From positions 1 through 64,000 of the forward strand of contig QQNE01000004.1 of NCBI GenBank assembly GCA_003402735.1: DNA of 64,000 nucleotides, given 5' to 3'. Shown one piece after another: positions 1 to 64,000 of the stretch. The translations under genes were made by a program, and so were the position numbers. Positions within the stretch are counted from its first letter, which is position 1. Each line of letters opens with the position of its first letter. Under the pieces are notes generated by a model. It was not told the DNA's origin. It searched no databases and worked only from the letters and a program-made list of their open reading frames with translations. The stretch is from Verrucomicrobiota bacterium (lineage in GTDB: Bacteria > Verrucomicrobiota > Verrucomicrobiia > Verrucomicrobiales > DEV007).

Positions 1-203
1 AAGACCTCGATCCCGCAGAAGTGGGCCGCCCCGAAGACCAGGGAGCGGAAATGCTCCTTTTCCTCCGGGCCGAAGAGGAAGATGCCGCCGGCGGTGCGGT
101 TGACGACGTGCATCACGCCCCAGAAGGAGGTGCCTCCTGGCAAAAAGCGCTTGTATTTGGGAAACGGGCTGTCTGCGATGGGGATCATGGTGACTGCAAT
201 CAT
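1..203 (-). CDS. REP-associated tyrosine transposase (RAYT, IS200/Y1_Tnp-like), N-terminal part, truncated by window edge
   Basis: Manual minus-strand translation: MIAVTMIPIADSPFPKYKRFLPGGTSFWGVMHVVNRTAGGIFLFGPEEKEHFRSLVFGAAHFCGIEV..., matching the RAYT N-terminal pattern (H-V-x-N-R/S-R-T ... F-x-x-x-E-K-E-x-F ... FCGIEV). Start may be 203 or 188. Confidence 0.75.
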   Translation of the reverse strand, partial: MIAVTMIPIADSPFPKYKRFLPGGTSFWGVMHVVNRTAGGIFLFGPEEKEHFRSLVFGAAHFCGIEV

Positions 204-247
204 GAACACGCTCACTAGAACAGTCAAGCGAGATTTTTTCTTCCAGG

Positions 248-383
248 GTCAAGCAGGATGACTGTTTCGGCCGCGATCCGCCCGTAGTGGAATAGTCAAG
301 CAGGATGACTGGTGCGGTTTTGCAAATTCGCGATTTGCGGCCGCCCCCCGCCAGGCTTGAGCAAACAGTCAAGCAGGATGACT
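248..383. repeat. REP-like hairpin repeat array: three copies of GTCAAGCAGGATGACT (248-263, 295-310, 368-383)
   Basis: Exact 16-mer three times; copies 2 and 3 extend to AGTCA-AGCAGGA-TGACT (5-bp stem, 7-nt loop). Lies just upstream of the RAYT start. Confidence 0.8.
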
Positions 384-555
384 GGTGAGCGCAGGCTTAC
401 TCTTCACTGTTGCCGGCAAGCATTTCGGGCCTTGTGCTCCTACCGAAATCCTCCGCGACTCCGTGAAGGGCTTTGCTTGGCCAGCTTCCGCCTCGCGCCT
501 TGCCTTGTGCTCCGGGTCCTTTGCGCTCGACATCCCTGCGGCTTTCCGCAGGCTC

Positions 556-1554
556 TCAGACGGGGCGGACCGCGAGGTCGAACTCCGGGACGGCAAGGGA
601 CCCTTTTTCGAGATGATCGAGGAGGCGGTTGGCGTGCCAAGGGGCCAACAGGGAGCCCCGTGAGCCGAGTCCGTTGAAGAGGATCTGGTGCGGGTCGGTC
701 GGGTGCGGACCCAGAATGGGCCGTCCCTGGCGGGCCATGGGGCGGATGGCTGCCTCTTCCCTGATCAAGTTCCAGGGAGAGTCGATCCATGTGTCGATGA
801 AGGCGGTGAGCTCCTCCCGGGCTTGCGGAGACGGGGAGGCATCGGACGGTTCCCATTCATACGTGGAACCGACGCGGTAGAGATCATCTCCTTGGGAAAG
901 GATCCATTTCCCTGCGTGGATGATCCTGGTTTCGTGGAAGCCGGGAGCGTGGATGGTGAGGATGGTCCCGCGTGCCGGCCGGATCGGGACGTGGGCAAAC
1001 GGGCCGCAGTGGCGGGCGTGATGACCGAGACACCAGACGAGAGGCGTTTGCGCGCCGGTCTCAATCCTTCCCTGGCGAAAGGCTCCGAGATTTCGCAACC
1101 AGGCTCGGGTGGCGTCGAGAAACGGCACGCTGTGGAGGCGACCGCAGCGTCTGGTGGTGAATCCTCCAAACGGGGCGCGGTCTTCCCAGTCCGGCGGCAG
1201 GGGTTCATGCCAGGGATCGTAGCGAGGATCCCGAAGTCGCTGGTTCCATCGGTCCGCTTGGGTCTGGTCTGTGAAGAGGCGGAGGATGGGGCGTTCCTCG
1301 AAGAACGACGCGCCGAGGGTTTTTTCCCAACGTCGATAGAAATCACGGGCGGAGGACCAGAGAACTTCTTCATCTTCCCCGAGGGCGAGGCGTGGTCCGG
1401 AAATCGGGTTCATCAGGCCAGCGGCGACCCGTGAACAGGTGGTGGCCTCCTGTGGATCGACGACCTCCACCGTTCGGCCGCGGGCGATGGCGGTCAGGGC
1501 AAAGACGGATCCGGCGAGGCCCTGGCCGGCGATGAGAAAGTCCGGTGCGCTCAC
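556..1554 (-). CDS. FAD-dependent oxidoreductase (DAO/DadA-like)
   Basis: 332 aa ORF; N-terminal dinucleotide-binding motif FLIAGQGLAGSVFALTAIARGRTVEVVD. Confidence 0.8.
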   Translation of the reverse strand: MSAPDFLIAGQGLAGSVFALTAIARGRTVEVVDPQEATTCSRVAAGLMNPISGPRLALGEDEEVLWSSARDFYRRWEKTLGASFFEERPILRLFTDQTQADRWNQRLRDPRYDPWHEPLPPDWEDRAPFGGFTTRRCGRLHSVPFLDATRAWLRNLGAFRQGRIETGAQTPLVWCLGHHARHCGPFAHVPIRPARGTILTIHAPGFHETRIIHAGKWILSQGDDLYRVGSTYEWEPSDASPSPQAREELTAFIDTWIDSPWNLIREEAAIRPMARQGRPILGPHPTDPHQILFNGLGSRGSLLAPWHANRLLDHLEKGSLAVPEFDLAVRPV

Positions 1555-1820
1555 GGGCGGCCGGAATAGTTGAACAGTTCGGAGAGGGCGAAGCGTTGTT
1601 TGGTGGCGGCGTTGAGGGCGTTGAGGACTTTCACCTGGACCTTGCGGGAGAGGCGGCGGCCTTTGGCGGCCTTGGCCACCATCTTGTGGGTGATCTGCTC
1701 GGTGGAAGCGGCCACGAGGTCGTGGTGGCTCAAAGCCAGTGCCTCGAGGAGCTGGGCGATGGGTTGGGGACCGAGGTTTCGCTCCTCTTCGCCATCATGG
1801 TTGGAAAGCCCGCTGTTCAT
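1551..1820 (-). CDS. Small conserved hypothetical protein
   Basis: 89 aa ORF ending at a 4-nt overlap with the start of the oxidoreductase gene (operon-like). Confidence 0.5.
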   Translation of the reverse strand: MNSGLSNHDGEEERNLGPQPIAQLLEALALSHHDLVAASTEQITHKMVAKAAKGRRLSRKVQVKVLNALNAATKQRFALSELFNYSGRP

Positions 1821-1877
1821 TCCCTGAAACCAATGTTTGAAATTCCCCTAATCTCCATCTAAACCTGCCGGCCTGCC

Positions 1878-2846
1878 ATGACAAATCTGACCCGCGTTTT
1901 GCTCACGACCACGTCGTTCCAGGACACGCCCGGCCCGCACCATGCTTTGCTGGAGAGCCAGGGATTTGAAATCGTCCGCGAGCGGGGTCCGCTTCCTGAA
2001 AGCCGCATGTTGGAACTGGCGGGCGAGTTTGACGCCTTTCTTTGCGGGGACGATGCCATCACGCAGGCGGTCATCGACAAATCGTTGTCGCGGCTCAAGG
2101 TCATCAGCAAATACGGCATCGGCCTGGACAAGATCGATGTGGCGCACGCGACCTTGCAGAAGATTCCGGTGCTCTTCACCCCGGGCGTGAACCACACCAC
2201 GGTGGCGGAACACACCTTCGGTTTGTTGCTGGCGATCAGCAAACACATCGTCACGGTGGGAGCGGCGGCGCGTCAGGGGGAATGGAAGCGCATCACCGGC
2301 CACGAGATTCTCGGGCAAACGATGGGCATCATCGGTCTGGGAAGGATCGGCAAGGAGGTCGCCACGCGGGCTCAGGCTTTCGGGATGCCGGTGATCGCTT
2401 ACGACATCCATTGGGACGAGGCGTTTGCCAGGGAACACGGGATTGTGCGGTGTGCCACCATGGACGAGGTTTTGCGCGGGGCCGATGTCATCTCTCTGCA
2501 TTGTTTTCTGAGTGAGGAAACCCGCGGGATGATCAATAAGACCACGATCGCCACGATGAAGAACACGGCGGTGGTGCTGAACTGTGCCCGGGGGGAATTG
2601 GTGGTCAGTGAGGACATGGCCGAGGCGCTGGCGGCGGGTCAACTGGGCGGCTACGGCACGGACGTGCTCGATGAGGAACCGCCGAAGCCGGATCACGTCT
2701 TGCTCCGGGCCCCGAATTGCGTGATCACCTCTCACATCGGGTCTCGCACCTATGAAAGTGTCGTCCGTCAGGCGGGTCGCGCCACCGCCAACCTGATCAA
2801 CTACCTCAACGGCGATCCGGATTTTATCCAAGCGAACAAATTCTGA
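1878..2846 (+). CDS. D-2-hydroxyacid dehydrogenase / phosphoglycerate dehydrogenase family
   Basis: NAD-binding GIIGLGRIGKEVATRAQAFGMPVIAYD and catalytic-region NCARGELV / IGSRT. Confidence 0.9.
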   Translation: MTNLTRVLLTTTSFQDTPGPHHALLESQGFEIVRERGPLPESRMLELAGEFDAFLCGDDAITQAVIDKSLSRLKVISKYGIGLDKIDVAHATLQKIPVLFTPGVNHTTVAEHTFGLLLAISKHIVTVGAAARQGEWKRITGHEILGQTMGIIGLGRIGKEVATRAQAFGMPVIAYDIHWDEAFAREHGIVRCATMDEVLRGADVISLHCFLSEETRGMINKTTIATMKNTAVVLNCARGELVVSEDMAEALAAGQLGGYGTDVLDEEPPKPDHVLLRAPNCVITSHIGSRTYESVVRQAGRATANLINYLNGDPDFIQANKF

Positions 2847-2862
2847 GTCAAAGAAACGCATT

Positions 2863-3960
2863 ATGTCCCTCGATATCCGACCCTCCAAAGATTGTCTTTT
2901 CGATTGCGTCTCGCTCGGCGAGGTGATGCTCCGGCTCGATCCCGGTGAAGGGCGGGTGCATACCACCCGTTATTTTCAAGCCTGGGAAGGCGGCGGTGAA
3001 TACAACGTGGCCCGCGGGTTGCGCCGCTGTTTCGGGCTGCGTGGAGCGGTGGTGACCGCGTTTGCCGACAACCCGGTGGGGCGCCTCATCGAGGACTTTA
3101 TTCTCCAGGGCGGGATCGATACCCGTTACATCCAATGGAAGGGTTACGACGGCATCGGGCGGACCGTGCGCAACGGGTTGAATTTCACCGAGCGCGGGTT
3201 CGGGATTCGTGGCGCGGTCGGGTGTCCTGACCGAGGCAACACCGCCGCCTCGCAGATGAAGCCGGGCGACATCGATTGGGAGGCGATCTTCGGCCGGGAC
3301 GGGGTGCGCTGGTTCCATACCGGGGGGATCTTTGCGGCGCTTTCCGAAACGACGGCGGAGTTGACGATTGAAGCCTGTCAGGCCGCGCGCAAGCATGGCA
3401 CGATCGTCTCTTATGATCTGAACTATCGTCCCTCCCTCTGGAAGTCGATTGGCGGCCTGAAGAAGGCGCAGGAGGTGAACCGGGAGATTGCGAAGTATGT
3501 GGATGTGATGATCGGCAACGAGGAGGATTTCACGGCGTCGCTCGGGTTCCACGTGGAAGGCGTGGATCACAATGTGAGTGGGATTGAGGTGGAGAACTTT
3601 AAGAAGATGATCGTGACAGCGGTGAAAGAGTTTCCGAACTTCAAGGTCACCGCCACGACCCTGCGCGAGGTCCACAGCGCAACGATCAACGACTGGGGAG
3701 CTATCTGCTGGCACGACGGGGAATTTTATCCCGCCACCCAGCGCGACCGGCTGGAGATCATGGACCGGGTCGGAGGTGGCGACAGTTTCGCATCGGGCCT
3801 GATTTACGGGTTCCTGGAGTGGAACGATCCGCACAAGGCGGTGGAGTATGGTGCGGCGCACGGGGCGCTGGCGATGACCACGCCTGGCGACACCACCATG
3901 GCCAGCTTGGCGGAGGTGACCAAGGTGGTGGAGGGCGGTGGTGCCCGGGTGGTGCGCTGA
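2863..3960 (+). CDS. PfkB-family sugar kinase (2-keto-3-deoxygluconate kinase-like)
   Basis: SLGEVMLRLDPGE N-terminus and DRVGGGDSFASGLIYGFL (PfkB signature). Confidence 0.85.
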   Translation: MSLDIRPSKDCLFDCVSLGEVMLRLDPGEGRVHTTRYFQAWEGGGEYNVARGLRRCFGLRGAVVTAFADNPVGRLIEDFILQGGIDTRYIQWKGYDGIGRTVRNGLNFTERGFGIRGAVGCPDRGNTAASQMKPGDIDWEAIFGRDGVRWFHTGGIFAALSETTAELTIEACQAARKHGTIVSYDLNYRPSLWKSIGGLKKAQEVNREIAKYVDVMIGNEEDFTASLGFHVEGVDHNVSGIEVENFKKMIVTAVKEFPNFKVTATTLREVHSATINDWGAICWHDGEFYPATQRDRLEIMDRVGGGDSFASGLIYGFLEWNDPHKAVEYGAAHGALAMTTPGDTTMASLAEVTKVVEGGGARVVR

Positions 3961-4047
3961 TGGGTCCCGTGGGTTCCGGGCGCAGTTGGCCCTCCAGCGG
4001 AATCACTGCTTGCGGGCGGGCCCGGTCCCTGTGATATCTGGGTGCGA

Positions 4048-4926
4048 ATGCGGAGCATGACTGGATTTGGGAGCGGTGAAGCTTCCTCAAGCAGGTTGAA
4101 GATCAGTGTGGAGATGGCCTCGGTGAACCGGAAGCAGGCCGAACTGGTCATCAATTTGCCGCGCACCTTGGCGTCGCTGGAGCCGCGGATTCGGGCGGGG
4201 ATTCTGGAAGTTTTTTCGCGGGGGCGCATCACCGTTCACGTGGGGGTCGAGCCGTTGGGAGGCGCGCGGAGCTCCTTGCAGGTGGACGATCAGCTCGCGA
4301 CCGAATATCACCAGGCGTTTCAGTTGCTGCAGCAGATCTGGGGTGGGCAGATGGTGCCGTTCCAGGCGGCGGACCTGCTGCGTGCGCCCGGGGTGTTCAC
4401 GGTCAAGGAGGAAGCGGTCAGTCTGCACGATGTCGAACCGCTGCTGGAAGACGCCTTGAGCGAGGCGTTCAGCCGGTTGCTCGACATGCAGAATGTGGAG
4501 GGGGCGCGGCTTCGGGCGGATTTGCGGGATCGCCTGGAGGCGCTGCGCGGGCGGGTGGGGGAGATTGCCGGGCAATCTCCTCGGGTCAAGGAGCGGTATC
4601 GCCACCAGCTTCAGAAGCGGTTGCAGGATCTCAGCGTGAACCTTCAGATGGACGATGAGCGTTTGCTGCGGGAATTCGCCATCTTTGCGGAGCGGTGTGA
4701 CATCAGCGAGGAACTGACGCGGTTGGACAGTCATTTCGGGCAGTTCCAACGCTATTTTGATCAAGAGGATCCGATGGGTCGGTCCCTCGATTTCCTTTGT
4801 CAGGAAGTGAACCGGGAGTTGAATACGATCGGTTCCAAGGCGAACGACGCCGTCATCGCGCATGCGGTGGTGGAGGCGAAGACGGAATTGGAGAAGATCC
4901 GGGAGCAAGTTCAGAATGTGCAGTGA
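4048..4926 (+). CDS. YicC family endoribonuclease
   Basis: N-terminus MRSMTGFGSGEA and C-terminal EVNRELNTIGSKANDAVIAHAVVEAKTELEKIREQVQNVQ are typical of YicC; next to gmk. Confidence 0.9.
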   Translation: MRSMTGFGSGEASSSRLKISVEMASVNRKQAELVINLPRTLASLEPRIRAGILEVFSRGRITVHVGVEPLGGARSSLQVDDQLATEYHQAFQLLQQIWGGQMVPFQAADLLRAPGVFTVKEEAVSLHDVEPLLEDALSEAFSRLLDMQNVEGARLRADLRDRLEALRGRVGEIAGQSPRVKERYRHQLQKRLQDLSVNLQMDDERLLREFAIFAERCDISEELTRLDSHFGQFQRYFDQEDPMGRSLDFLCQEVNRELNTIGSKANDAVIAHAVVEAKTELEKIREQVQNVQ

Positions 4927-4927
4927 C

Positions 4928-5536
4928 ATGAGGCGCAGGGGAATCTTGTGCGTTGTCTCGGGACCGTCGGGTTCTGGCAAGACCACGTTGTGCCATCGGG
5001 CGGCGGCGGAACATCCCGGCGTGGCCTACTCGGTATCCTGCACGACGCGACCGCCGCGACCGGGGGAAACCGATGACGTGGACTACCATTTTCTGGCCCG
5101 GGAAGATTTTGAGGGCCGGATCTCGCGGGGCGAGTTTTTGGAACATGCCTTGGTGCATCAGAAGCATTACTACGGGACATTGAAGTCCGAGGTCCTGGAT
5201 CATTTGCGGAATGGGCGGGACGTGGTCATGGACCTAGACGTGCAGGGCGCGGCCCAGTTGCGGGCTTCTGGGGACGAGGAGATCCGGTGCTCGTTGGTGG
5301 ATGTGTTTATTTTGCCGGGGAGTCTAGAGGAACTCGAGGTTCGGATCCGCGGGCGCGGGGCCATGGCGGAGGAGGAGATCCAACGGCGGTTGCGCAATGC
5401 GGAGGGCGAAATGGCGCACTGGCCCGATTACGTCTACACCCTCGTCACCGGGGATCGCGAGGAGGATTTCGTCCGCTTCAAGGCCATTCTTGAGGCGGAG
5501 CGGATGCGGAGCTCACGGTTGCGAGGTTCGCGTTGA
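4928..5536 (+). CDS. gmk: Guanylate kinase
   Basis: P-loop GPSGSGKTTL, SVSCTTRPPRPGETDDVDYHF; start ATG 4928 lies just after the YicC stop. Confidence 0.93.
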   Translation: MRRRGILCVVSGPSGSGKTTLCHRAAAEHPGVAYSVSCTTRPPRPGETDDVDYHFLAREDFEGRISRGEFLEHALVHQKHYYGTLKSEVLDHLRNGRDVVMDLDVQGAAQLRASGDEEIRCSLVDVFILPGSLEELEVRIRGRGAMAEEEIQRRLRNAEGEMAHWPDYVYTLVTGDREEDFVRFKAILEAERMRSSRLRGSR

Positions 5537-5552
5537 GGGTCGAGCTTGGTCC

Positions 5553-6101
5553 ATGGCGACGATTCTTTTGGGCATCACCGGGTCCATCGCGGCTTACAAG
5601 GCGGCGGACCTGACCAGCCAGCTCCGGAAGCTCGGCCACGAGGTCCACGTCATCATGACGCGGGATGCGGCCGAGTTCATCGCGCCGCTCACGTTGCAGG
5701 TGCTCTCCCGGCATCCGGTGACGACGGATCTTTACGACGAGAAAGCGAGCTGGCATCCGGGCCACATCCAGCTGGCGGATTCGGCGGATCTGCTGGTCGT
5801 GGCTCCGGCCACCGCCAACATCCTGGCCAAGCTCGCTTGCGGATTGGCCGACGACGCCCTGAGCGCGATCGCGCTGGCCTGTCAGGCTCCGATGCTCATC
5901 GCCCCGGCGATGAACGGAAAGATGTGGATACACCCCGCCACCCAGGAGAATGTGCGGCGGTTGCAGGACCGGGGAGTTGGGTTCATCGGCCCGGAGGAGG
6001 AGGGGATGCTGGCCTGTGGTTATGAGGGCCAGGGGCGGCTCTGGCCCGTGGAAGGGATCGTGGGCCGGATCGCCCAGATCCTTTCCGGGGGCAACGAATG
6101 A
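5553..6101 (+). CDS. Phosphopantothenoylcysteine decarboxylase / flavoprotein (CoaC domain only)
   Basis: MATILLGITGSIAAYKAADLTSQLRKLGHEVHVIMTRDA..., LIAPAMNGKMW, LACGYEGQGRL; no CoaB domain follows. Confidence 0.88.
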   Translation: MATILLGITGSIAAYKAADLTSQLRKLGHEVHVIMTRDAAEFIAPLTLQVLSRHPVTTDLYDEKASWHPGHIQLADSADLLVVAPATANILAKLACGLADDALSAIALACQAPMLIAPAMNGKMWIHPATQENVRRLQDRGVGFIGPEEEGMLACGYEGQGRLWPVEGIVGRIAQILSGGNE

Positions 6102-6107
6102 GGGTTC

Positions 6108-7015
6108 TCAGAGCGCGTTGACGGTGGCGATGGAGGAAGTGGCTGTGACCGCGCCGCGAACCACACGCGCCACCACCCGGGTCGGGAATGGGCTGACGTC
6201 GCGCCCGGTGAACCTGTAGGTGAACGTTCCCGGGAGAGCATCCGCGGTGGCGGTGACCGTTGCGATCCGTGTGTCCACCACTCCATCGGGACGGACCCGG
6301 AAGATTTGCACGGTGACCGGAGCGGTGCCGGTCACTCCCGAAACGGCTCCGTTGACGGTCAATTCGCCGCGGGCTGTGCGTCCGTTAGCCAGCAGGACAC
6401 TGGCTTGAAGGGCGGGGCTGGCTGCGGGAACGCCGACGGCATTGAGTGAGAAGGCATAGAAGGCGTTGTCCAATTCGCTGTAATAGCCTTCGATGGCCAG
6501 CGCGGTGCCGGGAAGGATCGCAGGCAGGGCGATCTCAAACCCCAGATCGTTGAGGGGGGCGCCGAGCCTGATCCGGGGATCGTTGAGAGGCTTCACCAGC
6601 ATGCCGTTGGCCCGAATCGTGCCGACCGGATCGGTGACCAGGCGGGGGGTCGCGATGCCGAGCACCACGTTTTCCGCGGGTTCGACAAAGACGCTCGTGG
6701 CGGTGAGCAGACCGGTGGCGTTCACCGTTCCGAGACGATGGCGGTGCCGCCGAGGAAGCCGTCCTTGTCGCGTCCCGGGAAACGCGTCGTGCTCGTCAGG
6801 TCTGCGAGGGTGAGATCATCCCTTGTGGGGGAGGAAATCACGGCAGTGGCGGGAACGCTGACGCGGGTGTCCATCACCTTGAGTTCGACGGAATTGGTGC
6901 CCGGGGTGATGGCGGTGAGAGTGCCTTCAATTTCGGAAGGCAAGACAACCTGAGCGGAAACAAAGGGCGCGAAGGCCAGGGAAGCGAGAAGAACGGCGAT
7001 CTGAGTAGGTTTCAT
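6108..7015 (-). pseudogene. Secreted protein (DUF5666-like repeats) split by an apparent frameshift into ORFs 6722-7015 and 6108-6725
   Basis: ORF1 has a signal peptide (MKPTQIAVLLASLAFAPFVSAQ) and ends GGTAIVSER*. The ORF2 frame reads GTVNATGLLTATSVFVEP from the same site. Adding one C (gtctcCggaacggtgaac) gives AIVSGTVNATG continuously. Confidence 0.65.
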
Positions 7016-7186
7016 GTTTTAAGGAGAGGGTTGGAACGACCAGTATTTATGCGTTTTCTATGACTTTAAGCTACTGCCAGACCTAGCAATTTCTTGGAGC
7101 CAGATCAAGCGGAGTTCCAATATTCTTAAAATAATATCTCTGAGCGATGTTGTTTTCTGGTTATTTCAATATTTTCTATATTTAGA

Positions 7187-7810
7187 CTAACGGCCAAACA
7201 TTTCTTGGAGTCGTTGATGACGTTCCCGCAACTCCTGCATGCGGGAGGGTTGTTCGGTCTTTCCCGGTTCGGCATCCTTGGTCCAATCTCCCATGGTGGC
7301 GTCCTTGGTGAGCAGGACAGGGGCATCGAGGCGGGCGGAGCGGGAGTCTACCACGAGACCCGGAGCCAGTTCGTCGGCTTGATCTCCCGGTTGGGACGTG
7401 GAGATCCAGAAGGTCTGCCCTTGCCATGTGACCAGGGCCTCGGGGCCGTGCTGATCGTTCCCGCGTTCCAGTTGCAGCAGATGCATCGGTTGCTCAGTTC
7501 GCTCCTGTGAGGAGTCGAGCACAAAGGTTTCCATGGTGGTTCGGTTGAAGATGACCGCGGTCTCGACGCCACCCACTTCCCCCCAGCCGGCGAGCCGGTG
7601 GTCGGCTGCCTCCTGAGGTTTGTCCTGGGAACCTTCCTGAACGGTGTCAGGCTTGGTGGGCCGGGCGAAAAGGGGTTCCTGCCACAACACCTCGTAACGG
7701 GAGAGATCGGACTTTTCCGGGACGAAGGGAGGTGCGGCCATCGCTGGAGCCTGACAAGCCAAGAGGGTGATCAGGGCAGGGAATGGGGCCAGAGATCGTG
7801 GATGTTTCAT
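7187..7810 (-). CDS. Hypothetical secreted protein
   Basis: 208 aa from ATG 7810: MKHPRSLAPFPALITLLACQAPAMAAPPF... signal peptide. Confidence 0.6.
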   Translation of the reverse strand: MKHPRSLAPFPALITLLACQAPAMAAPPFVPEKSDLSRYEVLWQEPLFARPTKPDTVQEGSQDKPQEAADHRLAGWGEVGGVETAVIFNRTTMETFVLDSSQERTEQPMHLLQLERGNDQHGPEALVTWQGQTFWISTSQPGDQADELAPGLVVDSRSARLDAPVLLTKDATMGDWTKDAEPGKTEQPSRMQELRERHQRLQEMFGR

Positions 7811-8145
7811 TTGGGGAGGGAGCGGTGTGGGGCGGTGTGGGTGGAAATTTGATAGTGACCGGAAGAGGGGCCGAGAGCCGCCTGCAGGGTGGCTGCGTCC
7901 AGTTCGGGAGAAGTGCTCTCCACGGTGAGAGTGGGGAGTTCGTCCCCGGTGGCCTTGAGGATTTTCACGGTCAGGACTCCGTCCACTTTGCGGATGCGAT
8001 CCTTGACGACCTTGGAGCAGGCGCTGCACACCACGCCGGCGACGGAGAAGTGGTGGGTGTAGGTTTCAGGTTCCGCAGCCTTGGGGGAAGCGGCCAGTGC
8101 AAAGCTGATCAGGGTTGCCGCGGAGGCAAGGTGGAGGGCTTTCAT
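7807..8145 (-). CDS. Secreted heavy-metal-associated (HMA) domain protein
   Basis: MKALHLASAATLISFALAA signal peptide; FSVAGVVCSACSKVVKDRIRKVDGVLTVKIL (HMA-like CxxC). Confidence 0.75.
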   Translation of the reverse strand: MKALHLASAATLISFALAASPKAAEPETYTHHFSVAGVVCSACSKVVKDRIRKVDGVLTVKILKATGDELPTLTVESTSPELDAATLQAALGPSSGHYQISTHTAPHRSLPK

Positions 8146-9482
8146 GGTGAGGTGGTTGTGAGGGGGGGAGTGGACAGCAGTTCGGCGGTGTCGGCGCCGA
8201 TCTGCCAGGCGGCTTCCTGACTGAGAAACGGATCCGGGTGGAAGACTTCGTAGCGCCCTCGGATCCGGCCTTGTTGGTCGACCAGAACCAGCCGGAGATC
8301 GTGTTCCTCTTCTTCGAGCGGGTGCAGGCGTTCTTCGGCGGGAAGGGGGCGCGGTGGTTCCAGGCCGAGGCCGATCTGGGTGAAGTGGTTGATCTGTTGT
8401 CGGCCTGCAGTGACAAACCACCAAGGATCTTCCCGGTCCGCGCCTGCGATGTTGGCGAAGGTTTGGAAAAACTCGGGCGTTTCTCTGGGGGAAGCCGGGG
8501 AAAGCGCCACCAAGTGGAATTCGCCGGTCTCCGCGAAGGTGTCGTTGAGTCGTTTCATGGTGGCGAGCACCGCCTGGGAACCGTGTGGGCAAAGCGTGTA
8601 GATTCGTCCGTAGACCGTGACTTTGCCGCGCAGGGGCGAGGTGCTGACCTGGGAGCCGGAACGTTCCACGCCGGCGAGGGGCGCTTGGAGGATCCCAAGC
8701 ACCGGAAGAGTGGGATCCCGGGGTTCAGCCGGAAGAGAAACTTCCCTGGCGGTCCGCACGGGATTGGGCAGGGGCGCGCCGCTGGCGGAGGCGGCGACTT
8801 CCGCTCGGATGTCCGCATAGCGCTGGGCGGAGGTCCAACCGATGATGCGTTGGGTTTTTTCGCGGACCAGCGAGGGGCGGATGAGGGGATTTATCTTGGC
8901 CCAGCGGCCGGTGGCGTGGTTGCCGACGACGAGGGTGGCGGCATGCTGGCTGGGATCGTTATCGATCACCGGATCCATCTCCCGCATGCCGAGGTGCCAG
9001 CGCAGGGCGCGGATCTCATCAGGGTTTCCGGTGAGGAACTGCCAATCTGGGACATCGGGGTGGGCGGAATCCAGGGCGTGTTGCCTGGCATACGGCGCGA
9101 TGACTTCCGGGGTGTCGGTCTGGGCCTTGGCGGTAATGGAGAGGAAGCGGACGCTGCGGCCGACGGTGGTGGTGAAATCGGACCGGAGGTTGCGGATGGT
9201 GACGTTGGTCAGCGGGCAGGAGTTCTGGCAGTCGGTGTAGAAGAAATTGATCACCACCGCGTGGCCCTTGACGAGATCCGTGAAGAAACGGAGGCGCTCG
9301 CCGTGCTGATTGATCAGGACTGGGTCGGGCATGGATTCCGCGAATTCCCGACGCATCAACAGGGCGCCCGTCTCCTGAACCCCGATCCGTGCCCGGTCCG
9401 CAGCCATCGTGACCCCCGGCTGCCGGAGCAGACAGAGGGTCAGGAGGGCGGGGCCGAGCCGCAACCATCGTGCGTTGACCAT
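8142..9482 (-). CDS. SCO1/SenC-family protein with two tandem SCO/thioredoxin-like domains
   Basis: First domain VVINFFYTDCQNSCPLTNVTIRNL (CxxxCP Sco motif) plus later His. Second domain VTVYGRIYTLCPHGSQAVLATMKRLNDTF keeps the fold pattern but only one Cys. Start ATG 9482. Confidence 0.75.
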   Translation of the reverse strand: MVNARWLRLGPALLTLCLLRQPGVTMAADRARIGVQETGALLMRREFAESMPDPVLINQHGERLRFFTDLVKGHAVVINFFYTDCQNSCPLTNVTIRNLRSDFTTTVGRSVRFLSITAKAQTDTPEVIAPYARQHALDSAHPDVPDWQFLTGNPDEIRALRWHLGMREMDPVIDNDPSQHAATLVVGNHATGRWAKINPLIRPSLVREKTQRIIGWTSAQRYADIRAEVAASASGAPLPNPVRTAREVSLPAEPRDPTLPVLGILQAPLAGVERSGSQVSTSPLRGKVTVYGRIYTLCPHGSQAVLATMKRLNDTFAETGEFHLVALSPASPRETPEFFQTFANIAGADREDPWWFVTAGRQQINHFTQIGLGLEPPRPLPAEERLHPLEEEEHDLRLVLVDQQGRIRGRYEVFHPDPFLSQEAAWQIGADTAELLSTPPLTTTSP

Positions 9483-9520
9483 GTGAAACGTTCTCTTGGG
9501 AGGGAAAACGCTGGATTGTA

Positions 9521-11314
9521 TCAGGCGAAGAATCGGCTGACGGGCAGGGCTCGACGGGAGCCGGACTCGGCCACCTCGAATTGGAACATCATCTCCACGT
9601 CTTCGTGTTCGTTGTTGTGGCAGTGGAACATGAAGGGGCCGAGGAACGTCCGGAAGCGCATCCGGATGACGATGGCGGAGTTGGGCCCGAGCATCGTGAC
9701 GTCCTGTTTGAAGGAATTCTGGTAGAGCGGGCGGGCTCCGGTGGTCAGGTTGACCACCTGCTGGTGGGATTCGAGGTGAATGTGAATCGGGTGCCACCAG
9801 CCTCCGGAACTGTTTTCCAGGGTCCACTCCTCCACCGAACCGAGCCGTGGCACGGCGTTGGCGATCCGTTCGTCGTAGAACATGCCATTGATAGCCCAGT
9901 GACCGTTCTTCCGTTCGAACCGGAAGCTCCGCCGGATCTCGACCTCGCTGGCGGCGAGCGGTTCATGCGGACGCAATTCGCTCTGGGCGTTGATGCTGGC
10001 GTTGGGGATTGCCGGGTTCGCGGCCACGACATCGAATCGCAGCAACTGGTGGATGAATGCCGGAGTGCCGGCCACGTCCGGGCGTTCAATTTGTTCCAGG
10101 CTGCCCTCCGGTCCGCGCTCGTTGGTTTGCTCCAGAATGTTCTCCAGGAAGACTTGGGTGCCCGGCTTGTAACGGGAGAAGTCGATGATGACATCCACGC
10201 GTTTGCCCGGAGAGATTCCGAAGGCCTGCACGGTTTGTCCTTTTGGAAACAACCAGGCATCGTTGCCGATGCGGAGCATCTGCGAGTTGTCGCTCAGCCG
10301 GATGCGGCGGTGCCGGGCAGTGGAGGCCCCGAGGAACCGGAAGCGATACTTGCGGGCTTCGACGGTAAACCGCGGATAGGCCGCGCCGTTGATGGTTTCG
10401 ACGTTCCCGAGATACCCATTGTTGTTGTTGGTGTCGTACCAGATCGCACCGGAGGGGTGGAACACTTTGTCGCCCAGTGCCAGGAACAAATCGTAGGGGT
10501 TGTTGTAGATGGTGTTCTCATCGGACTGTCCCGGAATGCCGGGGAGGACGTTGCGCTTGATGAGATCCAGTTCCAAGGAATCGAAACCGACGGTGGTTCC
10601 GGCCATCCCGCGGGCGACGTGCGAGGCGGTGAGGTCTGCCGCGTGGTCATGATACCACATGCTCGATGGCGACTCCGTGAAGTCGAAACTGCCGTCCTTG
10701 CGACGCGGAAGGACGTTCGGGTAGAAATAGTCGCGGGATTCACCGGGCAGGACCAGGAAAGAGGCGTGACCGTCAGAGTGGCTCGGCCAGTGGCCCCCGT
10801 GCAGGTGGGTGCTGATTTCCTCCGGAAGCTGGTTGGTCGTCCGGACCACCACCGGGGTGCCGCCTTTGAAGCGGAATTGGGGACCCGGGCTGATCGCCGG
10901 GCCGAAGGTGCCATCGGGCCTTGCGATGGCGTAACCCCAGATGGGCGTGGTCAAACCCATGGAAGGCGGCAAAATGCGGGCCTCGCCAGCCTTGGCCGCC
11001 ATGGCGTAAAACTGGGTGTTCTGCATGTTCCAGTCCGCCGGGGCGGTGAGGTATTCGGGAGCGACTCCGTGAAACACGTTGCCCACCGCCTTGCCGCCGT
11101 AAGCGGGAGGGATTTGTTGCACGGACAAGGGACGGGGTGGGGACGGAACCGGCAGGACATTCTCCCACCGGGGAACGTTCTGGATCGAGCCCTCGAACTG
11201 GCTGTCGACCTTGAGGGGGGAGTCCGCGTGGGCGGTGCTGCCGATGTGGAAAACGGAACCGGCGGCGACACCGGCACCTGATTTGAGGAGGTTTCTGCGC
11301 GTTTGCATGGCCAA
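9521..11314 (-). CDS. Multicopper oxidase (CotA/bilirubin-oxidase-like)
   Basis: Copper motifs THLHGGH, WYHDHA, HPIHIH, HCHNNEHEDVEMM; Tat-like N-terminus MQTRRNLLKSGAGVAAG. Confidence 0.92.
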   Translation of the reverse strand: MAMQTRRNLLKSGAGVAAGSVFHIGSTAHADSPLKVDSQFEGSIQNVPRWENVLPVPSPPRPLSVQQIPPAYGGKAVGNVFHGVAPEYLTAPADWNMQNTQFYAMAAKAGEARILPPSMGLTTPIWGYAIARPDGTFGPAISPGPQFRFKGGTPVVVRTTNQLPEEISTHLHGGHWPSHSDGHASFLVLPGESRDYFYPNVLPRRKDGSFDFTESPSSMWYHDHAADLTASHVARGMAGTTVGFDSLELDLIKRNVLPGIPGQSDENTIYNNPYDLFLALGDKVFHPSGAIWYDTNNNNGYLGNVETINGAAYPRFTVEARKYRFRFLGASTARHRRIRLSDNSQMLRIGNDAWLFPKGQTVQAFGISPGKRVDVIIDFSRYKPGTQVFLENILEQTNERGPEGSLEQIERPDVAGTPAFIHQLLRFDVVAANPAIPNASINAQSELRPHEPLAASEVEIRRSFRFERKNGHWAINGMFYDERIANAVPRLGSVEEWTLENSSGGWWHPIHIHLESHQQVVNLTTGARPLYQNSFKQDVTMLGPNSAIVIRMRFRTFLGPFMFHCHNNEHEDVEMMFQFEVAESGSRRALPVSRFFA

Positions 11315-11442
11315 AGGCTGGGGGATATGGATTTGATGAAAATGAAGGCTTTGTTCTAAAAATGCTAGCTATGCAAAGTTCGAGACTGAACTCCGCCTCG
11401 AATTGGCTACAAACCATAGGTAGATTTAGGGAAAATCTAGTC

Positions 11443-11456
11443 TTTTCTTAAGAAAA
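11443..11456. promoter_or_regulatory. Perfect 14-bp palindrome TTTTCTTAAGAAAA in the divergent MCO / peroxidase intergenic region (candidate operator)
   Basis: Sequence equals its own reverse complement; AT-rich intergenic 11315-11710. Confidence 0.4.
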
Positions 11457-11761
11457 TTTATCAAATGCCCGAATGCATGGGGCTCACAAGGCGTTGCAGG
11501 TTTTTTATATTTTCAATAAAAGCAATAATTTAATGCAGTGAAGGCGCTGAACGGTCTGCGGGAGATTGTTTTTGCAGGCAAGGCCTCGGTGCGTCCGTTC
11601 CCGAAGCGGGAGCGGGACCAGATCCGCCATTCATCTGAAACTGATAGAGATCGTGTAGGTGTATTTTTAAAATTTTTCTTGTCGTACTCTAATTTTTTGC
11701 AAGGAATGAAATGACCCTGCGTTCATCTCAGACTTTTTATAATTACTGGAAAATTACTGTC

Positions 11762-14170
11762 ATGCATACACCTTTGCGAAGGAAACCCGCGGCTGCGCGA
11801 CTCCCGATCCCGACATGGCTACCATTGGCGGGGGGGATTGTCCTGACGGTCTTGACCTGGTCCGGGCCAGTCCCGTTGAAGGCTCAGGAGGGAACCGCTC
11901 CCCCATCGGCCAGCGGAGGAGAGTTGGTCGTGATCCCGGTGGAACCGGTGGTGAGTGAGCGTCCGATTGTAGAGCCAACCAAGCGCGTGGTGGAGGTGCC
12001 TGAGGTTGTCCTGCCGGAACCCGATGGGACCGCTTCGCGTGTGGACCCGGTCAATGATCCGGCCGGACTGCGGCGGGAGGCGAAATCGTTGAAGTTGGAC
12101 ACTCTGGCGAAGGTGCCGGTGCCTTTGCCGCGGAACCTTGCGGACTTTGTGAAGAACCGGGACGTGGCGGTGGCGCTGGGCAAGGCGCTTTTCTGGGACG
12201 ACCAGGCCGGCTCCGACGGGATGGCTTGCGCGAGCTGTCACTTTCACGCCGGGGCAGATTCGCGCGTCAAGAATCAGCTCTCACCGGGTTTCATTGGTGG
12301 CAACCAGAAGTTCGATCCGATGCCCACTTCGAGCGGCGGGCCCAACTACACGTTGAAACGCGAGGACTTTCCCTTTCACCAGAAGACGGACATCACGAGC
12401 AACGCGGTCCAGGGCAATGTGAAGTTCGACACGGATGACGTCGCCTCCTCGGGAGGAGTGTTGAATCTCGGTTTTGTGGGATTGAACGAGAGGCGTTTTC
12501 CGCGGGTGTTGCGCAACGACGTTACCCAGGACATCCACATCATTCGCCGGTTGGTGAGGAGCGGAATCGTTCCCTCCTCTGATCAGGGAGAGAAGTTGAC
12601 GCCCCTGTTTGTGGTGCCGGTGACTTCGCTGAACCCGGGCTCCACCTTTTTGGAGGAAGTCCTCAGGACGGAGGAGGTGGACCCGCTCGGGTTCTCCATT
12701 GTGTCCGGGGGCAAACGTCTGAATACGCGGAGGGTTGCGCCACGAAACACGCCGACGGTCATCAACTCCATTTTCAACCATCGCAATTTTTGGGATGGTC
12801 GGGCCAACTTTTCCTTCAACGGTCGTTCGCCCTTCGGTCCTCGGGACAAGGATGCCAAGGTATTCGTCTTTGATGGGTTCGGGCTTTCGGAGCAAGCCAT
12901 CCGTCTGGATCACGCCAGCCTCGCTTCCCAGGCCGTGGGGCCGACGGAAAGTGTGCTGGAGATGTCCGCCCACTACCGCAATTTCTTGCACGTGGCCCGG
13001 AAGTTGTTGCGGTCTCAACCGCTGCGGAGACAGATCGTGGCGCACAACGACAGTGTTCTGGGGCCGCTGTCCTTCTCCACACCGACCTCGGCCCGGCTGG
13101 GGCTGAAAGCCTCCTATGCCTCCCTGATCCAGATGGCGTTCCAGGACAAGTGGTGGTCTGCGCCGGGTGAACCCGTCGTGGTCGCGGATGTTCCCTACAG
13201 CCACATGGAGGCGAACTTCACCCTCTTTTGGGGCATCGCCATCATGCTCTATGAGAGCACCCTGGTGTCCGATCAAACGCAATTCGACCGATTCATGGAA
13301 GGAAATGACAATGCCCTCACCGCCACCGAACGGCGGGGACTGTCGCTCTTTCTTCACGAGGGGAAATGTGTGAATTGCCACGATGGTCCCGAGTTCACCG
13401 GGGCGGCGATCAGCCAGGTTTTGACGAGTCAGCAGAAGTTCAAACTGGTTGAGCGCATGATCATGGGGGACCAGAACCCGGCCATTTACGACAACGGCTT
13501 TTACAACATCAATGTCCGCCCCAGCACGGAGGATGGCGGAGTGGGTGGCACGGATCCTTTCGGCAACCCGCTCTCGTTTTCCGTGCAGGCCGTGAGCGGA
13601 CCTGTCGTGGATCAAGTAAATCTCAGCGACGCGAGCGACTTCGAGGTCGATCCGGGCAGACTTCCAACCCCCGGGGAACGGGTCGCGGTGCGGGGAGCCT
13701 TCAAGACTCCCAGCTTGCGCAACATCGATTTGACCGGGCCTTATTTCCACAACGGCGGCCAACTCACTCTGGAACAAGTGATCCAGTTCTACGCGCGAGG
13801 AAGCGACTTCAAGCCGGTGCAGCGAACCGACAGTGATTCGGACATTCGGGTGCTTCCCAAAATCAACGGGAACCGCGACAACATCCGGGCGGTCGCCGCA
13901 TTCCTGCGGGCTCTGACCGACTCCCGGGTGGCCTTTGAGAGGGCTCCGTTCGATCATCCGTCCTTGTCGATCCCTTACGGTCATTTGGGAACCACGACCT
14001 CGGTGCTGGAGGACGCCCGGATTCCCGGTTCGGCGAGGTCCGGTTACCTTTTCCTCCCGGCGGTGGGCGCGTCAGGCCGCAGCGTGGCGATCCGACCGTT
14101 CCTGGAAGGTTCTTTGGTGAACAGCCGCGGAATTCCGGAGAGCGACGGACTGCCGGGCACGACGCCCTGA
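11762..14170 (+). CDS. Large di-haem cytochrome c peroxidase / MauG-family protein
   Basis: Haem motifs CASCH and CVNCH, FNHRNFWDGRANFSFNGRSPFGPRD, GAFKTPSLRNIDLTGPYFHNGGQLTLEQVIQFY. ORF could start at 11711. Confidence 0.88.
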   Translation: MHTPLRRKPAAARLPIPTWLPLAGGIVLTVLTWSGPVPLKAQEGTAPPSASGGELVVIPVEPVVSERPIVEPTKRVVEVPEVVLPEPDGTASRVDPVNDPAGLRREAKSLKLDTLAKVPVPLPRNLADFVKNRDVAVALGKALFWDDQAGSDGMACASCHFHAGADSRVKNQLSPGFIGGNQKFDPMPTSSGGPNYTLKREDFPFHQKTDITSNAVQGNVKFDTDDVASSGGVLNLGFVGLNERRFPRVLRNDVTQDIHIIRRLVRSGIVPSSDQGEKLTPLFVVPVTSLNPGSTFLEEVLRTEEVDPLGFSIVSGGKRLNTRRVAPRNTPTVINSIFNHRNFWDGRANFSFNGRSPFGPRDKDAKVFVFDGFGLSEQAIRLDHASLASQAVGPTESVLEMSAHYRNFLHVARKLLRSQPLRRQIVAHNDSVLGPLSFSTPTSARLGLKASYASLIQMAFQDKWWSAPGEPVVVADVPYSHMEANFTLFWGIAIMLYESTLVSDQTQFDRFMEGNDNALTATERRGLSLFLHEGKCVNCHDGPEFTGAAISQVLTSQQKFKLVERMIMGDQNPAIYDNGFYNINVRPSTEDGGVGGTDPFGNPLSFSVQAVSGPVVDQVNLSDASDFEVDPGRLPTPGERVAVRGAFKTPSLRNIDLTGPYFHNGGQLTLEQVIQFYARGSDFKPVQRTDSDSDIRVLPKINGNRDNIRAVAAFLRALTDSRVAFERAPFDHPSLSIPYGHLGTTTSVLEDARIPGSARSGYLFLPAVGASGRSVAIRPFLEGSLVNSRGIPESDGLPGTTP

Positions 14171-14383
14171 CATCGCCCTTTCTTCCGTTGGCAGGGTGCC
14201 GTGTTCTGCAGGAGGGGCGCGGCGAAGATACGGGAAATCCATGCGTGAATCTCATTGATTCCCGACAGGCCTGTGTGCCTATAATGGACTCGACCCTTGG
14301 AAAGGCGCACGCTCCGGGATGAAGAGTGCGCAGACGGCTTGTGTTTTTGTCCCGGGGTTTGCGGTGGAGAAGCCAGCGAAGGA

Positions 14384-16168
14384 ATGAGCAAACGATCCGA
14401 CCTCCTAGTCGAGTGCGAGCGGCTGCGGCGTGAGAACGAAAGGTTGCGGCGCAACCTGGCCGCGACGGAAGAGCAGCTGCGCGGGCAAAGCCCTGTCGGA
14501 TTTCGCAACGGAGGTTTCGGCGAACAGATGGTCCAGGGGAGGGAGGCGGCTGGATACGTTCAGGAAGGGGAGCTCGGGTCATTCCTGGCGGTCGTCCGCG
14601 ATATCGGCGACCGCATGCAGATGGAGCAGGAGCGGCGGCTGCCTGGCCCGTTTCTGCGCCGGGTGCTCGACAACCTCTGTGCCTATGTGGCGGTGGTGAG
14701 TCCCGATGGCGCGGTGATCGATGGGAACCGGCGGATTCTGGAAGGGCTGGGCATTGAGAGGGAGGACTGGATTGGCCGGAAATTGACGGACCTTTCGTGC
14801 TGGGCTTTCGATCCGGATCTGCAGGTGTTGGTCGGTTACAGTTTGCAACGGGCTCTGGCTGGCGAGGTGGTGCGGTTCGATCTGGCGATGCACATCCAAC
14901 CGCAGAGGCAGATCTGGGTGGACCTGCAGATCGCGCCCTTGCGTGATGACGACGGAAGCATCAGCCACTTGGTGGTATCCGCGTTGGACATCACGGACCG
15001 CCGTCGGGTGGAGGAGGCTTTGAGATCCAGTGAGGAGCGTTTGCGGCTGGCGGCTCAGGCGACGGGATTTGGCACGTATGATCACGATCCGGTCACCGGT
15101 CGGCAAGAGGTGTGGTACTCCGAATTTCATCGGATCTGCGGGCTGCCTTGCACGGTGGTGCCGAGCTTTGACCTGTTCCGGGGGCTGATCCACCCGGATG
15201 ATGTGGCCGGGTTCGACCAGTTGGTCTGGCCAAGTGCGGTGCCGGGTCCGCAAACCCGCTTTCACGAGTTGGAATATCGCATCATCCGCCCCGATGACGG
15301 CGAAGTCCGGTGGTTGCGGGACGTGGGTCGGGCTTTCTTTGTGTTGGATCGCGATGGGGGGAATTTGCGGGTGGTGCGGATGGTGGGGACCGTGCAGGAC
15401 ATCACTCGTCGCAAGCACGCGGAACTGCAGTTGGAGGGATCGCTCCGGCAGTTGCAGGAGGCTCAGGAGCAACTGATCCGCCGGGAGCGGTTGGCGACGT
15501 TGGGGCAGTTGGCCGGCGGGGTGGCCCATGAACTGCGCACGCCCCTTGGGGTGATGCGGAACGCGGTTTACTACCTGGACCACAGTCTGCCGCCGACAGA
15601 GATCATGGGGCAAGTGTTGGGAGAGATGAACCGCGCGATCCGCACCACGGATCAAATCATCGAGGAGATGCTGGAGTTCGTGAGGGAGCCTTGCCTGGAG
15701 AGGGCCACTTGGCCGGTGGGTCGGGTCATTGCGAGCGCCCTGAGGTTGGTGCCAATGCCGCACGGGATCCGGGTGGAGGGGCCTGACGGCGAGATGGAGA
15801 GTCGGGTGCAAGCCAACGAGGATCAGATCGTGCGCATCTTGGTGAATCTGATGCAAAATGCGGTCCAGGCCATGGGGCGGGAGGGGGAATTGCAGATCCG
15901 GGTGGAGAGGCGCGCGGGTGGGGCAGGGCCTGGAACGGTCTGGATCAGCGTTCGCGATACCGGATGTGGAATTCCCGTCGAGAACCTCGCCAGGATTTTT
16001 GACCCGCTCTTCACCACCAAAACGCGAGGCATCGGCTTGGGCCTGGCCATCTCCATGCGTTACGCGGAGATGAATCGAGGATCGATTTTGGTGGAGAGTG
16101 AGGTCGGTGTTGGAACCACGTTCAGGTTGGAACTCCAAGGTGCGGTTTCGGAAGGAGAAAACAGTTGA
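14384..16168 (+). CDS. PAS-domain sensor histidine kinase
   Basis: Coiled-coil N-terminus, two PAS/PAC regions, H-box GGVAHELRTPLGVMRNAVYYLD, ATPase motifs VRDTGCGIP and TTKTRGIGLGLAI. Confidence 0.9.
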   Translation: MSKRSDLLVECERLRRENERLRRNLAATEEQLRGQSPVGFRNGGFGEQMVQGREAAGYVQEGELGSFLAVVRDIGDRMQMEQERRLPGPFLRRVLDNLCAYVAVVSPDGAVIDGNRRILEGLGIEREDWIGRKLTDLSCWAFDPDLQVLVGYSLQRALAGEVVRFDLAMHIQPQRQIWVDLQIAPLRDDDGSISHLVVSALDITDRRRVEEALRSSEERLRLAAQATGFGTYDHDPVTGRQEVWYSEFHRICGLPCTVVPSFDLFRGLIHPDDVAGFDQLVWPSAVPGPQTRFHELEYRIIRPDDGEVRWLRDVGRAFFVLDRDGGNLRVVRMVGTVQDITRRKHAELQLEGSLRQLQEAQEQLIRRERLATLGQLAGGVAHELRTPLGVMRNAVYYLDHSLPPTEIMGQVLGEMNRAIRTTDQIIEEMLEFVREPCLERATWPVGRVIASALRLVPMPHGIRVEGPDGEMESRVQANEDQIVRILVNLMQNAVQAMGREGELQIRVERRAGGAGPGTVWISVRDTGCGIPVENLARIFDPLFTTKTRGIGLGLAISMRYAEMNRGSILVESEVGVGTTFRLELQGAVSEGENS

Positions 16169-16286
16169 TGAACGGAAGGCTGCGTTGGCAGGATTCCGTA
16201 CGATTGGCTAGGCTTCAAACCCCTTGCACAACAGCGCTTCCCGGTGTGTCTGGTTGTGTGAATCAGGCTCATTTTAGGATCCTGAT

Positions 16287-16703
16287 GTGAGCCTTTTTGA
16301 AAATCCCTTTCCCATTCTGAGAATCATGCAATTCTGTGGGCGCCGTATCCCGGGGGTTGACGATGAGCCGGACATGATCCGGGGGCTGTGTCGGATTCTC
16401 GAAGCGCGTGGCTGGCACGTACGCCTCGCCTTGGGCGGATGCGAGGCGCTCGAGATGGCAATTCAACAGGTGCCGGAGGTGATTCTCATGGATATCGTGA
16501 TGCCAGGTATGAACGGAATCGAGGCCTGCCGCGAAATCCGGCGAATCTGTCACGGGGTGCCCGTGATCTTCATGACCGGATTTTCCGTCCTGGAGCCTCG
16601 GGCCCGCGAGGTGGAGGCAAGTGCCTTTTTGAGCAAGCCGATCGATTTAGGGAAATTTTTCGGGGTATTGGAGAGTTTGCTTCGGGTAGGAAAAAGACCT
16701 TGA
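16287..16703 (+). CDS. Single-domain response regulator
   Basis: VDDEPDM, VILMDIVMPGMNGIE, FMTGFS, LSKPIDL receiver motifs; no output domain. Confidence 0.85.
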   Translation: MSLFENPFPILRIMQFCGRRIPGVDDEPDMIRGLCRILEARGWHVRLALGGCEALEMAIQQVPEVILMDIVMPGMNGIEACREIRRICHGVPVIFMTGFSVLEPRAREVEASAFLSKPIDLGKFFGVLESLLRVGKRP

Positions 16704-16717
16704 ACAAAGAGGGCGAC

Positions 16718-17128
16718 ATGAAAGTTCTCATCGTGGATGATGATCCTGATATGGTGGCCAGCCTGGTCCGCATCATGAAAGGCGCCGGATTTGCCGTGGA
16801 ATCGGCGTCCGATGGGCAGGAGGCACTTGTCAAAAACCGTCTTTTCCATCCGGATTTCCTGATCATGGACATCCGGATGCCGCGCCTGAACGGAGTGGAT
16901 ACCTGTTTGGCGGTGCAGCGCGAGCGCCCGGAAGTGCCCGTCATTCTGATGACCGGTTTTTCCGATGCCGTGGACGAGGCCAATGCGGGCATTTTTGCGA
17001 GGGCGTGTCAGGGGGGGCAGGTGCGCATCATGCTGAAACCTCTTGACCTTGATAGAGTAATCCGGATTGTCCGCAACGGCCAGGCCCAGGACGAGTTGGT
17101 TCCGGCCTTTCCGACTCCCTTTTTGTAA
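16718..17128 (+). CDS. Single-domain response regulator
   Basis: MKVLIVDDDPDM, LIMDIRMPRLNGVD, LMTGFS, MLKPLDL. Confidence 0.88.
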   Translation: MKVLIVDDDPDMVASLVRIMKGAGFAVESASDGQEALVKNRLFHPDFLIMDIRMPRLNGVDTCLAVQRERPEVPVILMTGFSDAVDEANAGIFARACQGGQVRIMLKPLDLDRVIRIVRNGQAQDELVPAFPTPFL

Positions 17129-18186
17129 TGAACGCTGGAACCCGCCGTGCTGTGTTGGTCGTCGAGGACGACGTCGATGTCGTCTCCAGTTTGCGACGGA
17201 TCCTCGTGATGCACCACTTTGAAGTGGAGTCCGCCAGCACGATCAGCGCCGCTTTGGAGCGTCGGGACTGGCAGCGATTTCAGGCGGTCATCCTGGACCG
17301 GAAACTGCCCGATGGCTTAGCCGACGAGAATCTGCACCGGTTCCTAGAGCGGGACCCCGAAATGGCCATCATCATTGCCACCGGTTACTCGGATCTCGAG
17401 GGTACGATCGCGGCCCTGCAACACCGCGTGGAAGATTACCTGATAAAGCCGGTCAGTCCCCAGCTCCTCGTGACCCGTCTGCAGCGGATCGCGGAGAACC
17501 GGGCGGCAAAAGACCGGGTTCGGCGTCTCGAACAGGAGATCGTCAACGCGGTCGAGGAGGAGAAACAGCGGATCTCGATGGATCTGCACGATGGAATCGG
17601 TTCCAAGCTGACGGCGATTCAGCTGGACTGCCGATCCTTGGAAGACAGTCTGCGCAAGGGCGGGCAGCGCGAGCCCGCCGACCAGGCGAACAAGATCGAT
17701 CGGCTTTTGCGCGAAACCATCGGTGAAGTGCGTGTGCTCTCGCGCGAGTTGCATCCGGTTTACCCCGACCCGTTCGGGCTGGAAGGGGCGCTCGGCCAGT
17801 TGGCGGAACGGGTCAGCCGGGGAGGGAAGGTGGCGTGTCATTTCGCGGGGCCGCCGGACCTCATGTTTGAGGATTCCATCGCCGCCAACCATCTCTTCCG
17901 GATCGCCCAGGAAGCCGTGAACAACGCGGTGCGTCACGGCGAATCCACAAAGATCGATATCGAGTTCCGGGAGATTCCGGGAGGTGGTTTCCTCCTTCGC
18001 ATCGCGGACAATGGGAGCGGGTTCGATGCCGCCGAGGTGACTGGCGGCGGCGGTTTGGGATTGCACACCATGGAATACCGGGCTCGTGCCCTGGGCGGGA
18101 CGCTCACGGTGCACCGCGGCCGGAACGGGGGGACCGAGGTGATTTGCCAGACGCACGGCGATGCGGCCCGGGGTTTGGGCATTTGA
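17128..18186 (+). CDS. Receiver - HisKA_3 (NarL-type) histidine kinase hybrid
   Basis: N-terminal REC (LVVEDDVDVVSS, VILDRKLPDG, IKPVSP); EEEKQRISMDLHDGIGSKLTAIQLD; HATPase AVNNAVRHGES, ADNGSGFD. Start overlaps the previous stop (TAATG). Confidence 0.88.
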   Translation: MNAGTRRAVLVVEDDVDVVSSLRRILVMHHFEVESASTISAALERRDWQRFQAVILDRKLPDGLADENLHRFLERDPEMAIIIATGYSDLEGTIAALQHRVEDYLIKPVSPQLLVTRLQRIAENRAAKDRVRRLEQEIVNAVEEEKQRISMDLHDGIGSKLTAIQLDCRSLEDSLRKGGQREPADQANKIDRLLRETIGEVRVLSRELHPVYPDPFGLEGALGQLAERVSRGGKVACHFAGPPDLMFEDSIAANHLFRIAQEAVNNAVRHGESTKIDIEFREIPGGGFLLRIADNGSGFDAAEVTGGGGLGLHTMEYRARALGGTLTVHRGRNGGTEVICQTHGDAARGLGI

Positions 18187-18199
18187 GCGGGAGTGTGGA

Positions 18200-18249
18200 T
18201 TGAGGGTTGCTTGTTCGAATTGCTTCAACTATCAAGCAGCAACCCTCAA
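18200..18249. promoter_or_regulatory. 11-bp perfect inverted repeat (TTGAGGGTTGC / GCAACCCTCAA) upstream of the MFS gene
   Basis: Arms 18200-18210 and 18239-18249 with an extra TTG/CAA-type inner pairing; sits between stop 18186 and ATG 18264. Confidence 0.4.
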
Positions 18250-18263
18250 GCAAGCCATTGTCC

Positions 18264-19796
18264 ATGTCTTCATCCGACAACCCAACACCCGGTTTCAAAT
18301 TCCTGAACCTGAACAGCACGCAGTGGCTGATTTGCGCGATCGCCGCGATCGGGTTCGCGTTCGATATTTATGAGCTGCTCATGCTGCCGCTCATCATCAA
18401 GCCGACCATCGCGGCGTTGAGCGCGCCGCTCGTGCAGCAGATGGTGGCATCGGGCACTCCGCAGGCCGAGGCCGCCCAACTCTGGGCTCCCGGCGGGGCG
18501 AATTACATTGCCTGGGCCCGCATGCTCTTTTTCGTCCCGGCCATCGCCGGAGGCGTTTTCGGCTTGGTGGGCGGCTACCTCACCGACCAGTTCGGGCGGC
18601 GGCGGGTGTTGACCTTTTCCATCCTCCTCTACGCCTTTGCCGCCTTTGCCGCGGGGGCCTTCGCCCAGACCCTGCCGCAGCTTCTTTTCTTCCGTTGCCT
18701 GGTGTTCATCGGGGTCTGCGTGGAATTCGTGGCCGCAGTGGCCTGGCTCTCCGAGATCTTCACCGAGCCGCGCCAGCGCGAAAAAGTGCTCGGTTACACC
18801 CAGGCGTTTTCTTCGTTCGGCGGACTCCTGGTGGCCGTGGCCAATCACATCGCGGCGGATCATGGAGAGGGGTTTCCGGCCATTCACGGCGGGCACGAGG
18901 CTTGGCGTTACACCCTGATCTCTGGGGTGATTCCGGCCATTCCGCTCATTTTGATCCGTCCGTTCCTCCCGGAATCACCGGCCTGGGCGGACAAAAAAGC
19001 GGCGGGAACCCTGCGCCGCCCAAGCCTCAAGGAATTGTTCAGCCCGCAGCTTCTGCAAACCACGGTGGTCACCACCTTGCTCTTCGCGGCGAGTTACGGA
19101 ATCGCTTTCGGGGCCATCCAACAGTTGCCCCAGGTCCTTGGCTGGCCCAAGGGGCATGTCGATGTCGTCGCCGCCGGGAACCAGGCGCTGAGCGCGGCGC
19201 AAAAGGCGGCCACCGAAGCGGCTGCAAAGGCGGGCAAACCGGTTCCCCCGGCTCCGCTCCTGACCAAGATCGGCAAACAGGCGGCCGGGAATGCCAGCGA
19301 TGAAATCACTTCCACCGTCTCCAAGTGGCAGGAGGTCGGCGGGTTGGTGGGGCGCGTTCTGTTCGCCGTCCTGGCGCTCTGGATTGCCAGCCGTCGCACC
19401 CTGCTGCGGATCTTCATCGTGCCGGCCATGCTGTTCGTGCCGCTTTTGTTCTGGAACATCTCCGGTGCGTTGGAGACTCCGGGCAGCCTGGGTTGGATCC
19501 AGTGGGGAATCTTTGTGGCCGGTCTGCTGACTGTGGCGCAGTTCAGCTTTTGGGGGAACTACATTCCGCTCGTGTTCCCGATGCATCTGCGGGGCACCGG
19601 TGAGAGTTTCGCTGCCAACATCGGCGGGCGGGTCATCGGCACTGCTGCGGCCTTCATCACGCTCTCTCTTTCCAGCGGGCAACCGGTTGCCATGATGGCA
19701 AAGAACGGTGCCGTGGTGGCCGGGTTGTATGCGCTGGCCGGGGTCATCCTGACGTTCTGGTTGCCTGAACCGCCGGCCGAAGGCGTGGAAGAGTGA
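18264..19796 (+). CDS. MFS transporter (sugar/acid symporter-like)
   Basis: Multiple hydrophobic helices; GGYLTDQFGRRRVLTF motif between TM2 and TM3. Confidence 0.85.
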   Translation: MSSSDNPTPGFKFLNLNSTQWLICAIAAIGFAFDIYELLMLPLIIKPTIAALSAPLVQQMVASGTPQAEAAQLWAPGGANYIAWARMLFFVPAIAGGVFGLVGGYLTDQFGRRRVLTFSILLYAFAAFAAGAFAQTLPQLLFFRCLVFIGVCVEFVAAVAWLSEIFTEPRQREKVLGYTQAFSSFGGLLVAVANHIAADHGEGFPAIHGGHEAWRYTLISGVIPAIPLILIRPFLPESPAWADKKAAGTLRRPSLKELFSPQLLQTTVVTTLLFAASYGIAFGAIQQLPQVLGWPKGHVDVVAAGNQALSAAQKAATEAAAKAGKPVPPAPLLTKIGKQAAGNASDEITSTVSKWQEVGGLVGRVLFAVLALWIASRRTLLRIFIVPAMLFVPLLFWNISGALETPGSLGWIQWGIFVAGLLTVAQFSFWGNYIPLVFPMHLRGTGESFAANIGGRVIGTAAAFITLSLSSGQPVAMMAKNGAVVAGLYALAGVILTFWLPEPPAEGVEE

Positions 19797-19826
19797 AACG
19801 AGAGCCTTGAAGTTTGTGTTTTGGGG

Positions 19827-19853
19827 AAGCCGGTGGATTTCACCGGCTTTTCT
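19827..19853 (+). terminator. Rho-independent terminator after the MFS gene
   Basis: AAGCCGGTG-gattt-CACCGGCTT followed by TTTCTG; 30 bp after the stop. Confidence 0.7.
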
Positions 19854-19930
19854 GTGTGGGCCGCAGTTGCTCATCCGTCCCCAACCCGCTCTTGCAAATC
19901 CCCAGGGCCCGACGTTTAGTTCGCGTATCT

Positions 19931-21202
19931 ATGCCGACATTCATCGAAATGCCAAAGCTGAGCGATACCATGACCGAGGGGACGCTCCTGCAATGGCATG
20001 TCAAAGAGGGGGACGCCGTGCGCGCCGGCCAAGTCATTGCCGATGTCGAAACCGACAAGGCGACGATGGAGATGGAAGCCTTCGATGCCGGGACGGTGGG
20101 ACGGATCTATGTGCCCGCCGGGGGCCGGGCTCCCCTGGGCGCGATTTTGATGGCGCTGGTCGCGGAAGGTGAGGAAGCGCCGGAGGTTCCGCCCACCGTG
20201 GCGGCTGCCGCACCCGCTTCGCCCGCCGCGGCAACTCCGTCCGCAGCTCCGTCTCGGGCGGCCGCTGTGCCGGCGGCGGTGTCGGTCGCTCCGGTCGTAG
20301 CGTTGACCACTTCCGGTGGACGGGTCAAGGCCTCGCCGTTGGCCCGCAAGATCGCGGGAGGGAAAGGCGTGAACCTCAACACCATTGCCGGCACGGGTCC
20401 GGGAGGGCGGATCGTGGCCCGGGACGTGGTGAACGCGCCGGCCAACGGCTCCGCGACGGTGGTTTCCGGTCCCGCGCCCCGCATGATCCGACCGGTGCTC
20501 GACTTTGATCCCAAGGCCGAGCGGATCCCGCTCACGGGGATGCGGAACATCATTGCGGATCGGCTGTTGGTTTCGAAGACGACGATTCCCCACTTTTACC
20601 TGAATGTGGAGCTTGATGCGGTGCCGCTGATGAAGTTGCGCAAGCAGGTGAACGACACCGTCGGTGCGGACGGCAACAAGTTCACGGTGAACGACTTCAT
20701 CCTCAAGGCGATGGTGCTGGCCTGTGTCGATGTGCCCGAAGTCAACGCCGCCTTTGATTTGGACGCGATCATTCGTTACCAATCGGTGAACATCGCGGTG
20801 GCGATCGCGGTGCCGGACGGGTTGGTGACCCCGGTGATTCGCAACGCGCAGGCCAAGTCGATGCTTGAGTTGAGCAAGGCGGTCAAGGTTTTGGCGGAGA
20901 AAGCCAAGAGCAAGAAGCTCTCCCCGGATGATTTCGCGGGGGGGACGATCACGGTTTCCAACCTCGGTGCCTATGGGGTGGACAACTTTGACGCCATCAT
21001 CAATCCGCCCCAGGCGGCCATCCTGGCCATCGGCTCGATCCGCAATGTTCCGGTGGTCTCCGAATCTGGAAGCATCGTTCCCGGGCAACGGATGTGGGTC
21101 GGGATGAGCTGTGATCATCGCGTGATCGATGGCGCGGTCGGAGCGACCTATCTCCAGGCGCTGCGCAAATACATCGAGAACCCGGCGCTGATGCTGGTCT
21201 GA
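19931..21202 (+). CDS. Dihydrolipoamide acetyltransferase (E2) of a 2-oxoacid dehydrogenase complex
   Basis: Lipoyl motif ETDKATMEMEAFDAG, Ala/Pro linker, catalytic SCDHRVIDGAVGATYLQALRKYIENP. Confidence 0.92.
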   Translation: MPTFIEMPKLSDTMTEGTLLQWHVKEGDAVRAGQVIADVETDKATMEMEAFDAGTVGRIYVPAGGRAPLGAILMALVAEGEEAPEVPPTVAAAAPASPAAATPSAAPSRAAAVPAAVSVAPVVALTTSGGRVKASPLARKIAGGKGVNLNTIAGTGPGGRIVARDVVNAPANGSATVVSGPAPRMIRPVLDFDPKAERIPLTGMRNIIADRLLVSKTTIPHFYLNVELDAVPLMKLRKQVNDTVGADGNKFTVNDFILKAMVLACVDVPEVNAAFDLDAIIRYQSVNIAVAIAVPDGLVTPVIRNAQAKSMLELSKAVKVLAEKAKSKKLSPDDFAGGTITVSNLGAYGVDNFDAIINPPQAAILAIGSIRNVPVVSESGSIVPGQRMWVGMSCDHRVIDGAVGATYLQALRKYIENPALMLV

Positions 21203-21230
21203 GCCCTCTCCATTTCCACTCCACAATTTC

Positions 21231-22610
21231 ATGAAATACGACCTCATCGTCATCGGGGGCGGGCCTGCGGGTTACGCCGCCGCCATCCGCGCCGGGCAAC
21301 TCGGCAAGAAAACGGCCTGTGTCGAGATGGACCGGGCTGGTGGCACCTGCTTGAACTGGGGATGCATTCCCACCAAGTCGCTGATCCGCAATGCGGAGAT
21401 CTATCAACTGATGCAGAATCACTCGGGGGACTTCGGCCTGGGCCTCAGCGGGTTGACGTATGACTGGAGCAAGGTCGTGGCCCGAAGCCGGGGAGTTTCC
21501 GACAAGCTGGCTGGAGGGATCGAGTTTCTCTTCAAGAAGAACAAGGTCGATTCCATCCGCGGCAAGGGATCCCTGCTCGGCAACGGCAAGGTGGAGGTGA
21601 CCGATGCCAACGGCGCGGTTTCGGTGCTGGAAGGAGAGAACATTCTGATCGCCACCGGGTGCACGAGCCGTCCCATGCCGGGCCTTCCCTTCGACGGGCA
21701 GCGCGTCATCAGTTCGCGGGAAGCGATGGTGCTGGCGCAGCAGCCCAGGGAGATCATCATCATCGGAGCCGGAGCCATCGGGGTGGAGTTCGCGTATTTC
21801 TTCAACGCCTTCGGCACCAAGGTCACCATCGTGGAGATGATGCCCAACCTCCTGCCGGTCGAGGATGAGGAGATCAGCAAGACCCTGGAAAAGTCGTTTG
21901 CCAAACAGGGCATCCGCGTCCTGACGGAAACCAAGACCGTGGGCAGCCAAGTCACCGGTTCCGGAGTCGAAATCACGGTGCAGGGCAAGGTGAACGAGAC
22001 GCTCCGCGCCGATCTTTGTCTTGTGGCCATCGGGGTTCAGCCGGTCCTGCCGGAGGGACGTGAAATCAAGAAGACGGAGCGCGGTTACCTCAAGGTGGAT
22101 GACCGCTACCAGACCAGCATTCCCAAAGTGTTTGCGGCCGGCGACATCACCGGTCCGCCCTGGCTCGCGCACACCGCCACGTTTGAGGCGGTTCAGGCCG
22201 TGGAAGGAATCTTCAATGCCGCTTACAAGCCGCGCAAGGTCGAGGTTTTCCCGGGCTGCACCTATTGCCAACCCCAAGTAGCCAGTGTCGGCCTCACCGA
22301 AAAAGCCGCCAAGGAGAAGGGGTTGAAATACAAGGTGGGCAAGTTCCCGTTCCAGGCCAGCGGCAAAGCCCTCTCCGTGGGCGAGCCGGAAGGTTTCGTG
22401 AAACTCCTCTTCAACGAGGAACACGGCGAAATCATCGGAGCCCACATCATCGGTTCCGAGGCCACCGAGATGATTGCCGAGCTCGGTCTCGCGATCACCC
22501 TGGAGGCCACTTACGAGGATCTCGAGGCCACCATCCACGCGCACCCCACCTTGAGCGAGGCCGTTCACGAGGCCACCTCCAACGCGTTCGGCCACGCCAT
22601 TCACATTTAG
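21231..22610 (+). CDS. lpdA: Dihydrolipoyl dehydrogenase (E3)
   Basis: GGGPAGYAAAIRAGQLGKK, redox GGTCLNWGCIPTKSL, C-terminal HAHPTLSEAVHEA. Confidence 0.93.
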   Translation: MKYDLIVIGGGPAGYAAAIRAGQLGKKTACVEMDRAGGTCLNWGCIPTKSLIRNAEIYQLMQNHSGDFGLGLSGLTYDWSKVVARSRGVSDKLAGGIEFLFKKNKVDSIRGKGSLLGNGKVEVTDANGAVSVLEGENILIATGCTSRPMPGLPFDGQRVISSREAMVLAQQPREIIIIGAGAIGVEFAYFFNAFGTKVTIVEMMPNLLPVEDEEISKTLEKSFAKQGIRVLTETKTVGSQVTGSGVEITVQGKVNETLRADLCLVAIGVQPVLPEGREIKKTERGYLKVDDRYQTSIPKVFAAGDITGPPWLAHTATFEAVQAVEGIFNAAYKPRKVEVFPGCTYCQPQVASVGLTEKAAKEKGLKYKVGKFPFQASGKALSVGEPEGFVKLLFNEEHGEIIGAHIIGSEATEMIAELGLAITLEATYEDLEATIHAHPTLSEAVHEATSNAFGHAIHI

Positions 22611-22628
22611 TCGAGCGTTGCAGGTTGC

Positions 22629-23645
22629 TTGTGGGTGGGAAACGTGAGCCAATCAGCCATCGACACCGAATCCTCATCCCTCGTCCGCGCCCGCCAGGTC
22701 TTCGACACCGAGATCTTCGAGTTGTCGCGTCTTCGTGATCGATTGGATGCGGCGTTTGAGGAGGCCGTGGATTCGGTCCGTCATTCCGTGGAGGCTGGCG
22801 GCAAGGTTATCGTGGTCGGGGTCGGGAAATGCAGTCACATCGGCGACAAGATCGCTGCGACCCTCACCAGCACCGGTTCCCCCGCCATCGCGCTGAACTC
22901 GCTGAACGCCCTGCACGGCGATCTTGGCATCGTCAAGGATGGCGACACCGTGCTCTGTCTCAGTTCCAGCGGGGAGACCGTGGAGATGCTCAATCTGTTG
23001 CCCGCCTTGCGCCGTTTCGATATCCGCATCGTCTCGTTCACCGGGAACGTCCGCTCCTCCCTGGCCCGCCACAGCGATGTCGTCGTGGACGTCTCCGTGG
23101 AACACGAAGCCTGTCCGCTGGCCCTGGCGCCGACCAGCAGCACCACCGCGATGCTGGTGCTGGGCGATGCCCTGGCCATGACGTTGTTGGAGGCCTCCGG
23201 GTTTCAGCCGGAAGATTTCGCCCGCTTTCATCCCGGGGGCAGCCTGGGCCGCAAACTTCTCACCAAGGCCGCCGATATCATGCGTCCGCGGGATCAGATG
23301 CCGTTCATTGCGCCCTCCACCACCGTGCCGGACGCCCTGGACGCCATGACGCGGCAACGCGCCGGTGCGGCCGTGGTCATCGACGCCGAAGATCATCTCG
23401 CCGGGATCTTTACCCACGGGGACTTTGTCCGCGCCTTCCGCGCGCACGGGCCGGAGATCAGTTTTCTGACCGTGGAAAGTCTCATGACACCGAGCCCGGT
23501 CTGCATCGAGGCCGGTCAACTCGCCGTCGAAGTCTTGGCGGTGCTGAAAAAGCACCGGATCGACGACATCGTGGTCCTGGATGAAGAACGGAAACCGGTG
23601 GGATTGATCGACGTTCAGGATTTGTCGCGGATCGGTTTGTTTTGA
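22629..23645 (+). CDS. KpsF/GutQ-family sugar-phosphate isomerase (SIS + CBS domains; arabinose-5-phosphate isomerase)
   Basis: VGVGKCSHIGDKIAATLTSTGSPAIALNSLNALHGDLG; CBS pair at C-terminus. Confidence 0.9.
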   Translation: MWVGNVSQSAIDTESSSLVRARQVFDTEIFELSRLRDRLDAAFEEAVDSVRHSVEAGGKVIVVGVGKCSHIGDKIAATLTSTGSPAIALNSLNALHGDLGIVKDGDTVLCLSSSGETVEMLNLLPALRRFDIRIVSFTGNVRSSLARHSDVVVDVSVEHEACPLALAPTSSTTAMLVLGDALAMTLLEASGFQPEDFARFHPGGSLGRKLLTKAADIMRPRDQMPFIAPSTTVPDALDAMTRQRAGAAVVIDAEDHLAGIFTHGDFVRAFRAHGPEISFLTVESLMTPSPVCIEAGQLAVEVLAVLKKHRIDDIVVLDEERKPVGLIDVQDLSRIGLF

Positions 23646-23654
23646 GGAGAAAAA

Positions 23655-24788
23655 ATGGTTGAGTCACCGCCGATGAAACAGCCCGCTGCGCGCCGTCCGC
23701 TTGCCGTCTTTCTGACGATGATCTTTGTCTTGAGCCAGTTCTTCCCGGCCCAAGCCTGCACGGGGATCGCTTTGAAAAGCGCGGATGGCTCGGTGGTGGT
23801 GGCCCGGACCGTGGAATGGGCCCTTGGGGACGCCCAACACAATCAATTGCTGATCGTGCCCCGCCGCAAACGGTTTCGGGCGACGACTCCGGGTGGGGCC
23901 AACGGCATGGAGTGGACCGGGCGCTACGGTTTTCTCTCGATGACGGCTTATGGTCAACCGTATGGGCCGGATGGTCTCAATGAGCGGGGGTTGTCCGTCG
24001 GGATGTATTACCTGCCTGGGTATGCCGCGTATCGTTCCTATGATCCGGCCAAGGCCGCCTCGTCCATGAGCGTCGGCGATTTCATGCAATGGATGCTTTC
24101 TTCCTTCCAGACAGTGGCCGAGGTCAGGGAGAATTTGGGGGCGGTGATCGTCGTCAATGTCGAAGACCCGCGGTTTGGCGGGGCGCCGCTGCCGTTTCAC
24201 TGGAAGGTTTCCGATCCGACCGGGGCCAGCATCGTCATCGAAATGGTGGACGGCGGTGAGGTGAAGATTTACGACTCGTTCCTCGGCGTGATCACCAACG
24301 CGCCCACCTACGACTGGCATCTCACCAATTTGCGCAACTACATCAAGCTCACGCCCGAGCCGACGCAGCCGCTGTCGATCGACAATCTGCAGTTGGGGCC
24401 GTTGGGTGCCGGTTCGGGGATGATCGGTTTGCCAGGTGACTTCACGCCTCCCTCGCGGTTTGTCCGCGCCGCAGCGCTCGCGGCTTCAGTGCGGCCGTTG
24501 GCCGAGGTGACCGACGCGGTCTTTGAATCCTTCCGGATCCTGGACAGCTTCAACATCCCGCTCGGGGCGGTGGCGCCTCGGGAACAGGTCGCCAAAGACA
24601 TCGAGAGCGCCACCCAGATCACCTCGTGTTCCGACCTGACCAATGTCCGGTATTATTACCACACGATGCACAACCGTCAGGTGCGGATGATCGACTTGAA
24701 GCGGATCGATTTCGATTCGGTTCGGGAGCAGATCATCGATGACGATGCCGGGCCGAAGCATCCGGTGCGCGAGTTGCGGGTGCCTTGA
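23655..24788 (+). CDS. Linear amide C-N hydrolase, choloylglycine hydrolase / penicillin V acylase family (secreted)
   Basis: Signal peptide then [26 protein letters not shown] (Ntn-hydrolase N-terminal Cys). Confidence 0.88.
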
Positions 24789-24839
24789 AAGAACGGGGCC
24801 GTTGACCGCAATCCTTTTTGGCGACGCGGCGGCGGCTCG

Positions 24840-27779
24840 TTACCGGTCGGCAGCGATTTCGAGGACGCTGGAGCCGTCGGCGCGTTTCTCCACGATGATT
24901 TGAGCGCCAATCCGTTCCTGGAGGAGACCGACGTGGGAGATGATGCCCACGAGTTTGTCCTCTTGCCGCAGACTCTCCAGCGCGGCCAGGGCGATTTCGA
25001 GGGCCTCGGCGTCGAGGGAGCCGAATCCTTCGTCGATGAAGAGGGAGTCGATGCGCACGTTGCGCCCTGCCAAGCCCGCAAGACCGAGCGCCATGGCCAG
25101 ACTGGCGAGGAAACTTTCGCCACCGGAGAGACTGGCGGTGGGCCGGCGGACTCCGGCCTGATGATTGTCTTCGATCTCCAGGCCGAGCTCGCTCCCCGGG
25201 GAGCGGCGCAGCTGGTAGCGCGAAGTCAGCCGGGTCAGGTGCCGGTTGGCGTGGCGCAGCATCAAGTCCAGGGAAATGCCCTGGGCAAACGTCCGGAATT
25301 TTTTGCCGCCGGCATCGCCAATGAGATAACGGAGGCGTTGCCAGGTGACGAGCCGGTTTCTTTCCTCCGCGAGGAGGGTGGAACGGGCGGCGAGGGTTTG
25401 CCGATTCTCGGTGTCTTCCGCCAACCGTTGCCGGACGGCTCCCAGGCGGGTGCGGAGCGCCGCGATCCGTTCGTCGGACTCGCGCACGGCGGTTTCAAAC
25501 GGCTCGAGGTCGCCGACGGGTTGGCACCCGCCCGCGCGCAGGGTTTCCAGGGCTTCCAGGCAGTCTTGCCAACGGACTTGCAGCTCCTTGCCCAAATCGG
25601 CGAGCTTGGATTCCCGTGCTGCGATTTGGCCGGCTTCGGCGACGCTCAAAATCGCCGCCTGCACTTCTTCCGCCGAGGCGAAACCGCTGCCCTCGAGATT
25701 GGCTTGCAGCGTTTCGGCGAGTGTTTCCCGGGCTGCGGAGGCCTGCTCCCGCTGTTCGAGGAGCGCGGCGTGGTCGCGGCGAGCGGTGGCACAGGCCCGG
25801 TAGGCCCTGGCCCGGTCCGAGAGTTTTGCCAGCAGGCCGTTGATCGCCGGGCTGGAAGGCAAGGCGACGCCGTGGGGCGAGAGCAGCGACCGCAGCCTGT
25901 CCTGTTCGGCGTCCAAGCGATCCCGACGCCGCAGCCATTCCCCGGCCTGGCGAAGTTGCAGGAACCGGGCACAGAGGCGGCGCGCTTCTTCCGCCCCGGA
26001 ATGAGCCTGTTGCCGGGCGGCCGAGACCCCTGCCGGATCGGGGGCGTCCAGGCCAGTCTCCTTGGCGCTGGCCAGCACCCGCTGATCGATGGCGGCGAAC
26101 TCCGCGGCCGTGGATTCGACCGACGCGGCGAGCGCCTGCATCTTGGCCGTCAGTGCCGCGACGTTCCGGTCCGCCAGGTTGCGTTCTTGTTCCGCGGCTT
26201 GGCGTTGCGCTTGCGCTTCGCGGAGAGCGACTTCGCGGGCGGCGAGCTCGTCCGGGGCTTGGCCGGCGTGCCAGGGATGCTCCGCCGAGCCGCAGAGCGG
26301 GCATGGCTCGCCCGGCACCAACCTGGCGCGGTGGGATTCCAGGCTGGCAATGCGTTGGGCGGCGTGAAGCAGTTCCTCCCGGGAGTTCGTCAGGTCGGTT
26401 GCCAATTTCAACCGGTCCGTGGCCGTCATCAGCCGGGCTTGGGCGGATTGGAGTTCACCGGTGATCTGGGCGTGGGCCCGGGTGGAGGCCTCCCGTCGTT
26501 CGGTGACGCGCGCGCGCTGCTCGATGAGGCTGCCGAGCTGTTCCAAGCCGAGCGCCCGTCGCGCCTCGACATCGGCCCGGTTTTGCAGACCCGTTTCACC
26601 TCCCTTTTCCTGAAGGGCGGCCAGTTCGCTCTGCAGGGCGGCAGGGTCCGGAATGGGATCGGGAATCGCAAGTTCTCCGAGCCGGGCCGAGGCATCGCCC
26701 AGCAACACCAAGCCCGCTTCGATGGAGCCCAGGGACTCCTCGAGAGCGGAATCGTCACCGGTCGGAACGCCGGTGTTTCCGGTGGATTCCTGCCAGCGTT
26801 GGTGCCAGATCAGTTGGGCCCGGGTGCAAGCGGATTCCGCCTCCTCAAGGGAGCGCGAGAGGTTGGCCTCGTGCCGCCGGGCTTCCGTCCAACGGGTCAA
26901 GTCGGGCAGGTGAGGTTGCGCCTCCCGGTGCCGGATCAGCCGCGCGAATTGGGCCGAGGCCGCTTCCCGCTCCTGTTGCCAGGCGGATCGATCCACCTCC
27001 AAACGGGCCTTGCGTCCGCTCCATTCGATCCATCGCCGGGCTTGCTCCAGAGCCTGGAGATGTTGCTCATGGGCCACGCGGCGGGTGGTCAAATCCGCGT
27101 CGCCCAGCGCGATCTCGGCCTGCAACGCGGCCAAATCCTCGGGGCTGAGGATCGGAATCAGCGCCAGCGATTCTTCCTCCGCGGAGAGTTGCGTTTCGCG
27201 GTTCTGGACTTCGACATAGACCAGGCGGCCGAGGTCGGAGTAGATGGAGGTGCGGGTCAGGCTTTCGAGCAGGGCGGCGCGCTCGTCGTCGCTGGCCTTG
27301 AGGAACTTCGCGAACTCGCCTTGGGCGAGGAGCACGGACCGGGTGAAGCGGTCATAATCGAGCCCGCTCAGTTGTTCCACCTGTTCGGAAACCTCGTTGA
27401 TTCTGGAGGCGAGAACTTCGCCGTTCTGCTGGTAGAGAAAGCGTCTGGCGGGCTGCAGATTTCCGTCCACCACGCCCCGGGCCCGGCGCAGGTGCCACTC
27501 GGCCCGAAAGCGTCCCTGGGCCACTTCAAATTCGACTTCGGCCCGACACTCCGCTTCGTGGCGGCTCATCATGTCTTCCGGATTGGCCTGCCTGCCGTAA
27601 CGAGCCGCGCGGCCGTAAAGGGCCAGGGTGATGGCGTCCAGGAGCGTCGATTTCCCGGCTCCCGTGGGACCGGTGATCGCAAAGAGCCCTGCGCGGGAGA
27701 TGCGCGGATCCTCGAGGTTGATCTCGTGCTCACCGCGCAGCGAGTTCAGGTTTTTGAGACGGATCCGAAGGATTTTCAT
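24840..27779 (-). CDS. sbcC: Exonuclease SbcC (SMC-like ATPase)
   Basis: Walker A GPTGAGKSTLLDAITLALYG; zinc hook PCPLCGSAEHP; signature LSGGESFLASLAMALGLA; FIDEGFGSLD. Confidence 0.92.
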   Translation of the reverse strand: MKILRIRLKNLNSLRGEHEINLEDPRISRAGLFAITGPTGAGKSTLLDAITLALYGRAARYGRQANPEDMMSRHEAECRAEVEFEVAQGRFRAEWHLRRARGVVDGNLQPARRFLYQQNGEVLASRINEVSEQVEQLSGLDYDRFTRSVLLAQGEFAKFLKASDDERAALLESLTRTSIYSDLGRLVYVEVQNRETQLSAEEESLALIPILSPEDLAALQAEIALGDADLTTRRVAHEQHLQALEQARRWIEWSGRKARLEVDRSAWQQEREAASAQFARLIRHREAQPHLPDLTRWTEARRHEANLSRSLEEAESACTRAQLIWHQRWQESTGNTGVPTGDDSALEESLGSIEAGLVLLGDASARLGELAIPDPIPDPAALQSELAALQEKGGETGLQNRADVEARRALGLEQLGSLIEQRARVTERREASTRAHAQITGELQSAQARLMTATDRLKLATDLTNSREELLHAAQRIASLESHRARLVPGEPCPLCGSAEHPWHAGQAPDELAAREVALREAQAQRQAAEQERNLADRNVAALTAKMQALAASVESTAAEFAAIDQRVLASAKETGLDAPDPAGVSAARQQAHSGAEEARRLCARFLQLRQAGEWLRRRDRLDAEQDRLRSLLSPHGVALPSSPAINGLLAKLSDRARAYRACATARRDHAALLEQREQASAARETLAETLQANLEGSGFASAEEVQAAILSVAEAGQIAARESKLADLGKELQVRWQDCLEALETLRAGGCQPVGDLEPFETAVRESDERIAALRTRLGAVRQRLAEDTENRQTLAARSTLLAEERNRLVTWQRLRYLIGDAGGKKFRTFAQGISLDLMLRHANRHLTRLTSRYQLRRSPGSELGLEIEDNHQAGVRRPTASLSGGESFLASLAMALGLAGLAGRNVRIDSLFIDEGFGSLDAEALEIALAALESLRQEDKLVGIISHVGLLQERIGAQIIVEKRADGSSVLEIAADR

Positions 27780-29086
27780 AGGGCCGTCACCGGTTCGGTT
27801 TCCTCGTGGCGGATGCTTTCCTGATGGAGGTCCAAGAGCTCCCGGAAGGCAGTTCGCAACGCCGCGCGATCCTCCTCACCGAACTCCTGTTCGACGGCCA
27901 GACGGCAGTCGAAAACCTCTTCGGGGGCTTCCAGCACGCTGGTGGCATCCATCAGTCCGGCGCCGTCGGGCAGTTGCAATTGTGGCAGCGCCTGGGGACG
28001 GTGGTTGAGGACCCGGATCACTTCGAAGGGACGGGTCCGGGCAAGGTCCTGGACCATTTGAAAGATGGGCGCGCCGGGCGGCGCATTTTCCACGATCACC
28101 TCCAGCCAAGGTTTCAGCGGGGAAGGGGCCGGTTGTTTATCCTTCAGGTGCAGCGCCAGTTGATCGAACGGGATGCGCCACTGGGCCAGGCGCCGCTCCA
28201 CGTCGAGCCGCAGGGCATGACACCCGACCCGGCGACCCTCACCGAAGTCGACAATCCGCATCTCCTTGACATCGTTGGCCTCGCTGAAACTGAGCGGGAT
28301 CGGGGAGCCTGAGTATCGGATCCGATCGCTCTGACCGATCCTCTGGGGACGGTGCAAGTGGCCCAGCGCCACGTAATCGAACTCCGCCGGAAAGCAGTCT
28401 TCTCCGACCGCGCCCAGCCCGCCGATGTGGATTTCCCGTTCGCTCTCCGGGCAGACCGAGCCACCCGCCGCCGTGAGATGGCCCATCGCGAGAATCGGGA
28501 TGCCGCGTTTGCGCCACTCCAGGGTCTGTTGGGCGGCCTGCCCGTGAACGCGCCGGATGCCCTCGGTGAGGTTTCTGCGGATCTCTTCCACGCCCTGACC
28601 GATTCCCCCCTCGCGCAGTTCCCGGTCCCGCAAAAAGGGGAGAGCCACCACGATGACCTGGGGGGCCTCGGCATTGGGCAAGGGGATCACAATGTCCCGG
28701 ATTTTTTTCGGCAGCTGGCCAATCACGTGGACGCCGATGCTGGAGAGCAATCCTCGCGGAGCTTCCAGCACGGCGGGGGAATCGTGGTTCCCGGCCGTGA
28801 GGATCACCGAGGCCCGGGTGCGGCGACGCAATTCGGAGAGGAATTCGTAGTAGAGCGTGAGGGCGCTCTGGGGAGGGTAGGCGGAATCGAAGACGTCGCC
28901 TGACACCACCACCGCATCGATGTCATGGCCGCGGATGGCCTCGATGAGGAACGCCAGGAAACGGCGGTGTTCTTCGTGACGCGAGAGATCGCCCAGGGTC
29001 TTGCCGAGGTGCCAGTCCGCAGTGTGAAGGACCCGGAAATCTGAGGGGAGCTTGGTGGGAATCTGATAGAAGAGGTCGATGTCCTA
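27776..29086 (-). CDS. sbcD: Exonuclease SbcD (calcineurin-like phosphoesterase); 5' end anomalous
   Basis: In-frame minus-strand reading DIDLFYQIPTKLPSDFRVLHTADWHLGKTL... continues into the supplied ORF (VVSGDVFDSAYPPQSALTLYYEFL... TAGNHDSPAVL). No ATG/GTG/TTG lies between the in-frame TAG (29087-29089) and HTADWHLG. The tool's internal start is 28912. Confidence 0.8.
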
Positions 29087-29187
29087 GCAAACCCGCAAAA
29101 TCGCACTGTGCAAGTGCCGTCCGCGCGGGGAGGATAGGGGAGGGGGTGGACCTCCCTTCAAAGACTCCCCGCGCCGGCGGAAGTGAA

Positions 29188-29796
29188 TTACTTGGCCGCT
29201 TGGTAGCGAGCGCTGACCGCGTCCCAATCAACCACGTTCCAGAAGGCGGACACGTAGTCGGGACGGCGGTTCTGGTAGTGAAGGTAGTAGGCGTGTTCCC
29301 AGACGTCGAGGCCGAGGATGGGCTTGGAGCCCGGCTCGCAGACCCCGGGCATCAGGGGGTTGTCCTGATTGGCTGAGGAGGAGATCGCCAGTCCGCCATC
29401 GGCCTTGACGCAAAGCCAGGCCCAGCCGGAGCCGAAACGAGTCAGGGCCGCTTGGCCGAACTTGGCTTTGAATTCCTCGTAGTTGCCGAACGCGGAGTCG
29501 ATCGCGGAGGCCAGTTCTCCGGAGGGGGTGCCACCTTTGCCTGGGCTCATGATGGTCCAGAAGAGAGAGTGGTTCCAGTGGCCGCCTCCGTTGTTGCGGA
29601 TCGCGGGCTTGTCTGAGTGTTTCGCGCAGAGTTCTTCAAGGCTCAAACCCTCCATCTCTGTCCCGGCAATCGCTTCGTTGAGCTTGGCCACATAGGTCGC
29701 GTGGTGTTTGCCGTGGTGGATTTCCATGGTGCGCGCATCGATGTGCGGTTCCAGTGCGGTGAAGGCGTAGGGCAGGGGTGGAAGTTGGTGGGCCAT
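29188..29796 (-). CDS. Fe/Mn superoxide dismutase
   Basis: [68 protein letters not shown]. Confidence 0.96.
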
Positions 29797-30093
29797 AGTG
29801 TGAGTTGGGTTGTCTGGTTGGATTTACGAGGCACCCGCCAGTCCGGGTGCCATCCACAGGGTAGTGAAGGACCCGCGAAAAGCAACCCGCTCCCTCACGA
29901 GGTTTCCGCAAGGGTGGGCCGGACAGGTTGTTTTCGTTTTTCTTGGCCTCGACCCATTGTCTGTGGCTAGGGTAGCCCGCCCGGCAGAATGCGTCCCCCG
30001 AGAAAGAACCGCGTGGGGGCTGGTTTCCATGCCTGAAACAAAAAAATCTTACCGTGCAGAATGTTGGGTGGGCTACACTCGCATCGCGACACC

Positions 30094-31761
30094 ATGACCG
30101 TCTGGGCGCAGAATTACGATCCGTTCCACCATCAACTCCTCTCCACGCTGGTGGCGGCGGTGCCGGTGGTGGTCTTGTTGGGGGCGATCGCGGTCTTTCA
30201 TCTGCGCAGCCACATCGCGGCCCTCCTCGGGCTGACCTTGGCCCTGGGTTTGGCGATTTGGGTTTGCGGCATGCCGGCGGATGCGGCCGCAGCCACGGCG
30301 CTCTATGGCGCGGCGTTCGGGTTGTTCCCGATCGGCTGGATCATCCTGAATGTGATGTTTCTCTATCAGCTCACCGTGGAACGCGGTCTGTTCGCGATTC
30401 TCCGGGACAGCCTCGCCCGGGTGGCACCGGATGCCCGGGTCCAACTCATCCTCATCGCCTTCGCTTTCGGCGCTTTTCTGGAGGGAATGGCCGGTTTCGG
30501 GGCGCCGGTGGCCATCACGGCCGCGATTCTCATTCAACTCGGATTCAAGCCGCTCCACGCTTCCGGTTTGGCCCTGATCGCGAACACCGCCCCGGTCGCC
30601 TTCGGATCTCTCGGCATCCCCATCACCACCCTGGAACAGGTGACCGGTCTGGACGCACGTCAGGTCTCCGCCATGGTCGGTCGTCAGCTTCCCCTGTTCT
30701 CGCTCCTGATTCCGTTCTGGTTGGTGGTCACCTTTTCCGGTTGGCGCGGTCTGCGCGATGTCTGGCCGGCCGCCCTCACCGCGGGCTTGGCGTTTGCGGT
30801 GCCGCAGTTTCTCGTTTCCAACCTGCACGGCCCCTGGCTGGTGGACATCGTGGCCGGAGGATGCGCCATCGCCGCGACCGTGGCCCTCCTGCGGGTATGG
30901 CGTCCCCGGAACCCCATGATCTTGCGCGAGGATGGCGAACTCTGTCCGGCTGGAATCGGCGGGCGGTCGGGTCCGGCGGATCCGGCACCGCCACGTGGGG
31001 AGGTCGTGCGGGCCTGGATGCCCTGGGCGTTTCTCACCGTGCTGATTCTGGCCTGGGGCTTGCCCCAGACCAAGTCCGCCTTGGACGGGATCCACGCCCC
31101 CAAATTTCCCGTTCCAAACCTGCACCTGCGCGTGCAACGGATCCCTCCCGTGGCCCCGGATGGTGCGGCGCCGGAGACCGCAGAGTTCAAGCTCAATTAC
31201 CTGTCCGCCACCGGCACCGGCATCCTCGCGGCCGCGCTTCTGGCCGGGTTCGCCATGGGATGCACGCCGGGAGCCATGTTGCGCACTTACGGACGCACCC
31301 TCTGGCGGGTCCGCTGGTCCTTGTGGACGATTATGGCCATGTTGGCTCTCGGCAATGTCACCAAATTTTCCGGCACGGATGCCACGCTGGGCCTCGCCCT
31401 GGCCCGCACCGGGTGGTTGTATCCCTTTTTCGGGACCATGCTCGGCTGGCTCGGCGTGGCCCTGACCGGTTCCGACACGGCCTCCAACGTCCTCTTCGGC
31501 GGTTTGCAAAAGATCACCTCTGAGCAGCTTGGGGTGAGTCCGGTATTGATGGGCGCGGCCAACAGTTCCGGTGGTGTGATGGGCAAGATGGTCGATGCCC
31601 AAAGCATCGTGGTGGCCAGCACCGCCACGAACTGGTATGGTCACGAGGGGGCGATTCTCCGCTTCGTGTTCTGGCACAGCCTCGCGCTGGCGGCGCTGAT
31701 GGGGTGCCTGGTGTATGGGCAGGCGTATGTGCCTCCGTTCAACTGGATGGTGGTGCGTTAG
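30094..31761 (+). CDS. L-lactate permease (LctP family)
   Basis: Highly hydrophobic; FLEGMAGFGAPVAITAAILIQLGFKPLHASGLALIANTAPVAFGSLG; TGSDTASNVLFGGLQ. Confidence 0.92.
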   Translation: MTVWAQNYDPFHHQLLSTLVAAVPVVVLLGAIAVFHLRSHIAALLGLTLALGLAIWVCGMPADAAAATALYGAAFGLFPIGWIILNVMFLYQLTVERGLFAILRDSLARVAPDARVQLILIAFAFGAFLEGMAGFGAPVAITAAILIQLGFKPLHASGLALIANTAPVAFGSLGIPITTLEQVTGLDARQVSAMVGRQLPLFSLLIPFWLVVTFSGWRGLRDVWPAALTAGLAFAVPQFLVSNLHGPWLVDIVAGGCAIAATVALLRVWRPRNPMILREDGELCPAGIGGRSGPADPAPPRGEVVRAWMPWAFLTVLILAWGLPQTKSALDGIHAPKFPVPNLHLRVQRIPPVAPDGAAPETAEFKLNYLSATGTGILAAALLAGFAMGCTPGAMLRTYGRTLWRVRWSLWTIMAMLALGNVTKFSGTDATLGLALARTGWLYPFFGTMLGWLGVALTGSDTASNVLFGGLQKITSEQLGVSPVLMGAANSSGGVMGKMVDAQSIVVASTATNWYGHEGAILRFVFWHSLALAALMGCLVYGQAYVPPFNWMVVR

Positions 31762-31998
31762 GAGCCGATTGAAAAACCCCACTGGCAAAGCCTCCAAAAT
31801 GGGTTCATGATCCCGTATGTTCGAGAGGCGTGAATCAAGTCAGCTGAAGCAGAAGCAATTCAGGGTGGACACTCGCGGCCTTCCAAGGGCGACCCCCAAC
31901 ATCTTCTCTCGCAAGTTCGACGAGGCGCCATCATCCGTGCCGAGGTTCGAGCCGGTGACGCGGGGGAGCTCCTTTGTCGCTTAACCCTGACACGCACC

Positions 31999-32808
31999 AT
32001 GCACCTTATCACCCTCCTCACGGTTGGCGGCCTTCTCTTGGCCGGCTCCCTGACCGCCGCCGAACCGCCCCTGGTGATTCTGCTCTGCGGTCAGTCCAAC
32101 ATGCAGGGTTCTGGTCAGGCCGCACGGCTTTCTCCGGAGTGGCGCACCCCGCTTGACGAGGTCACGTTTCTCAATTGGGGAGAGCCACAACCGCTCGCCG
32201 TCGGCCGCGTTGGCCCGGAGGTCACCCTGGCTCATGCCTTGGCCAAGGCCCTACCAGGGCGCCGGATCGTGCTTTTCAAGGCCGCGCACGGAGGCACTTC
32301 ACAGCTCGTCTGGCAACCTCGGCACGACCGGGCCCGCATCGATCGCTTGAACCTCGGTCACGATCAGCGTGCCGGACACGCTTACGCCCAGCTCCTCGCC
32401 GCTTGGAGGAAAGCCTTTCCCGGCGCGGAGATCAAACCGGCGGCGCTCCTTTGGATGCAGGGCGAATCCGACGCCCGGGTGCCCGAGCTGGCCAAGGAAT
32501 ACCGGGATCACCTCGCCAATCTCATCGGCTCCCTCCGTCGCGATCTCGGCGCCCCGCAGATGAAAGCTGTCATCGCCGAGGTCAACCCTGCCAAGGTCAC
32601 GCCTGTCTCACCCTTCCCATTCGTGGACGAAGTCCGCGCCGCCCAGCGCGCCATCCCCGTCACCGATCCGCTTGCCGTCTCCATCCGCACGGACGGGCTC
32701 ACCAAGGAGCCTGACCAAGTCCACTACGATACTGCAGGTTTGGAAGGGCTCGGGCTCCGGTTCGCCGGGGCGCTTTTGCCGCTCCTTGCGAAGGAGGCCA
32801 GCCCCTGA
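31999..32808 (+). CDS. Secreted sialate O-acetylesterase-like carbohydrate esterase (SASA/DUF303)
   Basis: VILLCGQSNMQGSGQAARL (GQSNM motif), LLWMQGESDA (QGESD), DQVHYDTAGLEGLG. Confidence 0.88.
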   Translation: MHLITLLTVGGLLLAGSLTAAEPPLVILLCGQSNMQGSGQAARLSPEWRTPLDEVTFLNWGEPQPLAVGRVGPEVTLAHALAKALPGRRIVLFKAAHGGTSQLVWQPRHDRARIDRLNLGHDQRAGHAYAQLLAAWRKAFPGAEIKPAALLWMQGESDARVPELAKEYRDHLANLIGSLRRDLGAPQMKAVIAEVNPAKVTPVSPFPFVDEVRAAQRAIPVTDPLAVSIRTDGLTKEPDQVHYDTAGLEGLGLRFAGALLPLLAKEASP

Positions 32809-32883
32809 AGCCCGCCCCCGGCGCGAGCCTTGATCCGCTTTGCCCTGTCAGGAAAACGCGGGGTCCGGTGGCGGAGCTGGGAA

Positions 32884-34170
32884 ATGGGGCTACGGTCTCG
32901 CATGAAGTGGGGAGGTTTGCGCAATTTGAGAGGTTTTGTCTGGATTGGGTTCCTTGCCCTTGTGGCCCTGTGCGGGTGTGGACCGTCCTCTGCACCACCG
33001 CCGGAGTCCTCAGCGCCTCCAGCGGAGTCACCGCTCCAGACGGAGGGTTCCGGTGCCCCGGAGACCCCGCCACCGCCGTCGCCCATGCCAAAGACGTTTC
33101 CCAGGCCCGCGGTCCCCAGCGCTCCCGCAGAAACCGCTGGGGTTGAGCCCGGTGCGGAGGAGGCGGGCGGAGCGTATAGCGAAGTTCCCGTCTATTTTGC
33201 CACGGACCGCAAGCGTACCGACTCCGTGCAGCCGGATGGGCGGTTCGGCTCGGAACGCAACCCGGAGGGCGATCACCTCAGCTATGGCCGCGCCGTGATC
33301 ACGATTCCGAAAACGCATCAGCCCGGTCGGGTGGAGCGTCCGGTCTGGTGGCGCTTCGAGTTCCGTGAGGATGCCCGCAAACATGTCACCATGATGGAGC
33401 CGGAACTCATGACCCCGGAGGTTTTTTATGGCCGGATGCGGGCATCGATCACCTCGGCTCCGCAGAAGGAACTCCTGCTGTTTGTCCACGGGTTCAACGT
33501 GCCTTATGCCGATGCCATGCGGCGCACCGGGCAGATCGCCTACGATCTGAGCTTTGGGGGAATCACCTTCTGTTACAGCTGGCCGTCCCAGGGAGAATTC
33601 ACCAAGTATCCCGTGGATAAGGAGAACTCGGAATGGACGATTCCTCACCTGACCAAAGTCTTGGGTGACTTGCAGAGGGAGACGCAGTTTGAAAAGGTGC
33701 ACGTGATCGCGCACAGCATGGGGGCCCGGGTTATCAGCTCCGCTCTGCGCAATGCTCGGGAGGCGGGAATCAATCTGGATTTGCAGAATGTGATTCTGGC
33801 CGCACCTGACATCGATGCCGATATTTTCCGCGAACAGATCCTGCCCAAGATCAAGGTTTCAACGAGGCGTCTGACCATGTATGCATCCTCGGGAGACCAG
33901 GCGCTCAATCTTTCCACCCAATTCAACGGGAGCCGCCGCCTCGGTTTGTCTGGGGACGGCTTGGTGGTGGTGCCGGACCTCATGGACACCGTGGATGCGT
34001 CCGGAATCGATACCGGTTTGATCGGGCACTCCTACTACGGAAGTCAGGGACCGGTGGTGGAGGATCTGTTCAAACTCGTGATCAAGGGCCTGCTGCCGGC
34101 GCAACGGAAGTTGATCCCGGGCCGCCTGGGAGAGTGGGACCTTCCCGGAGTCATTCCGCATCCAGGTTGA
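32884..34170 (+). CDS. Lipoprotein alpha/beta hydrolase (DUF900)
   Basis: Lipobox LVALCGCG, Pro-rich linker, VPVYFATDRKRT, LLFVHGFNVPYADAMRRTGQIAYD, HVIAHSMGARVISSAL. Confidence 0.85.
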   Translation: MGLRSRMKWGGLRNLRGFVWIGFLALVALCGCGPSSAPPPESSAPPAESPLQTEGSGAPETPPPPSPMPKTFPRPAVPSAPAETAGVEPGAEEAGGAYSEVPVYFATDRKRTDSVQPDGRFGSERNPEGDHLSYGRAVITIPKTHQPGRVERPVWWRFEFREDARKHVTMMEPELMTPEVFYGRMRASITSAPQKELLLFVHGFNVPYADAMRRTGQIAYDLSFGGITFCYSWPSQGEFTKYPVDKENSEWTIPHLTKVLGDLQRETQFEKVHVIAHSMGARVISSALRNAREAGINLDLQNVILAAPDIDADIFREQILPKIKVSTRRLTMYASSGDQALNLSTQFNGSRRLGLSGDGLVVVPDLMDTVDASGIDTGLIGHSYYGSQGPVVEDLFKLVIKGLLPAQRKLIPGRLGEWDLPGVIPHPG

Positions 34171-34218
34171 GCGCGCGGGTTCGTGGAAGATGGGAGCGGG
34201 TTCGTGCCAGTCGTCGTG

Positions 34219-35976
34219 TCAGCGTTTGGACAATTTGCGGCGCAGCATGGAGACGAACAGGTTCATCTCCTCAACGTGGAGGAGTTTGGCGACGGCGAAG
34301 TAGGCGAAGGCGGCGAGGCCGATTGTGAGGGCGAGGCCGCTGCAATTCAGGAGGAACCCCTGATCCCGCCAGTTGGCGAGAAGCGTCATTTGACCTGCCA
34401 TGGCCACGGCAGTGAGGGCCGTGCTGGCCACCCCGATCTGGGCGAGGCTGCGGAAGAGTCTGCCGGTTTCCAGGCGCTTGGCGTGGTGCAACATCATGAG
34501 GTAAAGGGCCGCGAAGTTGAAGACGGAACCGATGGTGGTCGAGAGCGCGAGGTATTCGTGTCCGAGCTTGAGCCAGAAAATCCAGATGGAGTTGAGCACC
34601 GCGTTGAGAATGATGGCGCCCAGACTGACCCACATGGGCACCCATTTGCGTTCGATGGAATAGAACGTGGGCTGCAGGATTTTGATGGCGGAGTAAAAGA
34701 TGAGGCCGAGGGCATAACCGCGCAAGGCCGCGGCAGTGGCGAGGGTGTCCTGTTCGTCGAACCGGCCACGCTGCCAGATGGTGGCGATGATCGGTTCCGC
34801 CAGGACGGTGAGGCCGATGGCCGAGGGGATGGTGACGAGCATGGCCAACCGGATGCCGCGGGCCAAAATTCCGCGAAATTCATCGGTGATCCCTTCCGCG
34901 GCGGCGCGGGATGCGGCGGGGAGCGTTACGGTGGAGATGGCCACGCCAAAGACGCCGATGGGCAGTTGCATGAGGCGAAACGCCCATTGTAGGGAGCTGA
35001 CGGCGCCTTCGGCCGGGAGATAGGCGGCGAAGACGGTGTTGATGACCACGCCCACCTGGACGGCGGCGCTTGAAACCACCGCCGGTCCCATCAGGGTGAG
35101 GACGCGCCGCACCTTTGGATCGTTCCAAGAGAAATCCGGGCGGAACCGGAAGCCGACCTTGGCGAGCGAGGGGAGTTGCACGCCGAACTGGCAGAGGCCC
35201 CCGATGGCGACGCCGATGGACATGCCGGTGAGGGCTTTTTGTCCGGTCGGTGCCACAGATCCGTGGGCCACAGGAGCGAAGAATTCCGGTTCCAGCCAGT
35301 AGCCGAGCAGCACCCCGCTGACGATCGAGCCGAGGTTGAAAAAGCTCGAGGCCATGGCGGGCACGAAGAAGACGCCTTTGGAGTTGAGAATGCCCATGAC
35401 CACGGCGGCGAGGGAGAGCAGTGGGATGAACGTGTAGATGATCTGCGTCCAGAAGATGGTGGGTCCGATGAGCTCAGGGCGTGCGGCTTCTCCGGAAGTC
35501 CAGCCTGGCACAAACATCGGCACCAGCCAGGGAGCCACCGTCACACAGATCAAGGTGACCAGGGCCATGGCAACGGCGGTGAGGGTCAGGATTTTTCGGG
35601 CGAGATCGAATGCGGATTCGTCCCCCTCCTTTTTGATCGTCTGAGAAAAGGTGGTGACGAAGGCGGTCGAGAGCGCGCCCTCGGCAAAGAGGTCTCGTAG
35701 CATGTTGGGGATGCGGAACGCCACCATGTAGCCATCCATCCATTTGCTCCCGCCGAAAAGGCCTCCCAAGACCACCTCACGCACCAGCCCCAGGACTCGG
35801 CTGCACATGATGGCGATCGAAACCAGCCCGGCTTTCTTGGCCGTGCCGCCCGCGCTGGTGGCGGATGATTCCGGGGATGAGGGGCGTGGCTCGGCGGAGG
35901 ATTCGTTCATGGCGGCACAGGGCAATGGAGCCGGGAAGTGATTCCGCAGAACCGACGGAAGCGCAAGCCTTGCCAT
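34219..35976 (-). CDS. murJ: Lipid II flippase MurJ (MviN family)
   Basis: SIAIMCSRVLGLVREVVLGGLFGGSKWMDGYMVAFRIPNMLRDLFAEGALSTAFVTTFS. Confidence 0.92.
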   Translation of the reverse strand: MARLALPSVLRNHFPAPLPCAAMNESSAEPRPSSPESSATSAGGTAKKAGLVSIAIMCSRVLGLVREVVLGGLFGGSKWMDGYMVAFRIPNMLRDLFAEGALSTAFVTTFSQTIKKEGDESAFDLARKILTLTAVAMALVTLICVTVAPWLVPMFVPGWTSGEAARPELIGPTIFWTQIIYTFIPLLSLAAVVMGILNSKGVFFVPAMASSFFNLGSIVSGVLLGYWLEPEFFAPVAHGSVAPTGQKALTGMSIGVAIGGLCQFGVQLPSLAKVGFRFRPDFSWNDPKVRRVLTLMGPAVVSSAAVQVGVVINTVFAAYLPAEGAVSSLQWAFRLMQLPIGVFGVAISTVTLPAASRAAAEGITDEFRGILARGIRLAMLVTIPSAIGLTVLAEPIIATIWQRGRFDEQDTLATAAALRGYALGLIFYSAIKILQPTFYSIERKWVPMWVSLGAIILNAVLNSIWIFWLKLGHEYLALSTTIGSVFNFAALYLMMLHHAKRLETGRLFRSLAQIGVASTALTAVAMAGQMTLLANWRDQGFLLNCSGLALTIGLAAFAYFAVAKLLHVEEMNLFVSMLRRKLSKR

Positions 35977-35999
35977 TGTGCGCTACAGTGAGCCCCACC

Positions 36000-37643
36000 A
36001 TGTGGCGTCGCTCCATCCTGCCCTTCCTTCGCAATGCCGAGAGTTTTTTGCGGAGGCGCACCCGGCACGTCACCGGATTGGCGACCCGTTTCAACCGGCT
36101 CGTCTTCTTCGCTTTGGATTTGGTGCTCTGGTCCCGGGTGTTTCGCAGTCAGCGCGGGCCGATCCCGGTCGAGTTGCCGTTGCGGGTGCTGAAGCGCAAA
36201 CAGGTGGAAGTGGAAGCGCCGGTGCTCCACGTCTCCGGGCTGCACGGGGATGTGGCTCATTGGGACGACGGTTTTGCCGGAGTTTACGCGGTGCTCTTCG
36301 AGAACCTTCAAGTTCCGGATGTCCTCTCTCCGATCCGTTACGCACACCCCGCGCCCGCGTTCCGGGGGGTTTACCTCTGGGATTCCGCGTTCATCTCGCA
36401 GATCTGGAAGACTTGGGACCGTGACGTGGCCCACGATGTGAGCCGGGTCGTTGTCCACCTGCGCGATGGCGACCGCCTCCAACATGTGGTTTCCGATCTC
36501 GTGGCCTCGGTCTACACCCAACCACCGTTGATCGCGTGGTCTCTGGCCCGGCTTTGGGAGGGGCACGGACGCGAAGAGGCCGCCCTCCGGCTCGAACCAC
36601 TTTTTCCCGCTTTGTGCGCTTACAACGACTGGCTTTACGCCAATCGCCGTCTGGCCAACGGTCTTTTCTTCTGGCGTCATCCGTATGAGTCCGGTGTGGA
36701 AAACGCGCCCCGCTTCAGTTCGCGGGACGAGAGTGTTTTCCGGGACACCACCAAGCTGGCGGCACCGGACCTCAGTGCCTACGTCGTTCTGCAAAACGAG
36801 GCCCTGGCCACCATGGCGCGCATTTTGCATCGCGATCCCGAGCCGTTTTTGGCAAGGGCCGCCGATCTTCAGGGGCGCATCCGGGAAGAGCTTTGGCATG
36901 CTGGGGACGGTCTGTTTTACGACCGGAACATCGACACCGGAGAGTTTATCCGAAGCCGGACCATCGCCTCGATTCTGCCGCTGTGGGCCGGGGCAGCGGG
37001 GGAAGGGCAACTGCGGCGCCTCCTGGAGCACGTTCTCTCTCCGGAAGGGTTCAATTCGCCGCTTCCGTTCCCCTCAGTCGCGATTTCCGACCCCGATTTC
37101 TCGCTCGACATGTGGCGCGGACCGGTCTGGGTGAATGTCGCTTTTGGCGCGTTGCAGGGTTTGAAACGCTACGGGCTGGAACGGGAGGCGAGCGAGATGG
37201 CCTACCGCTTGTGCGATCACATTTACCGGATGTTCCGCCGGGAACGCCGTTTCTATGAGTTCTATGATCCTGAGGAAGCTGGTCTCGCCCGGCTTTACCG
37301 GAAAAAGGGGAATCGCTGGAAAGCCTTTACCCTTGGCGTCAAACCGCAGGCCGACTTTGTGGGATGGACCGGGCTGGTCAACACTCTGGTCATAGAACAA
37401 TTCGCCGGTTTTCACCGGGAGAACGGTCGGCGATTTGTGCAGCCACGTTTCCCTCCGGCCGCAGTGGGAAAGGCTTACGCCCTGCGTCTTCCCGGCCAGA
37501 ACTTGGCTCTCGATTTTTGTGTGCTTGGACCGGATTCCGTGCGAGTGACCATCCGCACGCCGACGCAGTGTGTGGAAGCGCTCGTCGCTTTCGGTGAACG
37601 CGCTGCCATCGACCCTCCCTCCTCAAACCATGAGATATTGTGA
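36000..37643 (+). CDS. GH63-like / six-hairpin glycosidase (mannosylglycerate-hydrolase-like)
   Basis: YLWDSAFISQIWKTWD, ESGVENAPRFSSRDES, MWRGPVWVNVAFGALQGLKRYG, FYEFYDPE..., FVGWTGLVNTLVIEQFAGF. Confidence 0.75.
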   Translation: MWRRSILPFLRNAESFLRRRTRHVTGLATRFNRLVFFALDLVLWSRVFRSQRGPIPVELPLRVLKRKQVEVEAPVLHVSGLHGDVAHWDDGFAGVYAVLFENLQVPDVLSPIRYAHPAPAFRGVYLWDSAFISQIWKTWDRDVAHDVSRVVVHLRDGDRLQHVVSDLVASVYTQPPLIAWSLARLWEGHGREEAALRLEPLFPALCAYNDWLYANRRLANGLFFWRHPYESGVENAPRFSSRDESVFRDTTKLAAPDLSAYVVLQNEALATMARILHRDPEPFLARAADLQGRIREELWHAGDGLFYDRNIDTGEFIRSRTIASILPLWAGAAGEGQLRRLLEHVLSPEGFNSPLPFPSVAISDPDFSLDMWRGPVWVNVAFGALQGLKRYGLEREASEMAYRLCDHIYRMFRRERRFYEFYDPEEAGLARLYRKKGNRWKAFTLGVKPQADFVGWTGLVNTLVIEQFAGFHRENGRRFVQPRFPPAAVGKAYALRLPGQNLALDFCVLGPDSVRVTIRTPTQCVEALVAFGERAAIDPPSSNHEIL

Positions 37644-38856
37644 CCTGACCTTGGCTTACACCGCCACAAGCGGCGGCATCCGCACCTACATCGACGCCAA
37701 GCGTCGGTATCTGAAGGAGCATACCGATGACGAACACGTGCTCATCGTTCCCGGGGAAAAAGAGGCCCGGCAGTCGGACGGGCGCCTCACCATCCGCACG
37801 TTGGCGGGTCCATTGATTCCGGGTTGTGCGCCCTACCGTTTTTTCTGGCACCCGCTCCGGCTCTTGGAAGCGCTGGAGGAGGAACAGCCGGACGTCGTGG
37901 AGCTCGGCAGCTTCTTTGCCTGTCCGTGGGCGGCGTTTCAATACCGGAAACACCGGGAGGGCAACCATCTCCGTTGTTTGGTGAGCGGTTATTTTCATAC
38001 CGACCTCGCGGATGCCTACTTCGGCTCTCCGTTGCGGGAGGTGCTCCACGATCACCTCAGCCAATCCGGCGAACTTTTGAGCCGGTGGGGATTGAGTTTG
38101 GCGGAGGCGGCGGAGTTTGGGGCGGAACGGTATTTTGGATCGATTTTTGCCCGTTGTGATCTGGTCTTCGCGGCCAGCCCGGCGCAACTGGAACGACTTC
38201 GTCACTACATGCGGAAACAAGACGAGGATCGCACGCGGCTCGTGCCGCTGGGGGTGGACATCGAGCTCTTTCATCCCGGCCGCCGCAGTGACGAAGTTCG
38301 GGCCCGTCTGGGGGCCACGGCCGACACGATCCTGATTCTCTACGGCGGACGGTTGGATGCAGAGAAGCACGTGGAGACCTTGGTGGCGGCGTTCGAAGAT
38401 CTGCGATCCCGATCGCCTCACGTCAAACTTCTGGTCACGGGTGAGGGGCCTCTTCGCAAGAAGCTGGAGGAGCGTGCGGAAACGCTCCCTGGTTTTCTGG
38501 TTCGCCCTTACGCCACCTGTCGCGAAGAGTTTGCCACCCTGCTTGCCTCCGCCGATCTTTACGCCACCGCCGGACCCCATGAAACCTTTGGTCTCTCCGT
38601 GGTCGAGGCTCAGGCCAGCGGTCTCCCCGTGGTGGGCGTCGATGCCGGGGCGCTGCGGGAACGGGTGGTGCCGGGGACCGGGTTTCTGGTCCCGGTCGAT
38701 GACGCTCCGGCCATGGCACGCCAGCTTGAGGCGGCCGCTCGGGAGCGGGAGGCGATGGGTGCCCGGGCCCGGCGACATGTGATCGAGGCCGGGCTCGATT
38801 GGAACGGAACGTTTCGCGCCCTGTTCGCGGCGTATCAGGGAGTTCTCGGTGCTTAG
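37630..38856 (+). CDS. Glycosyltransferase family 4
   Basis: TSGGIRTYIDAKRRYL, PLGVDIELFHPGR, LLVTGEGPLRKKLEE, ATAGPHETFGLSVVEAQASGLPVVGVDAGALRE. Overlaps the preceding gene by 14 nt. Confidence 0.88.
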   Translation: MRYCDLTLAYTATSGGIRTYIDAKRRYLKEHTDDEHVLIVPGEKEARQSDGRLTIRTLAGPLIPGCAPYRFFWHPLRLLEALEEEQPDVVELGSFFACPWAAFQYRKHREGNHLRCLVSGYFHTDLADAYFGSPLREVLHDHLSQSGELLSRWGLSLAEAAEFGAERYFGSIFARCDLVFAASPAQLERLRHYMRKQDEDRTRLVPLGVDIELFHPGRRSDEVRARLGATADTILILYGGRLDAEKHVETLVAAFEDLRSRSPHVKLLVTGEGPLRKKLEERAETLPGFLVRPYATCREEFATLLASADLYATAGPHETFGLSVVEAQASGLPVVGVDAGALRERVVPGTGFLVPVDDAPAMARQLEAAAREREAMGARARRHVIEAGLDWNGTFRALFAAYQGVLGA

Positions 38857-38857
38857 C

Positions 38858-39032
38858 CCGCATTTCTCAAGCCCTCGCTGCTGCGGCTTGCCCAATGGCA
38901 TTCCTGCTGCGTTCCGCTCGAATCCCAGGATTCACGGTATGTCGGCATACCGCTCACCCTGGAATCCTTCGCGCGCCTTGCAGGCAATGCCATTTGGCGG
39001 CGCCTCGCGACGCGATCCTTGAGAAATGCGGC
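38858..39032. repeat. Long imperfect palindromic element, copy A
   Basis: Outer arms GCATTTCTCAAG (38860-38871) / CTTGAGAAATGC (39018-39029); central hairpin CGGTATG-TCGG-CATACCG (38935-38952); intermediate arms CCAATGGCATT / AATGCCATTTGG. Near-identical copy at 45016-45172. Confidence 0.85.
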
Positions 39033-39097
39033 TTAGGGGCCTGACTCTGTGACGATTTTGGTTGATGAGCAGGGGGGAAGGGCCGAGGAAGGGAAGG

Positions 39098-40600
39098 ATG
39101 AGCCTCTCGCGGATCGCCTTCGTTTGGGTCGTCGCCGTGGTCGGTTTGCTGGAAGCAGCGCCGAACAGACCGAACGTTCTTTTCCTCGCGATCGACGACC
39201 AGAACGATTGGATTGGCTGTCTTGGCGGGCATCCCTTGGTGAAAACGCCCAACATCGATCGCCTGGCCGGGCGGGGAACGCTGTTTGCCAATGCGCATTG
39301 TCAGGCACCGCTCTGCAATCCGTCCCGCACCAGTCTTCTGTTGGGCCTTCGCCCGGGAACGACCGGCATTCACGGGCTTTCACCCTGGTTCCGGGATGTG
39401 CCGCAGTGGGCGTCGCACGTGGCTCTGCCCCAGCATTTCGCGGCGCAGGGATACCGGACCCTGAGCGCGGGAAAGATCTATCACAGCTGGCGATCGCTTG
39501 CGCCGAAGGGCAAGAAGGCGTCGGTTGCTTCTCCTGAATTCCAAGAAGCCGGCCCCGCCGGGGGGCCCGGTCCGAGACCTCCGCAAAAGCTGGTGGCCAA
39601 CACGCCGTTCGGCAACAATCCGCTCGTCGATTGGGGTGTCTGGCCGCTCGACAACGATGACTCGACCAAAGGGGATCACGAGGTTGCCTCATGGGCGGTG
39701 GAGAAGTTGGAAACGCTTCCCAAGGACCAGCCGTTTTTTCTGGCGGCCGGTTTTTTCCTGCCGCACGTCCCGTGTTATGCGACACAGAAATGGCATGACC
39801 TTTATCCGAAGGACGCCTCGATCCTGCCCTTGATGTCCGAGGGTGACCGGGACGACACACCTCGTGCCTCCTGGTGGATTCATTGGAAACTGCCCGAGCC
39901 GCGCTGGAAGTGGGTTCAGGACCAGCAGCAGGAGGTCAACCTAGTGCGCTCGTATCTCGCCTGCACCAGCTACACGGATTTCGAGATCGGCCGCGTTCTC
40001 GATGCCTTGGATCGGGCCGGTCACGCGGAGAACACAGTGGTGGTGCTCTGGAGCGATCATGGCTGGCACCTGGGCGAGAAGGCGATCACGGGAAAGAACA
40101 CCCTGTGGCAGCGTTCCACTCGGGTCCCGCTCATTTTTGCCGGGCCGGGCGTGACTCCCGGCCAGACATGTTCCCAACCGGTCGAACTTCTAGATATCTA
40201 TCCCACCCTGGTTGAACTCTGCGGACTGCCGCCCGCGCCCCACGCCCTCGAAGGGCTGAGCCTCAAGCCCCAACTGTTGGCTGCGTCCGCCCCTCGTGGT
40301 CGTCCTGCCATCACTTCGCATAACCAGGGAAACTACGCTGTCGTCACCGGGGAATGGCGTTACATTCGCTATGTGGACGGTTCTGAGGAACTCTACGATC
40401 TGGCGGCGGATCCGCACGAGTGGAAGAATCTCGCGGCGCAGCGGCCCGGCGTTTGCAAGGAACTGCGTTCCCAGATCCCCAAGATCGACAACGGCCCGGC
40501 TCTGGGCAGTGCCAGCCGGGTCCTCACCCTCTACGACAAGGTGCCTGTCTGGGAGGGCGAAGTGATTGAGCCTGACGCGCCCATCCCGCACGATTCCTGA
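39098..40600 (+). CDS. Sulfatase (secreted, iduronate-2-sulfatase-like)
   Basis: PNVLFLAIDDQNDW metal site; CNPSRTSLLLGLRPGTTG (C-x-P-S-R type I motif); WSDHGWHLGEK. Confidence 0.92.
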   Translation: MSLSRIAFVWVVAVVGLLEAAPNRPNVLFLAIDDQNDWIGCLGGHPLVKTPNIDRLAGRGTLFANAHCQAPLCNPSRTSLLLGLRPGTTGIHGLSPWFRDVPQWASHVALPQHFAAQGYRTLSAGKIYHSWRSLAPKGKKASVASPEFQEAGPAGGPGPRPPQKLVANTPFGNNPLVDWGVWPLDNDDSTKGDHEVASWAVEKLETLPKDQPFFLAAGFFLPHVPCYATQKWHDLYPKDASILPLMSEGDRDDTPRASWWIHWKLPEPRWKWVQDQQQEVNLVRSYLACTSYTDFEIGRVLDALDRAGHAENTVVVLWSDHGWHLGEKAITGKNTLWQRSTRVPLIFAGPGVTPGQTCSQPVELLDIYPTLVELCGLPPAPHALEGLSLKPQLLAASAPRGRPAITSHNQGNYAVVTGEWRYIRYVDGSEELYDLAADPHEWKNLAAQRPGVCKELRSQIPKIDNGPALGSASRVLTLYDKVPVWEGEVIEPDAPIPHDS

Positions 40601-40627
40601 ACGGAAGTCCAGGGGATCGGAGCGGTC

Positions 40628-41440
40628 TCAGGCCTTGTTCTCCCCCGGGGCCGGGTGAATCGTGATTCGTGGGGATTCGTGCCGACGATCGCGCAGGGCC
40701 GGGAATCGTTCCCTCCATTCGACGGCCTCTTCGAGCCGGATTTCGGCGGTGGCGGTGCCCTCCCGATCGTCCAGTTCGCACACCACTTGCCCCATGGGAT
40801 CAATGATGGCGCTGCAGCCGGGGTAGCGGAAAAAAGGATCGGTGCCGACGCGATTGACGCCGATGACGAACGCCTGGTTCTCGATGGCCCGCGCCTTGAG
40901 CAAGAGTCGCCAGTGCTCCGTCCGCATTTCGGGCCAACTCGCGATCACGGTGAACAGGACCGCACCGGCGCTGGCGGCTTGGCGAAAGATCTCGGGGAAG
41001 CGCAGGTCATAACAGACGAAGGGGCTGATCTGATGGCCGGCGAAGGGGGCGAGCACGATGCAGTCTCCGGCTGGATAAGCCTCGTTTTCTCCCGGGGGCG
41101 AGAAAGGTTGGAGCTTGTTGTAGCGGGCCTCGATTCCGTTGGGCCCGATCAGGACGGAAGTGTTGCGAGGGGTGCCGTGGTCATCGAGGAGCGCCAGTCC
41201 CGCCATGAAGTGGGTGTCCCAGTGACGCGCGAGGTTTTGGAGGCGTTGCACGGACGGCCCGTTTTCGGGTTCCGCCAAGGCTCGGGCGGTCGCCACCGAA
41301 AAGGCGGTGGTGGCCAGTTCCGGGAGGACGATCAGATCACCGGGACGCGGTGGATTCTCGTCGCACATCGCGGCGATGCGGTCGAGGTTGGCCGCGGGGT
41401 TTTCCCAGGCGAGATCCAGTTGAAACAGGGTGGCGCGCAT
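40628..41440 (-). CDS. Carbon-nitrogen hydrolase (nitrilase superfamily)
   Basis: LIVLPELATTAFS (E), YNKLQPF (K), ISPFVCYDLRFPEIFR (C). Confidence 0.9.
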   Translation of the reverse strand: MRATLFQLDLAWENPAANLDRIAAMCDENPPRPGDLIVLPELATTAFSVATARALAEPENGPSVQRLQNLARHWDTHFMAGLALLDDHGTPRNTSVLIGPNGIEARYNKLQPFSPPGENEAYPAGDCIVLAPFAGHQISPFVCYDLRFPEIFRQAASAGAVLFTVIASWPEMRTEHWRLLLKARAIENQAFVIGVNRVGTDPFFRYPGCSAIIDPMGQVVCELDDREGTATAEIRLEEAVEWRERFPALRDRRHESPRITIHPAPGENKA

Positions 41441-41457
41441 TCGAGGAGAGGCTGGGG

Positions 41458-42495
41458 TCAGGAACCGGGCAGGATGCGGATTTCGATGCGGCGGTTCAGG
41501 TTGCGGTTGGGTTCCGTGTCGTTTGGGGCCACAGGGCGGTTGGGACCGAAGGCCCGGCTTTCGAGGCGTTGTCCGCTGATTCCAGCCTGTTCAAGAAATT
41601 TCACGACCTCGAGAGAACGCGCGGCGGAGAGTTCCCAGTTCGAAGAGAAACGGTTCTGCAAAGCGGCGCTGATCGGGGAGTTGTCGGTGTGTCCCTCGAC
41701 CACGAAGTGCTGGGATTCCTGCGTCTTGAGGGCGTTGGCGATCTGGCTGATCACGGTTTTGCCGGGGTCTGAGAGGGTGGGGCTCCCCGAGGGGAAGAGG
41801 ATGCCGCTCGGGAGAACGACGCGCACATCCTGTTGTTCGGCGATGACGCCGATGTCTTGCGGGGAGGATCCGTTGGCATGAAGGGCGGTCCGCACCAGCT
41901 CCGCCACACGGGAAGTTTTCTGACGGTATTGAATTTTGAAGACGATGTTGTTCACGTCGCGTCCGAACCAGGCCAGGGTGTTGCGGCGCAATTGCCAAGT
42001 GCCCTTTTCTTCAGGCTGGTTGGCTTCGAAGCTGACGATTTCCAAATTGTCCGGCAGCACCCAGACATAGACGTATTGTGCGAAATCGTTGGGCGAGGTC
42101 CATTCGCCGTAATAACCGCCGGGCAGCTTCGGGTTTTTCGATTCTTCCCAGTTCACAAACGTGTAGACGCCCTTGTCCACGGTCACGCGATCCGCAAGGC
42201 GTCCGGGGCGCATCGTGGCGTAACTTCCCTGGTCAAAGAGAAGGACGTTTCGCTCCGCTTCGGACTTGGAATCGAAGCGGTATTCGTTCGGGTAGATGTA
42301 ATCGAACGAGGCATCGGTCTCGTCCTTTTTCAGGAAGAGACTGTAGTTTGGATAATCGCTCCGGGTGGTGGAATAATTGAGATAGGTGATGCCGTCGGGC
42401 TTGATGAAGAAAATGTTCTCGGCGGCGGTGCGCGCCTGGGCTGCTGCGCCGGAGAGCAACAGGAGGACCGGAAGGAGCAGGCGGGTTGAATTCAT
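41458..42495 (-). CDS. VirB9/TrbG-like N-terminal domain fused to an OmpA C-terminal domain
   Basis: Signal peptide; beta-rich YSTTRSDYPNYSLFL..VDKGVYTFVNWEE; OmpA signature VVEGHTDNSPISAALQNRFSSNWELSAARSLEVVKFL..NRNLNRRIEI. Confidence 0.7.
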   Translation of the reverse strand: MNSTRLLLPVLLLLSGAAAQARTAAENIFFIKPDGITYLNYSTTRSDYPNYSLFLKKDETDASFDYIYPNEYRFDSKSEAERNVLLFDQGSYATMRPGRLADRVTVDKGVYTFVNWEESKNPKLPGGYYGEWTSPNDFAQYVYVWVLPDNLEIVSFEANQPEEKGTWQLRRNTLAWFGRDVNNIVFKIQYRQKTSRVAELVRTALHANGSSPQDIGVIAEQQDVRVVLPSGILFPSGSPTLSDPGKTVISQIANALKTQESQHFVVEGHTDNSPISAALQNRFSSNWELSAARSLEVVKFLEQAGISGQRLESRAFGPNRPVAPNDTEPNRNLNRRIEIRILPGS

Positions 42496-42995
42496 CGGCG
42501 GAGGAGATCAGCAAACTTTACGCGGGCGGGAACGCAACCGTGAGGATGCGGAATTGCTTGCGGAGCGAAGAAATTCTTGATGCGTGGCCCGAATTCATCG
42601 AGGAGGGACTGGAGATGGACAGAGACTTGAACGTGCTGGGAGGGCCGCTGGAACCGTGTTCGTTGGACCCGGTCACCGGTTTTTATCGCAACGGCCGATG
42701 TTCCGTCGGAGAGGAAGACGTGGGTTGTCATGCGGTTTGCGTGCGGGTGAGCGCAGAATTCCTGGCGTTCTCGCAGGCGGTCGGAAATGACTTGAGCACC
42801 CCGATGCCGGCCTACGGGTTTCCAGGCCTGCAACCGGGGGATCGCTGGTGCCTCTGCGCGCCCCGTTGGAAGGAAGCACTCGACGCCGGATATGCGCCGC
42901 CGGTTTATCTGAAGGCGACCCATCGGGCGGCGTTGGATTATGTGACCCGCTCCATCCTTGAGGAATACGCGATCGATTCTCCGATCGAGTCCTGA
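42486..42995 (+). CDS. DUF2237 family protein
   Basis: LNVLGGPLEPCSLDPVTGFYRNGRCSVGEEDVGCHAVCVRV ... GDRWCLCAPRWKEALDAGYAPPVYLKATH. Start may be 42546 or later. Confidence 0.85.
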   Translation: MNSSAEEISKLYAGGNATVRMRNCLRSEEILDAWPEFIEEGLEMDRDLNVLGGPLEPCSLDPVTGFYRNGRCSVGEEDVGCHAVCVRVSAEFLAFSQAVGNDLSTPMPAYGFPGLQPGDRWCLCAPRWKEALDAGYAPPVYLKATHRAALDYVTRSILEEYAIDSPIES

Positions 42996-43032
42996 GAACG
43001 GCGCGGACCGGGCTGAGTTGGGTTGAGCTGGT

Positions 43033-44400
43033 TCAGAGGCTCCAGCCGGCTCGGTATTGGTGATGCGCCATGGCGTCGGTCTGGGGTAGACCGGTCTTCA
43101 TGGTTTGCGGATCCCAAGTGAGTTTGGTGCCGTTGCCGGCCAGGGCCGCCATGGAACCGAGGAGCAGGATTTCGGTGAGGTGGGCCGCCACGTCGAAGTT
43201 TGATTCGGTCAGGGCCGGATTTTTCTCACGGATGGCTTGGATCCACTCCTCGTAGTGGCCCGGTGAACGCTTGAGGGTCTCCGGTGGCCGCACAAAGGCT
43301 TCCGGATGGGTTAGGATCTCCGGGGTGCCACCGTGGGATCCGTGCGCCATGACGTGTTTGCTGCCAAAGTAAACGACGCCGTTTTCGATGTTCGGGATGG
43401 TTTTCTGATTTCCCTCTTTGTCGGTCACGGTGCGCGGGTAGGTCGGAGGGACCGGGAGACGATGTTTGCCGTCGAACCACACCAGCTTGAGCGGTTCCTG
43501 GTCCGGGCGGTCAAACATCATGGTCAGGGTGCAGGAGTTCGGGTGGGTGTCGGTCTCGCTTCCAGGTTGGGCCCGTTCGCACTGCACCTCGATGCTGGTC
43601 GGAGTGCCCAGCCCGAAAGCCCAAACGGGGTGATCAACGATGTGCGCACCCATGTCCCCGAGGGCGCCGGTTCCGTAATCCACGTATCCGCGCCAGTTGA
43701 ACGGAACAATTTTTTCCGCGTAATGCTTCATCGGGGCGGGGCCGATCCAGCCGTCCCAATCGAGATTCTCGGGGATCGGCGCGCTCGCTCCGCGGAACAC
43801 GCCTTGCGGCCAGGAGGGGCGATTGGTCACGCAATGGACCAGGTTCACGGTGCCGATGGCCCCGGAGCGGATGTATTCGTTGGTGAGGCGGGCCCCGTTG
43901 GAAGCATGGCCGGTGTTGCCCATCTGGGTGCAGACCCCGGCTTTTCGGGCGGCCTCGCGGAGGGCTCTGGCCTCGGAAATGGTGCGGGTGAGCGGCTTTT
44001 CCACGTAGGCGTGCAGACCGAGCCCGATTCCGGCCATGGCCGCCACCGCATGGGTGTGATCCGGCGTGGAAACGACGATGCCGTCGAGGTTTTTGGCCTC
44101 CTTGTCGAGCATCTGTCTCCAGTCCTGGTAGAACTTTGCGCCGGGATAGTTTGCGCGCATTTCCGCGCTCCGTCGCAAATCGACATCGGCCAGGGCGTAA
44201 ACCGTCGCGCCGGCACGTTCGCAGCCCTTGATGTTGGCGGTGCCCCGCCCTCCCGCACCGATGAAGGCGAGATTTGGACGGTCGTTGGGCGATTGAGCCA
44301 GGATCCGACTGGGAACAAACTGGAATTGGAAGGCTGAAACCGAGGCGGCGGTGGCGGCACCGGTTCCGAGAAATCTGCGGCGGGAGGTCTTGGGATTCAT
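43033..44400 (-). CDS. Gfo/Idh/MocA family oxidoreductase (Tat-exported)
   Basis: Tat-like MNPKTSRRRFLGTGAATAASVSA; NLAFIGAGGRGTANIKGCERAGATVYALADVD; YVEKPLTRTISEARAL. Confidence 0.92.
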   Translation of the reverse strand: MNPKTSRRRFLGTGAATAASVSAFQFQFVPSRILAQSPNDRPNLAFIGAGGRGTANIKGCERAGATVYALADVDLRRSAEMRANYPGAKFYQDWRQMLDKEAKNLDGIVVSTPDHTHAVAAMAGIGLGLHAYVEKPLTRTISEARALREAARKAGVCTQMGNTGHASNGARLTNEYIRSGAIGTVNLVHCVTNRPSWPQGVFRGASAPIPENLDWDGWIGPAPMKHYAEKIVPFNWRGYVDYGTGALGDMGAHIVDHPVWAFGLGTPTSIEVQCERAQPGSETDTHPNSCTLTMMFDRPDQEPLKLVWFDGKHRLPVPPTYPRTVTDKEGNQKTIPNIENGVVYFGSKHVMAHGSHGGTPEILTHPEAFVRPPETLKRSPGHYEEWIQAIREKNPALTESNFDVAAHLTEILLLGSMAALAGNGTKLTWDPQTMKTGLPQTDAMAHHQYRAGWSL

Positions 44401-44432
44401 GAGCAGTTCTCCAAGGATTTCCCGAGGGAGGT

Positions 44433-44999
44433 GTGCATTGGACGGTTGCCTTTGGACCCGTTCAAAAGCCAACGCACGGCAACCGGTGGGCGCTTCCCGA
44501 ACTCAAGAGGATCGACAAGGCCCTGGACGATCTCATCCTGCGTCATGAGGCTCTTCACCTGCATGCCGAGCGATTGCGTTCCATCCCTGGGATCGGTAGA
44601 GGCACGGTTCCGTTTTTGATTTGCCTTATCCTCGGACGAAATTTTTCACAGGCTCGACAACTTGCGGCTTACGTGGGCATCACACCACGGGAGCATCGAA
44701 GTGGCACATCGGTTCATGCACCGCCCCGTCTTTGCAAAAGAGGGGATCGTCTCATCCGTAAGCAGCTCTGGTGGCCCGCCATTCAAGCCATGCGCCATCC
44801 GGACTTTGCCCCATGGGTTGAGAAACTGCGCGAGAAAGGGAAACCAGAGAAAGCAATGATTTGTGCCGTGATGAGGAAGTTAATCCAGGAAGTTAATCCA
44901 GGAAGTTAATCCAGGAAGTTAATCCATCTTGCCTTCGGCGTTCTCAAGTCGGGGCACCCCTACGACAAAAAGCTCGCTGTTCCCGCAAACTTAGCTTGA
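44433..44999 (+). pseudogene. IS110-family transposase C-terminal remnant, interrupted by a 13-bp tandem expansion
   Basis: ERLRSIPGIGRGTVPFLICLILGRNFSQARQLAAYVGITPREHRSGTSVHAPPRLCKRGDRLIRKQLWWPAIQAMRHPDFAPWVEKLREKGKPEKAMICAVMRKLI (Transposase_20). After the repeat, the original frame resumes as LIHLAFGVLKSGHPYDKKLAVPANLA* (stop 44997-44999), typical of the IS110 C-terminus. Confidence 0.8.
44874..44925. repeat. Four perfect tandem copies of AGGAAGTTAATCC (13 bp)
   Basis: Units 44874-44886, 44887-44899, 44900-44912, 44913-44925 read directly. Confidence 0.95.
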
Positions 45000-45015
45000 C
45001 GTCAACACCGTATCT

Positions 45016-45172
45016 CTCGCCGCTGCGGCTTGCCCGATGGCATTCCTGCTGCGCTCCGCTTGAATTCCAGGATTCACGGTATGTCGGCATACCGCTCACC
45101 CTGGAATCGTTCGCTCGCCTTGCAGGCAGTGCCATTTGGCGGCGCCTCGCGACGCGATCCTTGAGAAATGCG
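45016..45172. repeat. Long imperfect palindromic element, copy B (left outer arm missing or diverged)
   Basis: TCGCCGCTGCGGCTTGCCCGATGGCATTCCTGCTGCGCTCCGCTTGAATTCCAGGATTCACGGTATGTCGGCATACCGCTCACCCTGGAATCG...GAGAAATGCGG; differs from copy A at about 8 positions over about 155 nt. Confidence 0.85.
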
Positions 45173-45330
45173 GGCCAGAATCCAGATCCCTGCGGGCGAG
45201 ATTACCTCACGTGCACAGTCAACCGTCTGGATCAATTTGAGCCCTCGGCTACGACCGATCCTGGAACAATCAAGCGTGATGGCTGCTGGATTGAAGTGGT
45301 TGGGTTCCGATGTTTGCTGGGTTTGGGCGT

Positions 45331-45693
45331 TCAGTTGGAAAGGAAATCAATTCCGGCTTCGGTGGCGGGTTTGGGGGCAGCCTGAGGGACGGTGAGATCG
45401 AGTTGACCATCATCGAAAACCTCGGTGATGAGGTTTCCGTTCGGCAGGTGGTGGACCACTTTGAATCCGGCGCCGATGGAGGTCGCCACTGCCTGGTAGC
45501 AGCGGACAGCGGTGCGGAGTCCGTTGAATCCACGGCCCTCGTGGAAGCGGCGGGTCTGGGTGAGTTGCGGGGGACACGCGGCGTCGGAGACGTGAATGCG
45601 CCATTCGTTGCGGTCCTTGTCGTGAATCACTTGGAAGTAGTCTGTCTCTTGCATGCCGACACATGAACACTTATTGTTCATAGAGTCAAGCAA
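45331..45693 (-). CDS. Hypothetical protein (probable start 45654, MQETDYFQVIHDKDRNEWRIHV)
   Basis: Up to 120 aa ORF downstream of, and on the same strand as, the DNA methyltransferase; no family recognised. Confidence 0.5.
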   Translation of the reverse strand: MLDSMNNKCSCVGMQETDYFQVIHDKDRNEWRIHVSDAACPPQLTQTRRFHEGRGFNGLRTAVRCYQAVATSIGAGFKVVHHLPNGNLITEVFDDGQLDLTVPQAAPKPATEAGIDFLSN

Positions 45694-45708
45694 CTTTGTT
45701 TTTGAACA
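45664..45708. promoter_or_regulatory. TGAACA-CTTAT-TGTTCA inverted repeat (45664-45680) plus a third TGAACA half-site (45703-45708)
   Basis: Directly readable; lies between the small hypothetical ORF and the methyltransferase. Confidence 0.35.
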
Positions 45709-45714
45709 CTGATT

Positions 45715-46539
45715 TTATGAATGATTTTTGAGGGCGAGGCGGTTGTTGGCCTCGGCCAAATATTCCTGGTCGATTTCGAAACCGATAAATCGGGCGACCC
45801 CGGCCTCTCTCGCGGCCAAGGCGGCGTGGCCGATTCCCAAAAAGGGTTCGAGCATGGTCATTTCGGAAGGAGGAATTCCGGTGATGCCGATGCAGCGGGC
45901 GGCGAGGGAGACCGGGAACGTGGCCGGATGGGGGCGTTGGGAGGAGCGACGCAGGATGGTTTCGTAGGGAATGAACCAGTTGTTGCCCCGGCATCGTTTG
46001 TCTTGACCGCCGGTATGGCCCCAGCGGGCGATGTTGCTTTTGTGGACGTAAGCAACTCCCACCGCGCGTCGGTCCAGGGGAACCCGGCCTTCCAGGGTGA
46101 GGTGGTAGATGTATTCGTGGCAGTCGTTCACATAGCGTTGGGAGTTGATCGGCTTGAAGTGACCGACTGAGATTTCCTCACCCTCCCGGGTGTCGACCGT
46201 GATCGATTTGATCCAATGAAAGGTGTTTTGGAGGTGAAAGAGTTCGGGCACGAGGGAGAGGAGCACTTGGTGAGGAAGGAGCGGGTTGGAGGGGGCGGCT
46301 CCGACATTGAGGAAGAAAGACCCCGATGGTTTGAGGACGCGGGCGACTTCCCCCGCCCAGGCTCGGGTCCAGGCGAGGTATTCTTCGCGGTCAAGGGTAT
46401 CGTCGTAGCTCGAGTAGGAAGTGCCGAGATTGTAGGGAGGTGAGGTCACGACCAGGTCGATCGAGGCATCAGGTAGTGTTTTCATGCCTGCCAGGCAATC
46501 TCCCAGGTGCAATTCGAAAGAGGTCGAGATGGTGCTCAT
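45715..46539 (-). CDS. DNA methyltransferase, beta class (N4-cytosine or N6-adenine)
   Basis: Catalytic motif IV DLVVTSPPYNLGTSYSSYDD near the N-terminus; motif I-like LEPFLGIGHAALAAREAGVARFIGFEID near the C-terminus (beta order). Confidence 0.9.
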   Translation of the reverse strand: MSTISTSFELHLGDCLAGMKTLPDASIDLVVTSPPYNLGTSYSSYDDTLDREEYLAWTRAWAGEVARVLKPSGSFFLNVGAAPSNPLLPHQVLLSLVPELFHLQNTFHWIKSITVDTREGEEISVGHFKPINSQRYVNDCHEYIYHLTLEGRVPLDRRAVGVAYVHKSNIARWGHTGGQDKRCRGNNWFIPYETILRRSSQRPHPATFPVSLAARCIGITGIPPSEMTMLEPFLGIGHAALAAREAGVARFIGFEIDQEYLAEANNRLALKNHS

Positions 46540-46881
46540 GTCAGGGATTATGGGGTGGGCTGTTGGGGTGGCAACCGATGAATGGGAGGAAGTCGTTCCC
46601 CGATGATGATCCGGGCCGTGTTCGTCGGGCGTGCGGGCGCGGTGAAGTCCTCCGCAGCGGGAAACGTGACCGATTTGAGTTCCTCTGCTGTGGGTCCGAA
46701 CCCGGGCACCGATCTACGGCGAGCCCGGATTCATCGGTGAGGGCGCAGCTGTGCGATCGGCTTTTGCCGAGTTTTTTTGACCCTGCAAACCCCAACGGAC
46801 CGGCGAGCAACGTCGGAGTCGGTCAAAAGAGCCGGAGGGGATCGTCGGCCTCGGTGGGCCGGACCACCAGGGATGGTGGAA

Positions 46882-46904
46882 ACTCAGATTTGGAGACTCT
46901 GAGT
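46882..46904 (-). terminator. Hairpin ACTCAGA-tttggagac-TCTGAGT just downstream of the 46915-47442 gene (possible weak terminator)
   Basis: Perfect 7-bp stem; poor U-tract. Confidence 0.3.
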
Positions 46905-46914
46905 CGAAAGGGCC

Positions 46915-47442
46915 TCACTGGGCCTCGAACGAGTCGACAATGGCCTGGGCACCTGCCTTGCCTTTGGCGTCACCGAGGGGGATGATGCTCCAGAACTCGG
47001 TCATCGAACCGTTTTCCATCATGATGAAGGCGATCGTGAACGTCACGACTTCGCTGTTCTCCTTTTCGACCCCTTTGCCAACGAGGGAGATGAAGGGCAT
47101 GCCATCGCGCTCGCCTTCGGTGGGTTCGTCGAACTCGATGTCCTCGTAGTTTTCGGCGAGCCATTCTTCGCCGTCAGTCATCGCCTCTTCGACTGCGGCC
47201 TCCGCTTCCTCGCCGGAATTCACTTCGAAAGAGCGGAACCAAAGCTCGACATTGGTCGGTCCGGTCACGAGGAAATAATCCTCCTCGTCCTCGGCCGGGG
47301 TGAGTTCCCAGTTATCGGGCACGGTGATCGTGAAGGTCGCGGAATCTGCCGTCGGGTAGGCGATCGTGGTCTCGGCGGACGCGCGTGAACCGATGGCCAG
47401 CAAGCTGGCGATGACGAGAGGGAGAAGAGCGAACGGTTTCAT
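46915..47442 (-). CDS. Hypothetical secreted acidic protein
   Basis: MKPFALLPLVIASLLAIGSRASAETTIAYPTADSATFTITVPDNWELTPAEDEEDY; signal peptide, 176 aa. Confidence 0.65.
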   Translation of the reverse strand: MKPFALLPLVIASLLAIGSRASAETTIAYPTADSATFTITVPDNWELTPAEDEEDYFLVTGPTNVELWFRSFEVNSGEEAEAAVEEAMTDGEEWLAENYEDIEFDEPTEGERDGMPFISLVGKGVEKENSEVVTFTIAFIMMENGSMTEFWSIIPLGDAKGKAGAQAIVDSFEAQ

Positions 47443-47707
47443 GGTTTGGAGCTTGCCGGGAGAGAGTTGTAGCGATGGTCGGAAAGGCGGTTTGAATAGG
47501 CCGGACAGCTTCCGATGGCAAGCACAAAGTGGGCCAGCGGACGCGACGGTGGACGGCGCGAGGCGTTCGGCGGCCAACAATCATCCCGCTTGAATGTCGC
47601 TCCGGGGCTGGCTGCGGCCGAGGGATGCATCCTGGGGGCACCGAGAAATCTGGACTTTCCGGTCGCGAAGATGGTTTTGCTAGGTAAATATCCGGCATTT
47701 CCTAACA

Positions 47708-49216
47708 ATGTCATCGAGGGCGTTTACCAGATTCCGGGCGTGGTCGCGGGGGGTGGGGGCTGCTGCCTGGATGACTTTGGCGGCTGGTTGTGTCAGTGTT
47801 CCGGAGGGGGAGAAGTCGCTGACCGATCTGCCAATTCCGCGAGGGTGGGCGGAGCATGCGGCAGCGAAGCCGGTGGCGGATTCGGATTGGGTGGTTTCGT
47901 TTGGTGACGCTTCCCTGACGGAATTGGTGGTGTTGGCGTTGCGAGAGAATCGCGACCTGGGGAAACTGGCGGCGCGGATTCAGACCGCGGAGGCGGAGGC
48001 GGTGATCGCGGGGGCGGCGGGGCGCCCTGAATTGGATGGGGGGTTGCGGTCGAGTCGGAGTCAGAGCAATTTCATCGGCTTGCCGGGGACGAACTTTTTT
48101 GGGCAAGTCACGGGGCAGCCTGGGGCGGTTTTGTCCTCGTTGTTCAATCAGTTTGAATTGACATTGAACCTGCGGTGGGAGTTGGACATTTGGGGGCGGG
48201 TGCGGGCCGGGCAGGCGGCGAGTTTGGAGCGGCTTCAGGCGAGTCGTTGTGATTACGAAGCGGCGCGCCTTTCCCTGGCGGGGCAGACGGCACGGACGTG
48301 GTTTCAGTTGGCGGCGGCGGCGGAGCAAGCCCGCCTGGCGGAGGAGGCGTTGCGGATCTTCCTTGAGACCGAGCGGGTGGTGGAGGACGAGTTTCAGGAG
48401 GGCATTCGGCGGCCGGGTCGGGATGCGGGTTCGGAACTGAGTTTGGCTCGGGTGGATGTGGCCAACGCGCGGGCGGCGTTGGCGGTCCGGGACGCGGACT
48501 TGCCGAGATTGCGGCGGAGGCTGGAGGTTTTGTTGGGGCGGTATCCGCAGGGGGCGGAGGCCGGGGCGGAGGGTTTGCCGGCGTTGCCCGGGCTTCCGGC
48601 GGCGGGGCTTCCGGCGGAGTTGTTGGAGCGGCGGCCGGATTTGATGGCGGCGGAGCAGCGTTTGGCGGCGGCGGACCACCGGGTGATGGAGGCGAAGCGG
48701 AGTTTGTTGCCGGCGATTTCGTTGACGAGTGCCTACGGGACTTCGAGTCCGGAGCTTTCCGGGGTTCTCAATGGGGACCTGGTGATTTGGAACTTGGCGA
48801 GCAATCTGGCGCAACCGGTGTTGGCTGGGGGGCAGCTGCGGCAGAACGTGAAGGCCCGCCAGGCAGACGTGGATTTTGCCTTGGCGGAATACGAGCAGAC
48901 GGTTCTCAACGCCTTTCAAGAGGTTGAGGACGCCCTGTCTCACGAGAAATTTCTGGGTGGGCAACAGGGGGCCACGGCGGAGGCGGTGCGGATGGCGGAG
49001 GAGGCGATGAGGCGGACGCGAAGTGCCTATGCGGATGGTTTGGGGGATGTGCTTTCGGTTCTGAACGCGCAGCAGCGGTTGATCAACGCGAAGTCCGCCC
49101 TGATTGAGGTGAGGAGGCAACGATTGGAGAATCGGGTGGATCTGCACCTGGCCCTGGGAGGGGGATTTGGGGAGGGGAAACCAGAAAGTCACTTGCGATC
49201 CGCTGGCAAGATGTGA
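47708..49216 (+). CDS. RND efflux outer-membrane lipoprotein (TolC/NodT family)
   Basis: Lipobox TLAAGCVSVP; FGDASLTELVVLALRENRDL; LRWELDIWGRVRAGQAAS; ERRPDLMAAEQRLAAADHRVMEAKRSLLPAISLT. Confidence 0.9.
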   Translation: MSSRAFTRFRAWSRGVGAAAWMTLAAGCVSVPEGEKSLTDLPIPRGWAEHAAAKPVADSDWVVSFGDASLTELVVLALRENRDLGKLAARIQTAEAEAVIAGAAGRPELDGGLRSSRSQSNFIGLPGTNFFGQVTGQPGAVLSSLFNQFELTLNLRWELDIWGRVRAGQAASLERLQASRCDYEAARLSLAGQTARTWFQLAAAAEQARLAEEALRIFLETERVVEDEFQEGIRRPGRDAGSELSLARVDVANARAALAVRDADLPRLRRRLEVLLGRYPQGAEAGAEGLPALPGLPAAGLPAELLERRPDLMAAEQRLAAADHRVMEAKRSLLPAISLTSAYGTSSPELSGVLNGDLVIWNLASNLAQPVLAGGQLRQNVKARQADVDFALAEYEQTVLNAFQEVEDALSHEKFLGGQQGATAEAVRMAEEAMRRTRSAYADGLGDVLSVLNAQQRLINAKSALIEVRRQRLENRVDLHLALGGGFGEGKPESHLRSAGKM

Positions 49217-49260
49217 TGTAATCTTTTGAACATTTTGCTCAGTTTCCTCACCTACCCACG

Positions 49261-51396
49261 ATGATTCGCGATCCCCTGGCAGCGCTCGACAAGTATTTCG
49301 GGTTCCGGGAGTTCCGGGAGGGGCAGGAGCCGGTGGTTTCGGCGCTTTTGTCGGGTCGTGACGCCTTGGTGGTGATGCCGACGGGCGGAGGGAAATCCCT
49401 GTGCTATCAGTTGCCGGCGCTGGTGATGGAGGGGGTGACGCTGGTGGTGAGTCCGCTCATCGCGCTGATGAAGGATCAGGTGGACGCGCTTCAAGCGAAG
49501 GGAATCGCGGCGGCCGTGATCAACAGCACGCAGACGCTGGAAGAGCAGCGGGAGCGGTTGCGGCAGCTGCGGTCCGGGGAGCTCAAGTTGGTTTACGTGG
49601 CGCCGGAACGGTTTCGGGCGGAGGGGTTTCGGGCGGCTCTGCGGGACGTCGAGATCTCCCTGTTCGCGGTGGATGAGGCGCATTGTTTGTCGCAGTGGGG
49701 ACATGACTTCCGGCCGGACTACCTGCGCCTGGAGCAGACGTTGGAAGAGTTGGGACATCCGCAGACGGCGGCGTTCACGGCGACGGCGACGCCGCACGTT
49801 CGTTCGGACATCCTGAAGACGTTGAAGTTGAGGGATCCATTTGTCTCCGTGACCGGATTTGAGCGTCCCAACCTGAGTTTGCGGGTGCGGCAGGTGGAGT
49901 CGCAGAAGGAGAAGTATGAGCGGTTGATCCGCGTGGTGGGGGAGTGGAAGACGGGGATCGTTTATTGCGCGACCCGGAAGCGGGTGGAGGAGGTGGCGGA
50001 ACGGTTGAATGAGACGGGGGTATCGGTAACGGCCTACCATGGGGGGATGGATGACCGGGCGCGGGAAGTGGCGCAGAACGAGTTTTTGAGTCGGGCCTCC
50101 GATGTGGTGGTGGCGACCAACGCCTTTGGGATGGGCATCGATCGTTCCGATGTCCGTTTTGTGGTGCATTTCGAGGTGCCGGGGAGCATCGAGGCCTATT
50201 ACCAGGAGGCCGGGCGAGCGGGTCGGGACCGGGAACCGGCGGTTTGTGAATTGCTCTTCAATTTCGCGGACACCTCGACCCAAGAGTTTTTCATTGAGGG
50301 AAACAATCCGGGCCCGGTGTTGATCCGGAATGTCTACAGCGCGTTGTTGAGTCACGCGGACGACAACCACGTGGTGCTTTCATCGATCCAGGATTTGGCG
50401 GATTGGGCAGGGGCACGCAACAGCATGGCGGTGGGCAGCGCGATTGCGACCCTGACCCGGGCGCGCTACCTGGAGCGGTTCGACGTGCCGGGGCAACGCA
50501 TCCGTGGGACGAAACTGTTGCGGCCGGAGGTGAGCGCGTTTGAGATTGACCTGGACGAGGCGGCGTTGCAGGCGAAGGAGAAGGCGGACCGGAACAAGTT
50601 GGAGTCGATCATTCGGTTCTGTTATGACGATCGCTGTCGGCAGCAATGGATCCTGCGGTATTTCGGGGAGCCGGCCCCGGACGTTTGCGGGAATTGCGAC
50701 ATGTGTCTGGCGGAGTCGGCGAGCTCGGAACGGGCGCCAACGGATGAGGAGGCGATGGTGGTGCGCAAGGCGTTGTCAGGAGTGGCGCGGATGTCCCGGA
50801 GGACGGCTTATGGATGGGAGGGACGATTTGGCAAGGGGAAGATCATCCAGATGCTGATCGGGAGCCGGTCATCTGAGATCCTGGAGAAAGGGTTGCATGA
50901 ACTCTCCACCCACGGGATTCTGAAGGAGGCGGGCCAAGCCTATCTCTACGCCTTGTTCAAGGAGATGGAGCAGGCGGGATTGATTCGCACGGAACCGGGG
51001 GAGTATCGGCTGGTGACATTGACGAACCTTGGTGTGGAGGCGATGCGGGGGGCGGTCGACTATCGGTTGGCTTGGCCTTCCGTCGCGGTGAGAGAGAAAA
51101 CCAGGGGAACGAATGGCAAGGGAGAGGCGCCGAAGGTCTCTGATCTGAAGGACCTGGGATTTGATCCGGTTTTGTTTGAGAAACTGAAGGTCAAGCGTGC
51201 GGAGATCGCGGCGGCTGAGGGTGGCAAACCAGCCTACACGGTCTTTGGCAACCAGACCCTGGAGCTGTTGACGCGTCTGCAACCGACCACGATGGAGGCG
51301 GGGTTGGCGGTTCGCGGGGTTGGTGCAGCCAAGGCGGAACGCTACCTGGCCCATTTTCTTGAGGTGATTTTGGCGCATCGCAAGAGCGCCACCTGA
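49261..51396 (+). CDS. recQ: ATP-dependent DNA helicase RecQ
   Basis: FREGQEPVVSALLSGRDALVVMPTGGGKSLCYQLPAL; DEAHCLSQWGHDFRPDY; GRAGRDREPA; zinc CGNCDMC; C-terminal HRDC-like region. Confidence 0.95.
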   Translation: MIRDPLAALDKYFGFREFREGQEPVVSALLSGRDALVVMPTGGGKSLCYQLPALVMEGVTLVVSPLIALMKDQVDALQAKGIAAAVINSTQTLEEQRERLRQLRSGELKLVYVAPERFRAEGFRAALRDVEISLFAVDEAHCLSQWGHDFRPDYLRLEQTLEELGHPQTAAFTATATPHVRSDILKTLKLRDPFVSVTGFERPNLSLRVRQVESQKEKYERLIRVVGEWKTGIVYCATRKRVEEVAERLNETGVSVTAYHGGMDDRAREVAQNEFLSRASDVVVATNAFGMGIDRSDVRFVVHFEVPGSIEAYYQEAGRAGRDREPAVCELLFNFADTSTQEFFIEGNNPGPVLIRNVYSALLSHADDNHVVLSSIQDLADWAGARNSMAVGSAIATLTRARYLERFDVPGQRIRGTKLLRPEVSAFEIDLDEAALQAKEKADRNKLESIIRFCYDDRCRQQWILRYFGEPAPDVCGNCDMCLAESASSERAPTDEEAMVVRKALSGVARMSRRTAYGWEGRFGKGKIIQMLIGSRSSEILEKGLHELSTHGILKEAGQAYLYALFKEMEQAGLIRTEPGEYRLVTLTNLGVEAMRGAVDYRLAWPSVAVREKTRGTNGKGEAPKVSDLKDLGFDPVLFEKLKVKRAEIAAAEGGKPAYTVFGNQTLELLTRLQPTTMEAGLAVRGVGAAKAERYLAHFLEVILAHRKSAT

Positions 51397-51412
51397 GCCG
51401 CGGCCGGTCCGC

Positions 51413-51619
51413 TCACTGGTCCTGGGGAAAGGCGCGGAATTGGCGGGTCAGGGGATCGTAGGCATACCCGATCGATTGCAGTTTGCTCCGAAGTGCGGTT
51501 TCGTCCAGGTCATGGGTGGCGATCAAGTCATCGAGATCCGCCGCGTCGTTGCGCAGGGCGGTGTTGATCAGTCCGAGGGCGAGGTGCGGGTCCATGGACT
51601 CGATGTGGGTCAGTCGCAT
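51413..51619 (-). CDS. DUF4250 family small protein
   Basis: 68 aa; ESMDPHLALGLINTALRNDAADLDDLIATHDLDETALRSKLQSIGYAYDPLTRQF resembles DUF4250. Confidence 0.6.
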   Translation of the reverse strand: MRLTHIESMDPHLALGLINTALRNDAADLDDLIATHDLDETALRSKLQSIGYAYDPLTRQFRAFPQDQ

Positions 51620-51698
51620 ACTTCAATTCGATGCATCTCCGGTTGAGCTTCGCGTGGCGTTGCGCTAGCATCGCGGAGTTGAGGGAGAGATCCGCGAC

Positions 51699-51778
51699 GC
51701 CGGGGTGGCGAAATTGGTAGACGCGCTTGACTTAGGATCAAGTGGGAAACCGTGCAGGTTCGAGTCCTGTCCCCGGTA
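51699..51778 (+). tRNA. tRNA-Leu (anticodon TAG)
   Basis: Acceptor GCCGGGG/CCCCGGT, anticodon stem CTTGA-CTTAGGA-TCAAG with TAG, T-arm GCAGG-TTCGAGT-CCTGT; 3' CCA not encoded. Confidence 0.92.
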
Positions 51779-51804
51779 GCGGGAAGACAGTCATTGGATG
51801 GACG

Positions 51805-52356
51805 ATGTCTGGCAGCAATCGGTTTCAATTTGAGCTTCGTCCTGCCGGGGCGGCGGATTTGGTGTCGATCAACGCCATCTACAATCATTACGTCCTGCAC
51901 TGCACGTGCACCTATCAGACGCAACCCTCCACGGCGTCGCAACGGGAAGAGTGGTTTGGGCAGCACGGTCCCGAGTATCCGGTGATGGTGGCGGAACAGG
52001 GAGGGGAGGTGATCGGCTGGGCGTCGTTGAGTCGGTTTCATCCGCGCGAGGCCTACCGGCGGACGGTGGAGGACTCGGTCTACGTGCGCCACGATGTTCA
52101 GAGGTTGGGGGTTGGGCATGCGTTGTTGGCGGACCTTCTGCGCCAGGCCGAGGCGTTGGGATATCACACGGTCCTGGGCGGCATCAGTGCGGATCGGGAA
52201 GCCAGTCTGGCCCTGCACGCCAAGCTCGGTTTCGAGAAGGTGGCGCATCTCCGGGAGGTTGGCTTCAAGTTTGGTCGATGGCTCGACGTGGTGTGGATGC
52301 AGCGGATGCTTCGGCCGGGCTCCGGCGGATTGGAGGGGGCGGGATCTGGAAGCTGA
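51805..52356 (+). CDS. GNAT acetyltransferase (phosphinothricin acetyltransferase-like)
   Basis: IYNHYVLHCTCTYQTQP, GWASLSRFHPREAYRRTVEDSVYVRHDVQRLGVGHALLADLL. Confidence 0.88.
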   Translation: MSGSNRFQFELRPAGAADLVSINAIYNHYVLHCTCTYQTQPSTASQREEWFGQHGPEYPVMVAEQGGEVIGWASLSRFHPREAYRRTVEDSVYVRHDVQRLGVGHALLADLLRQAEALGYHTVLGGISADREASLALHAKLGFEKVAHLREVGFKFGRWLDVVWMQRMLRPGSGGLEGAGSGS

Positions 52357-52401
52357 AATCTCCGATTTCAAATCGGGGGGGGTGCTGCTAGGGTGACGGT
52401 C

Positions 52402-53802
52402 ATGAACCGAGGGGTTGTTTCCGCAGGAATTTTGTTGTTCTGGGCCGGGGTTGCGGTGGCGGAGCCGGGGAAAGTGACCGTTCACCGGGCGCCGAAAGCC
52501 TTGGCCAAGACCGCGGTGAGTTCAAACTGGCCGCGCTTTCTGGGGCCGAAGGATGACGCCACCTCTCCGGAGACCGGGCTTTTGTCCTCTTTTGGACCCG
52601 AAGGTCCGCCGCTGGTTTGGGAGATGGAGAAGGGCGACAGTTACACCTGCCCGGTCGTCGAGGGGGAGCGCTTGGTGCATTTCGACAACGTGGACGACGT
52701 CGACCGTGTGGAGTGTCGGCACGCGGAGACGGGGGAATTGAAGTGGCAGTTTTCCTATCCGTGCAAATACCGAGATCGGTATGGGTATGGAACGGGACCG
52801 AGGGCCAGTCCGGTCATTGCCGATGGAAAAGTCTTCACCCTTTCAGCGAACAGCCTGTTGCATTGTCTGGACTTGGCCAGTGGCAAACAGGTTTGGATGC
52901 GCGACCTGGGGAAAGATTATGAGCCGGGCCCCTTTTTCTTCGGGCACGGTCCGACGCCGTTGATGTTTGAGGGGAAGGTGATTGTGCCGTTGGGTGGGCC
53001 GAAGGGCGTGGCGGTGGGGGCGTTTGAGGCCGCTTCCGGGGCGACGGTTTGGGAGACCAAACATCCGTGGCCGGCAAGCTACGCTTCGCCGTTGGTGAGC
53101 AACCTGAATGGGAGACCGAGTCTGTTGGTGTTTGCCGGGGGCGACAGCGATCCGCCGACGGGTGGATTGTTGCGGATTGATCCGAAAACGGGCGTGCTGG
53201 AAGACGCGTTTCCCTGGCGCTCGACGAAATACGAGTCGGTGAACGCTTCGAGTCCGTTGGCATTGTCAGGGAACCGGGTCATGCTTTCGGAGACGTACAC
53301 GGAGGGGGGAGTGCTTTTGGAATATGGGGATGATGGCAAGGCGAAGCCGCTGTGGAAAGCGCCGGAGTTGAAGCTGCACTTCATGACCCCGTTGTTGGTG
53401 GACGGGCACCTCTACGGATTCACCGGCCGCAATGAGCCGGATGCGGGGCTGGACTGTTGGGATGTCGCCACCGGGGAGCGCAAGTGGCGCGAGGAATTCT
53501 TCTGGCGGAAGGAGCTGGGTGGGAGAACCTACGGATGGGGGTTTTTTCGGGGATCGCTGTTGCGGGTGGAAGGACGTTTTCTGGCGCTGGGGGAGATGGG
53601 AACGCTGGCCTTCCTCGATCTGAGTCCGACCGGCGGGAAGATCGTTTGCCAGGCGGATTTGTTTGCAGCGACCCAGAGCTGGACGTTGCCCGCCCTGAGC
53701 CGGGGGTTGCTTTACGTGGTCCAGAACCAGAAAGATTTGGTGAATGGAACGCCGCCGCGGTTGTTGTGTTATGATTTCCGGGCCGGAGGCGGCGGGCAGT
53801 GA
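52402..53802 (+). CDS. Secreted PQQ-like beta-propeller repeat protein
   Basis: NWPRFLGPKDDATSPETGLL, GPRASPVIADGKVFTLSANSLLHCLDLASGKQVWMRDLGKDY. Confidence 0.88.
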   Translation: MNRGVVSAGILLFWAGVAVAEPGKVTVHRAPKALAKTAVSSNWPRFLGPKDDATSPETGLLSSFGPEGPPLVWEMEKGDSYTCPVVEGERLVHFDNVDDVDRVECRHAETGELKWQFSYPCKYRDRYGYGTGPRASPVIADGKVFTLSANSLLHCLDLASGKQVWMRDLGKDYEPGPFFFGHGPTPLMFEGKVIVPLGGPKGVAVGAFEAASGATVWETKHPWPASYASPLVSNLNGRPSLLVFAGGDSDPPTGGLLRIDPKTGVLEDAFPWRSTKYESVNASSPLALSGNRVMLSETYTEGGVLLEYGDDGKAKPLWKAPELKLHFMTPLLVDGHLYGFTGRNEPDAGLDCWDVATGERKWREEFFWRKELGGRTYGWGFFRGSLLRVEGRFLALGEMGTLAFLDLSPTGGKIVCQADLFAATQSWTLPALSRGLLYVVQNQKDLVNGTPPRLLCYDFRAGGGGQ

Positions 53803-53865
53803 TCCCGAACTCCCAAAAAGGTTTTGTCTTCCGCGGCTCCGTCGGTTAAGGGAAGGTTTCGTGCG

Positions 53866-54966
53866 ATGGAAAGCCAGCGTTTGGGGCAGTTGTTGATGAC
53901 GGGAGTTCCCGGACCGGAACTTGATCCAGAGACGGCATCGCGGTTTCGCAAATTGCAACCTGGTGCGTTCATTCTTTTCGGGCGCAACATCAAATCGCCC
54001 GGGCAGCTGAGGAAGTTGATCGATGATTTGCGCGATCTGAGCCAGATTGAGCCGATCATCACGATTGATCAGGAGGGGGGGCGGGTCTCGCGGTTGAGGC
54101 TGATTGGGGAGGAGCCGCCCAACGCCCAGCAGCTCCGGGAGAAAGGAGATCTGTCGCTGATCCGCAAACATGGTCAGCTCACCGGGCAACTGCTGCGACT
54201 TTTCGGGTTCAATCTGGATCTCTGTCCGGTGTTGGACATCTCCTGCAACGGGGACACGGACAATTCGTTGCGGGGCCGCACCTATGGGACGACGGCGGAC
54301 GAGGTGATCGGCAACGTCACGGTTTTCAACACGGCCCTGCGACGGGAGGGCATTCTGACCTGTGGCAAACACTTCCCCGGGTATGCGTCCGCGCGGGTCG
54401 ATCCCCATCATGCGTTGCCGGTGATCGAGAAGACGCTGGCGGAGATGGAGGCGCACGACCTGCTGCCCTACCGTTCGATGCTGCCGGATTTGGACAGCAT
54501 CATGGTGGGGCACGCCTATTACCCGTGCTTTGACGATCACCGTTGGCCGGGGTCGCTTTCGCCGAATGTGATCCTCCGTTTTTTGCGGCATCAACTCGGG
54601 TATGAGGGGCTCGTCATGACCGATGATCTCGACATGGGTGCGATCCTGAACGAAGTGACTTTTGCCGACACCATTCGCTACGCGATTGAAGCCGGGAACG
54701 ACATGGCCATGATTTGTCACCGGGTGGACATGGTGGAGGAGGCGCACGGAATCCTGGCCACGATGCCTCACCCACTGTTGGACGATGCGCTGCTGCACGT
54801 GGAGGCGCTGAAGTCCAAGATGGCTCCGCCGAAGGCGTGGTCGATGGAAAGTTTTGAGGCGATCAACCGGGAGATCTGGAATTTGCGCGTGGCGACCCTG
54901 GGGGAAGAGCGGGCCGCCATTCGCAGCGTTGAAGATGGAGCCCGGTCTCCCGTTGAACTCTACTGA
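53866..54966 (+). CDS. Glycoside hydrolase family 3 (beta-N-acetylhexosaminidase-like)
   Basis: AFILFGRNIKSPGQL, ITIDQEGGRVSRL, CGKHFPGYASARVDPHHALP, LVMTDDLDMGAI. Confidence 0.92.
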   Translation: MESQRLGQLLMTGVPGPELDPETASRFRKLQPGAFILFGRNIKSPGQLRKLIDDLRDLSQIEPIITIDQEGGRVSRLRLIGEEPPNAQQLREKGDLSLIRKHGQLTGQLLRLFGFNLDLCPVLDISCNGDTDNSLRGRTYGTTADEVIGNVTVFNTALRREGILTCGKHFPGYASARVDPHHALPVIEKTLAEMEAHDLLPYRSMLPDLDSIMVGHAYYPCFDDHRWPGSLSPNVILRFLRHQLGYEGLVMTDDLDMGAILNEVTFADTIRYAIEAGNDMAMICHRVDMVEEAHGILATMPHPLLDDALLHVEALKSKMAPPKAWSMESFEAINREIWNLRVATLGEERAAIRSVEDGARSPVELY

Positions 54967-54969
54967 ATC

Positions 54970-55674
54970 ATGCTGCCTGACTTGGAAACCCTGCTGATTG
55001 TTCAAGATCGAGACCTTCGGATTCTCGCGTTGCGCAAGGACATCGCCAACATGCCGCGGATGATCGATCTGGCCAAGACCCGGCTGCACGGGGATCAGAC
55101 GGCGGTGGCCAAGGCCAAGGAGGCGCTGCAAGCCAACGAAGTGCTCGTGAAGCGGTTGGAGCTGGATATCCAAACCCGTCGCAACACGTTGCAACGGCTG
55201 CGCACCCAGCAGTTTGAGACCAAGAAAAACGAGGAATACCAAGCGTTGGGAAATGAGGTGGAGCGTTACCTCGGGGACATCGGGCGGCTCGAGGATGAGG
55301 AATTGGGATTGATGGAGAAGTCCGAGCAATTGCGCGCTGCTCTGACGGCGGCGGAATCGGCCTTGCGCCGCACCCAGGAACTGGTCGATGCCGAGTTGCG
55401 GCAGTTGGAGGAACGCCGTCGCAACGACGAGGGGCAGATCACGGAGTTGATCGGGGAACGGAACGCGTTCACAGCAAAGGTCGAGGCCCAGCTCCTGGCC
55501 ATTTATGATCGGTTGTTCAAGGCCAAGCAGGGGGCGGCGCTGGTGGCCCTTTTGGCCGGACAGTGCAAGGGCTGTCACATGAAGGTCACCACCTCGACCG
55601 TGCTCAAGGCCAAGGCGGAGCAGGAGGTCACTCACTGCGAAAATTGCGGCCGCATTCTCTATTTTGATGAGTGA
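54970..55674 (+). CDS. C4-type zinc-ribbon protein with coiled coil (DUF164-like)
   Basis: Coiled-coil region with TQQFETKKNEEYQALGNEVE; C-terminal CKGCHMKV...THCENCGRILYFDE. Confidence 0.9.
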   Translation: MLPDLETLLIVQDRDLRILALRKDIANMPRMIDLAKTRLHGDQTAVAKAKEALQANEVLVKRLELDIQTRRNTLQRLRTQQFETKKNEEYQALGNEVERYLGDIGRLEDEELGLMEKSEQLRAALTAAESALRRTQELVDAELRQLEERRRNDEGQITELIGERNAFTAKVEAQLLAIYDRLFKAKQGAALVALLAGQCKGCHMKVTTSTVLKAKAEQEVTHCENCGRILYFDE

Positions 55675-55703
55675 AGCGGGAGAGCCCCGGGCCTGGGAAA
55701 GCG

Positions 55704-55737
55704 AAAGGCCGTCCCCCGGAGAGGACGGCCTTGGTTT
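55704..55737. terminator. Bidirectional rho-independent-like terminator between convergent genes
   Basis: AAGGCCGTCC - cccggaga - GGACGGCCTT, then ggttt; 30 bp after stop 55674. Confidence 0.7.
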
Positions 55738-55775
55738 GGGAATTTGATTGTTCGAGACTGCCTTGAGACGGTCTC

Positions 55776-56516
55776 TCAGAACGCGACGGAAACGCTGGCC
55801 CCGCCGTGGAGGCGATTTGCATCGTCGATCGTCTCCAGTGCATTGAGGGCGAAATTGCCGCCAATGTAGGTGTTCAGGGTGGCCGATTCCGTCATGTGCC
55901 AGCCGAGACCGAGCCGGACGTAGGCGTGGTTCCAGCCATCTGCGCCCAGGTAGGGGGTGCGGAAGCTGTAATCTTGGGTGAAGCTGATTCCGCTGCCGAG
56001 ATTGAGGTCCAGGCAATCCGTCAGGGCGAGGGTGCGGAGGGCGCGGGTTTCAAAATACCAGCCACCGACGTCTCCCATGTCAAAGGCCGTGAAGCCGCCC
56101 AGTTCGAAGATTTTGAGGTCCTTGCTCAGACCCAGGGAGAGTTCCCCGGTGTTTCCACCCGGCTCCGGAAACTGATACCAAGTCCCGCCGAACGAGGCGT
56201 CGAGGCCGAGCACCGAGAAGTTGAGGAACGCGTAGGTGTCGAGTTCGTCAAAGTTGTCGGGGTTGTTGGTGGAATTGATATACCAAGTGCCGACATCGAG
56301 ACTGAGTTTTTCGTTGAGGGGCAAATTGAGCCCGATGCTGGCCCAAGGGGAATCCTCACCGAGGTTGACACCGCGGAAGATGTAGTTGGTCTCGTATCCA
56401 ACGGAGAGTTCCCCGGTGAAAGGGACCGTGCAAGCTGGATCTTCGATGGCGGGACCGGCAACTGCCGAGGCAGCCACCAGGGCAGCGAGAGATGCGATGA
56501 GACGAGTCTTGATCAT
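55776..56516 (-). CDS. Outer-membrane beta-barrel protein (TorF-like putative porin)
   Basis: Signal peptide MIKTRLIASLAALVAASAVAGP; GELSVGYETNYIFRGVNLGEDSPWASIGLNLPL; terminal ASVSVAF. Confidence 0.7.
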   Translation of the reverse strand: MIKTRLIASLAALVAASAVAGPAIEDPACTVPFTGELSVGYETNYIFRGVNLGEDSPWASIGLNLPLNEKLSLDVGTWYINSTNNPDNFDELDTYAFLNFSVLGLDASFGGTWYQFPEPGGNTGELSLGLSKDLKIFELGGFTAFDMGDVGGWYFETRALRTLALTDCLDLNLGSGISFTQDYSFRTPYLGADGWNHAYVRLGLGWHMTESATLNTYIGGNFALNALETIDDANRLHGGASVSVAF

Positions 56517-56688
56517 GTTGGGTTCTTCAGAGTTTGGTTGACGAGCCGATAAGGGCTTGGGTTCCAATTATTGAAGATATAAATATATAATGCAAATATT
56601 TATTGTTAATTTTTCTTAACTAATTAAGCCGATAGATCTCCTGGTGCTGGTTTTTTCCCGAAATCGACGCACGCTGGTGCGGCTCAGG

Positions 56689-57537
56689 TCAGGGCGTTTC
56701 CGGGCTCAGCGCGCTGCGGAGAGATTGCTCCTGAGAACGGGCAAAATTGAGAAATTTTTGCTCAAGGGAGGCCAGAATTTCCTGATGGGATTGGTGGGCT
56801 CGCCAATAGGCATCCATGGCCTCGTGATAGGCGTCGCTGAGGGGTTCCAACGAGGCGCGTTCCTTGTCGAGCCGGTTGCGGAGATCTTCCCAACGCTTGG
56901 TTTCGGCGAGTCGTTCGTCGAAGTAGCTGTCGCGCACTTTCCAGTATTGCTCTTTGATGATGCGGCGGACTTCCTTGGCGTGATTGGCGTCCACGGTCTC
57001 GGTGACGACGCAGACGCGGGAGCGTGAGCCGACGACGGATTCGCTGGCGAAGGGGAGTTGGTGTTCCACGATGACGGCGCGGCTGGGTGGGAGCGTATGG
57101 GTGGTGACGATGGTGGCGTCCGAGGTTTCGTTGACGATGGCCATTTCCGAAGCGCCCAGGGAAAGAACTCCGAGGAAGCCGCGGCTCATGCCCTCGAAGC
57201 CGCCCTTGACGTCTTCGTAAGGATTGGGGACGACTTCGCCATCGGAAAGGATGAAGCAAGTGGCCACGCGGATGGTGAGAGGCGCGGTGGTCAGATTGGT
57301 CAGAGGAAGCCTTACGGTTTCGCGACCCTCGGGTTTTGAGAACTCTGGTTTGCCGGTTTGGAGACGGCCGGAGCAGCTTTCATCGACGTGCAGGCGCTTT
57401 GGTTCAACCTGCTTGATCTTCAGTGGAGTTCCGTGCAACTCGCGGGAAGATTCCACCGGGACGGCGGGCGGTTGCGCCAGAAGGGCGGGGGCGGCGACCG
57501 CTAGAAAGATCGCGATGAGGCGGGGGGAATGCATGAG
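56689..57537 (-). CDS. Hypothetical secreted protein
   Basis: MLMHSPRLIAIFLAVAAPALLAQPPAVP signal peptide; coiled C-terminus. Confidence 0.65.
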   Translation of the reverse strand, partial: LMHSPRLIAIFLAVAAPALLAQPPAVPVESSRELHGTPLKIKQVEPKRLHVDESCSGRLQTGKPEFSKPEGRETVRLPLTNLTTAPLTIRVATCFILSDGEVVPNPYEDVKGGFEGMSRGFLGVLSLGASEMAIVNETSDATIVTTHTLPPSRAVIVEHQLPFASESVVGSRSRVCVVTETVDANHAKEVRRIIKEQYWKVRDSYFDERLAETKRWEDLRNRLDKERASLEPLSDAYHEAMDAYWRAHQSHQEILASLEQKFLNFARSQEQSLRSALSPETP

Positions 57538-57930
57538 CATAAAGGCAGGATAAAATTCTGAAATGTCAATTATCAGACTACGTAAACCTTTGGTCGGAGA
57601 AGCCCGTAGAAAAAGCCAATGCTCCAGCGGCGGCACTTTCTAGACGGACCCGGGATCCCCTCTATTTGAAGCAAACGCGGGTCGCCGGCCCGTGAGGAGA
57701 CGGCCCGGCGCAAAGGAGAAATCGATAATTTGGGTCGCTTGACTGTCAGGACTTGGCGGAAAGATCCTTCGAAGGTTTCGGCGTCGGCTCCCGTCTCAAT
57801 GTGAGGAAGCTCCGCCAAAGACGCCGGGATCCACCCGATTCCAGGCGGAGGAAAAAACCGGACAGATTTTCGCAACATGACGGGGAAATCGTTTTACATT
57901 GTCGAGAGGGATCCGGCAACGCGAAATGCA

Positions 57931-58446
57931 ATGAGCAACCGTCGGGAATGGCAAGATTGGCTTGAGGCGAACGGCGCCAAATGGCTTTTCTATGCCCGCC
58001 AGCAGACGCGGTCTCAGGCGGATGCGGAGGATGTGCTGCAGGATGCGCTGGTCAAGACCTGGAAAACCTGTCAGGGCCGGATCACTGAGGAAACATCGAG
58101 TCTCGTCTACACGAATATTCGGCGTTGCGCCATTGATCGGGCCCGTTCCGCCACGCGTCGGGAAGAGCGCGAGCACGTTGTGGCCGGGGAACAGCCGGAC
58201 ACGGAAGAGGCGTTGTTTGAGTTCGACGGTGACAACGAGTTGTTCGCCAAGTCGGTTCAGGAGGCACTGGCGCGGATTCCGGAGAAACACCGGGAGGTGA
58301 TCGCTTTGAAAATTTGGGGTGGACTCACCTTCGCCCAGATCGCGAGTCAGTTGGGGGAATCCCCGAACACCGTGGCCTCCCGTTATCGTTACGGACTGGA
58401 GCACCTCAAGAAACTGCTTCAGGACCGGGAGGAGCAGGTTGCGTAA
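57931..58446 (+). CDS. RNA polymerase sigma factor, sigma-70/ECF family
   Basis: ARQQTRSQADAEDVLQDALVKTWKT (region 2), LARIPEKHREVIALKIWGGLTFAQIASQLGESPNTVASRYRYGLEHLKKLL (region 4). ORF may start at 57877. Confidence 0.9.
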   Translation: MSNRREWQDWLEANGAKWLFYARQQTRSQADAEDVLQDALVKTWKTCQGRITEETSSLVYTNIRRCAIDRARSATRREEREHVVAGEQPDTEEALFEFDGDNELFAKSVQEALARIPEKHREVIALKIWGGLTFAQIASQLGESPNTVASRYRYGLEHLKKLLQDREEQVA

Positions 58447-58463
58447 TCCGCGAGTCTCCTCGT

Positions 58464-59849
58464 TCAGCTCAAAAGTTCCCGGATCACCCGCGCCTCTTCA
58501 ACTCCGGTGAGGCGTTGGTCGAAGCCCTGGTAGCGGTAGGTGAGCGTTTTGTGGTCGATGCCCAACAGATGCATCAGGGTCGCGTGGAGATCCCGGACCT
58601 GGACCGGGTTTTCCGCGACTGCATTGCCCAGTTCCGTGGTGGTGCCGTGGCTGATTCCTCCCTGGACTCCGCCGCCGGCCAGCCAGACGGAGAAGGCATC
58701 TTTCTGGTGATCGCGCCCGCATTTGCCGGGGGATTCGTCGCCTTGGAGCATGGGGGTGCGCCCGAACTCGGCCCCCCAGACGACGAGGGTTTGGTCGAGC
58801 AGTCCGCGCTGTCTGAGATCGGCGATGAGGGCGGCGATCGGTTGATCGACTTCCTTGGTGAGAGCGGAGAGGCGGTCTTTCTGGCTTGCGTGGGTATCCC
58901 AGTCGCCGTGGAAGAGTTCGACGAAGCGGACGCCGCGCTCGACGAGGCGGCGGGCGTGGAGGCACTGGGTGGCAAACTCGCCTTTGCCGTAGCGTTGGCG
59001 GGTGGCGGCATTCTCGGAGGAGAGATCGATGAGATCGGGGACGGAGGCCTGCATGCGGAAAGCCATCTCGTATTGTTCGATGCGGGTGATGATTTCCGGA
59101 TCTCCGACGCTCTCGAGGTGTTGTCGGTTTAGGGCCTCGATGTGGTCGAGGGTGCGGCGGCGCTCTGTCCGGGTGACATCCGCGGGGTTGTTGAGGAAGA
59201 GCACGGGATCGCCTTCGCCGCGCAGTTGCACGCCCTGGTGAACACTGGGCAAGAAGCCGGACTTCCAGAGGCTGGCTCCGGCTCCCGGGGTGTTGCCGGA
59301 GAGGAAGACGACGTAAGCGGGGAGGTTTTCCGAATCGCTGCCGAGCCCGTAGGTGGTCCAGGAGCCGAGCGAGGGGTTGCCCTGGCGGTTGACGCCGGTG
59401 TGGAAGAAGAGTTGGGCCGGGCCGTGATTGAACTCGGTGGTGTGGAGGGACTTCACCAGGCAGAGTTCGTCCGCGACCGTGCCGAGTTGCGGCAGCAATT
59501 CGGAGAGGGGCAGACCGCTGCGACCGTGTCGGTGGAACTGATAGGGCGATCCAAGCAGCTTGGGATGACCGCGGAGAAAGGAGAAGCGCTTGCCCGCGAA
59601 GAGTGATTCCGGCGCGAGTTGGCGGTCGTAAGTCCGCAGGACCGGTTTTTCGTCGAAGAGATCGAGTTGCGAGGGCGCGCCGGTCATGTGGAAGAAGATG
59701 ACGCTGCGGGCTTTGGGAGCGATGGCGCGCCAGGCTGGAGCGTTCGCGGCCGGGAGATCGCGATGGAGGAGGGCTCCGAGCGCGAGCGAACCCAGGCCGG
59801 TTCCGGTGCGGGAGAGAAAGTGGCGCCGGTGGAGATGGGGGGCGGTCAT
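58464..59849 (-). CDS. DUF1501 domain-containing protein
   Basis: RRHFLSRTGTGLGSLALGALL; AKSVIFFHMTGAPSQLDLFDEKP-type motif (actual ARSVIFFHMTGAPSQLDLFDEKP); HTTEFNHGPAQLFFHTG; WGAEFGRTPM. Confidence 0.95.
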   Translation of the reverse strand: MTAPHLHRRHFLSRTGTGLGSLALGALLHRDLPAANAPAWRAIAPKARSVIFFHMTGAPSQLDLFDEKPVLRTYDRQLAPESLFAGKRFSFLRGHPKLLGSPYQFHRHGRSGLPLSELLPQLGTVADELCLVKSLHTTEFNHGPAQLFFHTGVNRQGNPSLGSWTTYGLGSDSENLPAYVVFLSGNTPGAGASLWKSGFLPSVHQGVQLRGEGDPVLFLNNPADVTRTERRRTLDHIEALNRQHLESVGDPEIITRIEQYEMAFRMQASVPDLIDLSSENAATRQRYGKGEFATQCLHARRLVERGVRFVELFHGDWDTHASQKDRLSALTKEVDQPIAALIADLRQRGLLDQTLVVWGAEFGRTPMLQGDESPGKCGRDHQKDAFSVWLAGGGVQGGISHGTTTELGNAVAENPVQVRDLHATLMHLLGIDHKTLTYRYQGFDQRLTGVEEARVIRELLS

Positions 59850-62284
59850 GAGCGGTTGAGGGTCTCGTGGAGGTTCAACAGAATCGTGGCCACCTCGCGC
59901 CAGGCCGCTTCCTCCGATTGAGATTCCATGCGAACGGTTTCATAGGCGGAGAGGAGGAGACGTTGTTCCGGATCCGAGGGCTGGCGGGTCAGTGCGGTGC
60001 GGAAAGCCCACCGGATGCGTTCTGCCGTGTTGGCCCCGCCCTGGGAGGCGATGCGCCTGCCGAAAGCCGCCGCCATCTCCACGTGGGCTGGATCATTCAA
60101 GAGGGTGAGTGCCTGGAGCGGGGTGTTGGAGACATCGCGTTTCACGATGCAGGCGCTGCGGTCGGGTGCATCGAAGTTCGCGAAGCTGGGATAATGGGCA
60201 TTGCGTCGCCACAGAGTGTAGATTCCGCGGCGATGGCCGTCGGAACCTTGCGAGGGAAGATAGAGGGTTTCCGAGGCCCCGGCGGCTTTGCGCCAGAAGG
60301 TCGGCGGTTGGTAGGGCCGGACCGACACCCCGAAGAGTTGACGATCGAGCAATCCGCTGATGGCGAGCGCTTGATCGCGGATTCCCTCGGCGCTGAGTCG
60401 GTGGCCCGGGTGCCGCCAGAGGAGCCGGTTGCGGGGATCGATGGCGGTGGCTTTTTCGTTTGCGGCAACGGATTGTCGATAGGTTGCGGAGAGCACGATG
60501 CGCCGGATGGCGCGTTTGGTGGACCAGCCGTCATCGGAGACGAAGGTCGCGGCGAGCCAGTCGAGCAGTTCGGGATGGCTGGGCTTTTCCCCCTGAGTTC
60601 CGAAATCCTCGGGGGTGTTGACGAGTCCCTGGCCGAACAGCTCGATCCAGAGCCGATTGACATGGGCCCGGCCGACCCGTGGATTGGCGGGATCGACAAG
60701 CCATTTGGCCAGGCCGAGGCGGTTGCGGGGAAGCTGGGGGGAGAAGGGATGGAGCGAGGCCGGTGTCGCGGGCCGGACCTCTTCGCCGCGCGCGAGGAAA
60801 TCACCGCGTTTTGCCACGAAGGTGGGTCGGGGAGTTTCCCCGTCGGCCATGACCCGCACTTCCTTCCGAAGTTGTTCCTGGAGGCGGGACTCCATGATTT
60901 CGGCTTCCTCGAGGCGTCGGTTGAGGGCCCGGTCTTTGGGGGCGAGCTTGGTCGCCAGGGTGCGGCATTGGCTCAGGGTCATGTCCGGTCCGCGCTGCAA
61001 GATCTTCCGCAGGTCCTCCGGGACCGGGCCGCGGGCGTTGTGGAAGAGTTGGGTCCGGATTTCGGTCATGGCCGAGTCGAATTCCGCGTGGGCCCGCCGT
61101 TCGGCGGCGATGTCGTTGGGGGTCCTTGTGACCTGGATCGTGGCCCCGATTGGGACCATCGCCGCCATGCCCATGGCTGTTCCCTGTTGTCGCGATTCCG
61201 GCGGCGTCTGGTTGAAAAAGGCGAAGAGTTCGTAGTATTCCCTGGTGGTGACCGGGTCATACTTGTGATTGTGGCATTGGGCGCAGCCGATGGTGCTGCC
61301 GAGCCAGATCGTCCCGGTGGTGTTGACGCGGTCGACGATGCGTTTGTAGCGGTCCTCCTCCGGATCCGTTCCCGCCTCGAGATTCAGCGGGGTGTTGCAG
61401 TGAAAACCGGTTGCCACTTTCTGGGCCTCGGTCGCGCCCGGGAGAAGATCGCCCGCCAATTGTTCAATGCTGAACCGATCAAACGGAAGATCCGCATTCA
61501 GGGCGGCAATGACCCAGTCGCGCCAGGGCCACATCGAGCGCGGGGCATCGCGCTGATACCCCTCGGAGTCGGCGTAACGGGCCAGGTCGAGCCATGGCAC
61601 GGCCCACTTTTCGCCAAAGTGCGGCGAGGCGAGGAGCGAGTCGACGATTCGGACGTAATTGGCGTGCGATGGATCGGCGAGAAAGGCATCGGCTTCGGCC
61701 ACCGTCGGAGGCAGGCCGGTGAGGTCGAGGTGGATGCGGCGAAGCAGCTTGGCCGGGTCCGCCTCCGGGTTGAGTTGGAGTCCGCTCGGTGCCAGTTCGG
61801 CGGCGATGAAGGCATCGATCTCGTTGGCCTCGCGGTCGGGGGGGATCGAGGCACCGGCCGCGGGCAGGGGCGCCTTCACCGGCGGGATTTGGGACCAGTG
61901 TCGGGGCGGGCGCCAACCGTCGTCGGGCCACGGCGCACCTTCCCGGATCCATTGGCTCAGGGTTTCGATCTCGGCGGGGGCAAGGGCCGGACCCTTGGGG
62001 GGCATCCGCTTTTTCTGGTCCGCCTCTTTCACCACGCGGAGGATCAAGGAGTGTCCGGGATCGCCTGGGACAAAGAGCGGCTCACCGGCATCGGTGGGGC
62101 GCTGGGCGTGGTGGAAAGTTTCCAGCCCGACGCCGCCTTTGAGCGTTGCGGTGTCATGGCAATCCAGGCAGCGCGCTTCAAAGATCGGCCGGACGTCGCG
62201 CGTGAAATTGATGGCTCCGTGGAGAGGTCCGGAGCAGAGCAGGGTGAGAACCCAGGGGACAAGGATTTGCCTGCGGGAACGCAT
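59846..62284 (-). CDS. PSD1 and planctomycete cytochrome C domain-containing protein (DUF1549/DUF1553)
   Basis: INFTRDVRPIFEARCLDCHD; LLRRIHLDLTGLPPTVAEADAFL; WLDLARYADSEGYQRDAPRSMWPWRDWVI; GCAQCHNHKYDP; NRLWIELFGQGLVNTPEDFGTQGEKPSHPELLDWLA. Confidence 0.95.
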   Translation of the reverse strand: MRSRRQILVPWVLTLLCSGPLHGAINFTRDVRPIFEARCLDCHDTATLKGGVGLETFHHAQRPTDAGEPLFVPGDPGHSLILRVVKEADQKKRMPPKGPALAPAEIETLSQWIREGAPWPDDGWRPPRHWSQIPPVKAPLPAAGASIPPDREANEIDAFIAAELAPSGLQLNPEADPAKLLRRIHLDLTGLPPTVAEADAFLADPSHANYVRIVDSLLASPHFGEKWAVPWLDLARYADSEGYQRDAPRSMWPWRDWVIAALNADLPFDRFSIEQLAGDLLPGATEAQKVATGFHCNTPLNLEAGTDPEEDRYKRIVDRVNTTGTIWLGSTIGCAQCHNHKYDPVTTREYYELFAFFNQTPPESRQQGTAMGMAAMVPIGATIQVTRTPNDIAAERRAHAEFDSAMTEIRTQLFHNARGPVPEDLRKILQRGPDMTLSQCRTLATKLAPKDRALNRRLEEAEIMESRLQEQLRKEVRVMADGETPRPTFVAKRGDFLARGEEVRPATPASLHPFSPQLPRNRLGLAKWLVDPANPRVGRAHVNRLWIELFGQGLVNTPEDFGTQGEKPSHPELLDWLAATFVSDDGWSTKRAIRRIVLSATYRQSVAANEKATAIDPRNRLLWRHPGHRLSAEGIRDQALAISGLLDRQLFGVSVRPYQPPTFWRKAAGASETLYLPSQGSDGHRRGIYTLWRRNAHYPSFANFDAPDRSACIVKRDVSNTPLQALTLLNDPAHVEMAAAFGRRIASQGGANTAERIRWAFRTALTRQPSDPEQRLLLSAYETVRMESQSEEAAWREVATILLNLHETLNRS

Positions 62285-62465
62285 GGAGAGTGGGACAAAG
62301 AAAACCTTGGTCGGCGGAGGCATTACACCATTTTCCCGAAAAGGTTGCGGGAAAATGGGCGTGGAGGGGATGATCTTGGGTTCAAACTATTTCAAGATTA
62401 CGGAAAATACGGATTTTGAAACCCAAAACGCTTGACCGGTTCAGCGAAGCCAACTTGATTTGCCC

Positions 62466-64000
62466 ATGAACGCTTTCCGCGTGTCCGTTCTGTTCATCGC
62501 CGTTCCGTTGCGGCTCGTCGCGGGGACCACTGTTCCTCTCAAGGTCGATTTCAACCGCGAGGTGCGACCGATTCTGTCTGAGCACTGTTTTCAGTGTCAC
62601 GGGAGCGATGAAAATGGGCGCAAAGGGCGATTGCGCCTCGATCTTCGGGAGGCGGCGCTGAAGGGTGGGGAGTCTGGCGAGGCGGCGATTCATCCCGGAA
62701 AGCCGGAGTCGAGCGCGATCGTGGCTCGGGTTCTTTCTTCTCATGCCGACGAGGTGATGCCGCCGCCGCGTGAAAAGAAGCCGGTAAGCCTGGCCCAGGT
62801 GGAAATCCTGAAGCGCTGGATTGCGGAGGGGGCGGATTACGCGAAGCATTGGGCGTTCGAGGAGCCGCGCAAGGGAGCGGTGAAAGCGGGTGAACATCCG
62901 GTGGACGCGTTCGTCCGGGAGAAATTGCAGGCGATGAATCGAAACCCCTCGCCGCGAGCGGAGGCAGCGCCGTTGTGCCGTCGGTTGCATCTCGACTTGG
63001 TCGGTTTTCCGCCGTCGCCAGCCGAGGTCAGGGAGTTTGAGCAAGCCGCGGTGGCGGACGCGGATGGGGCGGTCCGGTCCTTGATCGGGAAGTTGATGAA
63101 ATCGCCGCATTTTGGGGAGAAATGGGCGCGGCACTGGCTGGACGTGGCGCGGTATTCGGACAGCAACGGTTACGAGAAGGATCTGCCGCGGGAGCAGTGG
63201 GCGTGGCGTGACTGGGTGATCAACGCCTTCAACCGGGACATGCCGTATGACCAGTTTCTCATCGAGCAGTTGGCCGGGGATCTGCTGCCTGGAGCGACGC
63301 AAGATCAGATCGTGGCCACGGGTTTCCTGCGCAACAGCATGGTGAACGAGGAGGGGGCGATTGTTCCGGAACAGTTTCGGATGGACGAGATGTTTGATCG
63401 GATGGATTGCATCGGCAAGGCGGCGCTCGGTCTGAGTCTGCAATGCGCCCAGTGCCACACGCACAAGTTCGATCCGATCACCCACGACGAATACTTTGGG
63501 GTGTTCGCCTTTTTCAACAATGCCTACGAGGCGCAGTCGTGGGTCTTTACGGAGGAGCAGCGGAAGGTGGTGGACCGGATCCTGGGAACGGTGGCGGCCG
63601 CCGAGACGTCCCTGAAAAAACAGCGTCCGCAATGGGCGCAGGAATTGGCGGCTTGGGAAGCATCCGTGAAGGCGAAAGAAGCGGATTGGACGCCGCTCAA
63701 GGCGACGGAGCTGGGGAGCACCAGCGGGTTGAATCACCCGACGCTGGATTCGGATCTCTCGATTCTCACGCAAGGTCATCCTTCGACGCGTGGGGATATT
63801 TACGCCGTTTTCGAGGCAGACCTGAAAGGGGTCACGGGACTGCGTCTGGAAGCTTTGACGCACGGGGATTTGCCGTTCAACGGTCCCGGGCGCAGCCGGT
63901 ATGGCACCTGGGCGGTGACGGAGTTGGTGGTCAGTGTCGAGGCGCCCGGCTCAGACAAATCGGAGCCGGTGAAGCTGATCAAGCCGACGGCGGATTTTTC
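62466..64000 (+). CDS. PSD1 and planctomycete cytochrome C domain-containing protein, partial (runs off window)
   Basis: Manual translation from ATG 62466: MNAFRVSVLFIAVPLRLVAGTTVPLKVDFNREVRPILSEHCFQCHGSDENGRKGRLRLD...CRRLHLDLVGFPPSPAEV...WLDVARYSDSNGYEKDLPREQWAWRDWVINAFN...LQCAQCHTHKFDPI. Open to the window end, hence absent from the ORF track. Confidence 0.93.
   Translation, partial: MNAFRVSVLFIAVPLRLVAGTTVPLKVDFNREVRPILSEHCFQCHGSDENGRKGRLRLDLREAALKGGESGEAAIHPGKPESSAIVARVLSSHADEVMPPPREKKPVSLAQVEILKRWIAEGADYAKHWAFEEPRKGAVKAGEHPVDAFVREKLQAMNRNPSPRAEAAPLCRRLHLDLVGFPPSPAEVREFEQAAVADADGAVRSLIGKLMKSPHFGEKWARHWLDVARYSDSNGYEKDLPREQWAWRDWVINAFNRDMPYDQFLIEQLAGDLLPGATQDQIVATGFLRNSMVNEEGAIVPEQFRMDEMFDRMDCIGKAALGLSLQCAQCHTHKFDPITHDEYFGVFAFFNNAYEAQSWVFTEEQRKVVDRILGTVAAAETSLKKQRPQWAQELAAWEASVKAKEADWTPLKATELGSTSGLNHPTLDSDLSILTQGHPSTRGDIYAVFEADLKGVTGLRLEALTHGDLPFNGPGRSRYGTWAVTELVVSVEAPGSDKSEPVKLIKPTADF

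Follow-up and report, generated by a model that had tools for sequence, protein, structure and literature searches.

Bacterial MITEs are usually seen as the short-lived remains of a single insertion sequence. The element described here resembles ERIC, Correia/NEMIS, RUP, Nezha and QMITE2, which are gene-less, 70-300 bp long and present in tens of copies, and which carry terminal inverted repeats (TIRs), a target duplication and a stable fold. Unlike these, it has a well-supported partner in the IS1380 family, conserved blocks, covarying variable stems, lineage-specific ends and a distribution across orders. Stably folding MITEs are well known in bacteria, and the 2024 review that covers them (PMC10969869) mentions neither IS1380 nor Verrucomicrobia. 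IS1380 insertion sequences (NF033539, PF13701) share with the element their terminal repeats and a CTAG-type 4-bp duplication, have ends that co-diverge with those of the element in one genome (G377) and abut it there, but differ in that the MITE is without a transposase gene, measures 176 bp compared with ~1.7-1.8 kb, and has an interior unrelated to the IS ends that were compared. IS1380 has served as the prokaryotic outgroup for piggyBac (PMC10813416), whose 4-bp TA-centred duplication (TTAA) is also comparable; piggyBac, however, is eukaryotic and autonomous and is tied to the element only via the transposase family.

Copy A and its genomic setting

The window, i.e. the whole stretch of 64,000 nucleotides analysed here, contains a full-length copy of the element (copy A) in an intergenic gap between a GT4 glycosyltransferase gene (37570-38856) and a sulfatase gene (39062-40600), both on the same strand and both correctly named as neighbours in the preliminary description. 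The palindrome placed there at 38858-39032 is present, with its left boundary drawn one base short: after extension by this base the element spans 38857-39032 (176 bp), runs CCCGCATTTCTCAAG ... CTTGAGAAATGCGGC, and has one copy of an exact 4-bp duplication on each side (TTAG/TTAG). The core CGGTATG-TCGG-CATACCG and its nested arms were found almost exactly as first described, including outer arms (CCGCATTTCTCAAG/CTTGAGAAATGCGG) complementary at 14/14 positions and inner arms (GCCCAATGGCATT/AATGCCATTTGGC) complementary at 12/13. The palindrome is far beyond chance, with a DNA fold at z = -6.1 (0/200 shuffles as good) and RNA folds at z = -7.2 for the plus and -8.3 for the minus strand (0/200 shuffles equally stable). 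The parts of copy A and the second copy in the window (copy B) are:

38853..38856, no strand: left 4-bp target duplication TTAG (from sequence and flank statistics)
38857..39032, plus strand: full-length palindromic MITE, copy A, 176 bp
38857..38871, plus strand: left terminal inverted repeat CCCGCATTTCTCAAG, of which the first 13 bases are the TIR of the presumed IS1380 partner
38878..38891, plus strand: conserved block 1, CTGCTGCGGCTTGC
38895..38907, plus strand: variable stem B, left half (ATGGCATTCCTGC), with another sequence in other genera and complementarity kept
38907..38920, plus strand: conserved block 2, CTGCGTTCCGCTCG
38935..38952, plus strand: core hairpin CGGTATG-TCGG-CATACCG
38967..38981, plus strand: conserved block 3, CTTCGCGCGCCTTGC
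38980..38995, plus strand: variable stem B, right half (GCAGGCAATGCCATTT)
38996..39012, plus strand: conserved block 4, GGCGGCGCCTCGCGACG
39018..39032, minus strand: right terminal inverted repeat, CTTGAGAAATGCGGC, with a mutation at its outermost base
39033..39036, no strand: right 4-bp target duplication TTAG
45016..45174, plus strand: copy B, which lacks the left terminal repeat and keeps its right end, flanked by CCAG at 45175-45178, adjoining an IS110-type transposase fragment

The glycosyltransferase gene has the TAG of the left TTAG duplication as its stop codon (38854-38856). A stop codon is part of the YTAR target, so that an insertion can land exactly on a gene stop and regenerate it, and copies L013, L069, L085 and L103 belong to the same group of cases. 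Element sites coincided with gene stop codons in 21/47 cases, compared with 51/168 control YTAR sites, a weak enrichment which is only suggestive of a preference of the element for gene stops.

Copy B, reported about 6.1 kb away, likewise exists, minus its left end. Between the IS110-type transposase fragment (44433-44909) and copy B lies a short tandem repeat with a unit of ~13 bp (TTAATCCAGGAAG; 44875-44925), which may mark a rearrangement in which this copy lost its left end.

Copy number, target duplications and distribution

A search of the window's genome (G000; a draft of 4.14 Mb in 164 contigs, 82% complete) located the element at ~40 distinct places (54 listed, some of them counted on both strands), among them a third copy on the same contig outside the window (G000:C4:89591-89766). 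At least 21 copies are full length (175-177 bp), and truncated copies and internally deleted forms of 59-150 bp are also present. The identity of aligned copies and their flanks ends sharply at CCC...GGG, with perfect terminal arms of 14-15 bp. The 4-mers just outside the copies are of the YTAR type (CTAG, CCAG, CTAA, CTGG, TTAG and similar), and left and right 4-mers were identical in 21/47 flank pairs, a set that includes a few alternative pairings, compared with 6.5 expected by shuffling (0/2000); this excess was confined to a width of 4. Copies from other genomes carry more distinctive duplications (TTCA/TTCA, TCAA/TCAA and GTAG/GTAG), and such unusual sequences indicate direct target duplication, not an extension of the palindrome. 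Furthermore, one copy (L014, G000:C13:1776-1951) has inserted into an IS256 transposase gene (NF033543) in the arrangement CTAT[176]TTAT, and uninterrupted IS256 homologues, found in G002 and at another place in G000, carry a single CTAT, i.e. the empty site. Together, the flank duplications and the empty site demonstrate that the element is mobile.

The element is also not restricted to this genome. A covariance model built from 39 copies matched 28 of the 142 relatives searched, representing 11 genera and three families, and three further genomes of the phylum; the named hosts of the close relatives are Verrucomicrobiales/Akkermansiaceae metagenome bins. Element length varies between genera from 173 to 178 bp, which shifts the reading frame, so that none is conserved and a coding reading of the open frame that can be seen by eye in copy A was rejected. 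G377, a single-contig genome from another family of the same class, contains at least nine copies, three of which were compared at full length and are 98.9% identical. One further covariance-model match, in G092 (L232), has different and longer ends and probably represents an unrelated palindrome. An Acidobacteria MAG contig (JACOTZ010000166.1; L192) carries the left end of the element together with three or more of its interior blocks in recognisable form, without a matching right end, which may reflect either transfer across phyla or mis-binning. Many contigs of G023, including C65, C137, C248 and C250, start 20-60 bases inside an element end (CCTGGATTATTCATGA). These palindromes appear to break assemblies, so that copy numbers from drafts are underestimates.

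In the libraries covered, the element carries no name: Rfam returned no gathering-level match and no hit to the element even at E<=10, phages, plasmids and viral contigs gave no match in searches of limited sensitivity, and the literature outside subscription papers and ISfinder yielded nothing on the element sequence or on IS1380 MITEs. The MITE interpretation of the preliminary description is strongly supported by the many copies, the occurrence of related elements in further genera, families and orders, the 4-bp duplications, the empty site and the identification of an autonomous partner family. Neither of the two findings that were to count against it, a mere two copies with none in relatives or an already named repeat family, came up. 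With these features, the element is best filed as a MITE with an IS1380 partner.

IS1380 insertion sequences as the probable partners of the element

Candidate partners were examined via PF13701. In the same order, five genomes have IS1380 transposases within elements of 1767-1802 bp that end in the 13 bases CCCGCATTTCTCA, with a mutated outer end in one genome, and these 13 terminal bases are identical to those of the MITE (CCYGCATTTCTCA). Three of the genomes (G066, G111 and G021) contain intact IS1380 elements of 1.77-1.80 kb with the TIR CCCGCATTTCTCATAC and perfect CTAG duplications; when PF13701 loci were searched for inverted ends starting with CC and equal 4-bp flanks, only the elements of these three were returned. 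The same TIR occurs in the IS1380 of G068, which also carries one truncated MITE copy, and of G137. The transposases are named IS1380 by NCBIfam (NF033539, E 1e-108 to 3e-118), and target and duplication are alike for MITE and IS1380 (CTAG/TTAG, 4 bp).

The ends of the MITE are altered in G377, where its TIR is CGGCCATTTCTCACAA (corresponding to CGGCCATTTCTCAC ends). A partnership predicts that the IS1380 ends of this genome should be altered as well, which provides an independent test; indeed, the 23 PF13701 matches in G377 include 1710-bp elements ending CSSCCATTTCTCACCA with CTAG or TTAG flanks, so that MITE and intact matching IS1380 coexist in one genome. In G377, MITE and IS1380 moreover abut, with one CTAG in common (L277, 1088-2978; L278, 1269-3160), and these pairs might be composite-like units that move together. 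The common ends and target, the duplications, the empty site, the co-diverging ends in G377 and the side-by-side insertions make IS1380, on comparative evidence, a well-supported candidate for the mobiliser of the element.

No intact IS1380 with matching ends was found in the drafts G000, G001, G002 and G018, which include the window's genome and two congeners and in which repeats assemble poorly; G000 has just a partial IS1380 gene, which is a different one. Isolated TIR matches in G000 led only to short or degenerate elements and to no autonomous copy, no IS-sized TIR pairs were found inside element-bearing genomes, and a search for a partner of the variant ends of the CCTGATCTATTCATGA type returned none. 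IS701 (DDE_5, PF13546), another candidate suggested by the YTAR duplication, had no match in seven element-bearing genomes. A 539-aa frame at a contig end of G000 (L165 550-2169, G000:C152) combines an N-terminal IS1380 transposase fragment with a glycosyltransferase-like C-terminus and is either a real fusion, a decay product or an assembly effect.

Conserved blocks, covarying stems and their possible role

In 24 copies, taken from different genomes, the parts follow the order TIR - stem A - block 1 - stem B - block 2 - stem C - core hairpin - stem C' - block 3 - stem B' - block 4 - stem A' - TIR'. Conservation amounts to 1.2-1.5 bits per site in the blocks (CTGCTGCGRCTTGC, CTKCGTTSCGCTCG, GCGCGCCTTGC and GCGGCGTCTCGCGACG) and to 1.3-1.5 in the TIRs, compared with 0.4-0.6 for stems A and B and 0.65-0.9 for stem C. 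Each block contains a GCGNCTYGC-like 9-mer, all four in the same direction (A1 columns 27, 54, 117 and 144, read from the alignment), with spacings of 27, 63 and 27 that mirror each other. The stems differ in sequence between genera and retain complementarity, with 15/28 consensus pairs changed on both sides. The covariation score was 0.366 compared with 0.160 in a shuffle control that retains relatedness (0/500), and 95% of cells were paired compared with 33-50% when the partners were slid, a control that also keeps relatedness but works to the advantage of a structure derived from the same alignment. By eye, the interior has no similarity to the five IS1380 elements beyond the TIR. Judged from these comparisons, the element has the look of a conserved hairpin to which IS1380 ends give transport, and not that of decayed IS remains.

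We consider it probable (roughly 0.85) that the element is a non-autonomous MITE mobilised in trans by IS1380-family transposases, with a hairpin core that is presumably selected at the DNA level. The transposase would recognise the terminal repeat of ~13 bp and move the MITE, thereby duplicating a 4-bp YTAR-type target (CTAG, TTAG, CTAA, CCAG and similar), in a reaction presumably carried out by IS1380 and possibly following the DDE cut-and-paste route of the related piggyBac group. Selection on the core would act in active elements: the core may fold when single-stranded during replication and bring the ends together, or a host factor may bind at the blocks, either of which could promote spread. 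Within the window's genus, paired and unpaired sites change equally (0.055 and 0.057), and in two other groups paired sites change less (0.076 v 0.112; 0.054 v 0.090). These patterns suggest that copies are mostly free to decay, while the structure would be kept in the propagating lineage, i.e. for the spread of the element.

The most serious alternative, although an unlikely one, is a mobile structured RNA, likewise moved by IS1380, whose core would be preserved for the sake of a folded transcript active in mRNA processing or stability or in transcription control. There are proposals of RNA-level roles for several bacterial MITEs, ERIC and Correia/NEMIS among them, and such a role would suit the very stable RNA folds on both strands, the strong covariation around conserved, unpaired-like blocks and the insertions beside genes, with copy A starting at a stop codon. 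The structured RNA offered in the preliminary description agrees with the strongly covarying stems but gains no support from the mismatches: selection on one transcribed strand should make either G-T or A-C predominate among single changes in stems, and the two are in balance (41:44, 13:20 and 5:6), so that no single strand is favoured. The equal rates at paired and unpaired sites within the window's genus and the lack of an Rfam match also argue against it.

A distinctly improbable reading is that of an ordinary decayed IS1380, an internal deletion derivative with a junk interior kept palindromic by template switching from arm to arm. Its ends and target are indeed those of IS1380, an origin from insertion sequences is assumed for many bacterial MITEs, and quasipalindrome correction is a known mutational process that could help to keep the stems complementary. 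The interior, however, lacks visible similarity to the IS1380 ends compared, and the four blocks are conserved like the ends across families and orders while staying non-complementary where correction between the arms would pair them, so that template switching cannot explain the blocks. Far less plausible is a bidirectional terminator or other host regulatory palindrome: the long hairpin does lie in a gap between two same-strand genes, but no T-tract was found, and the element shows target duplications, an insertion inside a gene and many dispersed copies, although it could terminate transcription incidentally. Least tenable is a repeat of the REP/REPIN type that a Y1 (RAYT) transposase spreads, as in the REP-like label initially given, since the element, though palindromic and dispersed like such repeats and found in a phylum from which GTAG-type REPs are reported (PMC3733652), is at 176 bp much longer than the 20-40 bp of Y1-linked REPs and has 4-bp target duplications and 13-bp terminal repeats in common with the DDE-type IS1380.

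Mobilisation by IS1380 with a core selected as DNA remains the preferred reading. A bolder version, tentative and with somewhat less than an even chance of being right, sees in the core one ancient hairpin module of DNA (or RNA) that occurs throughout the phylum, carries four directional blocks and has a function independent of the transposon ends. It would persist by matching, again and again, the IS1380 transposase present in each lineage, with ends and stems turning over and the blocks remaining fixed. If this is true, the functional core of a mobile element without coding capacity would be conserved and under selection.

In contrast to the view of bacterial MITEs as relics, this gene-less element spans orders of one phylum, and its ends co-diverge with those of its presumed transposase donor, while the constraint on its interior is not derived from the transposase ends. 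The finding explains a class of Verrucomicrobiota repeats that is absent from all annotation libraries searched, and, with transposase and test sequences in hand, offers a natural system for asking what a non-autonomous transposon gains from a DNA structure that acts in cis.
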